NCBI GenBank assembly: GCA_039961635.1
Contig: JABRWB010000090.1
Location: 1 to 52,049, forward strand
Reading direction: 5' to 3'
DNA length: 52,049 nt
Source: a bacterium
Lineage (GTDB): Bacteria; 4484-113; JAGGVC01
Every line of letters begins with the position of its first letter. The first letter of the stretch is position 1. Positions 1 to 52,049 of the stretch are shown here, in pieces. Under the pieces are notes generated by a model. That model made no database searches and was not told the origin of the DNA. It worked only from the letters and a program-made list of their open reading frames with translations. A program made the position numbers and the translations under genes.

Positions 1-1
1 G

Positions 2-1789
2 GATGAACTTAAGCTGCGCCTTGGTAGGCTTACCGACGAAAGCCGAATATCGCCGGCCGCGTCTCAAGCACTGGTCAGATTGGCGAAATCGGCCGCAAAA
101 AAGCCCATCAAGCTGACATCGAGAAATTTCCAGTTGTTGTCTTTCGGTAATTCAAAGGAATCGCTTTTCACCCCCGCAACGGTTTCCGACGATTGTCTTT
201 CGGAGTTGGTATCGGAAGGCGCAATCGAGTTCAAATTGGGTTTGGCTCACCCGGAGTGTTTCGGCCGCGCGGATGCGCAATCGATAACTTGCCATCCGGA
301 TTCGATAGGATCTTTTACCAAAATAACTTCCGGACCGATTTACGACTTTCTTGCGATCGGCGCTTCGGCATATGTCGGCGATTTGTCTTTTACGGCGCTT
401 CTTGGCCAAATCCCAGCAATATGCGAACAAACAGCAAATTGCGGCTGGACTTCCTTAATAGCTCCTTCCAGACACTTTATTCCTGCATTAAGATCGGCAC
501 TTATCGCCTCAGGCATTCCGGTAATTGCGCTAACCCCCGAGAGTTCCAAGGCAGAAGTGCGCAAAGCAGTTATCTACGCGCGGACCGGTAAAGCACGCGC
601 CGTTATAGGTACTCGCGGCCTGGCTGGACTTGCGGCCGCCGCTGGTGCGTCTTGCATACTTTTCGTCGACTCCTCCTCCCCGGAGTACGAGGCGCAGCCA
701 ACTCTTCCCGACGCAATCCGCACTGCCGGAACGGCTCTTGCTTCAGGTTCGATGCTGCTACTTCATTATTTTCCGGGAGGCGGCAGACGCATTCTGGCTA
801 TGCCGCCTTTGGGTGTTCGCAATCCGCCGAAAACCGAGGTTGTCGCTCTTTCAAATTGGGCGCGTAAAGAGCGCGAAAATGCGGAAGAAATGGAGGCAGA
901 ACCGTCCCCGCTGGCCCGGTTATCGGTTGAAGTTGCCGGCAGACTGGGCAAAACTCTCGTTTTATACAACAGGCGCGGCTTCGCAGCAGGATTTATTTGC
1001 GTCGACTGCGGCGCGCCGATCCCCTGCCCTCGTTGCGGCTCGATACTTACCAAATCATCATCGGGCTACTCTTGTTCTTCCTGCGGAACGGAAATTGCCG
1101 AATTGCTTTGCCCGGAGTGCGGAAGCGCAATGATTCGGCGTTCGGCTGTTGGCGTTGATCGCGTTCGGTGCGATGCGGAATCCTTGATGGGCAATCGCGA
1201 GTGCGCCAGCATTTCGTCCGACGCGGAAATTCCCGATTTGACGGACAAAATACTGGTTATTTCAACCTCGGCAACGCTCTACAGACCGCTCGATTTCAAG
1301 CCGAAAGCTCTGGTCGTGGCAGGTTTGGAAGACCAACTTAGGCGTCACTCACTGGACGGTCCGGAACGCGCGGCAGAGGTTATCGCCCGTTTTGCCGGGC
1401 TTTATGGCGACAACGCCGTAGAATTGATAGTGGCAGCCGAGCAACCCGAATTTGCTTTTTACGATTGGTTAAAGGGCGTGAACCAAAATTACTTTTCCGA
1501 AAGGTATGCGCTTAGGCGCTCACGGGGTCTTCCGCCATTCGCTCCAGTTCATTCAATAAGAATCCGCGCAAGGAATTTGGAGCATGCAATGAAATTCGTT
1601 TCGGTAATCAATCAAATCTTGCCCGGATTCGTTGTTGGCGAACTTGCGTCCGCACAAGGCCAAAGCGTAAGGTGCAAAGTTTATGAAGCGGAAATAAGGG
1701 TAACGGATGGAATACTCGATCGCAAGCACATCGCGGAGGCTGCTCGCAGCACAAAGGTTGAAGCTGTGGCGTGGGCCGTCTTTCATTGA
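2..1789 (+). CDS. priA: PriA-like primosomal protein N', helicase motifs lost (5' end outside window)
   Basis: The reading frame is open to the window edge, so the N-terminus is missing; an internal TTG at 80 is not needed as a start. The order of parts follows PriA: a winged-helix-like stretch, a RecA-like domain, a Cys-rich zinc region of four CxxC pairs (about bases 998-1130), a second RecA-like domain, and the C-terminal RSRGLPPF segment. Aligned by eye to PriA helicases, the Walker A position (GVTGSGKT) reads GASAYVGD (bases 359-382), the DEEH box reads DSSS (668-679), and the QVAGRAGR motif reads RFAGLYGD. DNA unwinding is therefore unlikely. Actinobacterial PriA proteins are known to lack helicase motifs in the same way, so a structural replication-restart role is plausible. 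The family call is firm; the function is inferred. Confidence 0.8.
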   Translation, partial: DELKLRLGRLTDESRISPAASQALVRLAKSAAKKPIKLTSRNFQLLSFGNSKESLFTPATVSDDCLSELVSEGAIEFKLGLAHPECFGRADAQSITCHPDSIGSFTKITSGPIYDFLAIGASAYVGDLSFTALLGQIPAICEQTANCGWTSLIAPSRHFIPALRSALIASGIPVIALTPESSKAEVRKAVIYARTGKARAVIGTRGLAGLAAAAGASCILFVDSSSPEYEAQPTLPDAIRTAGTALASGSMLLLHYFPGGGRRILAMPPLGVRNPPKTEVVALSNWARKERENAEEMEAEPSPLARLSVEVAGRLGKTLVLYNRRGFAAGFICVDCGAPIPCPRCGSILTKSSSGYSCSSCGTEIAELLCPECGSAMIRRSAVGVDRVRCDAESLMGNRECASISSDAEIPDLTDKILVISTSATLYRPLDFKPKALVVAGLEDQLRRHSLDGPERAAEVIARFAGLYGDNAVELIVAAEQPEFAFYDWLKGVNQNYFSERYALRRSRGLPPFAPVHSIRIRARNLEHAMKFVSVINQILPGFVVGELASAQGQSVRCKVYEAEIRVTDGILDRKHIAEAARSTKVEAVAWAVFH

Positions 1790-1815
1790 AGTTAACAAGT
1801 CACACTGGCGGTTTA

Positions 1816-2604
1816 TTAAACGCCTGCCCCAAGTATAGCTTCCGCGGCCCTTGTCTGGATTTTGAATATCTCCGCTGCACCCTTTTCCGCGAATGAAAGC
1901 AATTCGCTCAGCTGGTCTTTCGTAAACGAGCTTTCTTCCCCAGAAGCGCCGAAATCCACGATTCGCCCTCCGGGCCGAAATACCGCATTTCCATCCACTT
2001 GAGCTTTGGAATCCTCGGCGTAGTTCAAGTCAAGCATTGTATGTCCGTCAACGATGCCCACGCTAACGGCGCAAACGGGCTCAATCACGGGCCATTCTAC
2101 GAATCGCTTTTCATTTGCTTTAAGCAAGCTAATCATAGCCAAGTATCCACCGGTGATGCTTGCAGTTCGGGTGCCTCCGTCCGCTGATATCACGTCGCAG
2201 TCGATATAAATTGTAGTTTGCCCCAGCGCCCCCAACCTGACCACGCTTCTCAATGCCCGTCCGATAAGACGTTGGATTTCGTACGTTCGTCCGCTGTGCG
2301 TTACTCCCCTTTCCCTTGCGGTACGGGTTTCGGTTGAGCCGGGAAGCATCCCGTACTCCGCGGTCAACCAACCAAGGCCGCTGCCGTAGCGCCAGTGGGG
2401 AACCCTGTTTTCAAATGAAGCGGAACAAACCACGCGAGTGTTCCCGAAGCAAACGAGAACCTGGTGGGGGCGGAAATACGGAGCCTCGAAAGATACCGCG
2501 CGCATTTCGTCGTAGTGCCTTCCATCCGAACGCGGTCCCTTCGGGGGCAGCCCCATTTTTTCCCTAAGTTCCTCGAAGCTTTTAAGCTTTTCTCCCTCAG
2601 CCAA
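1816..2604 (-). CDS. rph: Ribonuclease PH
   Basis: A phosphorolytic 3'-5' exoribonuclease that trims the 3' end of tRNA precursors using phosphate; RNase PH acts as a cytoplasmic hexamer. The 262 residues match the usual family length of about 240-260. Recognisable family blocks are RSDGRHYDEMR near the N-terminus, the stretch around LTAEYGMLPGST, ARERGV, the IQRLIGRALR helix, the IDCDVISADGGTRTASITG core, and LDLNYAEDSKAQVD. It is the last gene of a minus-strand cluster. Its start overlaps the end of murI by 8 nt, which suggests translational coupling. It converges on priA with a 26-nt gap. Confidence 0.95.
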   Translation of the reverse strand: MAEGEKLKSFEELREKMGLPPKGPRSDGRHYDEMRAVSFEAPYFRPHQVLVCFGNTRVVCSASFENRVPHWRYGSGLGWLTAEYGMLPGSTETRTARERGVTHSGRTYEIQRLIGRALRSVVRLGALGQTTIYIDCDVISADGGTRTASITGGYLAMISLLKANEKRFVEWPVIEPVCAVSVGIVDGHTMLDLNYAEDSKAQVDGNAVFRPGGRIVDFGASGEESSFTKDQLSELLSFAEKGAAEIFKIQTRAAEAILGAGV

Positions 2605-3460
2605 CGCGCGCCTCCCAATTCGCGGCTATTCCCGCGTTTATGTTTTGTATTTCGATCAGCGGCGCAAGGTCGAACCCCAAATATGCGCTTCCGTTTTCCA
2701 CGAACGACTCCGAGTGTTTGCTCAAAAACACGCGCGACGGGGCAACTCCACCTTCACGCTTGTAATCGTTTGCAGATATGCTGAAAAGGTGCTCTACGAT
2801 GTCTACGGCAAGATATGCCGCCGGGTCGACGAAAGTAATTCCCGGCCCGGCAATTTCGGAAAGCGCATCCTGCAGCAGCGGGTAATGAGTGCAACCGTGC
2901 ACGACCGTGTCGCATCCCGCCGCCTTGATTGGTTCCAGGTACTCCCTGCACGCCGCATAAACGGCATCGGTATCCCTTTGGCCTTCCTCGATCAACGGAA
3001 CCAGCTTAGGACTTGGCACGGCGACAACCAAAGCGTCAGTGCGCCGTACCGTTATTTCCCTCTGATAGCTTCCGCTTTTGATCGTCGCTTCGGTTGCAAT
3101 CACACCGATTTTGCCGCTTCGCGATAAGTTCACGGCATGCTGAGCGCCGCCGGCCACAAGTCCGAAAACCGGCACGGGAGCCGTTTCTATATCGGCCTTC
3201 GTTAGTACGCTTGAAGAAACATTGCAGGCAACCGCGACCACTTGCGCGCCTCTGGATGCAAGAAAGTCTATGGCATTCAGAGCGAATTGCCTAATCTGCC
3301 CTAAAGGGCGCGAGCCGTATGGAACATGATAAGTGTCGCCGAAGTAAAGCACCGGGACACTCGGTGCGTGTCGCATAAGCTCCTTATAAACGGTAAGACC
3401 GCCTATTCCGGAGTCGAACATTCCTACCGGAACCGGCGGCGGCGTGCCCGATGGCGCCAT
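2597..3460 (-). CDS. murI: Glutamate racemase
   Basis: Interconverts L- and D-glutamate to supply D-Glu for peptidoglycan. The Asp/Glu racemase fold is clear: FDSGIGG carries Asp16, the first catalytic Cys is Cys79 in ACNVSS, and the second is Cys190 in GCTHYP, with YFGDTYHVPYG between the first two. Most homologues read ACNTAS at the first Cys; here the Thr is Val, a small departure next to an otherwise intact catalytic pair. The ATG directly follows the TAG stop of the upstream lipoprotein gene with no spacer, and the 3' end overlaps rph by 8 nt. Confidence 0.95.
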   Translation of the reverse strand: MAPSGTPPPVPVGMFDSGIGGLTVYKELMRHAPSVPVLYFGDTYHVPYGSRPLGQIRQFALNAIDFLASRGAQVVAVACNVSSSVLTKADIETAPVPVFGLVAGGAQHAVNLSRSGKIGVIATEATIKSGSYQREITVRRTDALVVAVPSPKLVPLIEEGQRDTDAVYAACREYLEPIKAAGCDTVVHGCTHYPLLQDALSEIAGPGITFVDPAAYLAVDIVEHLFSISANDYKREGGVAPSRVFLSKHSESFVENGSAYLGFDLAPLIEIQNINAGIAANWEARVG

Positions 3461-4468
3461 CTATTCACCTTCCAAATTGATTTCCGAAAGCCACGCCGCG
3501 ATTCCCGCTTCGGACAAGTCAACATCGAACAGCGACACAGCTTCCTCGTTGTTGTAAGTCACTTTCATCGAGCCGAATTCCGGCTTCGACAGGACGAAAT
3601 TATATACCGTGCAAGCTAGAGCGCGAACTACTGGTGCTCTTCTTTCCAGCTGAATATCCATCAGTGACTTGTCCAGTCCCAAAACAACCCTGCTCCTTCC
3701 CTCCAAACTTAGGACAAATCCGATTTCGACGGGCGCGGAATCGAAAACACCGCCGTAGGTGCGCGGATCCTTCAACCTTCGGTAAAGCTCTGCTGGATCT
3801 GCCGCTGAAATCGTTATCGGGGCAAGCAGATTTTTGCCTCGGATAACCAAATAAGCCTGAAACTTGTCCTCTTCGTCGCCCGAACCGAAGTCGTTGATCC
3901 ATTTTGGAATTGGAAACGGCTCCCGTATTCCGGTGCCTTCCGGCAGATAATCCTTCTTCTCGCCCCCGATAAGAAACTGCACCGAGGATACTTCTTCAAA
4001 CTGACCAGCCGTGAAAAGAATGGACTGAACCAATCCGATTTCCATAGTGCTTCCGCCGCCGTAGGCAGTCAGCTCCGGCGACCAGTCGAGCGTCATTACA
4101 CCGCTCTCTATCTTGCTCGCATTTAGCTTTGTGCCATCGGGAATCGTTTTAATCAGGGGCGAGCCGCCGGCCGGCCCTGCCGCAAGCTCACGAAAAGCCG
4201 TTTCGGGCATGGGCGAATTCCCCGCAATCAATCTGGTCACCGGGACAAGCAGCGTCGCCTGCGGGTCGTAAAAATATAGCTTTATTGCCCGCTTCCCAGC
4301 CCTTTCGGGATGGACAAATTGCGGCTGCGGCGGCTCCGGTTTAGTTTTATTCTCTTGATTTGCAGGACAGCCCGCGGCTGAAAACAACATCAACAGCGCA
4401 CAGGCTATCGTTAACCGGGCGGAATTGTTTCCGTGCAAGCTTAGCCGGTGGATATTCCTTCGATTCAA
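3461..4468 (-). CDS. Exported lipoprotein with two GerMN-like domains
   Basis: A signal peptide of about 33 residues ends in a lipobox (SAAGC), followed by a Pro/Lys-rich linker, so the product should be a membrane-anchored lipoprotein outside the cytoplasm. Two repeats of GerMN type follow. The first runs about residues 60-165 (IKLYFYDPQATLLVPVTR, then FRELAAGP and IPDGTKLN). The second runs about 200-325 (FQAYLVIRGKNLLAPIT, then YRRLKDP). GerMN is a small domain first seen in the spore germination protein GerM and also found in non-spore-formers, usually in envelope proteins. It lies between smpB (4-nt ATGA-type overlap) and murI (zero spacing); the murI link fits a wall-related role, but that is inference. 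Confidence 0.75.
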   Translation of the reverse strand: MNRRNIHRLSLHGNNSARLTIACALLMLFSAAGCPANQENKTKPEPPQPQFVHPERAGKRAIKLYFYDPQATLLVPVTRLIAGNSPMPETAFRELAAGPAGGSPLIKTIPDGTKLNASKIESGVMTLDWSPELTAYGGGSTMEIGLVQSILFTAGQFEEVSSVQFLIGGEKKDYLPEGTGIREPFPIPKWINDFGSGDEEDKFQAYLVIRGKNLLAPITISAADPAELYRRLKDPRTYGGVFDSAPVEIGFVLSLEGRSRVVLGLDKSLMDIQLERRAPVVRALACTVYNFVLSKPEFGSMKVTYNNEEAVSLFDVDLSEAGIAAWLSEINLEGE

Positions 4469-4917
4469 TCCAGGCCTCTCCTTTTTGCACGTTCTTGATC
4501 CCGCTCCTTTATGGACTCACGCTTGTCGTACTGCCGCTTGCCCTGGCACAGGCCGATTTCGACCTTCACCCTTCCTTTCGAAAAATACATACGAAGCGGA
4601 ACAAGCGTAAATCCTTTTGCCTCGGACTTGACGCGCAGCTTGTCGAGTTCCCGCCTTGACAGAAGCAGCTTTCTTGCGCGCGTAGGCTCGTGGCCGAGCG
4701 AACCGCTGAAATCGTATTTCGATATGTTCACGCCGACCAGCCAAAGCTCGCCGTTGCGAAACTGCGCGTATCCGTGGCGAAGGTTGCCGCCTCCATTCCG
4801 TATGCTTTTCACCTCGCTGCCCAAAAGCACGATTCCGCATTCAATGCGCTCATGGATGAAATAATCATGGAAGGCGCGGCGGTTCGTTACCTCGACTTCG
4901 CGTCCTCGAACGGCCAT
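4465..4917 (-). CDS. smpB: SsrA-binding protein
   Basis: Binds tmRNA and delivers it to stalled ribosomes for trans-translation. The length (150 aa) and blocks are typical: NRRAFHDYFIHERIECGIVL, LLGSEVKSIR, the beta-barrel stretch ending ISKYDF, HEPTRARKLLL, and the basic C-terminal tail KRQYDKRESIKERD. It is the first gene of the minus-strand cluster with the GerMN lipoprotein, murI and rph. An extended -10 element lies 9 nt before the ATG, so the mRNA is probably nearly leaderless. No ssrA gene was seen in the window. Confidence 0.96.
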   Translation of the reverse strand: MAVRGREVEVTNRRAFHDYFIHERIECGIVLLGSEVKSIRNGGGNLRHGYAQFRNGELWLVGVNISKYDFSGSLGHEPTRARKLLLSRRELDKLRVKSEAKGFTLVPLRMYFSKGRVKVEIGLCQGKRQYDKRESIKERDQERAKRRGLD

Positions 4918-4926
4918 GCGGACTCG

Positions 4927-4935
4927 ATTATATCA
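4927..4935 (-). promoter_or_regulatory. Extended -10 promoter of the smpB operon
   Basis: On the minus strand the sequence reads TGATATAAT, a perfect extended -10. There is no good -35. Transcription would start about 3 nt before the smpB ATG at 4917, giving an almost leaderless mRNA. Confidence 0.55.
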
Positions 4936-5057
4936 TCGGATTGACGGCCGGATTGAGGAGATCGCAGTAAAGCGTTCGCGGGTTTTGCTTGCCCGCTCTC
5001 GCGTTACTTCAAATGCGTAATAACGGCCTTATTTACATTGCGCGGCGATTTCCCAGG

Positions 5058-5088
5058 TTATCCACATTTGAGTAACACATGTGCACAA
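5058..5088. promoter_or_regulatory. Pair of DnaA-box-like sites in the smpB-glnA gap
   Basis: TTATCCACA (5058-5066, plus strand) is a perfect match to the consensus DnaA box. TTGTGCACA on the opposite strand (5080-5088) differs at one position. The two face each other 13 nt apart in an otherwise non-coding 377-nt gap (4918-5294). They may be DnaA regulatory sites or chance. With only two boxes and no dnaA or dnaN nearby, I do not call an origin. Confidence 0.35.
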
Positions 5089-5219
5089 GGTTTGCGCGAT
5101 TATGTTAGGGACTGTTGACTCAGGTTGAAAACCCGCCATAAAAATAATCCAACCAGGCGGCAAATCACATTTCAGCAAGGATCGCACCAGAAAATTGAAT
5201 ACTAGTTCGGCTTAAAAAA

Positions 5220-5233
5220 AGGCAATTTTGCCT
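5220..5233. promoter_or_regulatory. Palindrome next to the glnA -35 box
   Basis: AGGCAA-TT-TTGCCT is a perfect 14-bp palindrome ending one base before the -35 hexamer of glnA. Its position is right for a regulator-binding site. On the minus strand it is followed by a run of seven T, so a weak terminator for leftward transcripts is the alternative. Confidence 0.4.
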
Positions 5234-5234
5234 A

Positions 5235-5262
5235 TTGACTTATATCGCGCCGTTCATATAAT
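5235..5262 (+). promoter_or_regulatory. glnA promoter (sigma70 type)
   Basis: TTGACT (5235-5240), a 16-nt spacer and TATAAT (5257-5262). Transcription should begin near 5269, inside the inverted repeat ACCTT-A-AAGGT (5270-5280), a second candidate operator. The glnA start codon is 33 nt downstream of the -10. Confidence 0.75.
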
Positions 5263-5294
5263 ACGCGCCACCTTAAAGGTTTGCGGGGTGCTTC

Positions 5295-6623
5295 TTGGGG
5301 AACACGAAAGAGGAAATTCTCGAAATCATCGAACGTGAACGAATCGGAGTCATCTGGCTCTGGTTCGTAGACATTTGCGGAATCCTTAAAGGATTCTCCA
5401 TAACGCCCGATGAAGTGAAAACGGCTCTGACGGACGGCATGGGATTTGACGGCTCTTCCATTTCGGGATTCAACGCAATCGAGGAAAGCGATCTCGTCGC
5501 GATGCCGGACATATCCACCTTCAGCATCCTGCCTTGGGATGATCCCGATTACAGAGCTTGCCGGATGTTCTGCGATATCGTCGAGCCAAAGGATAAGAAA
5601 CCCTACGACCGCGACTCGCGAAATATCCTTAAGAAGAATTTGGCAAAGGCCGCCGATATGGGTTACACCTTTTACGTCGGACCGGAGCTTGAGTTTTTCT
5701 ATTTTAAAAACAGCGATGGCACCGACTTTCTGGATCCTGGCGGTTACTTCAGCGCACCTCCGCTGGATCTGGCGACCAATCTGCGCAAGCGCACGATTGA
5801 TGCGCTTAACGCAATGGGTATACCGGTGGAATATCACCACCACGAAGTCGCACCCAGCCAGCACGAGATAGACCTGCGCTACGACGAATGCCTCAGGATG
5901 GCGGACAACTGCATCACTTACCGTTATTTGGTCAAAGAAGTCGCAAGAATGAACGGCTACTACGCGAGTTTCATGCCCAAGCCGGTTTTCGGAGTGAACG
6001 GAAGCGGAATGCACACGCACATGTCGCTGTTCAAAAACGGAAAGAACGCATTCTTCTCGCCTGATTCCTCAAACAACCTTTCCGATGTGGCAAAGCATTT
6101 CATCGCCGGAGTGCTTTATCACGCTCAAGAGATTACTGCATTCCTCGCTCAGTGGGTAAACAGCTACAAAAGGCTCGTCCCAGGCTACGAAGCACCTGTG
6201 TACATCGCCTGGAGCCAAAGGAATCGTAGCGCATTGATTCGGGTGCCATACTACCAACCCGGCAAGGAGAATGCCACGCGCATCGAGCTGCGTTGCCCCG
6301 ATCCGGCCTGCAATCCATACATTGCGTTCTCCGTAATGCTGGGCGCCGGACTGAAAGGTATGGCGGAAAAGTACGAGCTGCCCGATGAGCAGCAGAAAAA
6401 CCTCTACCATATGAGTCCCCTTGAGCTAACCCGGATTGGCATTAAAAGCCTGCCCGAAAATTTGCACGAGGCGCTGCACTTCGTGCGCAAGTCGCAGTTC
6501 ATTCGCGAGGTGCTGGGCGACACGTTCGTCGAAAACTTCCTTGAAGTCAAATATAAGGAATACGACGAATATCGCGTCCAGGTCACCAAGTGGGAGCTGG
6601 ACACCTACTTCAAAGTTCTATAG
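5295..6623 (+). CDS. glnA: Glutamine synthetase, type I (GSI-alpha-like)
   Basis: Makes glutamine from glutamate, ammonia and ATP in the cytoplasm; the family forms dodecamers. At 442 residues it fits the shorter GSI-alpha class. Landmarks are MGFDGSSISGF, the metal ligands in GPELEFFYF and HHEVAPSQHEID, GVNGSGMHTHMSLF, NSYKRLVPGYEAP and NRSALIRVP. No adenylylation-type Tyr segment is evident. Where Bacillus GlnA has Arg62 (GFVRIEES), a residue tied to glutamine feedback, this protein has Ala61 (GFNAIEES). The TTG at 5295 is the only in-frame start, since a TAA lies at 5274-5276; a GGGG stretch precedes it. A strong promoter flanked by two inverted repeats suggests nitrogen-responsive control. 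Confidence 0.96.
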   Translation: MGNTKEEILEIIERERIGVIWLWFVDICGILKGFSITPDEVKTALTDGMGFDGSSISGFNAIEESDLVAMPDISTFSILPWDDPDYRACRMFCDIVEPKDKKPYDRDSRNILKKNLAKAADMGYTFYVGPELEFFYFKNSDGTDFLDPGGYFSAPPLDLATNLRKRTIDALNAMGIPVEYHHHEVAPSQHEIDLRYDECLRMADNCITYRYLVKEVARMNGYYASFMPKPVFGVNGSGMHTHMSLFKNGKNAFFSPDSSNNLSDVAKHFIAGVLYHAQEITAFLAQWVNSYKRLVPGYEAPVYIAWSQRNRSALIRVPYYQPGKENATRIELRCPDPACNPYIAFSVMLGAGLKGMAEKYELPDEQQKNLYHMSPLELTRIGIKSLPENLHEALHFVRKSQFIREVLGDTFVENFLEVKYKEYDEYRVQVTKWELDTYFKVL

Positions 6624-6665
6624 CACGGTTGGCGCGTCAGGCCGGCTGCAATAACGCGATACCGG

Positions 6666-7448
6666 TTACCTGCGTTTGAATTCGGGCTTGCGTTTCTCCA
6701 GAAAGGCGGCAGTTCCTTCTTTCATATCCTCCGTCGCGCAGGACAATCCGAATAGATGCGCTTCGTGGGCTAGCGCTTTGTCAAGCGGCGAGTCTTGGCC
6801 GTAATTGACAGCAGCGATGCAATACTTGAGCGCCAACGGCCCGTTCGCCAGCATTTTCCCGGCCAATTCGACGGCCTTCGGGACAAGCTCCGACAAAGGG
6901 TAGATGTGATTTACAAGGCCGATTCGATACGCCTCCTCGGCGCCGATCATCTCGCCCGTAAGCAGTAATTCAAGCGCCCTTCCTCTTCCGACCAACCTGG
7001 CCAACCTCTGGGTTCCGCCATAACCCGGAATGATGCCAAGTTTGACTTCCGGCTGACCGAATTTTGCGTTCTCCGAGGCCACCCGCAGATGGCACGCCAT
7101 CGCCAACTCGCACCCTCCTCCAAGAGCAAATCCGTTCACGGCCGCGATAGTGGGTTTGGCGGATCCAGACAACTTGCCAAAGATGCGTTGGCCGCGGAGC
7201 GCAAAATGCGCGGCTTCGGAGGGAGTCAAGGTGTTGATTTCTCCGATGTCCGCCCCGGCCACAAAGGCCTTTTCACCTGCTCCCGTCAATACAATTGCGC
7301 CGATTGAGGAATCCTCTTTTGCGGACATCAGGAAATCCTTCAGCTCAAGCATGGTCTGGTTGTTGAGCGCGTTCAACTTGTCCGGACGGTTTATCGTTAC
7401 GACTGCTACCGGCCCATCAGATTTGACCAACAGATTTTCGTACTCCAC
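6666..7448 (-). CDS. Enoyl-CoA hydratase/isomerase (crotonase) family protein
   Basis: Predicted hydration of trans-2-enoyl-CoA thioesters, either in beta-oxidation or as a crotonase in butyryl-CoA metabolism. The 260-residue length and RPDKLNALNN, VAGADIGE, the oxyanion loop FALGGGCELA and FGQPEVKLGIIPGYGGTQRL are all typical. Both catalytic glutamates are present: Glu114 in GGGCEL and Glu134 in FGQPEV. The start is GTG with a strong AAAGGAGG ribosome site about 8 nt upstream. No thiolase or acyl-CoA dehydrogenase is nearby, so the physiological substrate cannot be set. It converges on glnA. Confidence 0.92.
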   Translation of the reverse strand: MEYENLLVKSDGPVAVVTINRPDKLNALNNQTMLELKDFLMSAKEDSSIGAIVLTGAGEKAFVAGADIGEINTLTPSEAAHFALRGQRIFGKLSGSAKPTIAAVNGFALGGGCELAMACHLRVASENAKFGQPEVKLGIIPGYGGTQRLARLVGRGRALELLLTGEMIGAEEAYRIGLVNHIYPLSELVPKAVELAGKMLANGPLALKYCIAAVNYGQDSPLDKALAHEAHLFGLSCATEDMKEGTAAFLEKRKPEFKRR

Positions 7449-7550
7449 AATCAGATCCTCCTTTCAGAGATTAAAATCACGTTGACGCGGCAAATCGAAT
7501 CGCGAAAGGCAATTTTACAGCAGGCTAAGCCGCATTCAAGCGATTCATCC

Positions 7551-8369
7551 TTACTGCAACGCATTAATGTTGCACAATTCCCAGTCCAGCCGGTAGACGT
7601 CGGGCCTGCGCTCCCCAAAAGTCGGGATATGCGATCTGGATTTCGCCACTTCGTCCAAGCTAATCTCCGCTTCAATAGTATCCTCGTTCGAACCTTCGGA
7701 TTCTGCGAGCACGTTTCCCCACGAATCAACAATCAAGGAAGCTCCGTAATCTGCCCCCGTCGAATCGATTCCCGCGCGATTGACGGCAATCACTGCGCAT
7801 TGCTGCTCTATCGCACGAGCAATCGCCAGCGTTCGCCAGGCGTGCCTGCGCTTTAACGGCCATACCGACGGAACGGCGAGAATCTGCGCCCCGTCAATAG
7901 CAAGCCGCCTAGCATGCTCCGGAAACCGCATGTCGTAACAGATCATCAAGCCTACATTAGCTTTACCGCATTCAACGCAGACGGCCGAATTGCCGGCGCA
8001 GATATGTCTGTCCTCCTCGAACAGTGAAAAGAGATGCGCCTTGGAATAGCGGGCAATTTGGTTCCCATCGGGATCAAAAACAAAGCTCGTGTTGAACTTT
8101 TGATCGCCGCGAGCTTCCGCGATCGAGCCCGCAATCAGAAATACGGAATGACGTTTTGCACAATCCGATAGCCGCGATATGGTGCGCGCCGTATCGGCCT
8201 CTGTCAGCCCGCGAATGAAGCTCCAATCGTAGCCGCAATGGAATAACTCGGGGAGAACAACGAGCGAACCGCTTTTCGGTGAAGCTTTCGACAACGCGGC
8301 CTCTGCACTGTCGAAATTCGCGCGTTCGTCCCCATCTTTCACCGACATTTGAATCCCGACCAACCTCAT
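7551..8369 (-). CDS. Carbon-nitrogen hydrolase (nitrilase/omega-amidase-like)
   Basis: Hydrolyses a non-peptide C-N bond, most likely an amide. The nitrilase triad is complete: Glu41 in LPELFHCGYD, Lys110 in YSKAHLF and Cys144 in ICYDMRFPE. The length (272 aa) is that of single-domain branch members such as omega-amidases of the YafV/Nit2 type; KAHLFSLFEED supports that group, but the substrate is not certain. It is the last gene of a tight minus-strand cluster: argS, 17 nt, ACS-like protein, 15 nt, acidic protein, 3 nt, this gene. Confidence 0.88.
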   Translation of the reverse strand: MRLVGIQMSVKDGDERANFDSAEAALSKASPKSGSLVVLPELFHCGYDWSFIRGLTEADTARTISRLSDCAKRHSVFLIAGSIAEARGDQKFNTSFVFDPDGNQIARYSKAHLFSLFEEDRHICAGNSAVCVECGKANVGLMICYDMRFPEHARRLAIDGAQILAVPSVWPLKRRHAWRTLAIARAIEQQCAVIAVNRAGIDSTGADYGASLIVDSWGNVLAESEGSNEDTIEAEISLDEVAKSRSHIPTFGERRPDVYRLDWELCNINALQ

Positions 8370-8372
8370 CGG

Positions 8373-8930
8373 CTAATCGTGCCCTTCTTCGATATCGGAG
8401 CCTAGTTTCAGCTTTAAAAGGTCGACAGCCGGAATCTGCGGTTGGTCTTCGGCGGTTCCGGGCGGCTCGATTCGAGACACCCCGGTATCTTCATCAGGGC
8501 CTGCAAATTCGCGCAGTCTTCTGGCCGAGCCGTACCGCTGCTCGAAGTAAAGATTGGCGAAGTAATAATACTCGTCCAAAATGCTTTGGAACGTGTCGTC
8601 GTCAAGCAGCATCAACGGGTAGTCCGCCACATAAACCACGGCGTCGATGTCCGGCTGGTACGCGAACCTGCCCAACGCCATTATAAAATTTAGGGCAAGC
8701 GTGTCGCGCAATTGATCCGCGGCAGCCGTAGCGTCCACCCCGTCGAGATATGCGACGAATTTCAGCTCGTATCCGTCCGCGTCAAGCAAGGCGATAATGT
8801 CCAGCCTTAAGTCGTTTTCAGCATTCAGAACCGCGCTCAGCAGCTCCGTGGTCTCATCGTGCTTGGAGCGCTCAAACTTGAGCTTGGCGTTTGTTAAAAT
8901 CTGCTCCAGTTTAGCAAGCTGGTCGGGCAC
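8373..8930 (-). CDS. Acidic protein of unknown function, possibly YbjN/CesT-like
   Basis: A 185-residue cytoplasmic protein with no signal peptide. Residues 1-130 alternate helix and strand (LEQILTNAKLKFER, LRLDIIALLDADGYELKFVAYL, LRDTLALNFIMALGRFAYQPD, AVVYVADYPLMLLDDDTFQSIL), which resembles the YbjN or type III chaperone-like fold; I give this as a weak resemblance only. The tail after about residue 145 is Pro/Glu-rich and looks disordered. It is co-transcribed between the ACS-like protein and the nitrilase with short gaps, so it may be a partner or chaperone of the ACS-like protein. Confidence 0.65.
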   Translation of the reverse strand: MPDQLAKLEQILTNAKLKFERSKHDETTELLSAVLNAENDLRLDIIALLDADGYELKFVAYLDGVDATAAADQLRDTLALNFIMALGRFAYQPDIDAVVYVADYPLMLLDDDTFQSILDEYYYFANLYFEQRYGSARRLREFAGPDEDTGVSRIEPPGTAEDQPQIPAVDLLKLKLGSDIEEGHD

Positions 8931-8945
8931 GTCTCCTAGTATAAG

Positions 8946-10694
8946 CTACTCGTAAAAGTTCTTCAATGTAGTCAGATTTGTACACTCTCGCTCTGTCGCA
9001 ATCCGGCGGTCCATCCAGCCAAGCTGCTCCACCAGATTGCTGGTCATCCACAGAATATTTGCCGGGCCGCCGTCCGCCGCAAGAAACATTTTTGAATGAA
9101 TGTACGCCGGACTGACCGCAACTATCCCGGGGCACTGACGGCCGACGGCGGCAGCTTCAAGCTCGTTCCAAGTTCTTCCATCCGGCGTCACTCCGCGAAA
9201 TCCGCGGTGAACGAGGCCAATCCCGCCGAGCCGCGGAATCGAAAAGGCGAGAATGCTGAATTCGGCGCTCGAGGGATGCGGATGTTCCGCTGCGCTGTGC
9301 AAAAAAAGCCTTTTGATTTTGCCGCCGGACATCAATCTCGCCAGTTTGTTAATCCCGGCGTATTCGCCCCTTCTTCTATCCAAAAGCTCGCCCTTTTTCA
9401 CCGGGAGGTATTCGCAAGAATCCGATGCATGAGCCAGTGTCTTGATCATCTCATAACTTCTACCGCAGTGGCCCGGCCGCTCCGCAGTAACTATGCAAAA
9501 GTGGCTTCCCGCATAGCTTCTGCACCTCGTGCACATGTAAAATGACGCGTTCAGCTCGTCCTGACGCTCTATTTCTTTGTTCCGGTTTTCCTGGTAGGCT
9601 ACTATTCCCGCCCTCAATGACGCAAGGCGCAGCGGATCGCATATTATGTTCACGCAGACTTGTTTTAGGTCGAATTCCTTTCGAATAAGCCCGTAAATCA
9701 ACTTTCCGAGACTCGTGGGGGATGTCACTGCGGGATCGATTTGCATCACGAACCATTCGCGCTGCTCCGCTTTAACCTCGCCCGTACGATTTAGCAGTTT
9801 CAGCAGCTCCCTCTCTATGAAGCCTGTCATCGTGATATCTATATCGCTGTCTCCGATATCGACGATTACTCCGATGTCGCCGAACGTTTCGCCGCGGACT
9901 TCAACGCCGTCCACTCCGCCCATCGAGCGAACAACGAAGAAAGAGTTGTAATTTCCCCCCACCGTACGGAAATTGAGATGGGATTCCTCCTGCGATCTTT
10001 CCGTCGGCGGTTCAAGCAAATGCCATCCTCTAGTACTGTATTCATCAATCAATGCGGATTGGAGTTCGTATTCGGACAGCAGCCTGAAATCCTGGTCCGC
10101 CAACCATCTCTCGCCGATTTGCCATACCGGCACGCGGAATTTTGTTAGCGCAACCAGAATAAGAAGCTCATAATCTGTCGGCTCCCTTGTCAGTAGAATC
10201 AAACCCGGAGGGCGGTAGCCGAAAAATTTTGCAAGCGCTGCGGGATCTTGGTAAACGCCGCCGAAATGATACGCATACCTCACCAGGTTCTGAAAAAAAT
10301 AAACCAGACTGTCGCGGCTTTTGGCTATTTGGACTGTGGCGCCGCGTTTGATTAGATTCGTTATAGGCTCCAGCTCGTCCCAGGCGAACAAAAACGCATC
10401 GGCTGGGACATCGCCGAGATACAGGCTCATAAATTCGGCCTGCCCCAAAAACTCATCCCCGAAGAGCTTGCTTCCTTCAATCAACTCCATCGCCGCCAGC
10501 AGTAACGCCGGGTTGTTTTTGGCGACGTCAACGGCATCGTTCACATCCCCGTCGAGCAGTTGCGATGCATCCGCAAGGTAGCGGTTGATGACAAGCGAGG
10601 GAAGCCCAACTCTGCTGACCGAGGTCTGGCGGAGAGTCGTAACTACCGACCGCACAAGCCCCGCAAACTGGTCGATGCTGACTACTGTCGCCAT
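8946..10694 (-). CDS. Acetyl-CoA synthase (AcsB/CdhC)-like protein lacking the nickel-site Cys-Gly-Cys
   Basis: A 582-residue homologue of the acetyl-CoA synthase subunit of the CODH/ACS complex. The N-terminal Rossmann-like domain is present but shortened (RYAYHFGGVYQDP matches the AMAFGGV region of AcsB). The middle domain is at about residues 245-350. The C-terminal A-cluster domain starts at FYMCTRCRSYAGSHFCIVTAERPGHC. The four 4Fe-4S ligands keep the exact family spacing C-x2-C-x8-C-x9-C (Cys388, 391, 400, 410). Further matches are LDRRRGEYAGIN, RGFRGVTPDGRTW and KMFLAADGGPANILWM. The dinickel motif, Cys-Gly-Cys in TSCGCFE, aligns without gaps to Ser476-Ala477-Glu478 (PSSAEF). The protein can be expected to hold a cubane cluster but not the Ni site, so classical acetyl-CoA synthesis is unlikely. 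No CODH or corrinoid protein gene is in the window. Confidence 0.85.
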   Translation of the reverse strand: MATVVSIDQFAGLVRSVVTTLRQTSVSRVGLPSLVINRYLADASQLLDGDVNDAVDVAKNNPALLLAAMELIEGSKLFGDEFLGQAEFMSLYLGDVPADAFLFAWDELEPITNLIKRGATVQIAKSRDSLVYFFQNLVRYAYHFGGVYQDPAALAKFFGYRPPGLILLTREPTDYELLILVALTKFRVPVWQIGERWLADQDFRLLSEYELQSALIDEYSTRGWHLLEPPTERSQEESHLNFRTVGGNYNSFFVVRSMGGVDGVEVRGETFGDIGVIVDIGDSDIDITMTGFIERELLKLLNRTGEVKAEQREWFVMQIDPAVTSPTSLGKLIYGLIRKEFDLKQVCVNIICDPLRLASLRAGIVAYQENRNKEIERQDELNASFYMCTRCRSYAGSHFCIVTAERPGHCGRSYEMIKTLAHASDSCEYLPVKKGELLDRRRGEYAGINKLARLMSGGKIKRLFLHSAAEHPHPSSAEFSILAFSIPRLGGIGLVHRGFRGVTPDGRTWNELEAAAVGRQCPGIVAVSPAYIHSKMFLAADGGPANILWMTSNLVEQLGWMDRRIATERECTNLTTLKNFYE

Positions 10695-10711
10695 TTTCAG
10701 TTCCGCTTAGG

Positions 10712-12592
10712 CTACATAGCTTCAGGTATTTCGATTCCCAAAAGCCGGAGTCCGGATTCTAGCACGCGCAAAAATGCCTCTACTTCCCGCAGCCTCCAGT
10801 CACGAAGCTCAACATTGGCCTTCAAAACCGGGCAAAAACGGTAAAACTCACCGAACTTTTGGGCAAGCTCAAAGCAGTATCTTGTCAGTACATAAGGGGC
10901 GAGCTGATCCGCCGAAGTCTCGACGACGTCCGGAAATCGGCCTATGGCAAGGGCGAGTTCGTGGTCGTAAACCTGGAGGTTAGGCGGCGGCTGGGCTGAT
11001 CTCCTGGAAGTATCACCTGCTTCGGCCAAAATTCTTTTTGCTCGAACTCCCATATACTGAATGTATGGGGCGGCCTGCCCATTGAAATTCAGCGCTTGCT
11101 CCCAGTCAAAAACCAGCACCTTGTTGTGGTCAATATTGAGCATCGAGAATTTGATTGCCCCGATAGCGACCTTCAGCGCGGTATCTTCTGCATCGGCCGA
11201 ATATCCCTTTTCGCGCGCGATGTGAGCGAGTTTGCTCATCGCTTCGGCAAGCAAATCCTCGAAAAGCACCACCGTTCCCGACCTGCTCGACATTTTGCCT
11301 TCGGCCAAAGTCACAATTTCGTACGGCAGGTGAACGCATTTTTCCGCCTGGGGAAAACCCCAAAGCTTGAGTATGGCGAATATCTGCTTGAAATAAAACG
11401 ACTGCTCGCTTGCAACAACATAAATCGCCCTATCTATGCCGAACTCGCCGAACTTGCGTTTTGCAAGCGCAAGTTCCTTCGTCTGGTAAAGCGACGATCC
11501 GTCGGCCCGCAGGACGACCATTTTTCGCAAATCGCTTCCCGGCAGTTTTGCGTCCAAATCCACGTAAGCCGCCCCTGCGTAATCCCCTTCGCTTCCAATT
11601 TCTGCAATGCCCATTTCGAGCAATTCCTGTACGCAGCGCTTGCCTTCCGACTCGACGTCGCTCTCATAGAAGACATGATCGAATCCGGCGTTCAACAAAG
11701 TGTATATCCGCTCGAACCCTTTTAGGCTCGCAGCGCGAGTGTCCCTCCACAGCCTGACCAGCTCCGCATCGCCCGAGTCCCAGCGGGCGAAAAGCTCTTT
11801 TATTTCGGCATCGAACAGCTCGGGTTCAATTGCATACGGACCGGATTTTGTATTGATTTCTTCGCCGCTTTCAACCTTGTCGGCAAGGGAGTAATACTCG
11901 CCCAGACGCCTTGATTCGTCCTCGATATGGTCGAATTCGCCCGGGAATTTCAAAAGCGCCCAAAGACACTTGATCACATGCGCGCCTATATCTCCGATGT
12001 AATTCGCCCGAATTACTTCGTAACCGGAGAATTCGAGCAGATTGGCAACCGCGGCCCCAAGTGCCGCGTTACGCGTGTGGCCTACGTGGAATACCTTGTG
12101 CGTATTGGGCTGACTGTATTCCACCATTATCCTTTCGGATTTGGCGGCGCCTTTACCGAAATCCAATCCATTTTCCTCGGACGCCTCGATTGCGCAGCGA
12201 GAAACGCAGTCCACATCGAAGTAGAAGTTGACATAACCCGCTTCGCGCACGATTTCGGCTACGCAAGGGAGACTTGTTCCGTTTTGAGCGATTTCATCGC
12301 AAATCCGTTGGGCAAACGAAGCCGCGAGTGCTGCAGATCTCTCCTTCAAGGCCATTTTGGCTTCTTTTTTCCCGACTTTCTCGCTTAGCGCATCAAACTC
12401 GTCTTTAAGCGATTCACTGGCCAGATCGAAACAAACAGTTGTCGAATAACCGGGCTTTCGCGGGGGCTCGATTGGAAGCAGTTTTATAAACCCTTCTGGA
12501 CGGTTGCCCACCTGCGGCAGGGAGCGGCCGATTGCGGCCGCGATTTGCTTCCTGACATCTTTGAGGGGGTTGCCTGCGGTGGACATCTTCAT
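10712..12592 (-). CDS. argS: Arginyl-tRNA synthetase
   Basis: Class I synthetase charging tRNA-Arg. The 626 residues show the N-terminal additional domain, the HIGH-type signature in HKVFHVGHTRNA, the following NYIGDIGAHV, the KMSSR-type loop EGKMSSRSGT, and the C-terminal DALR anticodon-binding helices. The ATG at 12592 is adopted; ATG at 12586 is an alternative two codons in. A consensus promoter 62 nt upstream on the minus strand probably drives this gene and the three genes behind it (ACS-like, acidic protein, nitrilase). Two tRNA-Arg genes lie 3.4 kb away. Confidence 0.96.
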   Translation of the reverse strand: MKMSTAGNPLKDVRKQIAAAIGRSLPQVGNRPEGFIKLLPIEPPRKPGYSTTVCFDLASESLKDEFDALSEKVGKKEAKMALKERSAALAASFAQRICDEIAQNGTSLPCVAEIVREAGYVNFYFDVDCVSRCAIEASEENGLDFGKGAAKSERIMVEYSQPNTHKVFHVGHTRNAALGAAVANLLEFSGYEVIRANYIGDIGAHVIKCLWALLKFPGEFDHIEDESRRLGEYYSLADKVESGEEINTKSGPYAIEPELFDAEIKELFARWDSGDAELVRLWRDTRAASLKGFERIYTLLNAGFDHVFYESDVESEGKRCVQELLEMGIAEIGSEGDYAGAAYVDLDAKLPGSDLRKMVVLRADGSSLYQTKELALAKRKFGEFGIDRAIYVVASEQSFYFKQIFAILKLWGFPQAEKCVHLPYEIVTLAEGKMSSRSGTVVLFEDLLAEAMSKLAHIAREKGYSADAEDTALKVAIGAIKFSMLNIDHNKVLVFDWEQALNFNGQAAPYIQYMGVRAKRILAEAGDTSRRSAQPPPNLQVYDHELALAIGRFPDVVETSADQLAPYVLTRYCFELAQKFGEFYRFCPVLKANVELRDWRLREVEAFLRVLESGLRLLGIEIPEAM

Positions 12593-12594
12593 TC

Positions 12595-12622
12595 TTTACA
12601 ATCCCCGGCAATGTGCTAGGAT
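12595..12622 (+). promoter_or_regulatory. Promoter of the primase-helicase-like gene
   Basis: TTTACA (12595-12600), a 16-nt spacer, and TAGGAT (12617-12622) preceded by TGC, i.e. an extended -10. It is divergent from the argS promoter only 32 nt away. Confidence 0.45.
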
Positions 12623-12653
12623 AGTAGGTCACGCATTCTGGGGAATCGTTCAG

Positions 12654-12682
12654 ATTGTAACACCCCCTTTTTAGGGTGTCAA
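12654..12682 (-). promoter_or_regulatory. argS operon promoter (consensus sigma70)
   Basis: On the minus strand: TTGACA (12677-12682), exactly 17 nt, TACAAT (12654-12659). The spacer holds an inverted repeat ACACCC/GGGTGT (12660-12665 and 12674-12679). The promoter overlaps the first codons assigned to the divergent gene, so its true start may be a little downstream. Confidence 0.8.
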
Positions 12683-14946
12683 TCGGATTGGTGGGCGTGC
12701 TAAGAAAGACGAAGTATTCGCTGGAATCAATTACGGAACTGCTCGGGAAGCTTGATCCCGTGCTGATCCTTGCCGAATTGGGAGTCAACTCCTCGGCGAT
12801 CGATCAGAAGAAAGACGGCTTCTTGGCACCTTGCCCCGCGCACAACAGCGGCGCGGACTACACGCTCGTCTACGATTCGGCAAAGAAATCGGCATACTGC
12901 CGGGAGTTCAAATGCCCGGCTAGCAAAGTGACCGGCGGGGGCGGCGATCTTATTTGGCTGTACTCTCTCGTACGCCATTCAACTTACGATTCGGCGATTG
13001 AGCACTGGGCCCGGCGCCTAAACGTCAGGCTCAAATTGGCAAAGGAAGAAGGCGAGATCGTCCGCCGTCCAGAGCAATTCAAATATATCGAAATTGCCAG
13101 ATACACGCGCAGCTCCGACGACAATTCACTGCTGCCGGCGCAGTTCGGCTTCGGCAACCAGCAGGCGGAAGACGGGCGGAAAGTAATAATCGACCGGAAG
13201 CATCTGGAGGAATTTGTCAACAGGTACAAGGTAGACCTGTTTCAGTCACGGTTTTATTTCGAATACGACAACAAGGCCGACATTGACCAGGCATATCAAG
13301 AGGGCAGGCTCTATTTGCTCGGCAATTACTTCATCCCATTTGTCGCCAAATCCAGTGCGGAAATTGTCCATGCCATCAACCAAGCAATTGAAATTGTCGA
13401 ATTCGTAAGGCTTACATACGACATACCGCTGGACGCCATTCACATCAACTACTCCGGAAAGCGCATCGAGATTGAAATCGACTATACGGTCTTCGGGATT
13501 CTGCCGAGGATAAATCTGCATCAATACTACGAAAAAATGACCCGGAAGATTGTCGAGCTCGCATCCAGCGAAGAAGGCAACGGCGTTGACCAATTCGGCC
13601 AGATCGATTTTGAAGCTTACAGATATGACGCATTGACGCAGATAACCGGTAGCGCGATCGCTGAAGGCAAAGGCATACACAAGATCAGGCTGCCTTACAA
13701 CGTTTTCAAGAAGACCAACTATGTCCGCTTGTACGAGATGTCCCAGAAGCGGCCACCGATTGCTTTCCTTGAGCCGATAGAAGCATTCAGTGAGGCCGCA
13801 TCCGCGCTGTTCTCGCAGATCGCGGGCGACATTGAAGGCAGGATGGATGAGGAACGCGACATAGTCGCGGACAAGTTTTATCAGAAACGCGAGCCCGAGG
13901 AATACGACAGCCTTTCCGTATTCGCCCCCCAGCTCTTGCAGCGGTTTTTCAGCGAAAAGCGGCGGATAATCGCTTCACCGTCCAGGCATCTCAACCACAT
14001 TCTCGGCGGCGGATTCCAACCGGGAAGTCTTACAATCGTTGCCGGATTTCCCGGCAGCGGGACCACCTCTTTTTGCCTGTGGTGCACTAATTACATCGCC
14101 CAGCATCATTCTATTCCGTGCGTTTACATCACACTCCAGCAGGGAATAGAGGAGATTTACGTTAAATCGCTGTCGGAAATCGGCGAATTGCCCACGCAGG
14201 AGTTAATCGCGCGCCGCAACGATCCGGGCAGCCTGAAGCGCGACGACGCCTTCAATCGAGCGCTTATGGCTGCGTACGAAAAATACCAGGAGTTCAACCA
14301 AAACGTGACCGTGATCGAAGGAACGGTCGCAACAGACGAGGAATTTTTGCGCTCGACACTTGTCGAACTCCGGCGCCGACACAAGGCCAGGGGCGAGTTG
14401 GGCACTATGTTCGTAGTCTTGGACAGCCTTCAACTGCTGCTCGCAAACATCAACGCGCACACAGACACAACCGTGGACATGAACATCCTGACCAGCCGCA
14501 TAAAGTCCCTAGCCCGCGAGCTGGACATCTCGATTCTGGCCACCAACGAATACCTGCTTGATTACCACCACTTCTATCCGACCAGCGATATTTCCAACAA
14601 GGTTATAGTGAGGTTCTATCAAGACACGCAGTTCGCGGATTCGGTCTGCTTCCTGGTCAGCCAGGACAAGTCGCTGTCGAATATTTCGAAATATTTCCAA
14701 ATGAACTACACCCAGGCCGTCCATCAAAACACGGTGAACGAAATCGTTGCCAAGCTGGGCGAGCTTGAGAAGCAGCTCCGCGACAATCCCCGCACGCGCA
14801 AGTTTTCGGGAGGCTTTACGGTCCTTGAAGTGATTAAAAACCGCGGCGGCAAGCGCGGCAAGGTGCTCTTTATACACGAGCGCGCGATCAGCAGGTTCGT
14901 GCCTCTGGAGTACCGCGATCCGGAAGTGGATTCAGAGGTCATTTAA
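12676..14946 (+). CDS. Zinc-finger / AEP-primase-like / DnaB-like fusion with degraded catalytic motifs
   Basis: A 756-residue protein with the layout of a primase-helicase. A CHC2-type zinc site is formed by Cys53, His56, Cys75 and Cys80. An archaeo-eukaryotic-primase-like domain spans about residues 185-350: YFEYDN at 194-199, YSGKRIEIEI where SGxxGxH is expected, and a final block ending GIHKIRLP. A RecA/DnaB-like domain covers about 435-700 (LGGGFQPGSLTIVAG). The Walker A reads GFPGSGTT (457-464), with Thr463 for the invariant Lys. The SLEM-type catalytic Glu is Gln488 (ITLQQG). Walker B Asp583 remains (FVVLDS). The primase motif II His is Glu, and motif III has lost its Arg and His. So both activities may be gone. 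The start is uncertain: GTG 12676, TTG 12688, GTG 12691 and GTG 12697 are all in frame. No phage or plasmid genes adjoin it. Confidence 0.72.
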   Translation: MSIGLVGVLRKTKYSLESITELLGKLDPVLILAELGVNSSAIDQKKDGFLAPCPAHNSGADYTLVYDSAKKSAYCREFKCPASKVTGGGGDLIWLYSLVRHSTYDSAIEHWARRLNVRLKLAKEEGEIVRRPEQFKYIEIARYTRSSDDNSLLPAQFGFGNQQAEDGRKVIIDRKHLEEFVNRYKVDLFQSRFYFEYDNKADIDQAYQEGRLYLLGNYFIPFVAKSSAEIVHAINQAIEIVEFVRLTYDIPLDAIHINYSGKRIEIEIDYTVFGILPRINLHQYYEKMTRKIVELASSEEGNGVDQFGQIDFEAYRYDALTQITGSAIAEGKGIHKIRLPYNVFKKTNYVRLYEMSQKRPPIAFLEPIEAFSEAASALFSQIAGDIEGRMDEERDIVADKFYQKREPEEYDSLSVFAPQLLQRFFSEKRRIIASPSRHLNHILGGGFQPGSLTIVAGFPGSGTTSFCLWCTNYIAQHHSIPCVYITLQQGIEEIYVKSLSEIGELPTQELIARRNDPGSLKRDDAFNRALMAAYEKYQEFNQNVTVIEGTVATDEEFLRSTLVELRRRHKARGELGTMFVVLDSLQLLLANINAHTDTTVDMNILTSRIKSLARELDISILATNEYLLDYHHFYPTSDISNKVIVRFYQDTQFADSVCFLVSQDKSLSNISKYFQMNYTQAVHQNTVNEIVAKLGELEKQLRDNPRTRKFSGGFTVLEVIKNRGGKRGKVLFIHERAISRFVPLEYRDPEVDSEVI

Positions 14947-14950
14947 TCCC

Positions 14951-15958
14951 GTGAATGAAACGCGGGAGTCTCCGGACAGCCCCATCGAGCCAAGCCGTCC
15001 TTCCGGCAATTCCTACGCCGCCATCCTGCGAATTCTGCTGTCCATCGCCATTGCGGCGGGACTGCTTTGGTTCGTGGTTCGCGGCGTTGACTTGGAGGAA
15101 GTGAAGTCCAGCCTGGTTCGCATCTCCGTTGCCGGGTTTTGGACGGGTGCCTTGCTCTATCTTGCATCATACGTTTTCCGAGCGTTGCGATTCCAGGTGA
15201 TGCTTGCACCATCAAAAATCGCCGTGGGTTTTGGCCGCGCATTCTCGGTAATTCTTTCTTCATTCGCAATCAACTGCGTAGTCCCGGCCAAAGCGGGCGA
15301 CCTTTATAGGGCACTGGATATTTCCCGGAGGCATGGAGGCGGATTTTTCGTCGTTCTTGGGGCCATCATCGCTGAACGAGTTCTTGATTTCGTTGCGGTG
15401 ATTCTGTTTCTTGGATTAGGCATCGCCGGATTGCTTGCCGGCGGCGACGACGTACTGCCCGGCGTCGGATATGCACCGGTTCTCGCGACGCTTGCGGTCA
15501 TCGCAGCTATGGTCGCTTTTGCGGTCCTTTTGGTAGCCAACATCGAACGCGTTATCCGGTTTCTCCTGCCGACAAAATACCGCAACAAGGTCGCCGGCGT
15601 AAAATCCGGCTTTTTGTCCGCGCTGACAAAGCAGTTAGACTTGATTCTGCTTACGCTTCTTCTTTGGATATGCGAGCTTGCTTCTTTCGGAGTGGTGCTG
15701 CGGTCTGTCGGAATCGAACTCGGCGCCGTCCGCATCCTGTTTTCGGCTTCTGCGGCCACCTTGTCAAATGCGGTTCCCTTTACTCCGGGCGGGTTGGGTG
15801 CTTTCGAGCTGGCATCCAAAGCGATACTGGAAGCTTGGAGTTTCCACGCGCCCATTGTCATTGCAGGAATCGCCGCGGTTAGGCTTGTCAATTACTGGGG
15901 GCTCGTCGCGGCGGGAGCGATTGCCGCGGCGATTGAAGCGGCTGTGCCCAAAAAATAG
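14951..15958 (+). CDS. Lysylphosphatidylglycerol-synthase-TM / UPF0104 family flippase-like membrane protein
   Basis: A 335-residue integral membrane protein with about eight hydrophobic segments. Family landmarks are WFVVRGVDLEEV in the first loop, YVFRALRFQVML, the NCVVPAKAGDLYRAL block, GAIIAERVLDF, and NAVPFTPGGLGAFE near the C-terminus. Members form the flippase-like half of MprF or stand alone, and are thought to move lipid or isoprenoid-linked substrates. The substrate here is unknown. The GTG start lies 4 nt after the previous stop without a clear ribosome site, so coupling is likely. Confidence 0.85.
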   Translation: MNETRESPDSPIEPSRPSGNSYAAILRILLSIAIAAGLLWFVVRGVDLEEVKSSLVRISVAGFWTGALLYLASYVFRALRFQVMLAPSKIAVGFGRAFSVILSSFAINCVVPAKAGDLYRALDISRRHGGGFFVVLGAIIAERVLDFVAVILFLGLGIAGLLAGGDDVLPGVGYAPVLATLAVIAAMVAFAVLLVANIERVIRFLLPTKYRNKVAGVKSGFLSALTKQLDLILLTLLLWICELASFGVVLRSVGIELGAVRILFSASAATLSNAVPFTPGGLGAFELASKAILEAWSFHAPIVIAGIAAVRLVNYWGLVAAGAIAAAIEAAVPKK

Positions 15959-15997
15959 CGAAACTCCTATTCTGGCATCATCAGCCCTGAAGTTTCG

Positions 15998-16026
15998 TTG
16001 ACACCCAAATACGCCCCCGGTATAAT
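15998..16026 (+). promoter_or_regulatory. Consensus promoter of the tRNA-Arg pair
   Basis: TTGACA (15998-16003), 17 nt, TATAAT (16021-16026): a perfect sigma70-type promoter. Only 6 nt separate the -10 from the first base of the mature tRNA, so transcription may start at or next to the tRNA 5' end. Confidence 0.88.
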
Positions 16027-16032
16027 CCCGCC

Positions 16033-16106
16033 GCACCCGTAGCTCAGTGGATCAGAGCGTCTGACTACGGATCAGGAGGCCGCAGGTTCGAATCCTGTCG
16101 GGTGCG
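16033..16106 (+). tRNA. tRNA-Arg (anticodon ACG)
   Basis: A full cloverleaf can be folded. The acceptor GCACCCG pairs with CGGGTGC. The D-stem is GCTC/GAGC. The anticodon stem is TCTGA/TCAGG with one U-G pair, its loop CTACGGA placing the anticodon ACG at 16067-16069. The T-arm has the TTCGAAT loop. The discriminator is G and CCA is not encoded. Confidence 0.95.
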
Positions 16107-16111
16107 CTTAT

Positions 16112-16186
16112 GCCCTCGTAGTTCAATGGATAGAACGGGAGTCTCCTAAACTCTAAATACAGGTTCGATTCCTGTCGAGGGTACCA
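16112..16186 (+). tRNA. tRNA-Arg (anticodon CCT)
   Basis: The acceptor GCCCTCG pairs with CGAGGGT, leaving a G1-U72 wobble. The D-stem is GTTC/GAAC. The anticodon stem is GGAGT/ACTCT, its loop CTCCTAA placing CCT at 16145-16147. The T-arm is ACAGG/CCTGT with loop TTCGATT. The discriminator is A followed by an encoded CCA (16184-16186), unlike the tRNA-Arg 5 nt upstream. Both are presumably made from one transcript. Confidence 0.95.
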
Positions 16187-16258
16187 TTCGCGCTCGCGTC
16201 TTCGGCCGGACGGAAACCGAAATCTGGGGACGGTCGGTCGCTCTACAAGGAGAATAAA

Positions 16259-19561
<3,303 letters not shown>

Positions 19562-19596
19562 CGGGCTAAGTCCGCATTGGAATTGTCCAAAGGAGC

Positions 19597-20529
19597 TTAC
19601 TGCGCCGGGCGCAACGCCAACTTTGATCGCTCCATCCCCAGAATGAGCCTGTTGCCTTTGCCGACGTATTTGACATCGGTCATTATGTTTCGCATAAGCA
19701 GCACGCCCCGTCCAAGATGCTTCATAAGGTTTTCAGGATCGGTCGGATCGGGGAGCGAAGCATGATCGAATCCGTCGCCCTCATCCTCGATCGCTAATGT
19801 CAGCTTGCTGGAATCGATCTTCAACTCGATTTTGATTTTGCGATCGGAATATGGAGGCTTCGAGGCGCGCTCGGCAATGAATTTTTCATAAGATTCGGGC
19901 GATTCGCTTAGCAGCTTTTCTTTTTCGCTGCTCGAAATCCCGAGATTTCCGTGCTCGAAAGCGTTCAGCAACGCTTCGTACATTGAAATCTTTATGTCAA
20001 CCATATTTGGGCTGCATTCAGGCCAGGTGTTCCTTATGGATTCATTGACGTATGCGATGACTCCTTGAAACAGTTTTTGGTCGTTGGGAAGCGCGAAACA
20101 CACTTCATGGCTTCCTACATACGGCACCACGTCTTTCATGTGAAACTTTTCTTCGTAAATACTAAAAACCCGGTCAATAACGCTTAGCAGTTCGTTTGTC
20201 TGAAACGGTTTCTTAACGAAGTTAACAGCGCCCAGCCTTATCGCCTCGATTGCATCGTTCAGCGTCCCGTAACCGGTTACGATGATTACCGGAGTGTCGA
20301 TGCCACGCTCCCTCATCGCGGTAATAAGTTCAAGGCCGTTCATCCGCGGCATTTTGATATCGGTGATGACCAGGTCGACGGGATGCTCCGCAAGTTTTTC
20401 CAGCGCGTCAAGGCCGTCCACGGCGTCGCGGACCGATACATCCGTCGCCGAGACGATCTTTCTCCGAATTATTTCGCGGATGATCTCCTCGTCGTCTACA
20501 ACCAAAATTTCCTTGCCGCGTTGAAGCAA
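19597..20529 (-). CDS. Response regulator with C-terminal anti-sigma-factor-type HATPase domain
   Basis: A CheY-like receiver spans residues 1-125: acidic pocket VVDDEE, phospho-acceptor Asp57 in TDIKMP, Thr85, and Lys107 in VKKPF. A short linker follows, then an RsbW/SpoIIAB-like HATPase_c domain (about 160-305) with the N-box EALLNAFEHGN, the G1 box EDEGDGFD and GRGVLLMRN. This pairing suggests a phosphorylation-gated kinase or anti-sigma switch of a partner-switching system. No cognate histidine kinase, sigma factor or antagonist is nearby. The start is TTG with AAGGGG 7 nt upstream. Confidence 0.88.
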   Translation of the reverse strand: MLQRGKEILVVDDEEIIREIIRRKIVSATDVSVRDAVDGLDALEKLAEHPVDLVITDIKMPRMNGLELITAMRERGIDTPVIIVTGYGTLNDAIEAIRLGAVNFVKKPFQTNELLSVIDRVFSIYEEKFHMKDVVPYVGSHEVCFALPNDQKLFQGVIAYVNESIRNTWPECSPNMVDIKISMYEALLNAFEHGNLGISSSEKEKLLSESPESYEKFIAERASKPPYSDRKIKIELKIDSSKLTLAIEDEGDGFDHASLPDPTDPENLMKHLGRGVLLMRNIMTDVKYVGKGNRLILGMERSKLALRPAQ

Positions 20530-20649
20530 TGGCGACCCCTTGCAAAGGCGTGATATTCTAGATTATCGCCGTTTACATTTCAACACCGGCCGGGCCTCAT
20601 CTATTTCGCAATTGTGGTAGCATTCCCTCCGGTGAAAAACAGGAATCCA

Positions 20650-23253
20650 ATGGTTAAAAACCTGCCGGTAAAGGCCTACAGCCTTAAAAGCGGCCTCAAG
20701 GTATACACGTTCGACGTGCCCGAAAGCGCGCGCTGCTATGTCGACCTTTGGTTCTGCGTCGGCGCCGAATGCGAGCGGCCGGAGCAGTTCGGCATTTCGC
20801 ATTTCCTGGAGCACATGGTATTCAAGGGAAATGAAAAGTATGGAGCGGGCGACATAGACCGGCTTACGGCGGAAGCGGGAGGCTACAACAACGCCGCGAC
20901 CGCCCTCAAGTACACGCATTACCACTTTGTAATGCCTCATGAAAGCTTACCGGTTGCCCTCGACCTCCTGTTTGAAATGTGCGCCAGGCCTTCGATCGAC
21001 AGGCACGAGTTCGATCTCGAACGCCAGGTCGTAATGGAGGAAATGAAGCAGTATCGCGACCATCCTCTTCTCGCGCCTTATTTGCTTCACCAGCTTGGCT
21101 TTTATGCAGATACGCCCTGGGGACACAACATTTTGGGCACCGAGGATTCCCTGAACGGCCTTACCGCCGAAGCGATGAAGAAATACCATCGCAGCCACTA
21201 CACTCCGGGAAACGCGGCTTTGATTGTATCCGGCAAGCTTCCTGATGAACGAAAACTGCTTGAATTGGTTGAGATGCGCACCGAAGGCTGGGGCAAATCG
21301 CGTCTTGCTTCAAATTCCAGAAGACGTTTGCCCAATAGACTTCCTGCGGGGGAGCATCGTTTGGTATACCCGGCCGACCAGGAAGTTGCATACGGCTATC
21401 TTTCCGTACCGTGCCCCGGTGGTGACGTTTCCGGCGATGGGGCGATACTTTCTCTATTGACATTCCTCCTTGCCGGCACTTTTTCAAGCAGGCTCAATCA
21501 GGCGCTGATGGAAAAAGAGCTTCTTTGTCAGGAATTCGAGCTGGCGAGCGAAGACACGCCGCCCGCCAACTCGCTTCTATTCAGATTCGTCACCGAATCA
21601 ACCGAAAAAGTTCCCCGTATTTTGGAGGTATACAGAGAGCACCTGCAAGAAATAGCAGCGCATCCACCCAGCTGGGACGAACTTTCCACGGCAAAGGCAG
21701 CTATCTCTGCACAAAGGAAATTTGGCTCGGAGGACGCCGTCGGCGCGGGCGCTTGGCTCGGCGTCGTCGCCTTTCCGCGGCGTTCGCTCGCGCAGATTGA
21801 CGCTTTCCTCGACTTATTCGATCGCGCGGTGCCGGAAGATATTTCATCGCTGGCCTCCCGGATTCTTGCGGACATGAACCGAGTAGGAATCACGATTGCC
21901 TATCCCGGTACTCAAAAAGAGCCTTCCGTGCCGCAAAATCTGGGGAAATTTCTTTCACCGGCCGTCAGGCGGGTTTTCGTTGAGAAATCTTTAGGCAAAA
22001 AGTCCAGTATGTATCCCGAACGCATCGGCAAAACGGACTCCGGAATCGAGGTTTTCGGATGGCATGTTCCTGTTTCGAGCACAGTCAGTTTCCGACTGGA
22101 TTTTCCTTATGATTTAACATGCGAACCTTCTGCGGGAATTTCTCGAATTACCAACGAGTTGCTGCTCAAAGGCACGAAGCGAAAAAGCGCGATAGAAATA
22201 TCAAAGCTTTTTGAAAGGGTTGGAGCTTCAATCGATGTTTCTTTCAGTTCAACCCACCTGGGGCTTTCCACCTCGCTCGTTTCCGGCGACTGGGCAATCG
22301 CGCCTGCGGTCTTCGCGGAAATTCTTGGATCGCCGCGGTTCGACTCGAAAGAACTTGAACGCGCCAGATGGGACTCTCTGACGAAATTGGCCAGGATAAA
22401 GGACGAAAACAGCTCATACGCTTGGGACCGCTTCTGCCGGAGCTTTTTCAAGTCCTCTCCCTACGGCGTGCAGTCGCTCGGAAACGAAAACGACCTTATG
22501 GCGCTCAAAGCCCGAACGGTTATGGCGTACGCGAAGAGAATCATCAATCCGGAAACATGCCGCGTTGTAGTTACAGGGTCTTTCGATTCCGCAAGGGTGA
22601 TGGACCAACTGGAAAGTGAATTCGCCAAATACAAGTTCTCCTCGAAAGAAAAAATCAATCCTCGGGAAGGTACCTTCAAGGGCGGCAACCGCAGACTGTC
22701 ATTCAAAATGGACAAAGAGCAGTCGGCCCTCTTGGTCGGGATGCCTGCAGCGGGCATTTCCTCGCCGGAGTCGGTATATTGGCAGCTGTTCAACTGCATA
22801 TTGGGAGTGGGAGCCAATTCAAGACTGTTCCGCATCCTTCGTGGGCGTGAATCGCTTGCATATTCCGTCGGCAGCTCATACTTCGCGGGGAAAAAACTCG
22901 CCTGTATCGCAATTTTGATACTTACTTCCTTCGACAAAGTAGAGGCCGCTTGGCAGGGAATAATTCGTGAAATAAGCAATCTCGTTTCAAAGCCACCAAC
23001 CAAAAGGGAATTCAAGGCCGCGCAGCGATTCCTTTCCGTACTTCAAAGGGATCTTCTGGAAACGCCCCACGGAAAGTGTAGCGAAATTATGCGCGCGTTG
23101 CAGCTTGGCATGCCGCCGGACTATCCGCTTACTCGCATTGACGAGCTGCTTGCGGCGGATTACGGCAGATTTTGCGACTTCGTCAAGAACGTTAAAATGG
23201 AAAACTGGGGAGCGATACACGTAGGCCGCAGCGGCTGGCCGCCCCAAACATAG
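20650..23253 (+). CDS. M16 family zinc metallopeptidase (two-domain, pitrilysin/PqqL-like)
   Basis: The active-site domain carries the inverted zinc motif HxxEH in ISHFLEHMVFKG and the distal Glu in VVMEEMKQYRDHP. A second, inactive M16-like half starts at about residue 450 (ETGIEVFGWHVPVSS-type strand), giving the clam-shell of M16 proteases. Total length is 867 aa from ATG 20650, chosen because AGGA lies 5 nt upstream; GTG at 20614 and GTG at 20632 are in-frame alternatives. No signal peptide is evident, so it is probably cytoplasmic. It likely degrades small peptides, as its neighbour tricorn does outside the cytoplasm; the pairing is inference. Confidence 0.9.
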   Translation: MVKNLPVKAYSLKSGLKVYTFDVPESARCYVDLWFCVGAECERPEQFGISHFLEHMVFKGNEKYGAGDIDRLTAEAGGYNNAATALKYTHYHFVMPHESLPVALDLLFEMCARPSIDRHEFDLERQVVMEEMKQYRDHPLLAPYLLHQLGFYADTPWGHNILGTEDSLNGLTAEAMKKYHRSHYTPGNAALIVSGKLPDERKLLELVEMRTEGWGKSRLASNSRRRLPNRLPAGEHRLVYPADQEVAYGYLSVPCPGGDVSGDGAILSLLTFLLAGTFSSRLNQALMEKELLCQEFELASEDTPPANSLLFRFVTESTEKVPRILEVYREHLQEIAAHPPSWDELSTAKAAISAQRKFGSEDAVGAGAWLGVVAFPRRSLAQIDAFLDLFDRAVPEDISSLASRILADMNRVGITIAYPGTQKEPSVPQNLGKFLSPAVRRVFVEKSLGKKSSMYPERIGKTDSGIEVFGWHVPVSSTVSFRLDFPYDLTCEPSAGISRITNELLLKGTKRKSAIEISKLFERVGASIDVSFSSTHLGLSTSLVSGDWAIAPAVFAEILGSPRFDSKELERARWDSLTKLARIKDENSSYAWDRFCRSFFKSSPYGVQSLGNENDLMALKARTVMAYAKRIINPETCRVVVTGSFDSARVMDQLESEFAKYKFSSKEKINPREGTFKGGNRRLSFKMDKEQSALLVGMPAAGISSPESVYWQLFNCILGVGANSRLFRILRGRESLAYSVGSSYFAGKKLACIAILILTSFDKVEAAWQGIIREISNLVSKPPTKREFKAAQRFLSVLQRDLLETPHGKCSEIMRALQLGMPPDYPLTRIDELLAADYGRFCDFVKNVKMENWGAIHVGRSGWPPQT

Positions 23254-23280
23254 CCAAGCGAACGCGGCTATACTCATATC

Positions 23281-23493
23281 GTGTTTGGCGAACTGACATT
23301 GATCGCCGTGGCGGTCTCTTCGATCGCGTATTTCGCGTTTATCCAATCCTATATCGAAGATCCCGATAAACCCTTAAAGGATGCCGACTGGCTTCGGGAG
23401 TGGGAGGAATACAACCGGAAAAAAAGGAAGGTCGGCGGATTGATGCAGTTCGAGATCGACAGGATCCTTCGCCCCGGCCGATTGGAACGCTAG
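23281..23493 (+). CDS. Small membrane-anchored protein of unknown function
   Basis: Seventy residues: one N-terminal hydrophobic helix (LTLIAVAVSSIAYFAFI), then a charged, helical cytoplasmic-type tail (WLREWEEYNRKKRKVGG). A -10-like TATACT (23269-23274) ends 6 nt before the GTG, which would give a leaderless mRNA as inferred for radA and rsmD. Its stop codon overlaps the stop of the convergent ispF fusion within CTAG. I do not recognise a family. Confidence 0.5.
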   Translation: MFGELTLIAVAVSSIAYFAFIQSYIEDPDKPLKDADWLREWEEYNRKKRKVGGLMQFEIDRILRPGRLER

Positions 23494-24512
23494 TGCTTTT
23501 TTCTGGCGGCCGATCTTGCCAGGTGGTCGGCGAAAGCGTTTTGCCCGCGCGGAATGTAATCCAACGATACTTCGGGCATCCTTGCCAATATCTCCGAAGC
23601 TTCTGCCCAGTATGGTTGCAGCTCCGGGCTTTTGACTTTGTATTTTCCGGCTAGCTGCCTTTGCACAAGCTCGCTGTCCATACGAATTCTGATACGGCCT
23701 TTGTTGCCCGCCAAACCGTCCAGCCACCTGAGCAACTCCAGTACGGCCGTATATTCCGCTACATTGTTCGTGGCGCGTCCGATGTGCCAGGAAAAACCGC
23801 AAACGGGCTCACCGTCGGGCAGCGACAAAATGATTGCGCAGCCGCTTGGTCCCGGATTGCCGGATGTTGCACCGTCCGTGTTGAATATCGCTTCCGGAAG
23901 TCGGGATAGCATTTTCGCTATTTCGGGCGCATTCGGTTCGTTTCGGGGAGGGTTTTTATAAATCGTTCCCGGGAACACAAGCTTTTCGCGTGAACCGTCT
24001 TCAACCGACATATTTTTCTGGGAAAGCGCGGTGGATACTACCGTCGCAACGGCATAGGCCGCTATTCCCTCTTTCCTGCCGGCAAATCCCATTTTTTCGG
24101 TGGTGGTGGCCTTTACGTTTACTTGCGACGGAGAAATGTCCAGCGCGGTCGCGATGTTGCGCCGCATTTCAGTATAGTACTCGCAGAGTCTCGGAGATTC
24201 CGCCACAATCGTCGAATCCACGTTGGAAACCGCGAATCCATTTCTTTCTGCAAGCTCGGCAACCTTGGCGAGAATTACAAGGCTCGAAATCCCAAGCCAA
24301 TCCGGGGACGTGTCAGGAAAATGCGTACCGATGTCGTCGAGCCCGCAAGCTCCCAGCAGCGCGTCCGCGATCGCGTGCGCCAGAACGTCCGCATCCGAAT
24401 GACCGGCCAAACCTGGGTGACCCGGTATTTCAACGCCGCCCAGCACCAGCTTTCTTGCCTGATCGAACCTATGTGCGTCATATCCTATTCCAGTCCGAAC
24501 GTTATTGTGCAC
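23490..24512 (-). CDS. ispF: IspF - RNase HI-like fusion protein
   Basis: Residues 1-165 are 2-C-methyl-D-erythritol 2,4-cyclodiphosphate synthase of the MEP isoprenoid pathway: metal ligands Asp12, His14 (GIGYDAHRF) and His46 (VLAHAIADAL), DIGTHFPDT, and TTTEKMGFAGR. After a linker of about 40 residues, positions 207-340 form a ribonuclease-H domain with all four acidic positions: Asp213 (NTDGATSGNPGPSG), Glu253 (NNVAEYTAVLELLRWL), Asp279 (IRMDSELV) and Asp329 (NAFADHLAR). Both halves look active. The reading frame runs straight through with no stop or slippery site at the junction. GTG start, GGAGG site 8 nt upstream, 11-nt overlap with ispD. Confidence 0.93.
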   Translation of the reverse strand: MHNNVRTGIGYDAHRFDQARKLVLGGVEIPGHPGLAGHSDADVLAHAIADALLGACGLDDIGTHFPDTSPDWLGISSLVILAKVAELAERNGFAVSNVDSTIVAESPRLCEYYTEMRRNIATALDISPSQVNVKATTTEKMGFAGRKEGIAAYAVATVVSTALSQKNMSVEDGSREKLVFPGTIYKNPPRNEPNAPEIAKMLSRLPEAIFNTDGATSGNPGPSGCAIILSLPDGEPVCGFSWHIGRATNNVAEYTAVLELLRWLDGLAGNKGRIRIRMDSELVQRQLAGKYKVKSPELQPYWAEASEILARMPEVSLDYIPRGQNAFADHLARSAARKKH

Positions 24513-25197
24513 AGTTCATTCCTCCACCCCTTGCGGCGAAGATTGCTCTTACGATTTCAAGGTCGCGATTGGTCGAAATTTTGATATTGGCTTCCTCTCC
24601 GGGCACAAAACTCACCTTTGCGCCGCAAGCGAGAAACAGCGACGCATCGTCAGAAAAACACCTTCCTTCGGTTTCCGCCGAAAGGTGAAAGCCAAGCAGT
24701 GCTTTCAGTGGAAACGCCTGCGGCGTCTGCGTTCTGATAAGCGAGTCCCTGTTTACATTGCCTGCAAGTACGCCCGCTTCGGTGCGCATTAGTACGGTAT
24801 CCGGCACGGGAAGAAACGGCGCCGCCCCGGTTGTTTGAGATGCGGCCTCGAAAACAGCGGCGAAAAGTTCCTTCGACGCAAGCGGTCTGGCGGCATCGTG
24901 GATAATCACGATTTCGCCCCCGCAAACCTCAAGCGCGTTTTTAACCGATTCCTGCCTGTAGAACCCGCCGGAAACCACGCTGCCCGGCGCTCCAATTTTC
25001 TTCATAACTGCCTCGGAAGCAACCCATGTGTCATTGCTTGCTGCAATGACTAATTCGGAAGATGTTCCGGAAGCCCATGCGTTTTCTATACATATCTCAA
25101 GAACGGTCTTTCCGCCCCCCAGAACTTCGAGCAGCTTGTTCGCCGCGCCGAAGCGGCTGCTTGCCCCCGCCGCGACAATAACTAGCGAGGCGCGCAC
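24502..25197 (-). CDS. ispD: 2-C-methyl-D-erythritol 4-phosphate cytidylyltransferase
   Basis: Transfers CMP from CTP to MEP, two steps before IspF in isoprenoid synthesis. Family blocks are IVAAGASSRFGAANK (CTP loop), the GG-rich segment VVSGGFYRQESVKNAL, IIHDAARPL, VPDTVLMR, RDSLIRTQTPQAFP, FSDDASLF, and the C-terminal IKISTNRDLEIV. The length (231 aa) is normal. The GTG start overlaps the stop of the PIN/TRAM gene by one base; the 3' end overlaps ispF by 11 nt, so the three are one transcriptional unit. Confidence 0.95.
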   Translation of the reverse strand: MRASLVIVAAGASSRFGAANKLLEVLGGGKTVLEICIENAWASGTSSELVIAASNDTWVASEAVMKKIGAPGSVVSGGFYRQESVKNALEVCGGEIVIIHDAARPLASKELFAAVFEAASQTTGAAPFLPVPDTVLMRTEAGVLAGNVNRDSLIRTQTPQAFPLKALLGFHLSAETEGRCFSDDASLFLACGAKVSFVPGEEANIKISTNRDLEIVRAIFAARGGGMNCAQ

Positions 25198-26390
25198 TAA
25201 AGCTCCTTGCTGTTGTCGTTGATTCGCGCGAAAATCAGCCTTCCGGCCTGGGTTTGCATTACCGATGTGACGCGAACATCCACAACAGATCCCAGGCGTT
25301 CCACGCCTCCCTCGATAACGACCATTGTCCCGTCGTCCAGGTAGCCGACGCCCTGGCCATGCTCCTTGCCTGCCTTGATGATAAGCACCTGCAACGTTTC
25401 GTTCGGCACGACCATCGGCTTGACCGCGTTGGCAAGCTCGTTGATGTTCAGCACGTCCACTTCCTGGACGGTGGCCACTTTGTTCAGGTTGAAGTCGTTC
25501 GTCACGACTATCCCCCCTAGGTTTTTCGCTATCCTGATTAGTTGCTCGTCTACCGAATTGGACAGCGCTTCCTCTTCCGTGTCGTCGTAAATTGAAATCG
25601 GAAACCTGGGATTGCTCCGCAAATCGTTCAATATTTCCAGTCCCCTGCGGCCCTTTGCCCGTCTCAAATGGTCGTTCGAGTCGGCGATGGCCTGAAGCTC
25701 CCGTAGTACGCTTGAAGGAATGACGATGACGCCTTCCAGGAAATGCGTTTTGATTACTTCCGCAATCCGCCCGTCAATAATTGCGCTGGTGTCCAATACT
25801 TTCGGCGGAATACCTTTGATACCAAACTGCGCGCCCAGTTGGTCCGCCTTGGCTTCGGGATAAAAGACGTTGACGGCCAGGTTCGCGCCGAAATAACCCA
25901 GCCACATTACAAGAACAAGATAAAGCCCTATTCTAACGACAGGATCCTGAAGAAAATTAGCCTCCGCGTCCTTCATGAATGAATACAGAGGAAAAAGAAC
26001 TATGTAGGTAATTCCCGTTCCAGCGCCGAAACCCAGAACGCCGGCGATGATTCGCTCTTTGGATGAGCGCTGAAGCCGGACAAGCATTTCGGTAAGCAGC
26101 TTCGAAAGGCGCGCCTGCAGCAACCCGCTAGACAAATAGCCGATAACAAATCCAAGTCCGAGGATAATAACTTTGACGATTTTCAAATACGTAACTTGTT
26201 GAAGTTCATCGCGCAAAACATCTCTGATTAAGGAGGGATTGTTGGAAAGAGTTCCTTCCATCGCCTGAATTGTGGTGCTTAGATATTCCTGCTTGGGCGC
26301 CAGCCAGTAGAAATCATAAATTTGCGCGATTAGATACCCGACCAGCCCGCCGATCAGGACGCCAAGAATACGAGAAACTGATTTGCTCAT
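25197..26390 (-). CDS. PIN/TRAM-domain membrane protein (YacL family)
   Basis: The N-terminal 175 residues contain four hydrophobic segments. The cytoplasmic C-terminal half has a PIN ribonuclease-type domain (KVLDTSAIIDGRI, SSVLRELQAIAD, DEQLIRIAKNLGGIVVTNDFNLNK) and a final TRAM RNA-binding domain (about 335-390). The PIN acidic residues are present, so RNA cleavage at the membrane is possible. In Firmicutes and other bacteria this family is commonly found beside ispD, ispF and radA, exactly as here. An extended -10 (TGCTAAAAT on the minus strand) lies about 33 nt upstream of the start. Confidence 0.93.
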   Translation of the reverse strand: MSKSVSRILGVLIGGLVGYLIAQIYDFYWLAPKQEYLSTTIQAMEGTLSNNPSLIRDVLRDELQQVTYLKIVKVIILGLGFVIGYLSSGLLQARLSKLLTEMLVRLQRSSKERIIAGVLGFGAGTGITYIVLFPLYSFMKDAEANFLQDPVVRIGLYLVLVMWLGYFGANLAVNVFYPEAKADQLGAQFGIKGIPPKVLDTSAIIDGRIAEVIKTHFLEGVIVIPSSVLRELQAIADSNDHLRRAKGRRGLEILNDLRSNPRFPISIYDDTEEEALSNSVDEQLIRIAKNLGGIVVTNDFNLNKVATVQEVDVLNINELANAVKPMVVPNETLQVLIIKAGKEHGQGVGYLDDGTMVVIEGGVERLGSVVDVRVTSVMQTQAGRLIFARINDNSKEL

Positions 26391-26469
26391 TCGAAATCGG
26401 GGAAATTCCCCGGCACTCCGTAAATTTTAGCATGTTCTATCGAGTTCTCCTCGAATGCGGTACGTTTGG

Positions 26470-27831
26470 CTAATCGGTCGCGCCGAATATCCTCTGCACT
26501 GCACTCTGCAGCGAGTTAACCGCCACTACCCCGTCCGCGGAAGGCGGTTCCGGGCCTCCGCAAATCACAGTTGGGATTCCAAACCGCTTCGCTTCGGCCA
26601 CCCTGGCCTGTTGGCGCGAAGTGCGCCTTACTTCGCCGCCCAGCCCTACCTCGCCGATGGCGGCAATCGCGGTTTCCGGCGCTTGTTCCAAGTAGCTCCC
26701 CAACACCGCGATTATGACCGGCAAGTCCAGCGCGGAATCCAAAATCCTCAAACCACCCGCCACATTGACGTGGATATCCCTCGTGGCCATAGGGATTTTC
26801 AAATGCTTTTCGATGACCGCCAAAAGCATCGCCAGCCTGTTCAACTCGAACCCGATTGAGATTCGCCTTGGATACTGAAACGACGACGGCGTAACAAGCG
26901 CCTGCACTTCACAAAGCCACGCCCGTGACGGGGAAGTGACAACCCCGAAGATAGACGGACTCGACAGCGCCGAGCCGCCGATCCATGGAAGCTCGTCTTC
27001 AGGAACCGCCGCCAGTCCACGCGATGTCATTTCAAACAACCCAAGCTCTCCCACGCTGCCGTATCGGTTTTTGCTTGCACGCAAAATACGCAGATCGAAC
27101 GCCGCCTCTTCGTCCAGATAACACACGACGTCAACAAGATGTTCCAGCACTTTCGGGCCGGCAATTTGGCCGTCCTTTGTGACGTGTCCGATAAGGATAA
27201 CCGACGCTCCGGAACGCTTCGCCCACTCCGCCAGCCGTGCAGCGCTTTCGCGCACCTGGGCGACGGTTCCTGCCGCGCTCATCAGCCCCGCAAGACGCAC
27301 CGTTTGAATTGAGTCTACCACGACCAGCGAAAAGGACTTTTCGCGATCCAACAAATCCAGAACGGAGTCAACTTCGGTTTCGCCCAGCAACTCAAGCTTG
27401 GAATCGCCAAGCCCCAACCGCCTTGCCCTGCCAGCCACCTGTTCAGGACTTTCTTCGGCGCTGACATACAGCACCCGTCCGGCCTTCATACCCGCGGCAA
27501 TTTGCAAAACGATCGTGGATTTGCCGACTCCGGGAGGACCGCCAAGCAAGATCACGCTTCCGGGAACGATCCCGCCGCCGATTAATTTGTCGAACTCGGG
27601 CACGCCCGTGCCGGCACGCAGCTCCGTATTTGCCATTGGAATATCGGATACCGACCGGAGTTCAAGTCCTTGTCCGCCCTTCGGCTTTAATCTAAACCCG
27701 GACGGAGAAGCATCCGGGATTGCTTCTTCGGCAAGCGTACCCCAGTCGCCGCAGGACTGGCATTGACCCGTCCATTTTGGCGAATGCGCGCCGCATGACT
27801 GACATACAAAATGAGTCGTCGGTTTGGCCAC
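26470..27831 (-). CDS. radA: DNA repair protein RadA
   Basis: A RecA-like, DnaB-type branch-migration helicase used in recombination. In order: a C4 zinc finger (Cys10, Cys13, Cys24, Cys27), Walker A GGPPGVGKST with Lys104, Walker B VVVDSIQT, the RadA-specific KNRYG motif, and a Lon-protease-like C-terminal domain (VHVNVAGGLRI, AAIGEVGLGGEVR). The length (453 aa) is typical. It starts with GTG only 6 nt after a -10 element. Confidence 0.96.
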   Translation of the reverse strand: MAKPTTHFVCQSCGAHSPKWTGQCQSCGDWGTLAEEAIPDASPSGFRLKPKGGQGLELRSVSDIPMANTELRAGTGVPEFDKLIGGGIVPGSVILLGGPPGVGKSTIVLQIAAGMKAGRVLYVSAEESPEQVAGRARRLGLGDSKLELLGETEVDSVLDLLDREKSFSLVVVDSIQTVRLAGLMSAAGTVAQVRESAARLAEWAKRSGASVILIGHVTKDGQIAGPKVLEHLVDVVCYLDEEAAFDLRILRASKNRYGSVGELGLFEMTSRGLAAVPEDELPWIGGSALSSPSIFGVVTSPSRAWLCEVQALVTPSSFQYPRRISIGFELNRLAMLLAVIEKHLKIPMATRDIHVNVAGGLRILDSALDLPVIIAVLGSYLEQAPETAIAAIGEVGLGGEVRRTSRQQARVAEAKRFGIPTVICGGPEPPSADGVVAVNSLQSAVQRIFGATD

Positions 27832-27837
27832 GCCGGA

Positions 27838-27846
27838 ATATTAGCA
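27838..27846 (-). promoter_or_regulatory. Extended -10 promoter of radA
   Basis: The minus strand reads TGCTAATAT, an extended -10, ending 6 nt before the radA GTG at 27831. Transcription would begin on the start codon itself, giving a leaderless mRNA. Confidence 0.55.
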
Positions 27847-27885
27847 CCGCGGTTCGCACCGCAAAGCAGATAGGACTGCGCTACT

Positions 27886-28764
27886 CTATTTCATTCCGAT
27901 CGCGCGCCCCGTTTCAGCAACCAGGTCTTCAATAGTGACGGGAACCTTTATCCCTGCGGCTTCGAACGCCGCGACCTTGCTTTCAGCAGTGCCTGTATTG
28001 CCGGAAACGATTGCGCCTGCATGTCCCATCCGCTTCCCTTTCGGGGCGGTGCGCCCGCTGACGAATGCCACAACCGGCTTGGACATCATATCTTTGATGA
28101 ACTCCGCAGCCTGCTCTTCGTCGCTTCCGCCGATTTCGCCGACCAGGACGACCGCTTCGGTGGCGGGATCCTCTTCGAATTCGGCAAGCAAATCCACGAA
28201 CGAGCTACCGATAATCGGATCGCCGCCGATTCCGATGCAGGTGGACTGGCCGATGCCCGCTCGGGTCAATTGATCCACTATTTCGTAAGTCAGGGTGCCG
28301 CTCCGTGAAATAACACCGACCGGCCCCTTTTTGAAAATATGGCCCGGCATAATTCCAAGCTTGCACTCTTCGACCGAAATCATTCCCGGGCAGTTTGGCC
28401 CCACGAGAATGCTGTCCGTCGTGGTTACGTAGCTGAAAACCTTTATCATGTCGTTTACAGGCACGCCTTCGGTTATGCAGCAGATCACGTCCACGGAAGC
28501 GTCCACCGCCTCCACTACGGCGTCGGGAGCAAAAGCGGGAGGCACGAAAATTATGCTCGTGTCAGCCCCGGTCGCCTCGACGGCGTCCTGAACGGTGTTG
28601 AAAATCGGCACCTTGTTCTCGAACATTTGCCCGCCTTTTTTGGGAGTGACCCCGGCGACCACGTTCGTGCCGTACTCAATCATCTTCTGCGTGTGGAACG
28701 AACCTTCTCCGCCCGTTATGCCTTGCACGACAACCCTTGAATTCGAATCAATCAAAATTGACAT
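27886..28764 (-). CDS. sucD: Succinate-CoA ligase, alpha subunit
   Basis: Forms succinate and NTP from succinyl-CoA with SucC. Landmarks are the CoA-binding [43 protein letters not shown], and the phosphorylated His248 in [10 protein letters not shown]. The length (292 aa) is normal. It lies 9 nt behind sucC. Together with korABCD 2 kb away this gives the 2-oxoglutarate to succinate part of the TCA cycle, in a ferredoxin-linked form. Confidence 0.97.
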
Positions 28765-28773
28765 TTCGCTCTC

Positions 28774-29937
28774 CTAGGCCGAGGCTTCAAGCCCATTTAT
28801 AAGCTCGACAATCTTCTCCGCGCCTTCTTTCATTGTCGGCACGAATGTGTAGCGCGATCCTTCGAGGATTTCCTTCGCTTTATCCTCGTTCGTTCCGGTT
28901 AGGCGAACCACCACCGGAAATCCCTTCGGAAAAACGTCCTGCACGTCCAGCAGTGCCTGCGCGACCACATCGCAGCGGGTGATGCCGCCGAATACGTTGA
29001 GGAAAAATCCTTTGACCGCGGGATCCTTCAGCACCGTTTCGATGCACTTGACGGTGTGCTCCACGTTTCCGCCGCCGCCGATATCGCAGAAATCGTTCGG
29101 CTTGAGCCCCGCTCGCGCGACCACATCCAGGGTCGTCATAACTAGCCCCGCGCCGTTTCCTGCAATTCCCACCGGCCCGCGCATTTCGGGAGGCATATGG
29201 ACGTATGTAACGTGGTTTTCCTGCGCGAACGCCTCGATCTCGTCCAAGTCGGCCCCGATCTCGCGGAACTTGAGCAATTCTTTGTTCCGGAAAAGCCCGT
29301 TGTCGTCGGTCACCATCTTGGCATCCAGAGCAAGCACCCGCCCGTCCTTCGTGACCACAAGCGGATTGATTTCCAGCAGCGAGCAGTCTTTCGCCAGGAA
29401 CGCGTTGTAAAGCTTCCCGATTATGTCCGATATTTCGGCCATTTTTAACACATCCACTCCGCTTTCGAAAATGGCCCTGCGGATCTGATTCGGCCATAAG
29501 CCCACCAGCGGATCGATATGCACCTTCGATATTTTTTCAGGGGTTTCCGCCGCGACTTGCTCGATATCTATGCCGCCCGCAGCCGACAGAATCAACACGA
29601 GCATCCTCTCGTCCCGATCGACGGTTATTCCGCAGTAATACTCGTCCCTGATGTCAACCTGTTCGGCGACGAGCACTTTCTGGACGGGAAATCCCTTGAT
29701 GTTCATCCCCAGAATCTGCGACGCCTTTTCCTTCGCTTCGGCCGGATTCGCAGCCAGCTTGACGCCTCCGGCTTTGCCCCGCCCGCCGATGTGCACCTGG
29801 GCCTTGATTACGACCGGCTTGCCAAGCTCCTTTGCTACGGTCTCGGCTTCCTCGGGCGTGAACGCGACCCTGCCCGCCGTAACCGGGATTCCAAACTCGG
29901 CAAAGACGTCCTTCGCCTGGTACTCGTGAATCTTCAT
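28774..29937 (-). CDS. sucC: Succinate-CoA ligase, beta subunit
   Basis: The ATP-grasp nucleotide-binding subunit. MKIHEYQAKDVFAEFGIPV, KAQVHIGGRGKAGGVKL, the DRDERMLVLILS segment, LEINPLVVTKDGRVLALDAK, GNGAGLVMTTLD, and FLNVFGGITRCDVVAQ are all characteristic. The length is 387 aa. The ATG is preceded by AAGGAG at 6 nt. The 5' UTR carries an inverted repeat CCCGTTG/CAACGGG (29953-29967). Confidence 0.97.
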   Translation of the reverse strand: MKIHEYQAKDVFAEFGIPVTAGRVAFTPEEAETVAKELGKPVVIKAQVHIGGRGKAGGVKLAANPAEAKEKASQILGMNIKGFPVQKVLVAEQVDIRDEYYCGITVDRDERMLVLILSAAGGIDIEQVAAETPEKISKVHIDPLVGLWPNQIRRAIFESGVDVLKMAEISDIIGKLYNAFLAKDCSLLEINPLVVTKDGRVLALDAKMVTDDNGLFRNKELLKFREIGADLDEIEAFAQENHVTYVHMPPEMRGPVGIAGNGAGLVMTTLDVVARAGLKPNDFCDIGGGGNVEHTVKCIETVLKDPAVKGFFLNVFGGITRCDVVAQALLDVQDVFPKGFPVVVRLTGTNEDKAKEILEGSRYTFVPTMKEGAEKIVELINGLEASA

Positions 29938-30270
29938 AACTGCTCCTTAATCCCCGTTGGCAACGGGATGAGGTGGAACCAGCAGAATATATCGGCAGAA
30001 CGTGAAATGCAACGATGAAGCCTATAGTGCGAATGGGAGCAATTATTTCAGCAGGGACTTCAAGATGCACGCAATCGCAAAGGATGGCCGCTAGATTTTT
30101 TGCCTGCGGTTCAAAATCACACTCAATTGCCAGTGTGACTTGATACTTTCTTCACAAACATTTTTGTAATATCCGCCAAGATTATTGACGAGAGAGAGAG
30201 AGAGAGAATCCTTGCGGCCACCACAAGTAGCGGCCAAAGACATTCAAAAACTGCATGGAGGTGCATTGAA
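29938..30270. other. Intergenic region between sucC and the exported protein pair
   Basis: No gene seen. It holds the sucC ribosome site and leader inverted repeat, a 7-bp inverted repeat TCACACT/AGTGTGA with an 8-nt loop (30117-30138), and a GA dinucleotide tract (30190-30207). A TTGACG (30185-30190) abuts the tract, but no convincing -10 follows. Confidence 0.6.
30190..30207 (+). repeat. (GA)9 simple sequence repeat
   Basis: Nine uninterrupted GA units, 64 nt upstream of the exported Cys-rich gene and directly after a -35-like TTGACG. Such tracts can change length by slippage and alter promoter spacing. Confidence 0.85.
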
Positions 30271-30624
30271 ATGAGGGTGATTGTGATTTCGGTGTTTTTG
30301 TTTTTGTTTCTGATTGCGGGTGCGGCTAACGCAACCGAATGGCAGGCAATGAGGATTGGCTTGTCTGCAGACGGCCAGACTTGGGTGGAGCAAGATGTTT
30401 TGGTTCCGTCCGACGGGTATACCTTTGCATTTATGCTCGGCCAGCCCGTATTTGTCTGGGGTCCAGAATTTGACCCTGAAAACCTGCCGGCAGCTGCGGA
30501 CAACCTTTGCAAGTGCAATACGCATATGAGCTCGAGGTGCGCTTGCGAAAATATGTGCAGGGCCCACTGGCACGATTTTTGGTGCAACTTCCACGATTCT
30601 GGAGAAGGAACATGTGTACCATAA
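30271..30624 (+). CDS. Small exported Cys/His-rich protein of unknown function
   Basis: 117 residues. A clear signal peptide (about 1-21, FLFLFLIAGAANA) is followed by a beta-rich middle part. The C-terminal 39 residues hold seven Cys and four His (CKC, CAC, NMC, WC, TC, with H between). The density suggests disulfides or metal binding in the envelope. GGAGG lies shortly before the ATG. Its end overlaps the next gene by 13 nt. I do not recognise a family. Confidence 0.65.
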   Translation: MRVIVISVFLFLFLIAGAANATEWQAMRIGLSADGQTWVEQDVLVPSDGYTFAFMLGQPVFVWGPEFDPENLPAAADNLCKCNTHMSSRCACENMCRAHWHDFWCNFHDSGEGTCVP

Positions 30625-31553
30625 AGGCACTGTATTACTGGCTATCCTTTGCAATATTCACTTTCGCGTTGCTTTGCTCTCCGGTGAAAGGCGAAGAAGC
30701 AAGCCCAAGCATGGGGAAGAGCTTCGCATTGCTCGTAACGCTTGAATCGGGCGAAATCGTAATGGAAGGCGAAGAAACCTTTGGGGAGTCATGGAGCTAT
30801 TTGCTTTGCATGAATCCTAAGGGTGACGAGGTTACTCTTGTGGAGCCAAGCTGGCAGATGCTTCTAAAACCAGCAGGCAATTCTTGGGCTTGTCCGTTCC
30901 CGATTGTGCCGCGAGGCGATTTTCTAACTGCGAATTTTGATGACGGTTCAAAAATAGCCATTCGCCTGCCTTACGGCTTGGCAGACCGGATTGCAACCGC
31001 AACCGCTCGCTATGAGGGGAAAGACTACGCGCTTGCCGGAATTACCCAGTATGAGGTCGCCAAATTTCAGCTGGATGGCAAGCAAATCGAGCGAACCTTC
31101 GACGAAAACGCGGTACCCATGATTGACACTTGGATCGCGCAGGCGGACTGCAAATCAGTTGTAGCATTTCATGAAAGCAGGGGACAGCGCGAAGCGTTGG
31201 AGCAATCGGCTTGGGTTCTTTCCCGAATACTCGAGAACTACAAGAACCAAAGGGGAAGCTATCCGCATACGCCTTGCCAGATGTACACCGGGGACAACGC
31301 AACGATTTCGAATTTGCCGCTCAATCCTTTCGAAATCGACCGGAATCTTTGCGAGTCAATCCTTTCCCAGCCGCGCCCTAAGGGCTTTGTCCAGTACTTT
31401 CCGGAGATAGTTACAAATCCGGATGGAAGCGAAAAAGTGGTTGGCTATTGGATTGCGGTCATTTGTGATGGCGACACGAAGCATCCTGTCAAACCGCTAC
31501 CTGAAGGCAAGGAGGAGCCGATCAGGGCAGTACTTTGGTTTGAAAAGCATTGA
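30612..31553 (+). CDS. Exported protein of unknown function
   Basis: 313 residues from the ATG at 30612, which has GGAGAAGGAA just upstream and begins a signal peptide (WLSFAIFTFALLCSPVKG). The frame stays open further upstream to 30507 but inside the previous gene, so the later start is preferred. Near residues 205-250, LSRILENYKNQRGSYPHT then LPLNPFE resembles the helix-to-loop part of type II secretion pseudopilins; I regard this only as a local likeness. It overlaps the Cys-rich gene by 13 nt, so the two are probably translated together and may act together in the envelope. Confidence 0.7.
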   Translation: MCTIKALYYWLSFAIFTFALLCSPVKGEEASPSMGKSFALLVTLESGEIVMEGEETFGESWSYLLCMNPKGDEVTLVEPSWQMLLKPAGNSWACPFPIVPRGDFLTANFDDGSKIAIRLPYGLADRIATATARYEGKDYALAGITQYEVAKFQLDGKQIERTFDENAVPMIDTWIAQADCKSVVAFHESRGQREALEQSAWVLSRILENYKNQRGSYPHTPCQMYTGDNATISNLPLNPFEIDRNLCESILSQPRPKGFVQYFPEIVTNPDGSEKVVGYWIAVICDGDTKHPVKPLPEGKEEPIRAVLWFEKH

Positions 31554-31596
31554 CTCCAACCGGAAGTTTGCTCCATTGAATGCAACTTGCTTTAAT

Positions 31597-31625
31597 GCAT
31601 AGGGCATCCGCCGGATGCCCTATGC
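31597..31625. terminator. Strong hairpin between convergent genes
   Basis: A 13-bp perfect stem with a 3-nt GCC loop. It overlaps the last codon of korC and lies 44 nt beyond the exported protein gene. Neither side has a good U-run, so it may act as an mRNA-end stabiliser or a bidirectional terminator. Confidence 0.6.
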
Positions 31626-32177
31626 GCTTACTTTCAGCTTACCTGTCCTAAACAGCTCCATTCCATATCCGAACGCCTGCTCGTTCGCTTCCTTGTGCCG
31701 CTTCGGCACTCTCGCAAGCAGCGCTCCGAGCATGTTCTTGGCGTCGATAACATCTGCCGACGCGCAGATTATTCCAAGCCCGATGATGTTGGCGAAAATC
31801 GCCTTTTGATACCTCTCTATCGCGGCTTCCGTTAGCTGGTAGCCCAGCAACCTGACGCCGTCCGGCCTCGGCGGAGTTTTAACCCACGTCGTATCGTAAA
31901 GCGCAATCCCGCCCGGCTTGATTTCGCCGGCAAACCGCTCCGCGGCCTCCTGCGTCATCGCCAGCAGGTAATCCGCATTAATCACGGCCGGATAGTCAAT
32001 ATCGAATTCGGAAACGATGACCTCGCTCCGGCTCGCCCCGCCGCGGCTTTCGGGGCCGTAGCTGGCGGTCTGCACTACGTTGTACCCTTGCGCGATCGCA
32101 GCTTCGGCCATAATAATTCCGGCAAGCACCAGCCCCTGCCCCCCCATTCCGCTTAATCTGAATTCGAACCTTTGCAT
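31620..32177 (-). CDS. korC: 2-oxoacid:ferredoxin oxidoreductase, gamma subunit
   Basis: The small subunit of the 2-oxoglutarate-type enzyme, 185 aa. Family blocks are FRLSGMGGQGLVLAG at the N-terminus, SYGPESRGGASRSEV, and ANIIGLGIICASAD. It is the last of four minus-strand genes (korD, korA, korB, korC), 6 nt after korB. Confidence 0.94.
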   Translation of the reverse strand: MQRFEFRLSGMGGQGLVLAGIIMAEAAIAQGYNVVQTASYGPESRGGASRSEVIVSEFDIDYPAVINADYLLAMTQEAAERFAGEIKPGGIALYDTTWVKTPPRPDGVRLLGYQLTEAAIERYQKAIFANIIGLGIICASADVIDAKNMLGALLARVPKRHKEANEQAFGYGMELFRTGKLKVSA

Positions 32178-32183
32178 TGGCTT

Positions 32184-33020
32184 CTACCCGGCTTTGGCGG
32201 CTTCCTTCGCCGCCTTGGCCTCCTTCGCCTTGGCGATCACGCCGTCGTAAACCTCGCAGTACTCCGGAAGTTCAGTATCTTCGTGGAACTCCCCGATGAC
32301 GATGCCCTGCTGGGTGCCGTCGTCGCGCTCGATCCTTATCGAGTGCTCCTTCTGGTCTATCAGCATATCGGCGGGCGTCCCGATCAGATTGAACCTCCCG
32401 AAGTAAGTCGGGCACTGGGAGATCACTTCGATGAAGCTGAACCCCTTGTGCTTGATCGCCTTTACAACCTGCTTGGTAATCATCTCGAAATGGAACGTCG
32501 TGGAACGCGCAACGTAAGTTGCGCCGCACGCCTGCGCAAGCTTGCACAAATCAAAGCTCTGCTCTGCGTTGCCGTAAGGCGCCGTTGTCCCGATGCTTCC
32601 ATGCGGTGTCAGCGGCGAGTATTGGCCGCTTGTCATCCCGTAGTTCGAATTGTTAAGGACAATGGCGGTCATATCCAGATTGCGGCGGCAGGCATGAATC
32701 AGGTGATTACCTCCGATCGCGCTGGCGTCCCCATCGCCCATAACGACGACTACCGTCAAATCCGGCCTGGCTAGCTTTATTCCGGTTGCGAACGCCAGAG
32801 CCCTTCCGTGCGTCGTGTGGACACAATTCGTGTCCACGTACGATGGCATCCTGCTGGAGCAGCCGATACCCGAAACCAGCACCGTCTTGTCCGCGTCCAA
32901 CTCGCATTGCTCGAACGCCTTGACAATGCTGCGCATATCTGTGCCCAGCCCGCAACCGGAGCACCAGATCGTCGGCAGGTTCTCGACTCGCAAGTATTTT
33001 TCAAGAAACGCTTCGGGCAT
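32184..33020 (-). CDS. korB: 2-oxoacid:ferredoxin oxidoreductase, beta subunit (TPP-binding)
   Basis: Carries the thiamine diphosphate and 4Fe-4S binding residues: WCSGCGLGT near the N-terminus, GIGCSSRMPSY, HGRALAFATGIKLARP, and the TPP/Mg motif GDGDASAIGGNH followed by LNNSNYGMTSGQ. At 278 aa it matches KorB rather than pyruvate PorB. With SucCD it should oxidise 2-oxoglutarate to succinyl-CoA with reduced ferredoxin as product, or run reductively. Confidence 0.95.
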   Translation of the reverse strand: MPEAFLEKYLRVENLPTIWCSGCGLGTDMRSIVKAFEQCELDADKTVLVSGIGCSSRMPSYVDTNCVHTTHGRALAFATGIKLARPDLTVVVVMGDGDASAIGGNHLIHACRRNLDMTAIVLNNSNYGMTSGQYSPLTPHGSIGTTAPYGNAEQSFDLCKLAQACGATYVARSTTFHFEMITKQVVKAIKHKGFSFIEVISQCPTYFGRFNLIGTPADMLIDQKEHSIRIERDDGTQQGIVIGEFHEDTELPEYCEVYDGVIAKAKEAKAAKEAAKAG

Positions 33021-33043
33021 ATCGAAAGCCGCTCGTCACGCGG

Positions 33044-34186
33044 CTATATCACCTTCCTGATACACTCGTAAATCTCGGCGGTCGTCAAAAGCGAGCCGGT
33101 AACGTTGTTCACGCCGTAAACCGCTGCTTTCCCGCAGACACTCCGCTCGACTTCAAGCTTGAGCTGTCCCAAGTTCATCTCCGGAACGACAAATGCCTTT
33201 GCATAGTCTGCGATATCCCTGATCCGCTTTTCCGGAAATGGCCAGACTGTCCTCAAGCGAATGTGACCAACTTTTTTGCCTTCTTTGCGCATTCCCTGGG
33301 CAACGTTTAGCGCCGCCCTGCCGGATACTCCGAAGCTGACAAGACATACCTCGCAATCGTCCAGCCCCCACTCTTCGTAATCCTCCATCTCATGTGCGTG
33401 GATTTCGATTTTGCGCGTAAGCCGCGTCGTGAATGCGGAAATCTCTTCAGCCTTGCTCGTAAAGAATCCGCGCTCTCCGTGTACCAGTCCCGTGTAATAC
33501 GGATGCAGTTTGGACCCCAGGTTTGCCAGTGCGGGAATAAGCGATTCGTCCGTCACCATCGGCCTGTAATCGGGCGTATCCTCGTCCGCAACCTTGCGCT
33601 CGGCGATTTGGAGCTCGGCCGCAGTACGCATAACGACCTTTTCGCGGATATGGCCGACCACCGCATCAGAAAGCACCGTAACCGGAACGCGGTATTTCTC
33701 GGAGTAACTGAAAGCCTTCGCCGTCAGGTCATACATCTCCTGTGCGCTCGCCGGAGCCACCGCCACCGCCGGATGGTCGCTGTGCGTGCCCCATTTCGCC
33801 TGCATCAAGTCGCCCTGCCCGGTGGCGGTAGGCTGCCCGGTGGACGGACCGCAACGCTGAACGTTGATTATTACGACTGGAATTTCGGAGACGCAGGCGT
33901 AGCCTATATTCTCCATCATCAGGCTGTATCCCGGCCCGCTGGTCGCCGTGCACGACTTCACTCCCGCCATCGACGCGCCGATAATCGCCGCGATCGAGGC
34001 GATTTCGTCCTCCATCTGGATGAACTTTCCGCCTTCCTGGGGCAGCCGCGACGACATAATCTCGGCGATTTCGGTGGAAGGTGTTATAGGATATCCGGCA
34101 TAGAACCTGCATCCCGCGGCGATGGCGCCCTCCGCGCAGGCCTCGTTTCCCTGGAGAAGCCGGACGACGGGTTTATTCTCCGTCAT
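33044..34186 (-). CDS. korA: 2-oxoacid:ferredoxin oxidoreductase, alpha subunit
   Basis: The 380-residue subunit forms the pyrimidine-binding side of the active site: GNEACAEGAIAAGCRF, GYPITPSTEIAE, MEDEIASIAAIIGASMAG, TSGPGYSLM, and a transketolase-like C-terminal domain (VSFGVSGRAALNVAQGMR). The 5' end overlaps korD by 14 nt, which implies coupled translation. Confidence 0.95.
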   Translation of the reverse strand: MTENKPVVRLLQGNEACAEGAIAAGCRFYAGYPITPSTEIAEIMSSRLPQEGGKFIQMEDEIASIAAIIGASMAGVKSCTATSGPGYSLMMENIGYACVSEIPVVIINVQRCGPSTGQPTATGQGDLMQAKWGTHSDHPAVAVAPASAQEMYDLTAKAFSYSEKYRVPVTVLSDAVVGHIREKVVMRTAAELQIAERKVADEDTPDYRPMVTDESLIPALANLGSKLHPYYTGLVHGERGFFTSKAEEISAFTTRLTRKIEIHAHEMEDYEEWGLDDCEVCLVSFGVSGRAALNVAQGMRKEGKKVGHIRLRTVWPFPEKRIRDIADYAKAFVVPEMNLGQLKLEVERSVCGKAAVYGVNNVTGSLLTTAEIYECIRKVI

Positions 34187-34472
34187 TTTTCGCCTCCCCG
34201 GATTCGCTCAAATCTTCTATTGTGATGCAGTAGTCAGGGCAGCGGTAAACGCATTGCATGCACTTGGTGCACACGTCCAGGCGCGTCATCATTGGCTGGC
34301 CGATGCTCGAAATATCGAAGCAATCCTTGGGGCAAAACGAAATACAAATTCCGCACCCCTTGCACCAGTCATAGTTGACGGCCATCCGCAGCGGGATTTC
34401 CTTGTCCCGCTGTACCCTGACATAATCGACCGACAGTATTCCAGATTCGGCGTGATCGAGCCGTTGAGCCAT
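34173..34472 (-). CDS. korD: 2-oxoacid:ferredoxin oxidoreductase, delta (2x 4Fe-4S) subunit
   Basis: A small ferredoxin-like subunit with two cluster motifs, CKGCGICISFCP and CTKCMQCVYRCP, that passes electrons from KorAB to free ferredoxin. ATG 34472 (99 aa) is chosen because GGCGGGAT precedes it. The frame is open back to a TTG at 34517, but that adds an atypical Gly-rich extension. It is first in the kor operon. Confidence 0.92.
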   Translation of the reverse strand: MAQRLDHAESGILSVDYVRVQRDKEIPLRMAVNYDWCKGCGICISFCPKDCFDISSIGQPMMTRLDVCTKCMQCVYRCPDYCITIEDLSESGEAKNDGE

Positions 34473-34545
34473 GATTATCCCGCCCACGCCGCCGGAAAGA
34501 AAACCAACGCCGGTCAAAAGGCCGGTTGTGGGCTACAAGCGGGGA

Positions 34546-34575
34546 ATTATAAACACGCATACACGCCTGGCGCAA
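34546..34575 (-). promoter_or_regulatory. Probable kor operon promoter
   Basis: On the minus strand: TTGCGC (34570-34575), 18 nt, TATAAT (34546-34551). The leader to korD is about 65 nt and includes a CCGGTC/GGCCGG stem. Confidence 0.5.
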
Positions 34576-34643
34576 CAAAAAGCCGCCTATTTGCCGATTT
34601 CCGCCTTGTGACCAATTTAGCAAGCTCCCATTAAACCTATCCG

Positions 34644-34672
34644 TTGACATCGAACGCCGAATAGGCCAAAAT
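34644..34672 (+). promoter_or_regulatory. rsmD promoter
   Basis: TTGACA (34644-34649), 17 nt, CAAAAT (34667-34672). Only 8 nt separate the -10 from the rsmD GTG, so the transcript would have at most a 1-3 nt leader. Confidence 0.6.
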
Positions 34673-34680
34673 CGCTCGCC

Positions 34681-35427
34681 GTGCGAATCGTGGCGGGCAC
34701 CCTTAAGAGCCGTTCAGTGACCGTCCCCCGTGGGGCGCGAATCCGCCCGACCACAAGTTACATCCGCGAAGTGGTTTTTTCTATTATCGGCCCCGACAGA
34801 ATACGCGGTGCTCGTTTTCTGGATTTGTTTTGCGGCTCGGGCGTGGTTGGACTGGAAGCCGTTTCCAGGGGAGCGGCACAGGCGACATTCGTGGACAACG
34901 ACCATTTTACAGTCGCGGCGCTCGCCAAACTGACCGCTTCCTGGGGAATAGCTGACAGGGCACACGTGGTGATGTCCGACGCCGCCAAGTTTCTGGGCGA
35001 CGAATTCAGGGATTTCGATCCAACGCTCGGTCTTCGATACGATTTTGTCTATATAGATCCGCCCTATTATCTCGGCAAGCCTCACAAGCTGGCGGAAGCG
35101 ATTGGCTCCACTTTTGCAGCGATAGCCGAATCCCCCTCATTGTTTTCCGAGAACGGGCTTGTTTTTCTGGAGATTTCGGCTGCGGCGCTCGGTATGTCCG
35201 GAAGGAAATTGAGTAGCGGCGCAAAGCGCGCGAGGGAGCTCGAACGCCAGGCAGGCAAACCGATTGGTCCGGCTTATCAGCATCAATTCGACGATCCATG
35301 GCCGAACGTGTACCGGTCGCTGGGCATTCCTCTTGAATTTAGACTGGTTGACTGGCGGGTGACGGGCACGACAGCCATCCTGATTATGGGAACGCAGGCC
35401 GGCCAGACGGTGCGGGAAATAATCTGA
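34681..35427 (+). CDS. rsmD: 16S rRNA (guanine-966-N2)-methyltransferase RsmD
   Basis: MRIVAGTLKSRSVTVP, then RPTTSYIREVVFSII, is the RsmD start signature. The SAM-binding motif is LDLFCGSGVVGLEAVSRGA and the catalytic motif is DPPYY. The protein is 248 aa, about 50 longer than usual, with a C-terminal extension (about 175-248) that does not look like the family core. The first codon is GTG and the message is probably leaderless. Confidence 0.9.
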   Translation: MRIVAGTLKSRSVTVPRGARIRPTTSYIREVVFSIIGPDRIRGARFLDLFCGSGVVGLEAVSRGAAQATFVDNDHFTVAALAKLTASWGIADRAHVVMSDAAKFLGDEFRDFDPTLGLRYDFVYIDPPYYLGKPHKLAEAIGSTFAAIAESPSLFSENGLVFLEISAAALGMSGRKLSSGAKRARELERQAGKPIGPAYQHQFDDPWPNVYRSLGIPLEFRLVDWRVTGTTAILIMGTQAGQTVREII

Positions 35428-35501
35428 TTGTGTATTGCCATTTCCCCGTCCGCGCCGATTGAACTTAAATCCCGCCCCACGAGTCCGGTGTATAATCCGC
35501 G

Positions 35502-35525
35502 CCGGGTTTTTTCCCGGGGCTTTTT
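35502..35525 (+). terminator. GC hairpin with T-run before the efflux adaptor
   Basis: CCGGG (35502-35506), a T6 loop, CCCGG (35513-35517), then GGC and five T. A TATAAT (35491-35496) lies just upstream without a good -35. It may terminate rsmD or attenuate the adaptor transcript. Confidence 0.4.
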
Positions 35526-35541
35526 GTTTAAGGAAAGAGGC

Positions 35542-36945
35542 TTGGCTTTTCGACGTGTTTTTGTTTCGCTGTTTCTGGCCGCGCTTTCCGTCGCGCCGGT
35601 TTCCGGCTGCAAAAAAAAGGCCGCGGAATCTCCTAAGACCGCTCCCAAGTCCGTCATCGTCCAACCCGTTGCCAGAGGCCCTATACGCAGCACGTTCACG
35701 GTTTCGGCAACTTTGGAACCCCAGATCAACGTCCGCATTAGCTCGCAGGTATCCGGACAGATAATGGATCTGCCAGTGAACGAAGGATCCGAAGCTAAAA
35801 CCGGTCAGCCGCTTGCCTTGATAGATTCTAGGAATTTCATAACCCAGCTTAACCAGCTTCAAGCCGACTTGGTGGGCAAACGCGCCGCATTCGAAAAGCT
35901 GAAAAGACTTGCTCGGCCCCAGGAAATCGCGCAACTCGAAGCCAGATTGAAATCCGCCAAAGAAGCTCTTGACAGCGCCGAAAAGAATTTGGAGCGCGCA
36001 AATGCCTTGTTCGATGCGGGTGTGATTTCGCTTTCCGAAGTAGAAAAGGCACGCACGGCAAAGGAGGCCGCGCAGGCTGCGTTCACCGATGCAGAGGAAG
36101 CGTTGAGCCTCGCCCGGGAAGGGGCGCGCGAGGAAGACTTGATCGCCGCCGAAGCCGCCGTCAAAGCAATCGAAGCACGGATGGAGGAAGTCAAGCTTCT
36201 CGTAGAAAAATGCACGATTTCCGCTCCGATTGACGGCGTGGTTGCAAAGGTTTACGTCAATCCAAGCGAAACGGTGCAGCCGGGCACGCCGATCTGCGAC
36301 TTTGTGAATCTTCAATATATGCAGGCAAAAATCGGATTATCCGAAAATGACCTGGTTCTTGTGCCGCCAGGCTCTCGCGTTCTGGTTCGGCTGAAGCTTG
36401 CGCCCGATCAGCCGCTTCCCGGCATTGTGACCGCCATTTCGCCGAATATAGATCCGGAAACCGGAACTTATACGGTCGAAGTAACCGTACCAAATCCGGG
36501 CGGTCAGCTTCTCGGCGGTTTTTTCGCCGACTTCGAGTTCACGCGAGCGTTTGCACCCGACGCATTGGTCGTGCCAAGCGATGCTTTGGTTAAGGAAGGC
36601 GACAAGTGGTTCGCTTACGTTGTAACCGGCGGGGCTGTGGACAAGCGGGAAGTTAAAACAGGCATCGTCGCGCCGACGCATATGCAGGTAACTGAAGGCC
36701 TGTCGGAAAATGAATTACTGGTGATTATTGGCCAACGGCTTCTTTCCGACGGGGATCTGGTCGACATAAAGGAAACTAGAGATCCCAGCCTCCCCGAAAT
36801 TCCCGGCGCTCCTCAACAAACTGCTCCTGAAGCTCCCACGGCCGAGCCGGAGCAACCGCGGACCGCCAAATCGCCCGAAAGTGAAATCGATCCGGAAAAC
36901 AATCAAAAGGAAATCGGCGGGGAAGGAAAAGCCAACGGTCGTTGA
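35542..36945 (+). CDS. RND efflux periplasmic adaptor lipoprotein (HlyD/AcrA family)
   Basis: The TTG at 35542 is chosen because AGGA lies 7 nt before it and the protein then begins with a signal peptide ending in a lipobox (VSGC, then KKK). The order is: first barrel/lipoyl strand (ISSQVSGQIMDLPVNEGS), a long Ala/Glu-rich coiled coil (about residues 95-215), second lipoyl half (TISAPIDGVVAKVYVNPSE), beta-barrel (PGIVTAISPNIDPETGTY) and membrane-proximal domain, then an unusual Pro/Glu-rich tail (about 415-467). It links the inner-membrane pump encoded next to an outer-membrane channel not in the window. Confidence 0.9.
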   Translation: MAFRRVFVSLFLAALSVAPVSGCKKKAAESPKTAPKSVIVQPVARGPIRSTFTVSATLEPQINVRISSQVSGQIMDLPVNEGSEAKTGQPLALIDSRNFITQLNQLQADLVGKRAAFEKLKRLARPQEIAQLEARLKSAKEALDSAEKNLERANALFDAGVISLSEVEKARTAKEAAQAAFTDAEEALSLAREGAREEDLIAAEAAVKAIEARMEEVKLLVEKCTISAPIDGVVAKVYVNPSETVQPGTPICDFVNLQYMQAKIGLSENDLVLVPPGSRVLVRLKLAPDQPLPGIVTAISPNIDPETGTYTVEVTVPNPGGQLLGGFFADFEFTRAFAPDALVVPSDALVKEGDKWFAYVVTGGAVDKREVKTGIVAPTHMQVTEGLSENELLVIIGQRLLSDGDLVDIKETRDPSLPEIPGAPQQTAPEAPTAEPEQPRTAKSPESEIDPENNQKEIGGEGKANGR

Positions 36946-36947
36946 CA

Positions 36948-39900
36948 ATGAGACGATTATCGGATTTCTTCATAGACAATTATCCGTTCGCTCTCATGAT
37001 GGCGCTGGCTCTGCTTCTTCTTGGAGCGGCTGCATACAAGCTGCTTCCGATTGAAGCCAGCCCAGACGTGCAAATACCCATTGCGATTGTGAGCGCTGTT
37101 TATCCCGGTGCACCACCCGAGGATGTCGAGCGTGACGTAACTTCCAAATTAGAGGAATTTGTGTCGCAGCTCGACGAAATTGATTACTACGCCTCGACAT
37201 CCGACGAAGGTTATTGCCTAATTTGGGTTGTTTTCCAGGCCGGCTCCGACCTTGAGCAGTCTGTGCGCGATGTCCGCGAAAAAATTTCACAGGCGAGGGC
37301 CGAGTTGCCGGACGATGTCGAAGATCCGATCGTGGACGACTTTTCCACTGCCGACGTGCCCACCGTCATTCTATCGCTTTCTTCGGCGGCATCCGAATCC
37401 GAAACTCACGAAGTTGCGCGGGAAATTGAAGACAGGATAGAACTCGTTTCCGGCGTCAACCGCGTGGATGTTTTCGGAGGAAGGAAGCGGGAAATCCGCG
37501 TCAATGTTGATCAGGACAAGCTGAACCATTACAGGATTCCACTGCAGCAGCTTGTATCGCGGCTGAAGGCTGGGAGCGCCGACATACCCGCGGGCTCCCT
37601 CGATTTGGGGGACACCAAATACACGATTCGAACGCGCAATCGTTTTGGTTCGCTGGACGAAATGGAGCGGATGGTGGCCGCGGAAGTCGGCGGCAAGCCG
37701 ATTTACCTGCGCGATGTCGCCGAAATCGTGGATGGATTCGAAGAGAGAAATACATTCGCCAGGCTTAACGGCAAGCCTTCGATAAACTTTCTCGTATACA
37801 AAAAGGACAACGCGAACACGATCGATACGAGCGTCGCCGTGCAGAACGAACTTGAATCATTCAAAAAGGAGCTTCCGCCGGGCTTTTCATTCGTTGTAAC
37901 AGGAGACCAGGCGGAAACTTCGCGCAAGCAGATTTCACTGATGCTGACGTCCGCGATATACGGCGCGGTTCTGGTGGTTTTGGTTATTTTCGTTTTTCTC
38001 GGTTTCCGCAATTCCATTTTGATCAGCCTTGCCATTCCGCTGTCGCTTTCATTTCCATTCGTCTGGCTTCTGTATAAAGGCTACAGCTTCAACAACGTCA
38101 CGATGTTTGGCCTGGTGCTTGTCGTTGGCGTTTTGGTGGACGACGCGATTATCGTCGTAGAAAACATTTACAGGTGGCTTGAGAAGGGAGTCCCGCGCGC
38201 GATCGCCGCAAAATCCGCCGCGCACGAGGTCGGTACCGCGATCCTATTCAGCGGGGCTACAACGATTGCCGCGTTTGCTCCGATGACTGTAATGACCGGA
38301 GTAACCGGCCAATTCATGAAGTTTATTCCGATAACAGTTATTGCGGCGATCGTTGGCGCGATGTTCAGCGCGCACACGGTCATTCCCGCGCTGGCCGCAA
38401 GACACTTGGTCAAATCCAAAATCGCGTCCAAAAGCACAAAGGCTGCCGGATTCGTCTCCAGGGCAAAAAAAAAGTATCTTAGTTCGCTCAACTATCTTCT
38501 GCGAAAGCCGCTTGCAATTCCAGGCGCGGTTTTGGCTCTTTGGATTGTTTCTATCGGATTGATCGTATCCGGCGCGCTGGATTTCGAGTTTTTTCCCGAC
38601 GCGAAATTACCCGATTTCACCTTTTCGATAACTGCGCCGGTCGGGACGAGTTTGGATGCGATGGACAGACTCGCAAAACAAGCAGAAGAAAGGATTGAAG
38701 CGTTTTCGGACGACCTGGTTTTTACAACTACAAATGTAGGCTCCTCGGGATTCACAACGCATTCATTCCAAAGATCCTCCTCGGGTTCTAACATCGCATC
38801 CATTCAGGGAAAACTGAAAACGGAAAACGTTGATCGGATCACGGCGCTGACCGACAAAATGAGGGATGCATTAAAAGGCATCCCCGGAGCGGAGTTCGAA
38901 TTCGAAGCGTTAACCACCGGGCCGCCCAAGGACGCTCCCGTAGTGATCCGAATAACCGGCGACGACCTGGAGCTGATGCCGGAATTGATAGAGCAGGTTA
39001 AATCCAAACTGGCCGCGATACCCGGGCTCGTGGATATTCGTGACAACTTCGACGAGACCAGACCCGAATTGTCGGTGGTGATCGATAGAGCCAAGGCCTC
39101 GCTGTCGGGGCTTGATCCCGCATCGGCCGCACTGGCTTTGAGAATGGCTTTCACGGGCATTGACGCGGGCGAGTATTTTGACGAACGGCTGAATGAACAA
39201 GTTGATATAGTTGTCACCTACCCCGAATCAGCCAGGCAGACTCCGTCCCAGCTTGCGCGCATTTCTCTGCTCGGCGCAATGGGAACTTCGGTTCCGTTGA
39301 ATCAAATCGCGACCGTGGATTTCACGTCGGGGAGGCAGGCCATCCAGCGCCGAAACGGCGTAAGAATCGCGGAGGTGCGGGCGGGGGTTTCCGGCATTTC
39401 ACCGTTTGCCGGATTGGCCAAAGCGAAGGCCGCAATGCGGGAAATCAAGTTGCCCCGCGGCTTTTCAATCCAATACTCCGGCGAAAACGAAGACCGGGAC
39501 AAAAGCTTCGGCAGCCTTGGAATCGCGATGCTCATCGCTATAATTGTAATTTTCGCGCTCCTCGTTCTCAACTTCCGCAGCTTTCTTCAGCCGCTGGTTG
39601 TGATGGGAACGATCCCCTTCAGCATGATCGGGGTGGTTTTCGGACTGCTCATTACCGGAAATTCTTTCGGCATTATGTCCTTCGTAGGGATAATCGCGCT
39701 TTCGGGCATTGTCGTAAACGATGCAATCGTGCTAGTGGACTACATAAATCAGCTGCGGGCAAAGGGAATGCGCAAGGCTCTTGCGGTGCGCCAGGCTTGC
39801 CTGGACAGGATGCGACCCGTTTTTCTTACTTCAATAACCACTATTTTCGGAATTCTGCCGCTCGCCAGCGGTATCGCTGTCGGGTGGAAGACCGGATACA

Positions 39901-40052
39901 GCGAGCTTTGGACTCCGCTCGGATGGACGATGATTTTCGGCCTGGCGATGAGCACGTTTCTCGTGCTTCTGGTTATTCCCTCTATATATATGGTTTTGAC
40001 TTGGATTGAGGAAGATTGGGCGCCGCGCATTTTTGGCGGGAGCGGTGAGTGA
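36948..40052 (+). CDS. RND-family efflux transporter, inner-membrane pump
   Basis: A 1034-residue proton-driven exporter of the AcrB type. It has twelve predicted membrane segments in the standard 1+5+1+5 pattern and two large periplasmic loops. TM4 carries the paired proton-relay aspartates in VLVDDAIIVVEN; GIVVNDAIVLVDYIN is in the second half. The start ATG lies 2 nt after the adaptor stop (a TTG at 36942 is in frame but less likely). The typical short KxxxxGxxRxAIA loop is present. The substrate is not predictable. Confidence 0.94.
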   Translation: MRRLSDFFIDNYPFALMMALALLLLGAAAYKLLPIEASPDVQIPIAIVSAVYPGAPPEDVERDVTSKLEEFVSQLDEIDYYASTSDEGYCLIWVVFQAGSDLEQSVRDVREKISQARAELPDDVEDPIVDDFSTADVPTVILSLSSAASESETHEVAREIEDRIELVSGVNRVDVFGGRKREIRVNVDQDKLNHYRIPLQQLVSRLKAGSADIPAGSLDLGDTKYTIRTRNRFGSLDEMERMVAAEVGGKPIYLRDVAEIVDGFEERNTFARLNGKPSINFLVYKKDNANTIDTSVAVQNELESFKKELPPGFSFVVTGDQAETSRKQISLMLTSAIYGAVLVVLVIFVFLGFRNSILISLAIPLSLSFPFVWLLYKGYSFNNVTMFGLVLVVGVLVDDAIIVVENIYRWLEKGVPRAIAAKSAAHEVGTAILFSGATTIAAFAPMTVMTGVTGQFMKFIPITVIAAIVGAMFSAHTVIPALAARHLVKSKIASKSTKAAGFVSRAKKKYLSSLNYLLRKPLAIPGAVLALWIVSIGLIVSGALDFEFFPDAKLPDFTFSITAPVGTSLDAMDRLAKQAEERIEAFSDDLVFTTTNVGSSGFTTHSFQRSSSGSNIASIQGKLKTENVDRITALTDKMRDALKGIPGAEFEFEALTTGPPKDAPVVIRITGDDLELMPELIEQVKSKLAAIPGLVDIRDNFDETRPELSVVIDRAKASLSGLDPASAALALRMAFTGIDAGEYFDERLNEQVDIVVTYPESARQTPSQLARISLLGAMGTSVPLNQIATVDFTSGRQAIQRRNGVRIAEVRAGVSGISPFAGLAKAKAAMREIKLPRGFSIQYSGENEDRDKSFGSLGIAMLIAIIVIFALLVLNFRSFLQPLVVMGTIPFSMIGVVFGLLITGNSFGIMSFVGIIALSGIVVNDAIVLVDYINQLRAKGMRKALAVRQACLDRMRPVFLTSITTIFGILPLASGIAVGWKTGYSELWTPLGWTMIFGLAMSTFLVLLVIPSIYMVLTWIEEDWAPRIFGGSGE

Positions 40053-40055
40053 CCT

Positions 40056-41945
40056 ATGCCGGTTATCGGAACAGCGGGCCACGTTGACCACGGCAAAAGC
40101 ACGCTGCTCGAAAAGCTGACCGGCCGCAATCCGATGCACCTGCCCGAGGAGCATGCGCGCGGCCTGACTATCGAGCTTGGCTTCAGCTACTGGCGCTCTC
40201 CGTCCGGCCGTGAATGCGGAATCGTGGACGTTCCGGGCCATGGAACTTTCGTCCGAAACATGGCCGGCGGCGCGTACGCGCTGGACGGCGTCCTTTTCGT
40301 GGTTGCGGCGGACGACGGATGGAAACCGCAATCGGAAGAGCATTTTTTCATCTGCCGAAGCGTGCGGATTCCGCGCGGCATAGTTGTAATTACAAAAGCC
40401 GATCTCGTATCGGAGCGACAGCTGGAAGACTTGCGCGACGAACTGGAGCTGCGGCTTGCGGACACCTTTCTCGATGGCGCTCCGATAATCCCGTGGAGTG
40501 CGTTCGATCCATCCAGCCACGGCAACTTGATCGGCAAAATTGATGAAATGCTCGCGTCGATACCGCCTGCTCCGGACATAGCCAAGCCGCGAATCTGGGC
40601 CGACCGCTCGTTCAAGATTGAAGGCGCCGGTCATATAATTACGGGCACCCTGGCGGGAGGCGGGATTAAATCCGGCGATGAAATGCATGTTTATCCCCAG
40701 GGCGTCCAAGCGCGCGTCAAGCGGATTGAAATGCATGGGCGAAATGTGCAGGCCGTTCCGCCCGGCTCGCGCGTTGCTCTTAATCTTGCGGTACCCGGAA
40801 GATATCCTCCCGAACGCGGCAGCCTGCTTTCCGGGGGTAAACCGCCCAAAGCCGCCGAAGAAATATGGGCGAACATCGAAATCGCGCCATCCTGGGAGCC
40901 GGGACTTAAAAGCGGAGGAACTTACCTCGGCCATCTTGGCACCGCTTCGTTCGAAATCCGTGTCTTCCCCGAAGAGCGGCGCAAACTCGGCCCCGGCGAA
41001 CGCGCCGTCGCCCGCCTGACGGTTTCGCCCGGCGCACCCGCGGAAATCGGCGATCATATAATTGTGTTTTCAAGTTCCCGACATGGAGTGGTGGCGGCAT
41101 GCGAGGTTGTCTATGCGGATTCGATACCCAAGCGCTCCAAAACCTCGGTCGTATTTTCCGCGATGAAAGCCTGCTCCCCACCGGAGCCCGAGTCCACCGT
41201 CTTGCTGAAATCCGCAATTTCTCCTACAGGTATTTCCGCTCTTGAATATTCCACCAAGTTTTCACTGGAGGCTTGCGTTAAAGCTGCCGAATCCCTCGCA
41301 TCGGAAGGCCGCATCGTAATTATCGGCGATTCTCCCGACAAATTCGCAGTCGGAATTGAGTCGCTCGCCGCCTTAAACGATATCCTCGAAAAGCAACTTC
41401 CGGCGCTCGCAAGCGAGCCATCAAACTTGGACGGAATTCCATTCGGCCGTTTCAAGCTTCCGGTCGACTTGCCGGAGCAATTCAAAAAAGCTTTACTTAC
41501 GCGATTCGCAGCCGGTCTGTCAGGCTGGACCGCTCGCGAACAAACTCTGATTCGAGAAGGCGCGACTACTGCCAACATCGAAAGCGACCCCGCGGCCCAG
41601 CGCGTGCTTGCGCGATTCAATACGGCTGTTTCGGAATATCCGACCTTGAAACAACTTTACTTTGAGTTCCAAAGAGACAAAAAGGCTGTCACGAGGCTTC
41701 TTGAGGAAAAGATTCTCGTAAGATGCCCCGGCGACATAGTAATTCCGGCCAAACGGCTGGCCGCTTTAAAAAGCATTCTAGTCGAATTACTTAAGCGCAG
41801 GGAGTCGCTCACCGTTCCCGAGATAAAAGACGCGTGGGGGCTGACGCGCAAACACGCGATACCGCTTTTGGAATACTTCGATTCAATTGGATTGACCGCA
41901 CGCGGCGAAAATGTCAGGACCCGCGGCCCCAAATTTCCTCAATAA
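40056..41945 (+). CDS. selB: Selenocysteine-specific elongation factor SelB
   Basis: A translational GTPase with G1 GHVDHGKST (residues 8-16), G2 RGLTIELGF, G3 DVPGHG and G4 TKAD, followed by SelB-type beta-barrels II-III and a C-terminal winged-helix tail (about 480-629) that would bind the SECIS hairpin. The 629-residue length and TKAD support SelB over EF-Tu. G3 normally reads DVPGHE; here the last residue is Gly. No selA, selD or tRNA-Sec lies in the window; the gene sits 3 nt behind an efflux pump, an unusual position. Confidence 0.88.
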   Translation: MPVIGTAGHVDHGKSTLLEKLTGRNPMHLPEEHARGLTIELGFSYWRSPSGRECGIVDVPGHGTFVRNMAGGAYALDGVLFVVAADDGWKPQSEEHFFICRSVRIPRGIVVITKADLVSERQLEDLRDELELRLADTFLDGAPIIPWSAFDPSSHGNLIGKIDEMLASIPPAPDIAKPRIWADRSFKIEGAGHIITGTLAGGGIKSGDEMHVYPQGVQARVKRIEMHGRNVQAVPPGSRVALNLAVPGRYPPERGSLLSGGKPPKAAEEIWANIEIAPSWEPGLKSGGTYLGHLGTASFEIRVFPEERRKLGPGERAVARLTVSPGAPAEIGDHIIVFSSSRHGVVAACEVVYADSIPKRSKTSVVFSAMKACSPPEPESTVLLKSAISPTGISALEYSTKFSLEACVKAAESLASEGRIVIIGDSPDKFAVGIESLAALNDILEKQLPALASEPSNLDGIPFGRFKLPVDLPEQFKKALLTRFAAGLSGWTAREQTLIREGATTANIESDPAAQRVLARFNTAVSEYPTLKQLYFEFQRDKKAVTRLLEEKILVRCPGDIVIPAKRLAALKSILVELLKRRESLTVPEIKDAWGLTRKHAIPLLEYFDSIGLTARGENVRTRGPKFPQ

Positions 41946-41967
41946 GATTTAGCTCGCAGCCTGGATG

Positions 41968-42264
41968 CTAAAACGTTCTTCCCTTTGACATGTCTTCGTC
42001 GGATTTGGGGGAAGGCGGGGTCTGTCTTGGCTCCGCTGCCTGCTGCTGCCTTGCGCTGCTTGATTCGGACAGGATTCCGCTGTAGCGGTATTGCGATTCC
42101 TCGTCCCGCAGTCTGTCCGACTCACGGTCGAACTCCTGCTTGAACTTGTGAAAGAAGTCTGCGTACGCTTTACCGGCCGTTGCGGGATCGCCCGACTGGT
42201 TGAACCGGGCGAACACCAAACCGGCCACGTAATGTAGATGCGTTTCGTTTTCGTGTTCGATCAT
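41968..42264 (-). CDS. Small protein of unknown function
   Basis: 98 residues from the ATG at 42264, which has AAGGGA 8 nt upstream. The N-terminal part is helical (HYVAGLVFARFNQ, then YADFFHKFKQEFDRESDRL) and the last 40 residues are Ser/Gln/Pro-rich and probably disordered. No signal peptide. It follows the PKD lipoprotein by 46 nt and converges on selB. Family not recognised. Confidence 0.6.
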   Translation of the reverse strand: MIEHENETHLHYVAGLVFARFNQSGDPATAGKAYADFFHKFKQEFDRESDRLRDEESQYRYSGILSESSSARQQQAAEPRQTPPSPKSDEDMSKGRTF

Positions 42265-42310
42265 TTTGTAATCCCTTATGCAGAGAGTCGGATTATACAA
42301 CAGCGGGACG

Positions 42311-45247
42311 CTACGGCACAAAGTATTTCGCGAATTTGAGACCGTACTCGTTTGTCTGGTTTTGGAAATAAGCGACGTGCGGGACTCCGTTCGCGTCAAA
42401 GTCCAGCGAGCAGTATTCGCCAACCCTGCGCCATCCGTCGCCGTCGTCGATCCATGTCACGTCCCAGCCGCTGCCGTTCCACTTCGCGAACTTCAGGAAT
42501 CTGTCCGTGCTGTCATAGAATGCAATGCACGGATTTCCATCGGAATCGAATTTGAGCGAGTTATATTTGCCCGCGGCAACGGCTCCCTGACCGAAAACAA
42601 CCTGGGATGCCCAGTCGGTTCCCGTCCAGGACGCGTACAAAAGATCGTCCACGTCGCTGTCCCAGTACCAAGCTATGGCGGGATTGCCGGATGCATCCAA
42701 CGCAAGCGATCCCTCGCCTTTACCGTTCTCGGTTCCGGAATCCACCGTCTTACGGCTCCAGCTTGAACCCGTCCACCAGAACGACTCGAACAGCTCGTTT
42801 GGAATTCCGCCCGAATCGATCGTATATAAGAATGCAACCGGATTGCCGGAACTATCATGGATTAACGAGCAAGAGGTCGCCGCACTGGGCATTGGCGATG
42901 CATTCCACGAGGTGCCGTTCCATCTGACGATTCTGCAGTCGTTCGGCTGACCGGCGTTCCTGTGCACTATCGCAGCCGTATCCGGATCGAAATAATCCAA
43001 CGATGCATCCACGCCGTAAAGCCCGACGCCGGGTCCGTCTCCGTCAACAATCTCTCCGTTCCATTGCGAGCCGTCCCACCAGGATACCTTTAGATCGCTC
43101 AACGGCGTATCCAAACTCTCGTAGGAATACTGATACGCGACAAGCGGATTTCCTTCCGCGTCGAACTCCAGACTCGCATACGAACCGCAGGCGCCGCCTG
43201 ACGCGTCGTCGATATCGGAAATCACCCACTGGTCGTTTTGTTTTTGCGCAAATCTAAGAATATAAGATTCGGCGCTGGTTCGTTTCTGGTAAACCACGGT
43301 GGGGGTGCCATCCGGGCCGAATTCAAAGTCCACATTTTGCCCGAGCTGCGTCGTGCCTCCGTATTCAATGAACTCCTTGATCCAGCCGTAAACCGACACA
43401 TCTATCGTAGCGGTTGACTGCATACCGTCGTTGTCAGTCACCCTTAACTTGCACTTGTACAAGCCGGATTTCGTGTAAATGTGAAGTACCGTTGGATCGG
43501 TGAGCGAATCCAAATCGTAACTTCCATTGTTTTCCCAGTCCCACTCGTATTTCGTAATCACCCCGCCGTCGTCGAAGCTTGAAGACGCGTCGAAATGCAC
43601 CGTTAAAGGCGGGAATCCGGCGGAATCTTCCGAAAGAATAACCGCAACCGGCAGGGCTTGAGCCAGGATTCCAAGGGAAAACTCGTCCGTTGCTCCCATA
43701 TTGTCCGTGACTCGTAGGTTGGGAGCGTAAAGACCCGCTGATTCATATGTGTATTGAACAACTTCGCCGGTATTCCTGACGTCGTCGAAAATCCCGTCCC
43801 CATCGAAATCCCATTCGAAACTGACCAAACTTCCCCCCATATCGAAGCTAGACGCCGGATTGTAATTCACCGTCAACGGCACCAAACCCTGCTGAACATC
43901 CACGGTGAAATTCGCGGTGGGCGGCCTGTTGATGAGGACCTCCGCGGATGCCGTCGCGCTCGATCCTCGGTCGTCTGTTACGCGCACCACGGGATTGTAC
44001 GATCCGGGTTTCCGATAGGTAACCACAATTTGGGGATCAACCTTGTTAAATGCGTCGTAGCTGCCGTCACCGTCATAATCCCAGTCGTATTTGACTATCA
44101 CCCCATCCGGATCCAGCGAAGCGCCGGCATCCAAGGTAATGTCAACCGGCGGATTTCCGGCTTCTGGATTTGCGATTAAGGACGCGACCGGAGCTACGTT
44201 CGGCACGACAGTTACTGAAATCGTGAATTCAAATTCGTCGCTGCCGAATTGATTCGTAGCAACAACCGAGCAATCGAAATCTCCTTCTGATTCCGAAAGC
44301 GTCACAACAGGATTTTGGCCCGTCGGATTGGACGGCGTGGCCGCTTCGCCCAAATCCCATAGCAGCATTACGGGCTCGGTACCGGAATACACGGCTTCAA
44401 ACGTGATCTCTTGGGATGCTTCCCCCGACAGCGGAGAAACTGAAACAACCTCCGGCGGCTGCCCTATTTCAACCGGGTCGCTATCGGCGCCGTGATTTCC
44501 TTGTGAATCAACCGGACGGACCAATACGTACCGGAGCGCGTTTTGAGGAAGCGAAAATTTAAGTTTGGTTCCAGCCTCCTTGATACCGCCCAGTTCGTCA
44601 AGATTCACGGCGGCGAGAAGCTGAAAATCTGCCGCGGGACTGTTCGAAGTCAAAACTTCGTAACCGGCCACTTCGTTGAGGAAATTCAATGCGATTTGCG
44701 TTATATCGCTGACTCCGACTTCGCCGCTCGCGTCGCCGTCAACCCAGGTTTCATAGATATCGTTCCCCAATCCGTCGTCGGTATCGGCCAAATAATTGAT
44801 CGCGATTGGCGTGACATCGGAAACTCCAACCTCGCCGGTACGGTCGTAATCCCCCCGATTTTGATAGCTCCAGGACAATTCTCCGGTGTCTTCGCCGTAT
44901 TCCAGATCCAATACCCTTCCAAGCTCGCCGGAGGCAACCTGCGAGCTGGTCCGCAGCGTTCCAGCGCGGCCCGCGTGCAGAAGAAGCGATTCAAGGCGGC
45001 TTCGCAGCGCTTCGAATACATCTTCACTGCACTCCTGCGGAACCGGAATTTGGGAGAGGCGCATCAGTTCGTAATCCAGAGGCGGCTTTTGTTCGATCGT
45101 CACAGATGACATAATGGCCGGCGGCTCGTCGCTCAACTGCGTTCTTGTGCCTCCTCCTGCCTTGCAGGAAAGAAGAACAAAACCGGCAGTCGCCCCCAAC
45201 ACGATAAAAGAAAAAAAACGCAACCCGCGGACTCCATATGAAGACAT
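42311..45247 (-). CDS. Large lipoprotein with dockerin-like EF-hands, PKD domains and C-terminal repeats
   Basis: 978 residues from the ATG at 45247 (GGAGA 8 nt upstream; TATAAT at 45287-45292 on this strand). The signal peptide ends in the lipobox LLSC. Around residues 125-190 are two dockerin-like EF-hand repeats (GEVGVSDVTPIAINYL and GEVGVSDITQIALNFL). A fibronectin-like part and a first Ig-like domain follow, then three PKD domains (about 350-620) with YDWDYDGDG, EWDFDGDG and EWDWENNG. The last 350 residues repeat a roughly 50-residue unit of the pattern SLxFDxxGNPxxAYxxS at least six times, probably a beta-propeller. Likely anchored and surface-exposed, for binding proteins or polysaccharides; no catalytic domain seen. 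Confidence 0.85.
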   Translation of the reverse strand: MSSYGVRGLRFFSFIVLGATAGFVLLSCKAGGGTRTQLSDEPPAIMSSVTIEQKPPLDYELMRLSQIPVPQECSEDVFEALRSRLESLLLHAGRAGTLRTSSQVASGELGRVLDLEYGEDTGELSWSYQNRGDYDRTGEVGVSDVTPIAINYLADTDDGLGNDIYETWVDGDASGEVGVSDITQIALNFLNEVAGYEVLTSNSPAADFQLLAAVNLDELGGIKEAGTKLKFSLPQNALRYVLVRPVDSQGNHGADSDPVEIGQPPEVVSVSPLSGEASQEITFEAVYSGTEPVMLLWDLGEAATPSNPTGQNPVVTLSESEGDFDCSVVATNQFGSDEFEFTISVTVVPNVAPVASLIANPEAGNPPVDITLDAGASLDPDGVIVKYDWDYDGDGSYDAFNKVDPQIVVTYRKPGSYNPVVRVTDDRGSSATASAEVLINRPPTANFTVDVQQGLVPLTVNYNPASSFDMGGSLVSFEWDFDGDGIFDDVRNTGEVVQYTYESAGLYAPNLRVTDNMGATDEFSLGILAQALPVAVILSEDSAGFPPLTVHFDASSSFDDGGVITKYEWDWENNGSYDLDSLTDPTVLHIYTKSGLYKCKLRVTDNDGMQSTATIDVSVYGWIKEFIEYGGTTQLGQNVDFEFGPDGTPTVVYQKRTSAESYILRFAQKQNDQWVISDIDDASGGACGSYASLEFDAEGNPLVAYQYSYESLDTPLSDLKVSWWDGSQWNGEIVDGDGPGVGLYGVDASLDYFDPDTAAIVHRNAGQPNDCRIVRWNGTSWNASPMPSAATSCSLIHDSSGNPVAFLYTIDSGGIPNELFESFWWTGSSWSRKTVDSGTENGKGEGSLALDASGNPAIAWYWDSDVDDLLYASWTGTDWASQVVFGQGAVAAGKYNSLKFDSDGNPCIAFYDSTDRFLKFAKWNGSGWDVTWIDDGDGWRRVGEYCSLDFDANGVPHVAYFQNQTNEYGLKFAKYFVP

Positions 45248-45329
45248 TTTGCTTTCTCCAAACTGCAACGGATGATAAGACGTAAAATTATACCGCGGTT
45301 TTTTCCGTCGAAGTCCTTTTCCCCGAAAA

Positions 45330-45722
45330 TTATTCCCCCTTGAGTTTCATATCCGGATGCCCGATTTCCTCGTCCGACCAATGCGGAAGCTGATAAGTTC
45401 CATCCTTTTCCCACGGTCTCTCTTCAAACGGCAGCTCGTTTACAAATTCGATTGCCGCGTCCCCGCAAATCTTGTTTTGGCAGGCGAGCCTGATTTCCGG
45501 CTCCTTCACTTCCTTCAGAGCAAGTACGAACCGCTCGAACTCGTTCGGCGCGGAAAAATGTTCGAGCCCGGACACCACCCTGCATCTGCATGTTGCGCAA
45601 CGCGCCCTGCCCTTGCAGTTGTGGCGTATCGGCATCCTGCGCTCGACGAGCTGCCGCAGAATGGTTTCATCGGACGAAATCTCGATTGTCTCGCCGGTGT
45701 TCAAAATCGTCAGTTTGGGCAT
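45330..45722 (-). CDS. 2Fe-2S ferredoxin, adrenodoxin-type spacing
   Basis: 130 residues. An N-terminal beta-grasp domain has the cluster ligands in NCKGRARCATC (C-x5-C-x2-C) and a fourth Cys in RLACQNKI. A C-x5-C spacing fits the bacterial/adrenodoxin class rather than the plant type (C-x4-C). An acidic C-terminal tail of about 35 residues extends past the domain. It is divergent from hutI. Partner unknown. Confidence 0.9.
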   Translation of the reverse strand: MPKLTILNTGETIEISSDETILRQLVERRMPIRHNCKGRARCATCRCRVVSGLEHFSAPNEFERFVLALKEVKEPEIRLACQNKICGDAAIEFVNELPFEERPWEKDGTYQLPHWSDEEIGHPDMKLKGE

Positions 45723-45831
45723 GGCTTCTCCTTGAACCTCAAGTTTCTACCCGCGAGCGCAAAACGTTATCGCCGCGCGCCTTGGCCGTTCTATAATGCA
45801 CCGGAAGCCGTCAATCCGGCTTTCGTCGCCG

Positions 45832-47106
45832 ATGTTCGACATCCTTTTGAAAAACACGACCGCCATCACCCTTTCCGAAGGAGAAATTCCGCGCAGAGGC
45901 GAGGCCATGCGCGAGCTTGGAGGGGTCCTAAACGCCTACATCGGAATCGATTCGGTTAGTGGAACAATCAGCTACCTAGGCGTCCACGAGCCGGGTGAGA
46001 TTGGGGATAACTGTGAAGTAGTGGATTGCGAAAGGCGGCTCGTTCTTCCGGGATTTGTCGACCCGCACACGCACCTTGTTTTCGCCGGCTCCCGCCCAAA
46101 CGAATTCTACCTGCGCGCCGCGGGCAAAACATACCTCGACATAAGCAAGTCCGGAGGCGGGATCGCGGCAAGCATCAAGGCAAACCGCGACGCCACGATG
46201 AATGAACTTGTATTGTCGGGACTTCGCCACACCTGGGAAATGGCCAGATGCGGGACGACGACAATCGAAGCAAAAAGCGGCTACGGCCTTTCTTTCGAAG
46301 CGGAAGTCAAATCGCTTGAAGCAATCCGGGAAGTTTCAAGTCTGGCTCCGCAGGAGATAGTCCCGACATTCCTCGGCGCGCACGCGATTCCGCCGGAATA
46401 CTTGAACAGGCGTGAGGAGTATCTCGATCTCGTCCGCGGCCCTATGATGCGGGAGATTGCTTCCCGCAAGCTGGCCGAATTCGTCGACGTCTTCGTCGAG
46501 GACGGCGCTTTCTCGCTTGCCGAAGGCAGACGCGTTTTGGAGTCCGCAAAATGCTCCGGTTTGGGAATCAGGATTCACGCGGACGAATTCACCAATATGG
46601 GGGTAGCCGCTCTCGGTGTCGAGTTCGGCGCGGCCAGCGTTGACCACCTTGGCGCAATCGGCGAATCCGGAATCACCGCCCTCGCCGACTCTGATACAGT
46701 AGCCATTTTGATGCCGGGAACAATCTTTTTCGTCGGAAGCGACGGTTACGCCCCGGCGCGCCGATTGATCGACTCGGGCGCCGCGGTCGCGCTCGCAACC
46801 GACCTCAATCCCGGCAGCAGCATGATTTTCTCGATGCCCCTTGTCATGACGCTCGCAGCACTCAAAATGCGGATGACCGCGGAGGAATGCATCACAGCTG
46901 CAACCGTCAACGCCGCGTATTCCCTCGGCCGCGCACATCGCAAGGGTACGCTTGCTCCCGGTAAAGATGCCGATTTAATCATCTTTGACGTATCCGATCC
47001 CGCCGAAATCCCCTACCGGATGGGCCAGGACATCGTAAGCGACGTGATGATCGGCGGCCGCTGGATCAAGCGCAATCATACGATGCTTTGGAGACCGCAA
47101 TTTTAA
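45832..47106 (+). CDS. hutI: Imidazolonepropionase
   Basis: Opens the ring of imidazolone-5-propionate to N-formimino-L-glutamate in histidine degradation. Amidohydrolase metal motif DPHTHLVFAG; also EFYLRAAGKTYLDISKSGGGI, EAKSGYGL, FLGAHAIPPE, RIHADEF and ATDLNPGSS, all HutI-specific. The frame is open to an ATG at 45796, but that ATG lies within a TATAAT (45792-45797) that looks like the promoter, so the ATG at 45832 (424 aa) is preferred. hutH and hutU are not in the window. Confidence 0.94.
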   Translation: MFDILLKNTTAITLSEGEIPRRGEAMRELGGVLNAYIGIDSVSGTISYLGVHEPGEIGDNCEVVDCERRLVLPGFVDPHTHLVFAGSRPNEFYLRAAGKTYLDISKSGGGIAASIKANRDATMNELVLSGLRHTWEMARCGTTTIEAKSGYGLSFEAEVKSLEAIREVSSLAPQEIVPTFLGAHAIPPEYLNRREEYLDLVRGPMMREIASRKLAEFVDVFVEDGAFSLAEGRRVLESAKCSGLGIRIHADEFTNMGVAALGVEFGAASVDHLGAIGESGITALADSDTVAILMPGTIFFVGSDGYAPARRLIDSGAAVALATDLNPGSSMIFSMPLVMTLAALKMRMTAEECITAATVNAAYSLGRAHRKGTLAPGKDADLIIFDVSDPAEIPYRMGQDIVSDVMIGGRWIKRNHTMLWRPQF

Positions 47107-47120
47107 TTTTGGAGGAATCC

Positions 47121-47768
47121 GTGGGACACGTAACCGAAAAACCGATCGGCGTTTTAGCAGAAAAAATGGCGGAGGGAGCCAAGTTTCCGGACGGCGGAAT
47201 GGCCGCCGGCTTGGCGGGTTTATTCGCCACCTCGCTTTGCCGCAAGTCGCTCTCCCGGCTCGTTTCGGCGCATCCCGACGCACTTTCCAAATCCGAAGCG
47301 GATGCGTACGCCTGGGAGCTTGAAGACGCCGCGGCGCACTTCGAAAAGCTCCTGGACAAACAGAAGGAAGCGCTCAAAGCATTAAATCAGTTCGCCAAAG
47401 GCGCAGCTCCCGAATCCGATCCACCCCTCACCGAAGAAGAAATCTACCGCCAGGCCGTCTCCGTCCCCGCCGCAATCGCGGCGTCCGCCAGCCGCGTTCT
47501 TTCAGTCGCGGCCAAGCTAATCTCCGCCGCTCCATCCGAGCTTAAAAGCGACCTCGGTGTCGCACTCCACCTGCTTTACGCCGCTTTCATCGGCGGAAAG
47601 CTCAAAATGAACGACCATTTTGCGCATGCGCAGGCTCTCGATTCCGAATTCGTCGCCAAGACCCGCCGCACATTCCAAGATGTGGAAGACGCGGTCAGCC
47701 AGCTCGTCGGCCCCGGTCTCGAATCCGTATGGGCTGCCATCGAACCCAAGCGCATCGAGGCGGAATAG
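47121..47768 (+). CDS. Cyclodeaminase/cyclohydrolase-domain protein (FTCD C-terminal type)
   Basis: 215 residues, all-helical, matching the formimino-THF cyclodeaminase domain also seen in FchA methenyl-THF cyclohydrolases: PDGGMAAGLAGLFATSL near the N-terminus, the EDAAAHFEKLLDKQKEAL helix, and the VSVPAAIAASASRVL block. GTG 47121 has GGAGGA 4 nt upstream. Position directly behind hutI suggests that it handles the formimino group released from histidine via folate; the FchA role is the alternative. The formiminotransferase half is absent. Confidence 0.85.
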   Translation: MGHVTEKPIGVLAEKMAEGAKFPDGGMAAGLAGLFATSLCRKSLSRLVSAHPDALSKSEADAYAWELEDAAAHFEKLLDKQKEALKALNQFAKGAAPESDPPLTEEEIYRQAVSVPAAIAASASRVLSVAAKLISAAPSELKSDLGVALHLLYAAFIGGKLKMNDHFAHAQALDSEFVAKTRRTFQDVEDAVSQLVGPGLESVWAAIEPKRIEAE

Positions 47769-47775
47769 AATTCCA

Positions 47776-48429
47776 ATGAACACTGCTCCCAAATCCTGGC
47801 TGAATGACGCGCGGCTGTGGATGATCACCGACACGGCGGCAGCCCGCGGCCGCGCGATTCCGGAATTGGTCGCTCAGGGCGTCGCCGGAGGAGTTGACGT
47901 TGTCGTAGTCCGGTTCAAGGAGTTATCCGGCCCTCCCTTTATATCCGCGGCGCGCCCGATCGCAGCCATCTGCCGCGATCTCGGCGTGCCTTGGGTGCTC
48001 TCCCACAACCTCGACCTTGTGTCCGCGCTCGATCCGGACGGCGTCCATCTTGGAGCCGGCGACCCTACCATCGCGGAAGCGCGCGCCCAGCTCGCCCGCA
48101 ATGCTGTAATCGGTTACTCGGCTCACACGATAGGCGAAATCGGCCGTGTCAAAGCCGCCGGCGCCGATTACGCCTGGTTCTCGCCCATTTACCCGACGAA
48201 AAAGGACGGAAAAGCCGTTTTCGGCATCGGCGTCGAATCCGCCCGCCGCGCGCTCGAAACCGCTGGAGATTTTCCTCTTGTCTTCCTCGGCGGCGTGAAT
48301 GCAGACAACGCGCACGAGCTCGCGGCAATCGGCGGAACCCGCATCGCGGCCATCGGCGCGATTATCGGCGCGGACGATGTGGAATCCGCCGCGCGCAAAT
48401 TGAAAGCGGCGTTATCCGGGGAATCATAA
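47776..48429 (+). CDS. thiE: Thiamine phosphate synthase-like protein
   Basis: A 217-residue TIM-barrel joining HMP-PP and thiazole phosphate. LWMITDTAAARG at the N-terminus, VVVVRFKEL (usually QLREK), HNLDLVSALDPDGVHLGAGD, IGYSAHTIGEI, GADYAWFSPIYPTKKDGK and FLGGVNADNAHEL follow ThiE in order. The frame extends upstream inside the previous gene, but the ATG at 47776 gives the correct N-terminus. No THI-box riboswitch is visible, and the gene follows the cyclodeaminase by 7 nt. TenI-like proteins share the fold, so the call is likely but not exclusive. Confidence 0.85.
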   Translation: MNTAPKSWLNDARLWMITDTAAARGRAIPELVAQGVAGGVDVVVVRFKELSGPPFISAARPIAAICRDLGVPWVLSHNLDLVSALDPDGVHLGAGDPTIAEARAQLARNAVIGYSAHTIGEIGRVKAAGADYAWFSPIYPTKKDGKAVFGIGVESARRALETAGDFPLVFLGGVNADNAHELAAIGGTRIAAIGAIIGADDVESAARKLKAALSGES

Positions 48430-48463
48430 TTTGCGGCCGCGCCTGTCGCCGGGCGTCTTAAAC

Positions 48464-48793
48464 CTACGACCCCTCTTCCTTTTTTGCGCTCCCGCCTTTC
48501 ATCAGCATCATCCGAGGGAACTCTTCCTTGAAGTCGGTGAATAGGTAATACAGCATCAGCACCGGATTGATTTCGCCTTCGCTTTCCCGGTTCAAATCTT
48601 CCATCAAATGCCCGGCCACCTCGTTTGCGTCCAGGCTCTCGGCCATCTTCAAGAACTCGCGCGATAAAAACACGCCTTTGTTGGAGTGCATCGCACGCAC
48701 GAAAAACTGCTCCGGCATCCGGGCGTCAAACTCCGGCTCCGGCTTGAATTCGAAGCTGAACTGCATACCGCTTTCGTCTTTCACTTCGCCCAT
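48464..48793 (-). CDS. Small protein of unknown function
   Basis: 109 residues, acidic and helical in the second half (FLKMAESLDANEVAGHLMED, then INPVLMLYYLFTDFKEEFPRMM), with a beta-type start (GMQFSFEFKPEPEFD). No signal peptide or membrane segment. It converges on thiE. No family recognised. Confidence 0.55.
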   Translation of the reverse strand: MGEVKDESGMQFSFEFKPEPEFDARMPEQFFVRAMHSNKGVFLSREFLKMAESLDANEVAGHLMEDLNRESEGEINPVLMLYYLFTDFKEEFPRMMLMKGGSAKKEEGS

Positions 48794-48925
48794 CGGCCGA
48801 AATTATACCGCAAAATGCTCCGTACGGCCTTACACAAGGAGGTGCGTCGCGGCCGCCGAAGCACCGGATTAGACATCCGGCGTCCGCGAATGTTCCATTC
48901 CATGAAAAATAAGCAAAACCGGGAA

Positions 48926-48979
48926 GCGCGCCCTTCAGGGCGCATAATCCAATCCCTCAATCACGCGGCGCGAGCCGCG
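48926..48979. repeat. Two short hairpins, REP-like
   Basis: In the 267-nt gap before the polyferredoxin gene, GCGCCCT/AGGGCGC (48928-48943) begins with GGAAGCGCG, as does the element at 50458. A second hairpin, CGCGGC-GCGA-GCCGCG (48964-48979), has a GNRA-type tetraloop. No gene seen here. Confidence 0.5.
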
Positions 48980-49060
48980 CCTCCCAAATCCTGGATTGTG
49001 TTCCTCTTCACAAACATCTTCCGTCTCCAAACAGGTAAACAGGTATGGTAATACCTAAAT

Positions 49061-50188
49061 GTGACGCCCGTTCCCAAGCCTACGCGATTCCCCGCCGCCC
49101 TATGGCGCCGCTTCGAAGCTTTTTCGATGTGGTACTGCGGCCTCGACCGTCTCGCCCGCAAGCCCGCCCACTCGCCGATTCAGCCTTTCCGGCTTCTCGT
49201 TCAGCTCGCGTTCCTCGCGATCACGATCAATATCGGCTGGCGGTTCGCGATTTTCGTAGGCTCGCTCGCCGGCGACGGCCCCGTCCTTCCCCGCCCCGCG
49301 GGAGTCGAGGCCTGGCTGCCCATCTCCTCGCTCATCAGCCTCAAGTACCTGGCCGCAACCGGCATTTGGAACGACATCCATCCTGCCGGACTTGCGCTGT
49401 TCCTCATTATTCTCGCCACCGCCCTTTTGCTCAAGCGCGCTTTTTGCAGCTGGGTTTGTCCTATCGGCCTGCTCGAGGAATTCCTCGCCCGCCTCGGTCT
49501 GGCCGCTTTCCGCCGCAAAATCATTGTCCCGCCTTGGCTCGACTTCCCGCTGCGCTCCATCAAGTACCTTTTGCTAGTCTTTTTCGCCTTCTCCGTCTGG
49601 GGAATGTCGGTGGAGCGCCTGCGCGGCTTCATCGAAAGCCCGTACAACAAGGTCGCCGACATAAAGATGATGAAGTTCTTCATGCACATTTCCCCCACCG
49701 CCGCGGCCGTCCTCGCGGCCCTCGTTATCCTAAGCTTCCTCGTGCCTTACTTCTGGTGCCGCTACCTATGCCCGTACGGAGCGCTGCTCGGGCTGGCCGG
49801 CGTCGTCAGCCCGCTCACGGTCAAGCGCAGCGCCGATACCTGCATCTCCTGCCAGGCCTGCACGAAGGTCTGCCCCGCGGCGATAACCGTCCACCGCCTC
49901 GAATCCGTCGAGACCGACGAGTGCCACGCCTGTCTTAAGTGCGCGGACGCCTGCCCGGTCCCGCTCACGCTGCTCCTGTCCGGCCCGCAGAAGAAGCCCC
50001 GCCCGGTCAACAAATACGCCTTCGCCGCGCTCGTCGTCCTGTTTTTCGTCGTCGGAGTGGCAGCGGCGTCGCTGTCGGGCAAATGGCGCACGAGCATCCC
50101 CCCGGAAGAGTACCGGACGCACTATTCGCAAATGTCCGGCCCGGAGTACACGCATAGCGCGGCGATGGAAAGCCGTTCCGATTCGTAG
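49061..50188 (+). CDS. Membrane polyferredoxin, NapH/CcoG-like
   Basis: 375 residues with about five or six membrane segments. Two cysteine pairs follow transmembrane helices in CSWVCPIG and CRYLCPYGALL, the signature of NapH, NosR and CcoG/RdxA proteins. They are followed by two 4Fe-4S motifs, CISCQACTKVCP and CHACLKCADACP. It probably carries electrons between membrane and periplasmic or cytoplasmic redox partners. The GTG at 49061 is followed by a basic, proline-rich start. A second long frame over the same region is a shadow. No nap, nos or cco genes adjoin it. Confidence 0.88.
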   Translation: MTPVPKPTRFPAALWRRFEAFSMWYCGLDRLARKPAHSPIQPFRLLVQLAFLAITINIGWRFAIFVGSLAGDGPVLPRPAGVEAWLPISSLISLKYLAATGIWNDIHPAGLALFLIILATALLLKRAFCSWVCPIGLLEEFLARLGLAAFRRKIIVPPWLDFPLRSIKYLLLVFFAFSVWGMSVERLRGFIESPYNKVADIKMMKFFMHISPTAAAVLAALVILSFLVPYFWCRYLCPYGALLGLAGVVSPLTVKRSADTCISCQACTKVCPAAITVHRLESVETDECHACLKCADACPVPLTLLLSGPQKKPRPVNKYAFAALVVLFFVVGVAAASLSGKWRTSIPPEEYRTHYSQMSGPEYTHSAAMESRSDS

Positions 50189-50232
50189 GGGGGTGTGGCA
50201 CACGCCCGCCGCCCCGCCGGAAACAAGTTAGC

Positions 50233-50362
50233 AGTTGACAGTTCCGAGTTGACAGTTGCTTCGCGTTCTTGAGCGGCGATGCATTGGTTTTAACTGTCCA
50301 ACTGTCAACTGTCCAACTGTCAACTTGGGTATTTCTAACTGTCAACTGTCCAACTGTCAACT
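50233..50362. repeat. Inverted and tandem AACTGTCAACT repeat cluster
   Basis: Six exact copies of an 11-mer: two as AGTTGACAGTT (50233-50243, 50247-50257) and four as AACTGTCAACT (50300-50310, 50315-50325, 50337-50347, 50352-50362). A 26-nt stretch at 50300-50325 recurs at 50337-50362. The two orientations can form a long hairpin. Confidence 0.9.
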
Positions 50363-50372
50363 CTTTTACCTC

Positions 50373-50401
50373 TTGACAACCCCCCTTCCCGCCGCTATAA
50401 T
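50373..50401 (+). promoter_or_regulatory. Orphan consensus sigma70 promoter
   Basis: TTGACA (50373-50378), exactly 17 nt, TATAAT (50396-50401). No tRNA, rRNA or convincing reading frame follows. It may drive a small RNA or be left from a lost gene. Confidence 0.7.
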
Positions 50402-50687
50402 GACCGGCAGTTCACAGGGGATCGCATCCATTCGGGTTTTTGCATTGCAGGCAGGAAGCGCGGCCTCCAGGCCCCGTGCCGGGACGCATGCCCATTCCCT
50501 CCGGGAACATATTTCCCCGCGCCCGCATACCCAAACGCGATATGCCGGCCATCTAAAGACCGGCGCTACACCATTCCCCTATGACATATACCGAAAACTG
50601 CGATGACTTAAAACGCGGCACCCGCCCGGATAAACAATGAGCGCGGTCTAGAGGCCGCGTCGCGAAAGGCGCGGCCTATCGTCTTGA
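50402..50687. repeat. Non-coding stretch with REP-like palindromes
   Basis: No gene supported. GCGCGG-type palindromes lie at 50458-50476 and 50641-50659, and an 8-bp stem AGGCCGCG/CGCGGCCT with a 10-nt loop at 50652-50677. They resemble the hairpin at 48926-48943. Confidence 0.5.
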
Positions 50688-50807
50688 GGAAACAATTACA
50701 CCAACGGCGCAAGCGTATTCGTCGTCACGAATGACAACGGCTTTGGCGAGCTCGTCCGCAACCTCGGCGCGAGCATCCTTAAAGTGGGGGAAATGTTCAA
50801 GTATTAG
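50688..50807 (+). pseudogene. C-terminal fragment of an unknown protein
   Basis: Thirty-nine codons ending in TAG read like real protein (SVFVVTNDNGFGELV, then ILKVGEMFKY) but have no start and follow a TGA. Probably the tail of a gene cut by rearrangement. Family not recognised. Confidence 0.4.
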
Positions 50808-50837
50808 ACTAGCGGGAGGGGTGAAAGGGGGGGGCGC

Positions 50838-50981
50838 TTCTACGAATCCGTGGATTCACTGCAAAAGGCCCTGAACGAATGGCTGATCTTTTACAACAAC
50901 GAGCGTCCACACCATGGCTACTGCAATTTGGGGAAATGCCCGATTTACACCATTAACGAATTCCATAATAGCGTTAGATAA
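50838..50981 (+). pseudogene. IS481-like transposase, C-terminal remnant
   Basis: The last 47 codons of an rve-type integrase core: ALNEWLIFYNNERPHHGY, then the IYTINEF tail. The 5' part is missing; the fragment begins right after a run of eight G (50827-50834). Cys and Tyr replace residues kept in the copy at 51959 (CPIYTI versus RPIDTI), so this copy is decaying. Confidence 0.85.
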
Positions 50982-51056
50982 GATGATTAGTAGTACATCC
51001 TATGAAACAAATTGCATTGTAATTAATGATTGTCAATAATAGTGGAGTGCATTTAC

Positions 51057-51926
51057 TTAAATATTCGGATCAACCACCCTCCCCTCTGACACCGGCTGGC
51101 TCCATTTTACTTCTTGCCACTGCTTGGATGAATAGCGGATTACATATGTATCATCGTAAGTTTCCAACGCAAGTAATGCGCCATTACGAACGTAATTCCA
51201 ATAAAAGTAGGAAGCATTGTTATCCTTATAACTCGCAGGATCGCCATACTTAGCCCTGTACATAAGAACAGTCTTGTTCCATTCCGCTTCGCTGACGGTG
51301 TCTTTGGGAAGGGAAATAAGTATTTCCGCTATTACGCTTCCATATACGCATACCCCAAGTGTGCCAAAATCCCCCGCTTTGTCGAATGAAATTGTGGACA
51401 CCGGGGAATTGTGCAAGTAGTAGGTTAACCAGTAATCCTTTTCAACAACATTATTGGAACGCTCTTGTATTAATTCTGCATTAAGACTGGCTGCCTTTGA
51501 AGACACTTCGCCTAAAACAAAACCTGTGCCTAATTCTATGCCGCCAAAACCCCTTATTTCAATGTTGGTTTCTCCTTGCCGTGGGGAATAAAACGAATTA
51601 TCTTCAACTAGGTCAAGCGTATAAATGCGGAGATCATCGAGCGAAGAAGAATAATGCGCCCAAACTGCCAAATAAGGACCTGATGCCGACTCCCAAACCG
51701 CAAGCGACATTCCATAGTTGTCTATCCATATTAACGAATGAAAACTATCTGAATCGCTAATACTTGGCTCCCAGCCAAAAATCGACTTCAAAAAATCCTT
51801 GAAATCTCCCCATTGATTAAATGTGATATCCGATTTATATGATTCGATTCTAAATGCGGCAAGGCCTTCTCCTTTGAAAAACAACGTAACTGCAGAATGA
51901 GGCTGAAGCCATTGCCATGACCCCAA
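51057..51926 (-). CDS. AT-rich gene of unknown function between two transposase ends
   Basis: 289 residues from a TTG at 51926, with no good ribosome site. The frame is open upstream to a stop at 51972-51974, into the IS end, so the natural N-terminus was probably removed by the insertion. The sequence is rich in aromatic and acidic residues (SLIWIDNYGMSLAVWE, NASYFYWNYVRNGALLALETYDD) and looks soluble with a mixed fold. Base composition is visibly more AT-rich than the rest of the window, which suggests transfer. No family recognised; possibly no longer functional. Confidence 0.55.
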   Translation of the reverse strand: MGSWQWLQPHSAVTLFFKGEGLAAFRIESYKSDITFNQWGDFKDFLKSIFGWEPSISDSDSFHSLIWIDNYGMSLAVWESASGPYLAVWAHYSSSLDDLRIYTLDLVEDNSFYSPRQGETNIEIRGFGGIELGTGFVLGEVSSKAASLNAELIQERSNNVVEKDYWLTYYLHNSPVSTISFDKAGDFGTLGVCVYGSVIAEILISLPKDTVSEAEWNKTVLMYRAKYGDPASYKDNNASYFYWNYVRNGALLALETYDDTYVIRYSSKQWQEVKWSQPVSEGRVVDPNI

Positions 51927-51934
51927 TATGGAAA

Positions 51935-52049
51935 TGTGGTCAGTTTCAAATTGTACTACTAACCATCTTGTCTAACGCTCTTTTGGAATTCGTTAATGGT
52001 GTCGATCGGGCGTTTTCCCATGTTGCGGTAGCCATGATGTGGACGCTCG
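51935..52049 (-). mobile_element. IS481-like element end with transposase C-terminus (continues past the window)
   Basis: On the minus strand the frame 51959-52049 encodes ERPHHGYRNMGKRPIDTI, NEF and a short tail to a TAG stop, typical of IS481-type transposases. The flank beyond the stop (GTACAATTTGAAACTGACCA) looks like an IS481 terminal repeat. It mirrors the remnant at 50838-50981, in opposite orientation. Confidence 0.85.

Follow-up and report, generated by a model that had tools for sequence, protein, structure and literature searches.

AEP-DnaB replication proteins (AEP, archaeo-eukaryotic primase) are known in bacteria as active enzymes of mobile elements. In the AEP-TOTE/DnaB_C proteins of cyanobacterial plasmids (WP_330205494, pDongsha4a), an AEP fold is followed by a DnaB-type RecA domain, and the motifs IDID, SGNRGYH, GK(S/T), the catalytic Glu, and LRDS are all kept; these proteins have a middle domain, carry no zinc ribbon, and are encoded beside a PolA-type gene. 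Here, we describe a pseudoenzyme variant of this AEP-DnaB primase-helicase kind, which stands outside the active families and is encoded in a window (the whole stretch of DNA analyzed) of 52,049 nucleotides. A single ORF joins, in this order, a zinc ribbon of the DnaG type, an AEP fold, and a RecA domain of the DnaB type. With the plasmid proteins, the window family shares the linker helix, an extended loop before the KNR motif, and a C-terminal tail, but it does not keep their catalytic motifs.

The preliminary description of this locus reported a long intact gene, and the ORF from 12676 to 14946 (+), which codes for 756 amino acids from GTG12676, is indeed intact. Judging from the orthologs, which start near 'KxTKYS', GTG12697 is the likelier start; residues are therefore numbered here on the 749-amino-acid protein, and the numbers of the preliminary description, which began at GTG12676, run 7 higher. 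The promoter that it considered plausible is a weak candidate, as it matches the sigma-70 pattern at only 9 of 12 positions and 1.8 such matches are expected by chance in the region, so that expression of the gene is putative. For the full chain, the AF2 model has a pTM of 0.47, with low confidence in the linker from residue 382 to 421. The features of the locus are collected in Table 1.

Table 1. Positions in the window of the pseudo primase-helicase gene, its parts, and flanking features
Feature	Position	Strand	Remarks
argS, divergent neighbor	10712..12592	-	Synteny marker, outside the mechanism
Candidate weak sigma-70-like promoter	12595..12622	+	TTTACA-16-TAGGAT, TG-extended; 9/12 match, near chance expectation
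Pseudo primase-helicase gene	12697..14946	+	749 aa; from the ORF list and ortholog starts
CHC2/DnaG-type zinc ribbon, residues 1-112	12697..13032	+	Ligands C46, H49, C68, C73
AEP fold without catalytic residues, residues 115-350	13039..13746	+	AF2, Foldseek, hhalign
Ex-motif I and following helix, residues 213-231	13333..13389	+	IPFVAKSSAEIVHAINQAI; no acidic pair; 10/19 columns invariant
Ex-motif II (S-x-H), residues 250-262	13444..13482	+	His of the catalytic column absent in 10/10
Ex-motif III (RLxR), residues 310-320	13624..13656	+	Arg absent at the catalytic columns
Conserved helix LLxRLFSExR at the DnaB linker helix position, residues 408-424	13918..13968	+	Common to the intact plasmid relatives
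DnaB-type RecA domain, residues 426-749	13972..14943	+	PF03796, E 1.8e-15; Foldseek DnaB CTDs, E 3e-14
Walker A remnant GFPGSGTT, residues 450-457	14044..14067	+	Lys replaced by Thr456
Gln481 at the catalytic Glu site	14137..14139	+	Invariant, 10/10; CAG and CAA codons
Walker B Asp576	14422..14424	+	Retained, invariant, 10/10
Ex-DnaB motif H4 (sDLRES...D-A-D), residues 636-650	14602..14646	+	Now QFADSV; Arg lost
K714-N-R716, DnaB trans-acting Lys/Arg fingers (Bst K418/R420)	14836..14844	+	Kept in 9/10

The C-terminal half of the protein has a DnaB/SF4 fold. PF03796 (DnaB_C, 57.5 bits) is the only Pfam domain above its gathering cutoff, and the equivalog model of replicative DnaB, TIGR00665, gives 59.8 bits against a threshold of 385. 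Compared with the DnaBs of the same genomes and with that of Escherichia coli, the Walker A Lys, the catalytic Glu, the Gln of motif H3, and the Arg of the H4 motif LR(E/D)S are absent from all ten orthologs of the class. Two of these losses had been read from the window protein by itself (Thr463 for the Walker A Lys and Gln488 for the catalytic Glu), and the alignment upholds both: the Lys site of GFPGSGTT holds Thr456 except in G003, where it holds Val, and Lys is found there in no ortholog, whereas Gln481, which phmmer aligns directly with the catalytic Glu262 of E. coli DnaB, does not vary. The Walker B Asp583 described as retained corresponds to Asp576. In addition, G450, P452, G453, and G455 of the P-loop are invariant among the ten proteins, K714 is found in all of them, and R716 is found in nine, with the Arg finger lost in G003. 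The DnaB residues that correspond to K714 and R716 are supplied by the neighboring subunit and complete the ATP site (PMC6391071).

Neither Pfam nor NCBIfam gives a name to the middle domain. On the AF2 model of residues 115 to 350 (mean pLDDT of 89, pTM of 0.86), it belongs as a fold to the AEP superfamily: Foldseek matches the model to archaeal PriS in the PDB (1v33 and 1g71; probability of 0.97 to 0.99, E about 3e-3) and to viral or phage AEP models (A0A7R7G1A9, E 1.4e-13 and TM 0.70; another, E 1.4e-11), and hhalign aligns the domain with L087, a catalytically intact AEP from another genome (probability of 93, E 2.8e-7). The preliminary description had the motif II His and the motif III Arg replaced, and this is the case at the catalytic columns of all ten orthologs, with E, Q, or S at column 258 of motif II and A/S/F/L/Y and Q/A/P/N, but no Arg, at columns 312 and 315 of motif III. 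The losses exceed what had been claimed, since the acidic pair of motif I is gone too. In the helix-anchored register of the ten orthologs, aligned by hhalign to L087, the DxD columns are an invariant Ala217 and Ser/Thr/Asn219; columns 213 to 219 hold no acidic pair in any of the ten, and a single Glu stands in some at the noncatalytic column 216. A register shifted by two residues would have F215 and A217 as the motif I columns, and no acid falls on the catalytic columns either way. In the AEP enzyme PolpTN2, the variant with both motif I Asp residues changed (DID to LIL) served as the inactive control, and the motif II His alone is not diagnostic of an AEP enzyme (PMC5862659). The helix after ex-motif I forms the densest invariant block of the family, with 10 invariant columns out of 19 (213 to 231) compared to 15% of the gap-free columns overall, and such hyperconservation beside a dead primase site suggests that a partner binds at this surface.

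For the N-terminal ribbon, PF01807 gives a weak match on the ortholog L004 (E 0.004), and a profile of the N-terminal half retrieves DnaG N termini in many genomes. The four zinc ligands attributed to the window protein are in place, and CxxH/C...C...C ligands in a ribbon context are present in this protein and seven others; G002 has no ribbon, and G003 has a degenerate one. The emphasis on a kept zinc finger thus stands for the window protein but not for the family, where the ribbon is dispensable: two of the ten orthologs lack it, and conservation is higher in the P-loop glycines, the KNR fingers, and the helix of the dead AEP domain. In other genomes, CHC2-type ribbons are fused to TPR-like repeats (L089, 2025 to 2831; L090, 2108 to 2926; L088, 1072 to 2682), next to an ExeA-like AAA ATPase in the case of L089 and L090, which is apparently another exaptation of the DnaG ribbon.

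Orthologs sharing 32 to 71% identity were found in all nine other genomes of the class, that is, in ten out of ten with the window's genome, this class being the only one to represent its phylum among the sampled genomes. The other 87 sampled genomes contain no ortholog and show DnaB- or DnaG-type matches only. A single-sequence scan of the genome contigs gave no match, and detection required a profile scan. The ORF is long and intact in all ten genomes, broken in G008 only by an assembly N gap, and dN/dS by the NG86 method is 0.057 for L005/L006 and 0.125 for L008/L010. Moreover, Phe215, Ala217, and Gln481 are invariant but encoded by differing synonymous codons, as is Thr456 outside the one genome with Val, so that selection acts on the residue. 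The gene is therefore selected and not decaying, as first proposed, and the absence of essential catalytic residues from both domains is no accident of one strain, given that the same losses recur in every genome of the class and that homologs with intact motifs, sought within the phylum, were not found.

These genomes also encode a canonical replication machinery. DnaG is present in all ten, and a canonical DnaB scores above the cutoff in nine, each time with intact motifs; none was found in G003, whose assembly is 85% complete. In the window's genome, the gene under study occurs once and a DnaB lies on another contig, and the replicative DnaB role is filled by this separate locus. The helicase loader DciA was detected in only three genomes, and weakly, being either divergent or absent, two states that weak matches do not separate; replacement of the helicase loader was considered as a possible reading of this pattern. 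G001 carries a second DnaB-like gene, L101 (G001:C56:20916-22058), on another contig, with 142 bits to TIGR00665.

Outside uncultured bacteria, the closest relatives of the protein are the AEP-DnaB fusions of small cyanobacterial plasmids, and the best match among them shares 24% identity and has no zinc ribbon. In a tree of the RecA domain, the ten dead proteins fall into a single clade (100/100), which joins three plasmid proteins apart from the cellular DnaBs (99/93), on long branches; hhalign matched the window family to the plasmid proteins in the RecA half only. Family phrog_18685 of phages is similar to L004 over the AEP region (E 2.7e-6), and an AEP of a phage that is related to L087 is likewise encoded just upstream of a PolA gene. 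A close intact relative was found in neither viral contigs, phages, nor plasmids: scans of viral contigs with full-length and N-terminal profiles returned ordinary DnaB only or nothing, and tblastn of the zinc ribbon and AEP half against phages and plasmids gave no convincing match. We infer that the gene is likely to have come from a mobile element, plasmid or phage.

The AEP profile also matched genome G127 of family f122, which lies outside the window's phylum. An AEP-RecA fusion of ∼626 amino acids is found there as a full-length ORF in 20 of 24 genomes (G127 and 19 others; L110 to L129), and hhalign aligns it with the window family over both domains (E 4.9e-12 with one sequence and 1.6e-25 with the family; 523 columns). 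As in the window family, the AEP acidic pair and S-x-H are absent from this sister family; unlike in the window family, the P-loop Lys is invariant, the Walker B Asp is mostly Glu, the H1a Glu is variable, and there is no zinc ribbon. The two lineages therefore have the AEP losses in common but differ in those of the RecA domain. No third lineage emerged when 385 genomes were searched with a combined profile: AEP and RecA are fused in the class and in f122 only, and the other matches listed cover the RecA part only. At the two f122 loci that were looked at (L110 and L116), the upstream gene is weakly similar to alkaline phosphatase.

Because catalytic residues have been lost from both halves and yet the gene is under strong selection beside working enzymes, the protein probably has a structural or regulatory role and not an enzymatic one. 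More specifically, we favor, with our confidence evenly balanced, a captured mobile-element primase-helicase that is now a noncatalytic oligomeric cofactor in a DNA transaction. A plasmid or phage replication protein would have been captured, would have lost catalysis before the phylum diversified, and would then have been kept as a single-copy chromosomal gene. Canonical DnaG and DnaB would carry out the chemistry, and the pseudo primase-helicase would assist in replication, restart, or repair. A nonhydrolyzing oligomer best explains a protein that has lost the Lys and Glu but still has its folds, the glycines of the P-loop, Walker B, and the trans fingers; in such an oligomer, the RecA domain would assemble through the retained linker-type helix and the KNR trans fingers. 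Its pocket, with the P-loop glycines and the Walker B Asp, would be unable to hydrolyze ATP and may hold a structural nucleotide, and the surface of the dead AEP domain may now serve for docking, chiefly at the near-invariant helix SSAEIVHAINQAI by the former active site. Ring formation, nucleotide binding, and DNA binding are inferred properties. Several observations speak against this view: the full-chain pTM and the confidence in the linker are low, G003 has lost the Arg finger and two genomes the zinc ribbon, the affinity to the plasmid proteins is seen on long branches, and the conserved neighbors of the gene indicate no replication pathway.

It is more doubtful that the protein is a dedicated noncatalytic subunit of the bacterial replisome, present in at least two uncultured lineages, which oligomerizes with or onto the cell's own DnaB, providing trans fingers, and recruits or regulates DnaG. 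If this were true, it would be a bacterial parallel to CDC45 or to the noncatalytic primase subunits.

We regard it as unlikely that the protein has left DNA metabolism for another pathway, such as RNA/tRNA biology or signaling, with its P-loop pocket used for a different ligand. Exaptation is open to AEP and RecA folds and has befallen CHC2 ribbons elsewhere, argS adjoins the gene in six of the ten genomes (G000, G001, G003, G004, G006, and G007, with one gene between in G007), and two tRNA-Arg genes lie downstream in the window. However, argS is divergent, it was not found near the gene in G002, G005, and G009, the contig of G008, a short one, does not show it, and both halves of the protein keep the folds of DNA replication, with Walker B and the KNR fingers retained. 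Apart from argS and its operon, the neighbors vary among genomes, and the conserved ones, argS and an ACS/CODH-like gene, indicate no replication pathway. The ACS/CODH-like gene (8946 to 10694, −), directly behind argS, codes for a 582-amino-acid protein with an ACS/CODH beta C-terminal domain (PF19436, E 3.7e-36) and is matched at the same place in G001, G004, G006, and G007. A gene for a lysylphosphatidylglycerol-synthase-like membrane protein (14951 to 15958, +) starts 5 bases past the stop codon of the pseudo primase-helicase gene, has a counterpart at the same place in G001 only, and is a probable recent operon partner. The tRNA-Arg genes (anticodons ACG and CCT; 16033 to 16186, +) are separated from argS by ∼3.5 kb, in which the pseudo primase-helicase gene lies.

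Ring helicases are classically poisoned by loss of the Walker A Lys and by a change of the catalytic Glu to Gln. The match of the window family to these substitutions, together with the plasmid replication proteins that are the closest intact relatives of its RecA half, could point to a resident dominant-negative copy, which would confer immunity by co-assembling with the replication protein of an invading plasmid or phage and poisoning it. We consider this distinctly unlikely, as no close intact relative was found among viral contigs, phages, and plasmids, and the universal vertical retention of the gene is unlike that of most defense genes. PADLOC, run on three orthologs, matched no specific defense model, with a weak mads_8 hit (17.5 bits, RecA region) in one of the three.

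Very unlikely, too, is a protein that is still an enzyme, with unusual residues replacing the lost Lys and Glu in the RecA domain or the acidic pair in the AEP domain. The strong constraint on the P-loop glycines, the Walker B Asp, and KNR would fit such an activity, as would the invariant acidic residues nearby (E485, E486, and D262), but the Lys, the Glu, the H3 Gln, the H4 Arg, and the three AEP motifs have been lost together in all ten orthologs, while the motifs stay intact in the canonical DnaBs of these genomes and most of them do so in the plasmid relatives. Finally, the view of the gene as a relic of an integrated mobile element, decaying or accidental, as the plasmid kinship of the RecA half and the zinc ribbon lost in two genomes might suggest, has a negligible chance of being right, being refuted by the comparative data (an intact long ORF in all genomes, dN/dS of 0.06 to 0.13, and a conserved locus with no mobile-element genes found beside it), which only assembly artifacts in ten independent MAGs could overturn.

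The noncatalytic cofactor that we favor would turn a kind of protein known from mobile elements into a cellular part: in every sampled genome of the phylum, the AEP-DnaB fusion is a single-copy gene with both halves stripped of catalysis, and its folds and the helix by the former active site are strongly constrained all the same. The family thus offers a bacterial case in which the conversion of a replication enzyme into a structural component can be tested, as well as a marker of the phylum. Annotation based on domains ('primase' or 'DnaB-like helicase') would assign to it activities that have almost certainly been lost.

Animal Twinkle and phage T7 gp4 likewise carry a primase domain and a DnaB-type RecA domain in one chain, with a zinc ribbon in gp4; their primase is of the TOPRIM type and not an AEP. 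The primase module of animal Twinkle is inactive (PMC10557236), which sets a precedent for the role that we favor, but its helicase is active, in contrast to the window protein, which lacks catalytic residues in both halves. Inactivated RecJ homologs, namely, CDC45 and those of several archaeal groups, are thought to be dedicated structural components of replication (PMC3307487) and set a second precedent. As catalytically dead relatives of DNA-processing enzymes they resemble the window protein; their DHH fold is unrelated, and a defined complex is known for them.
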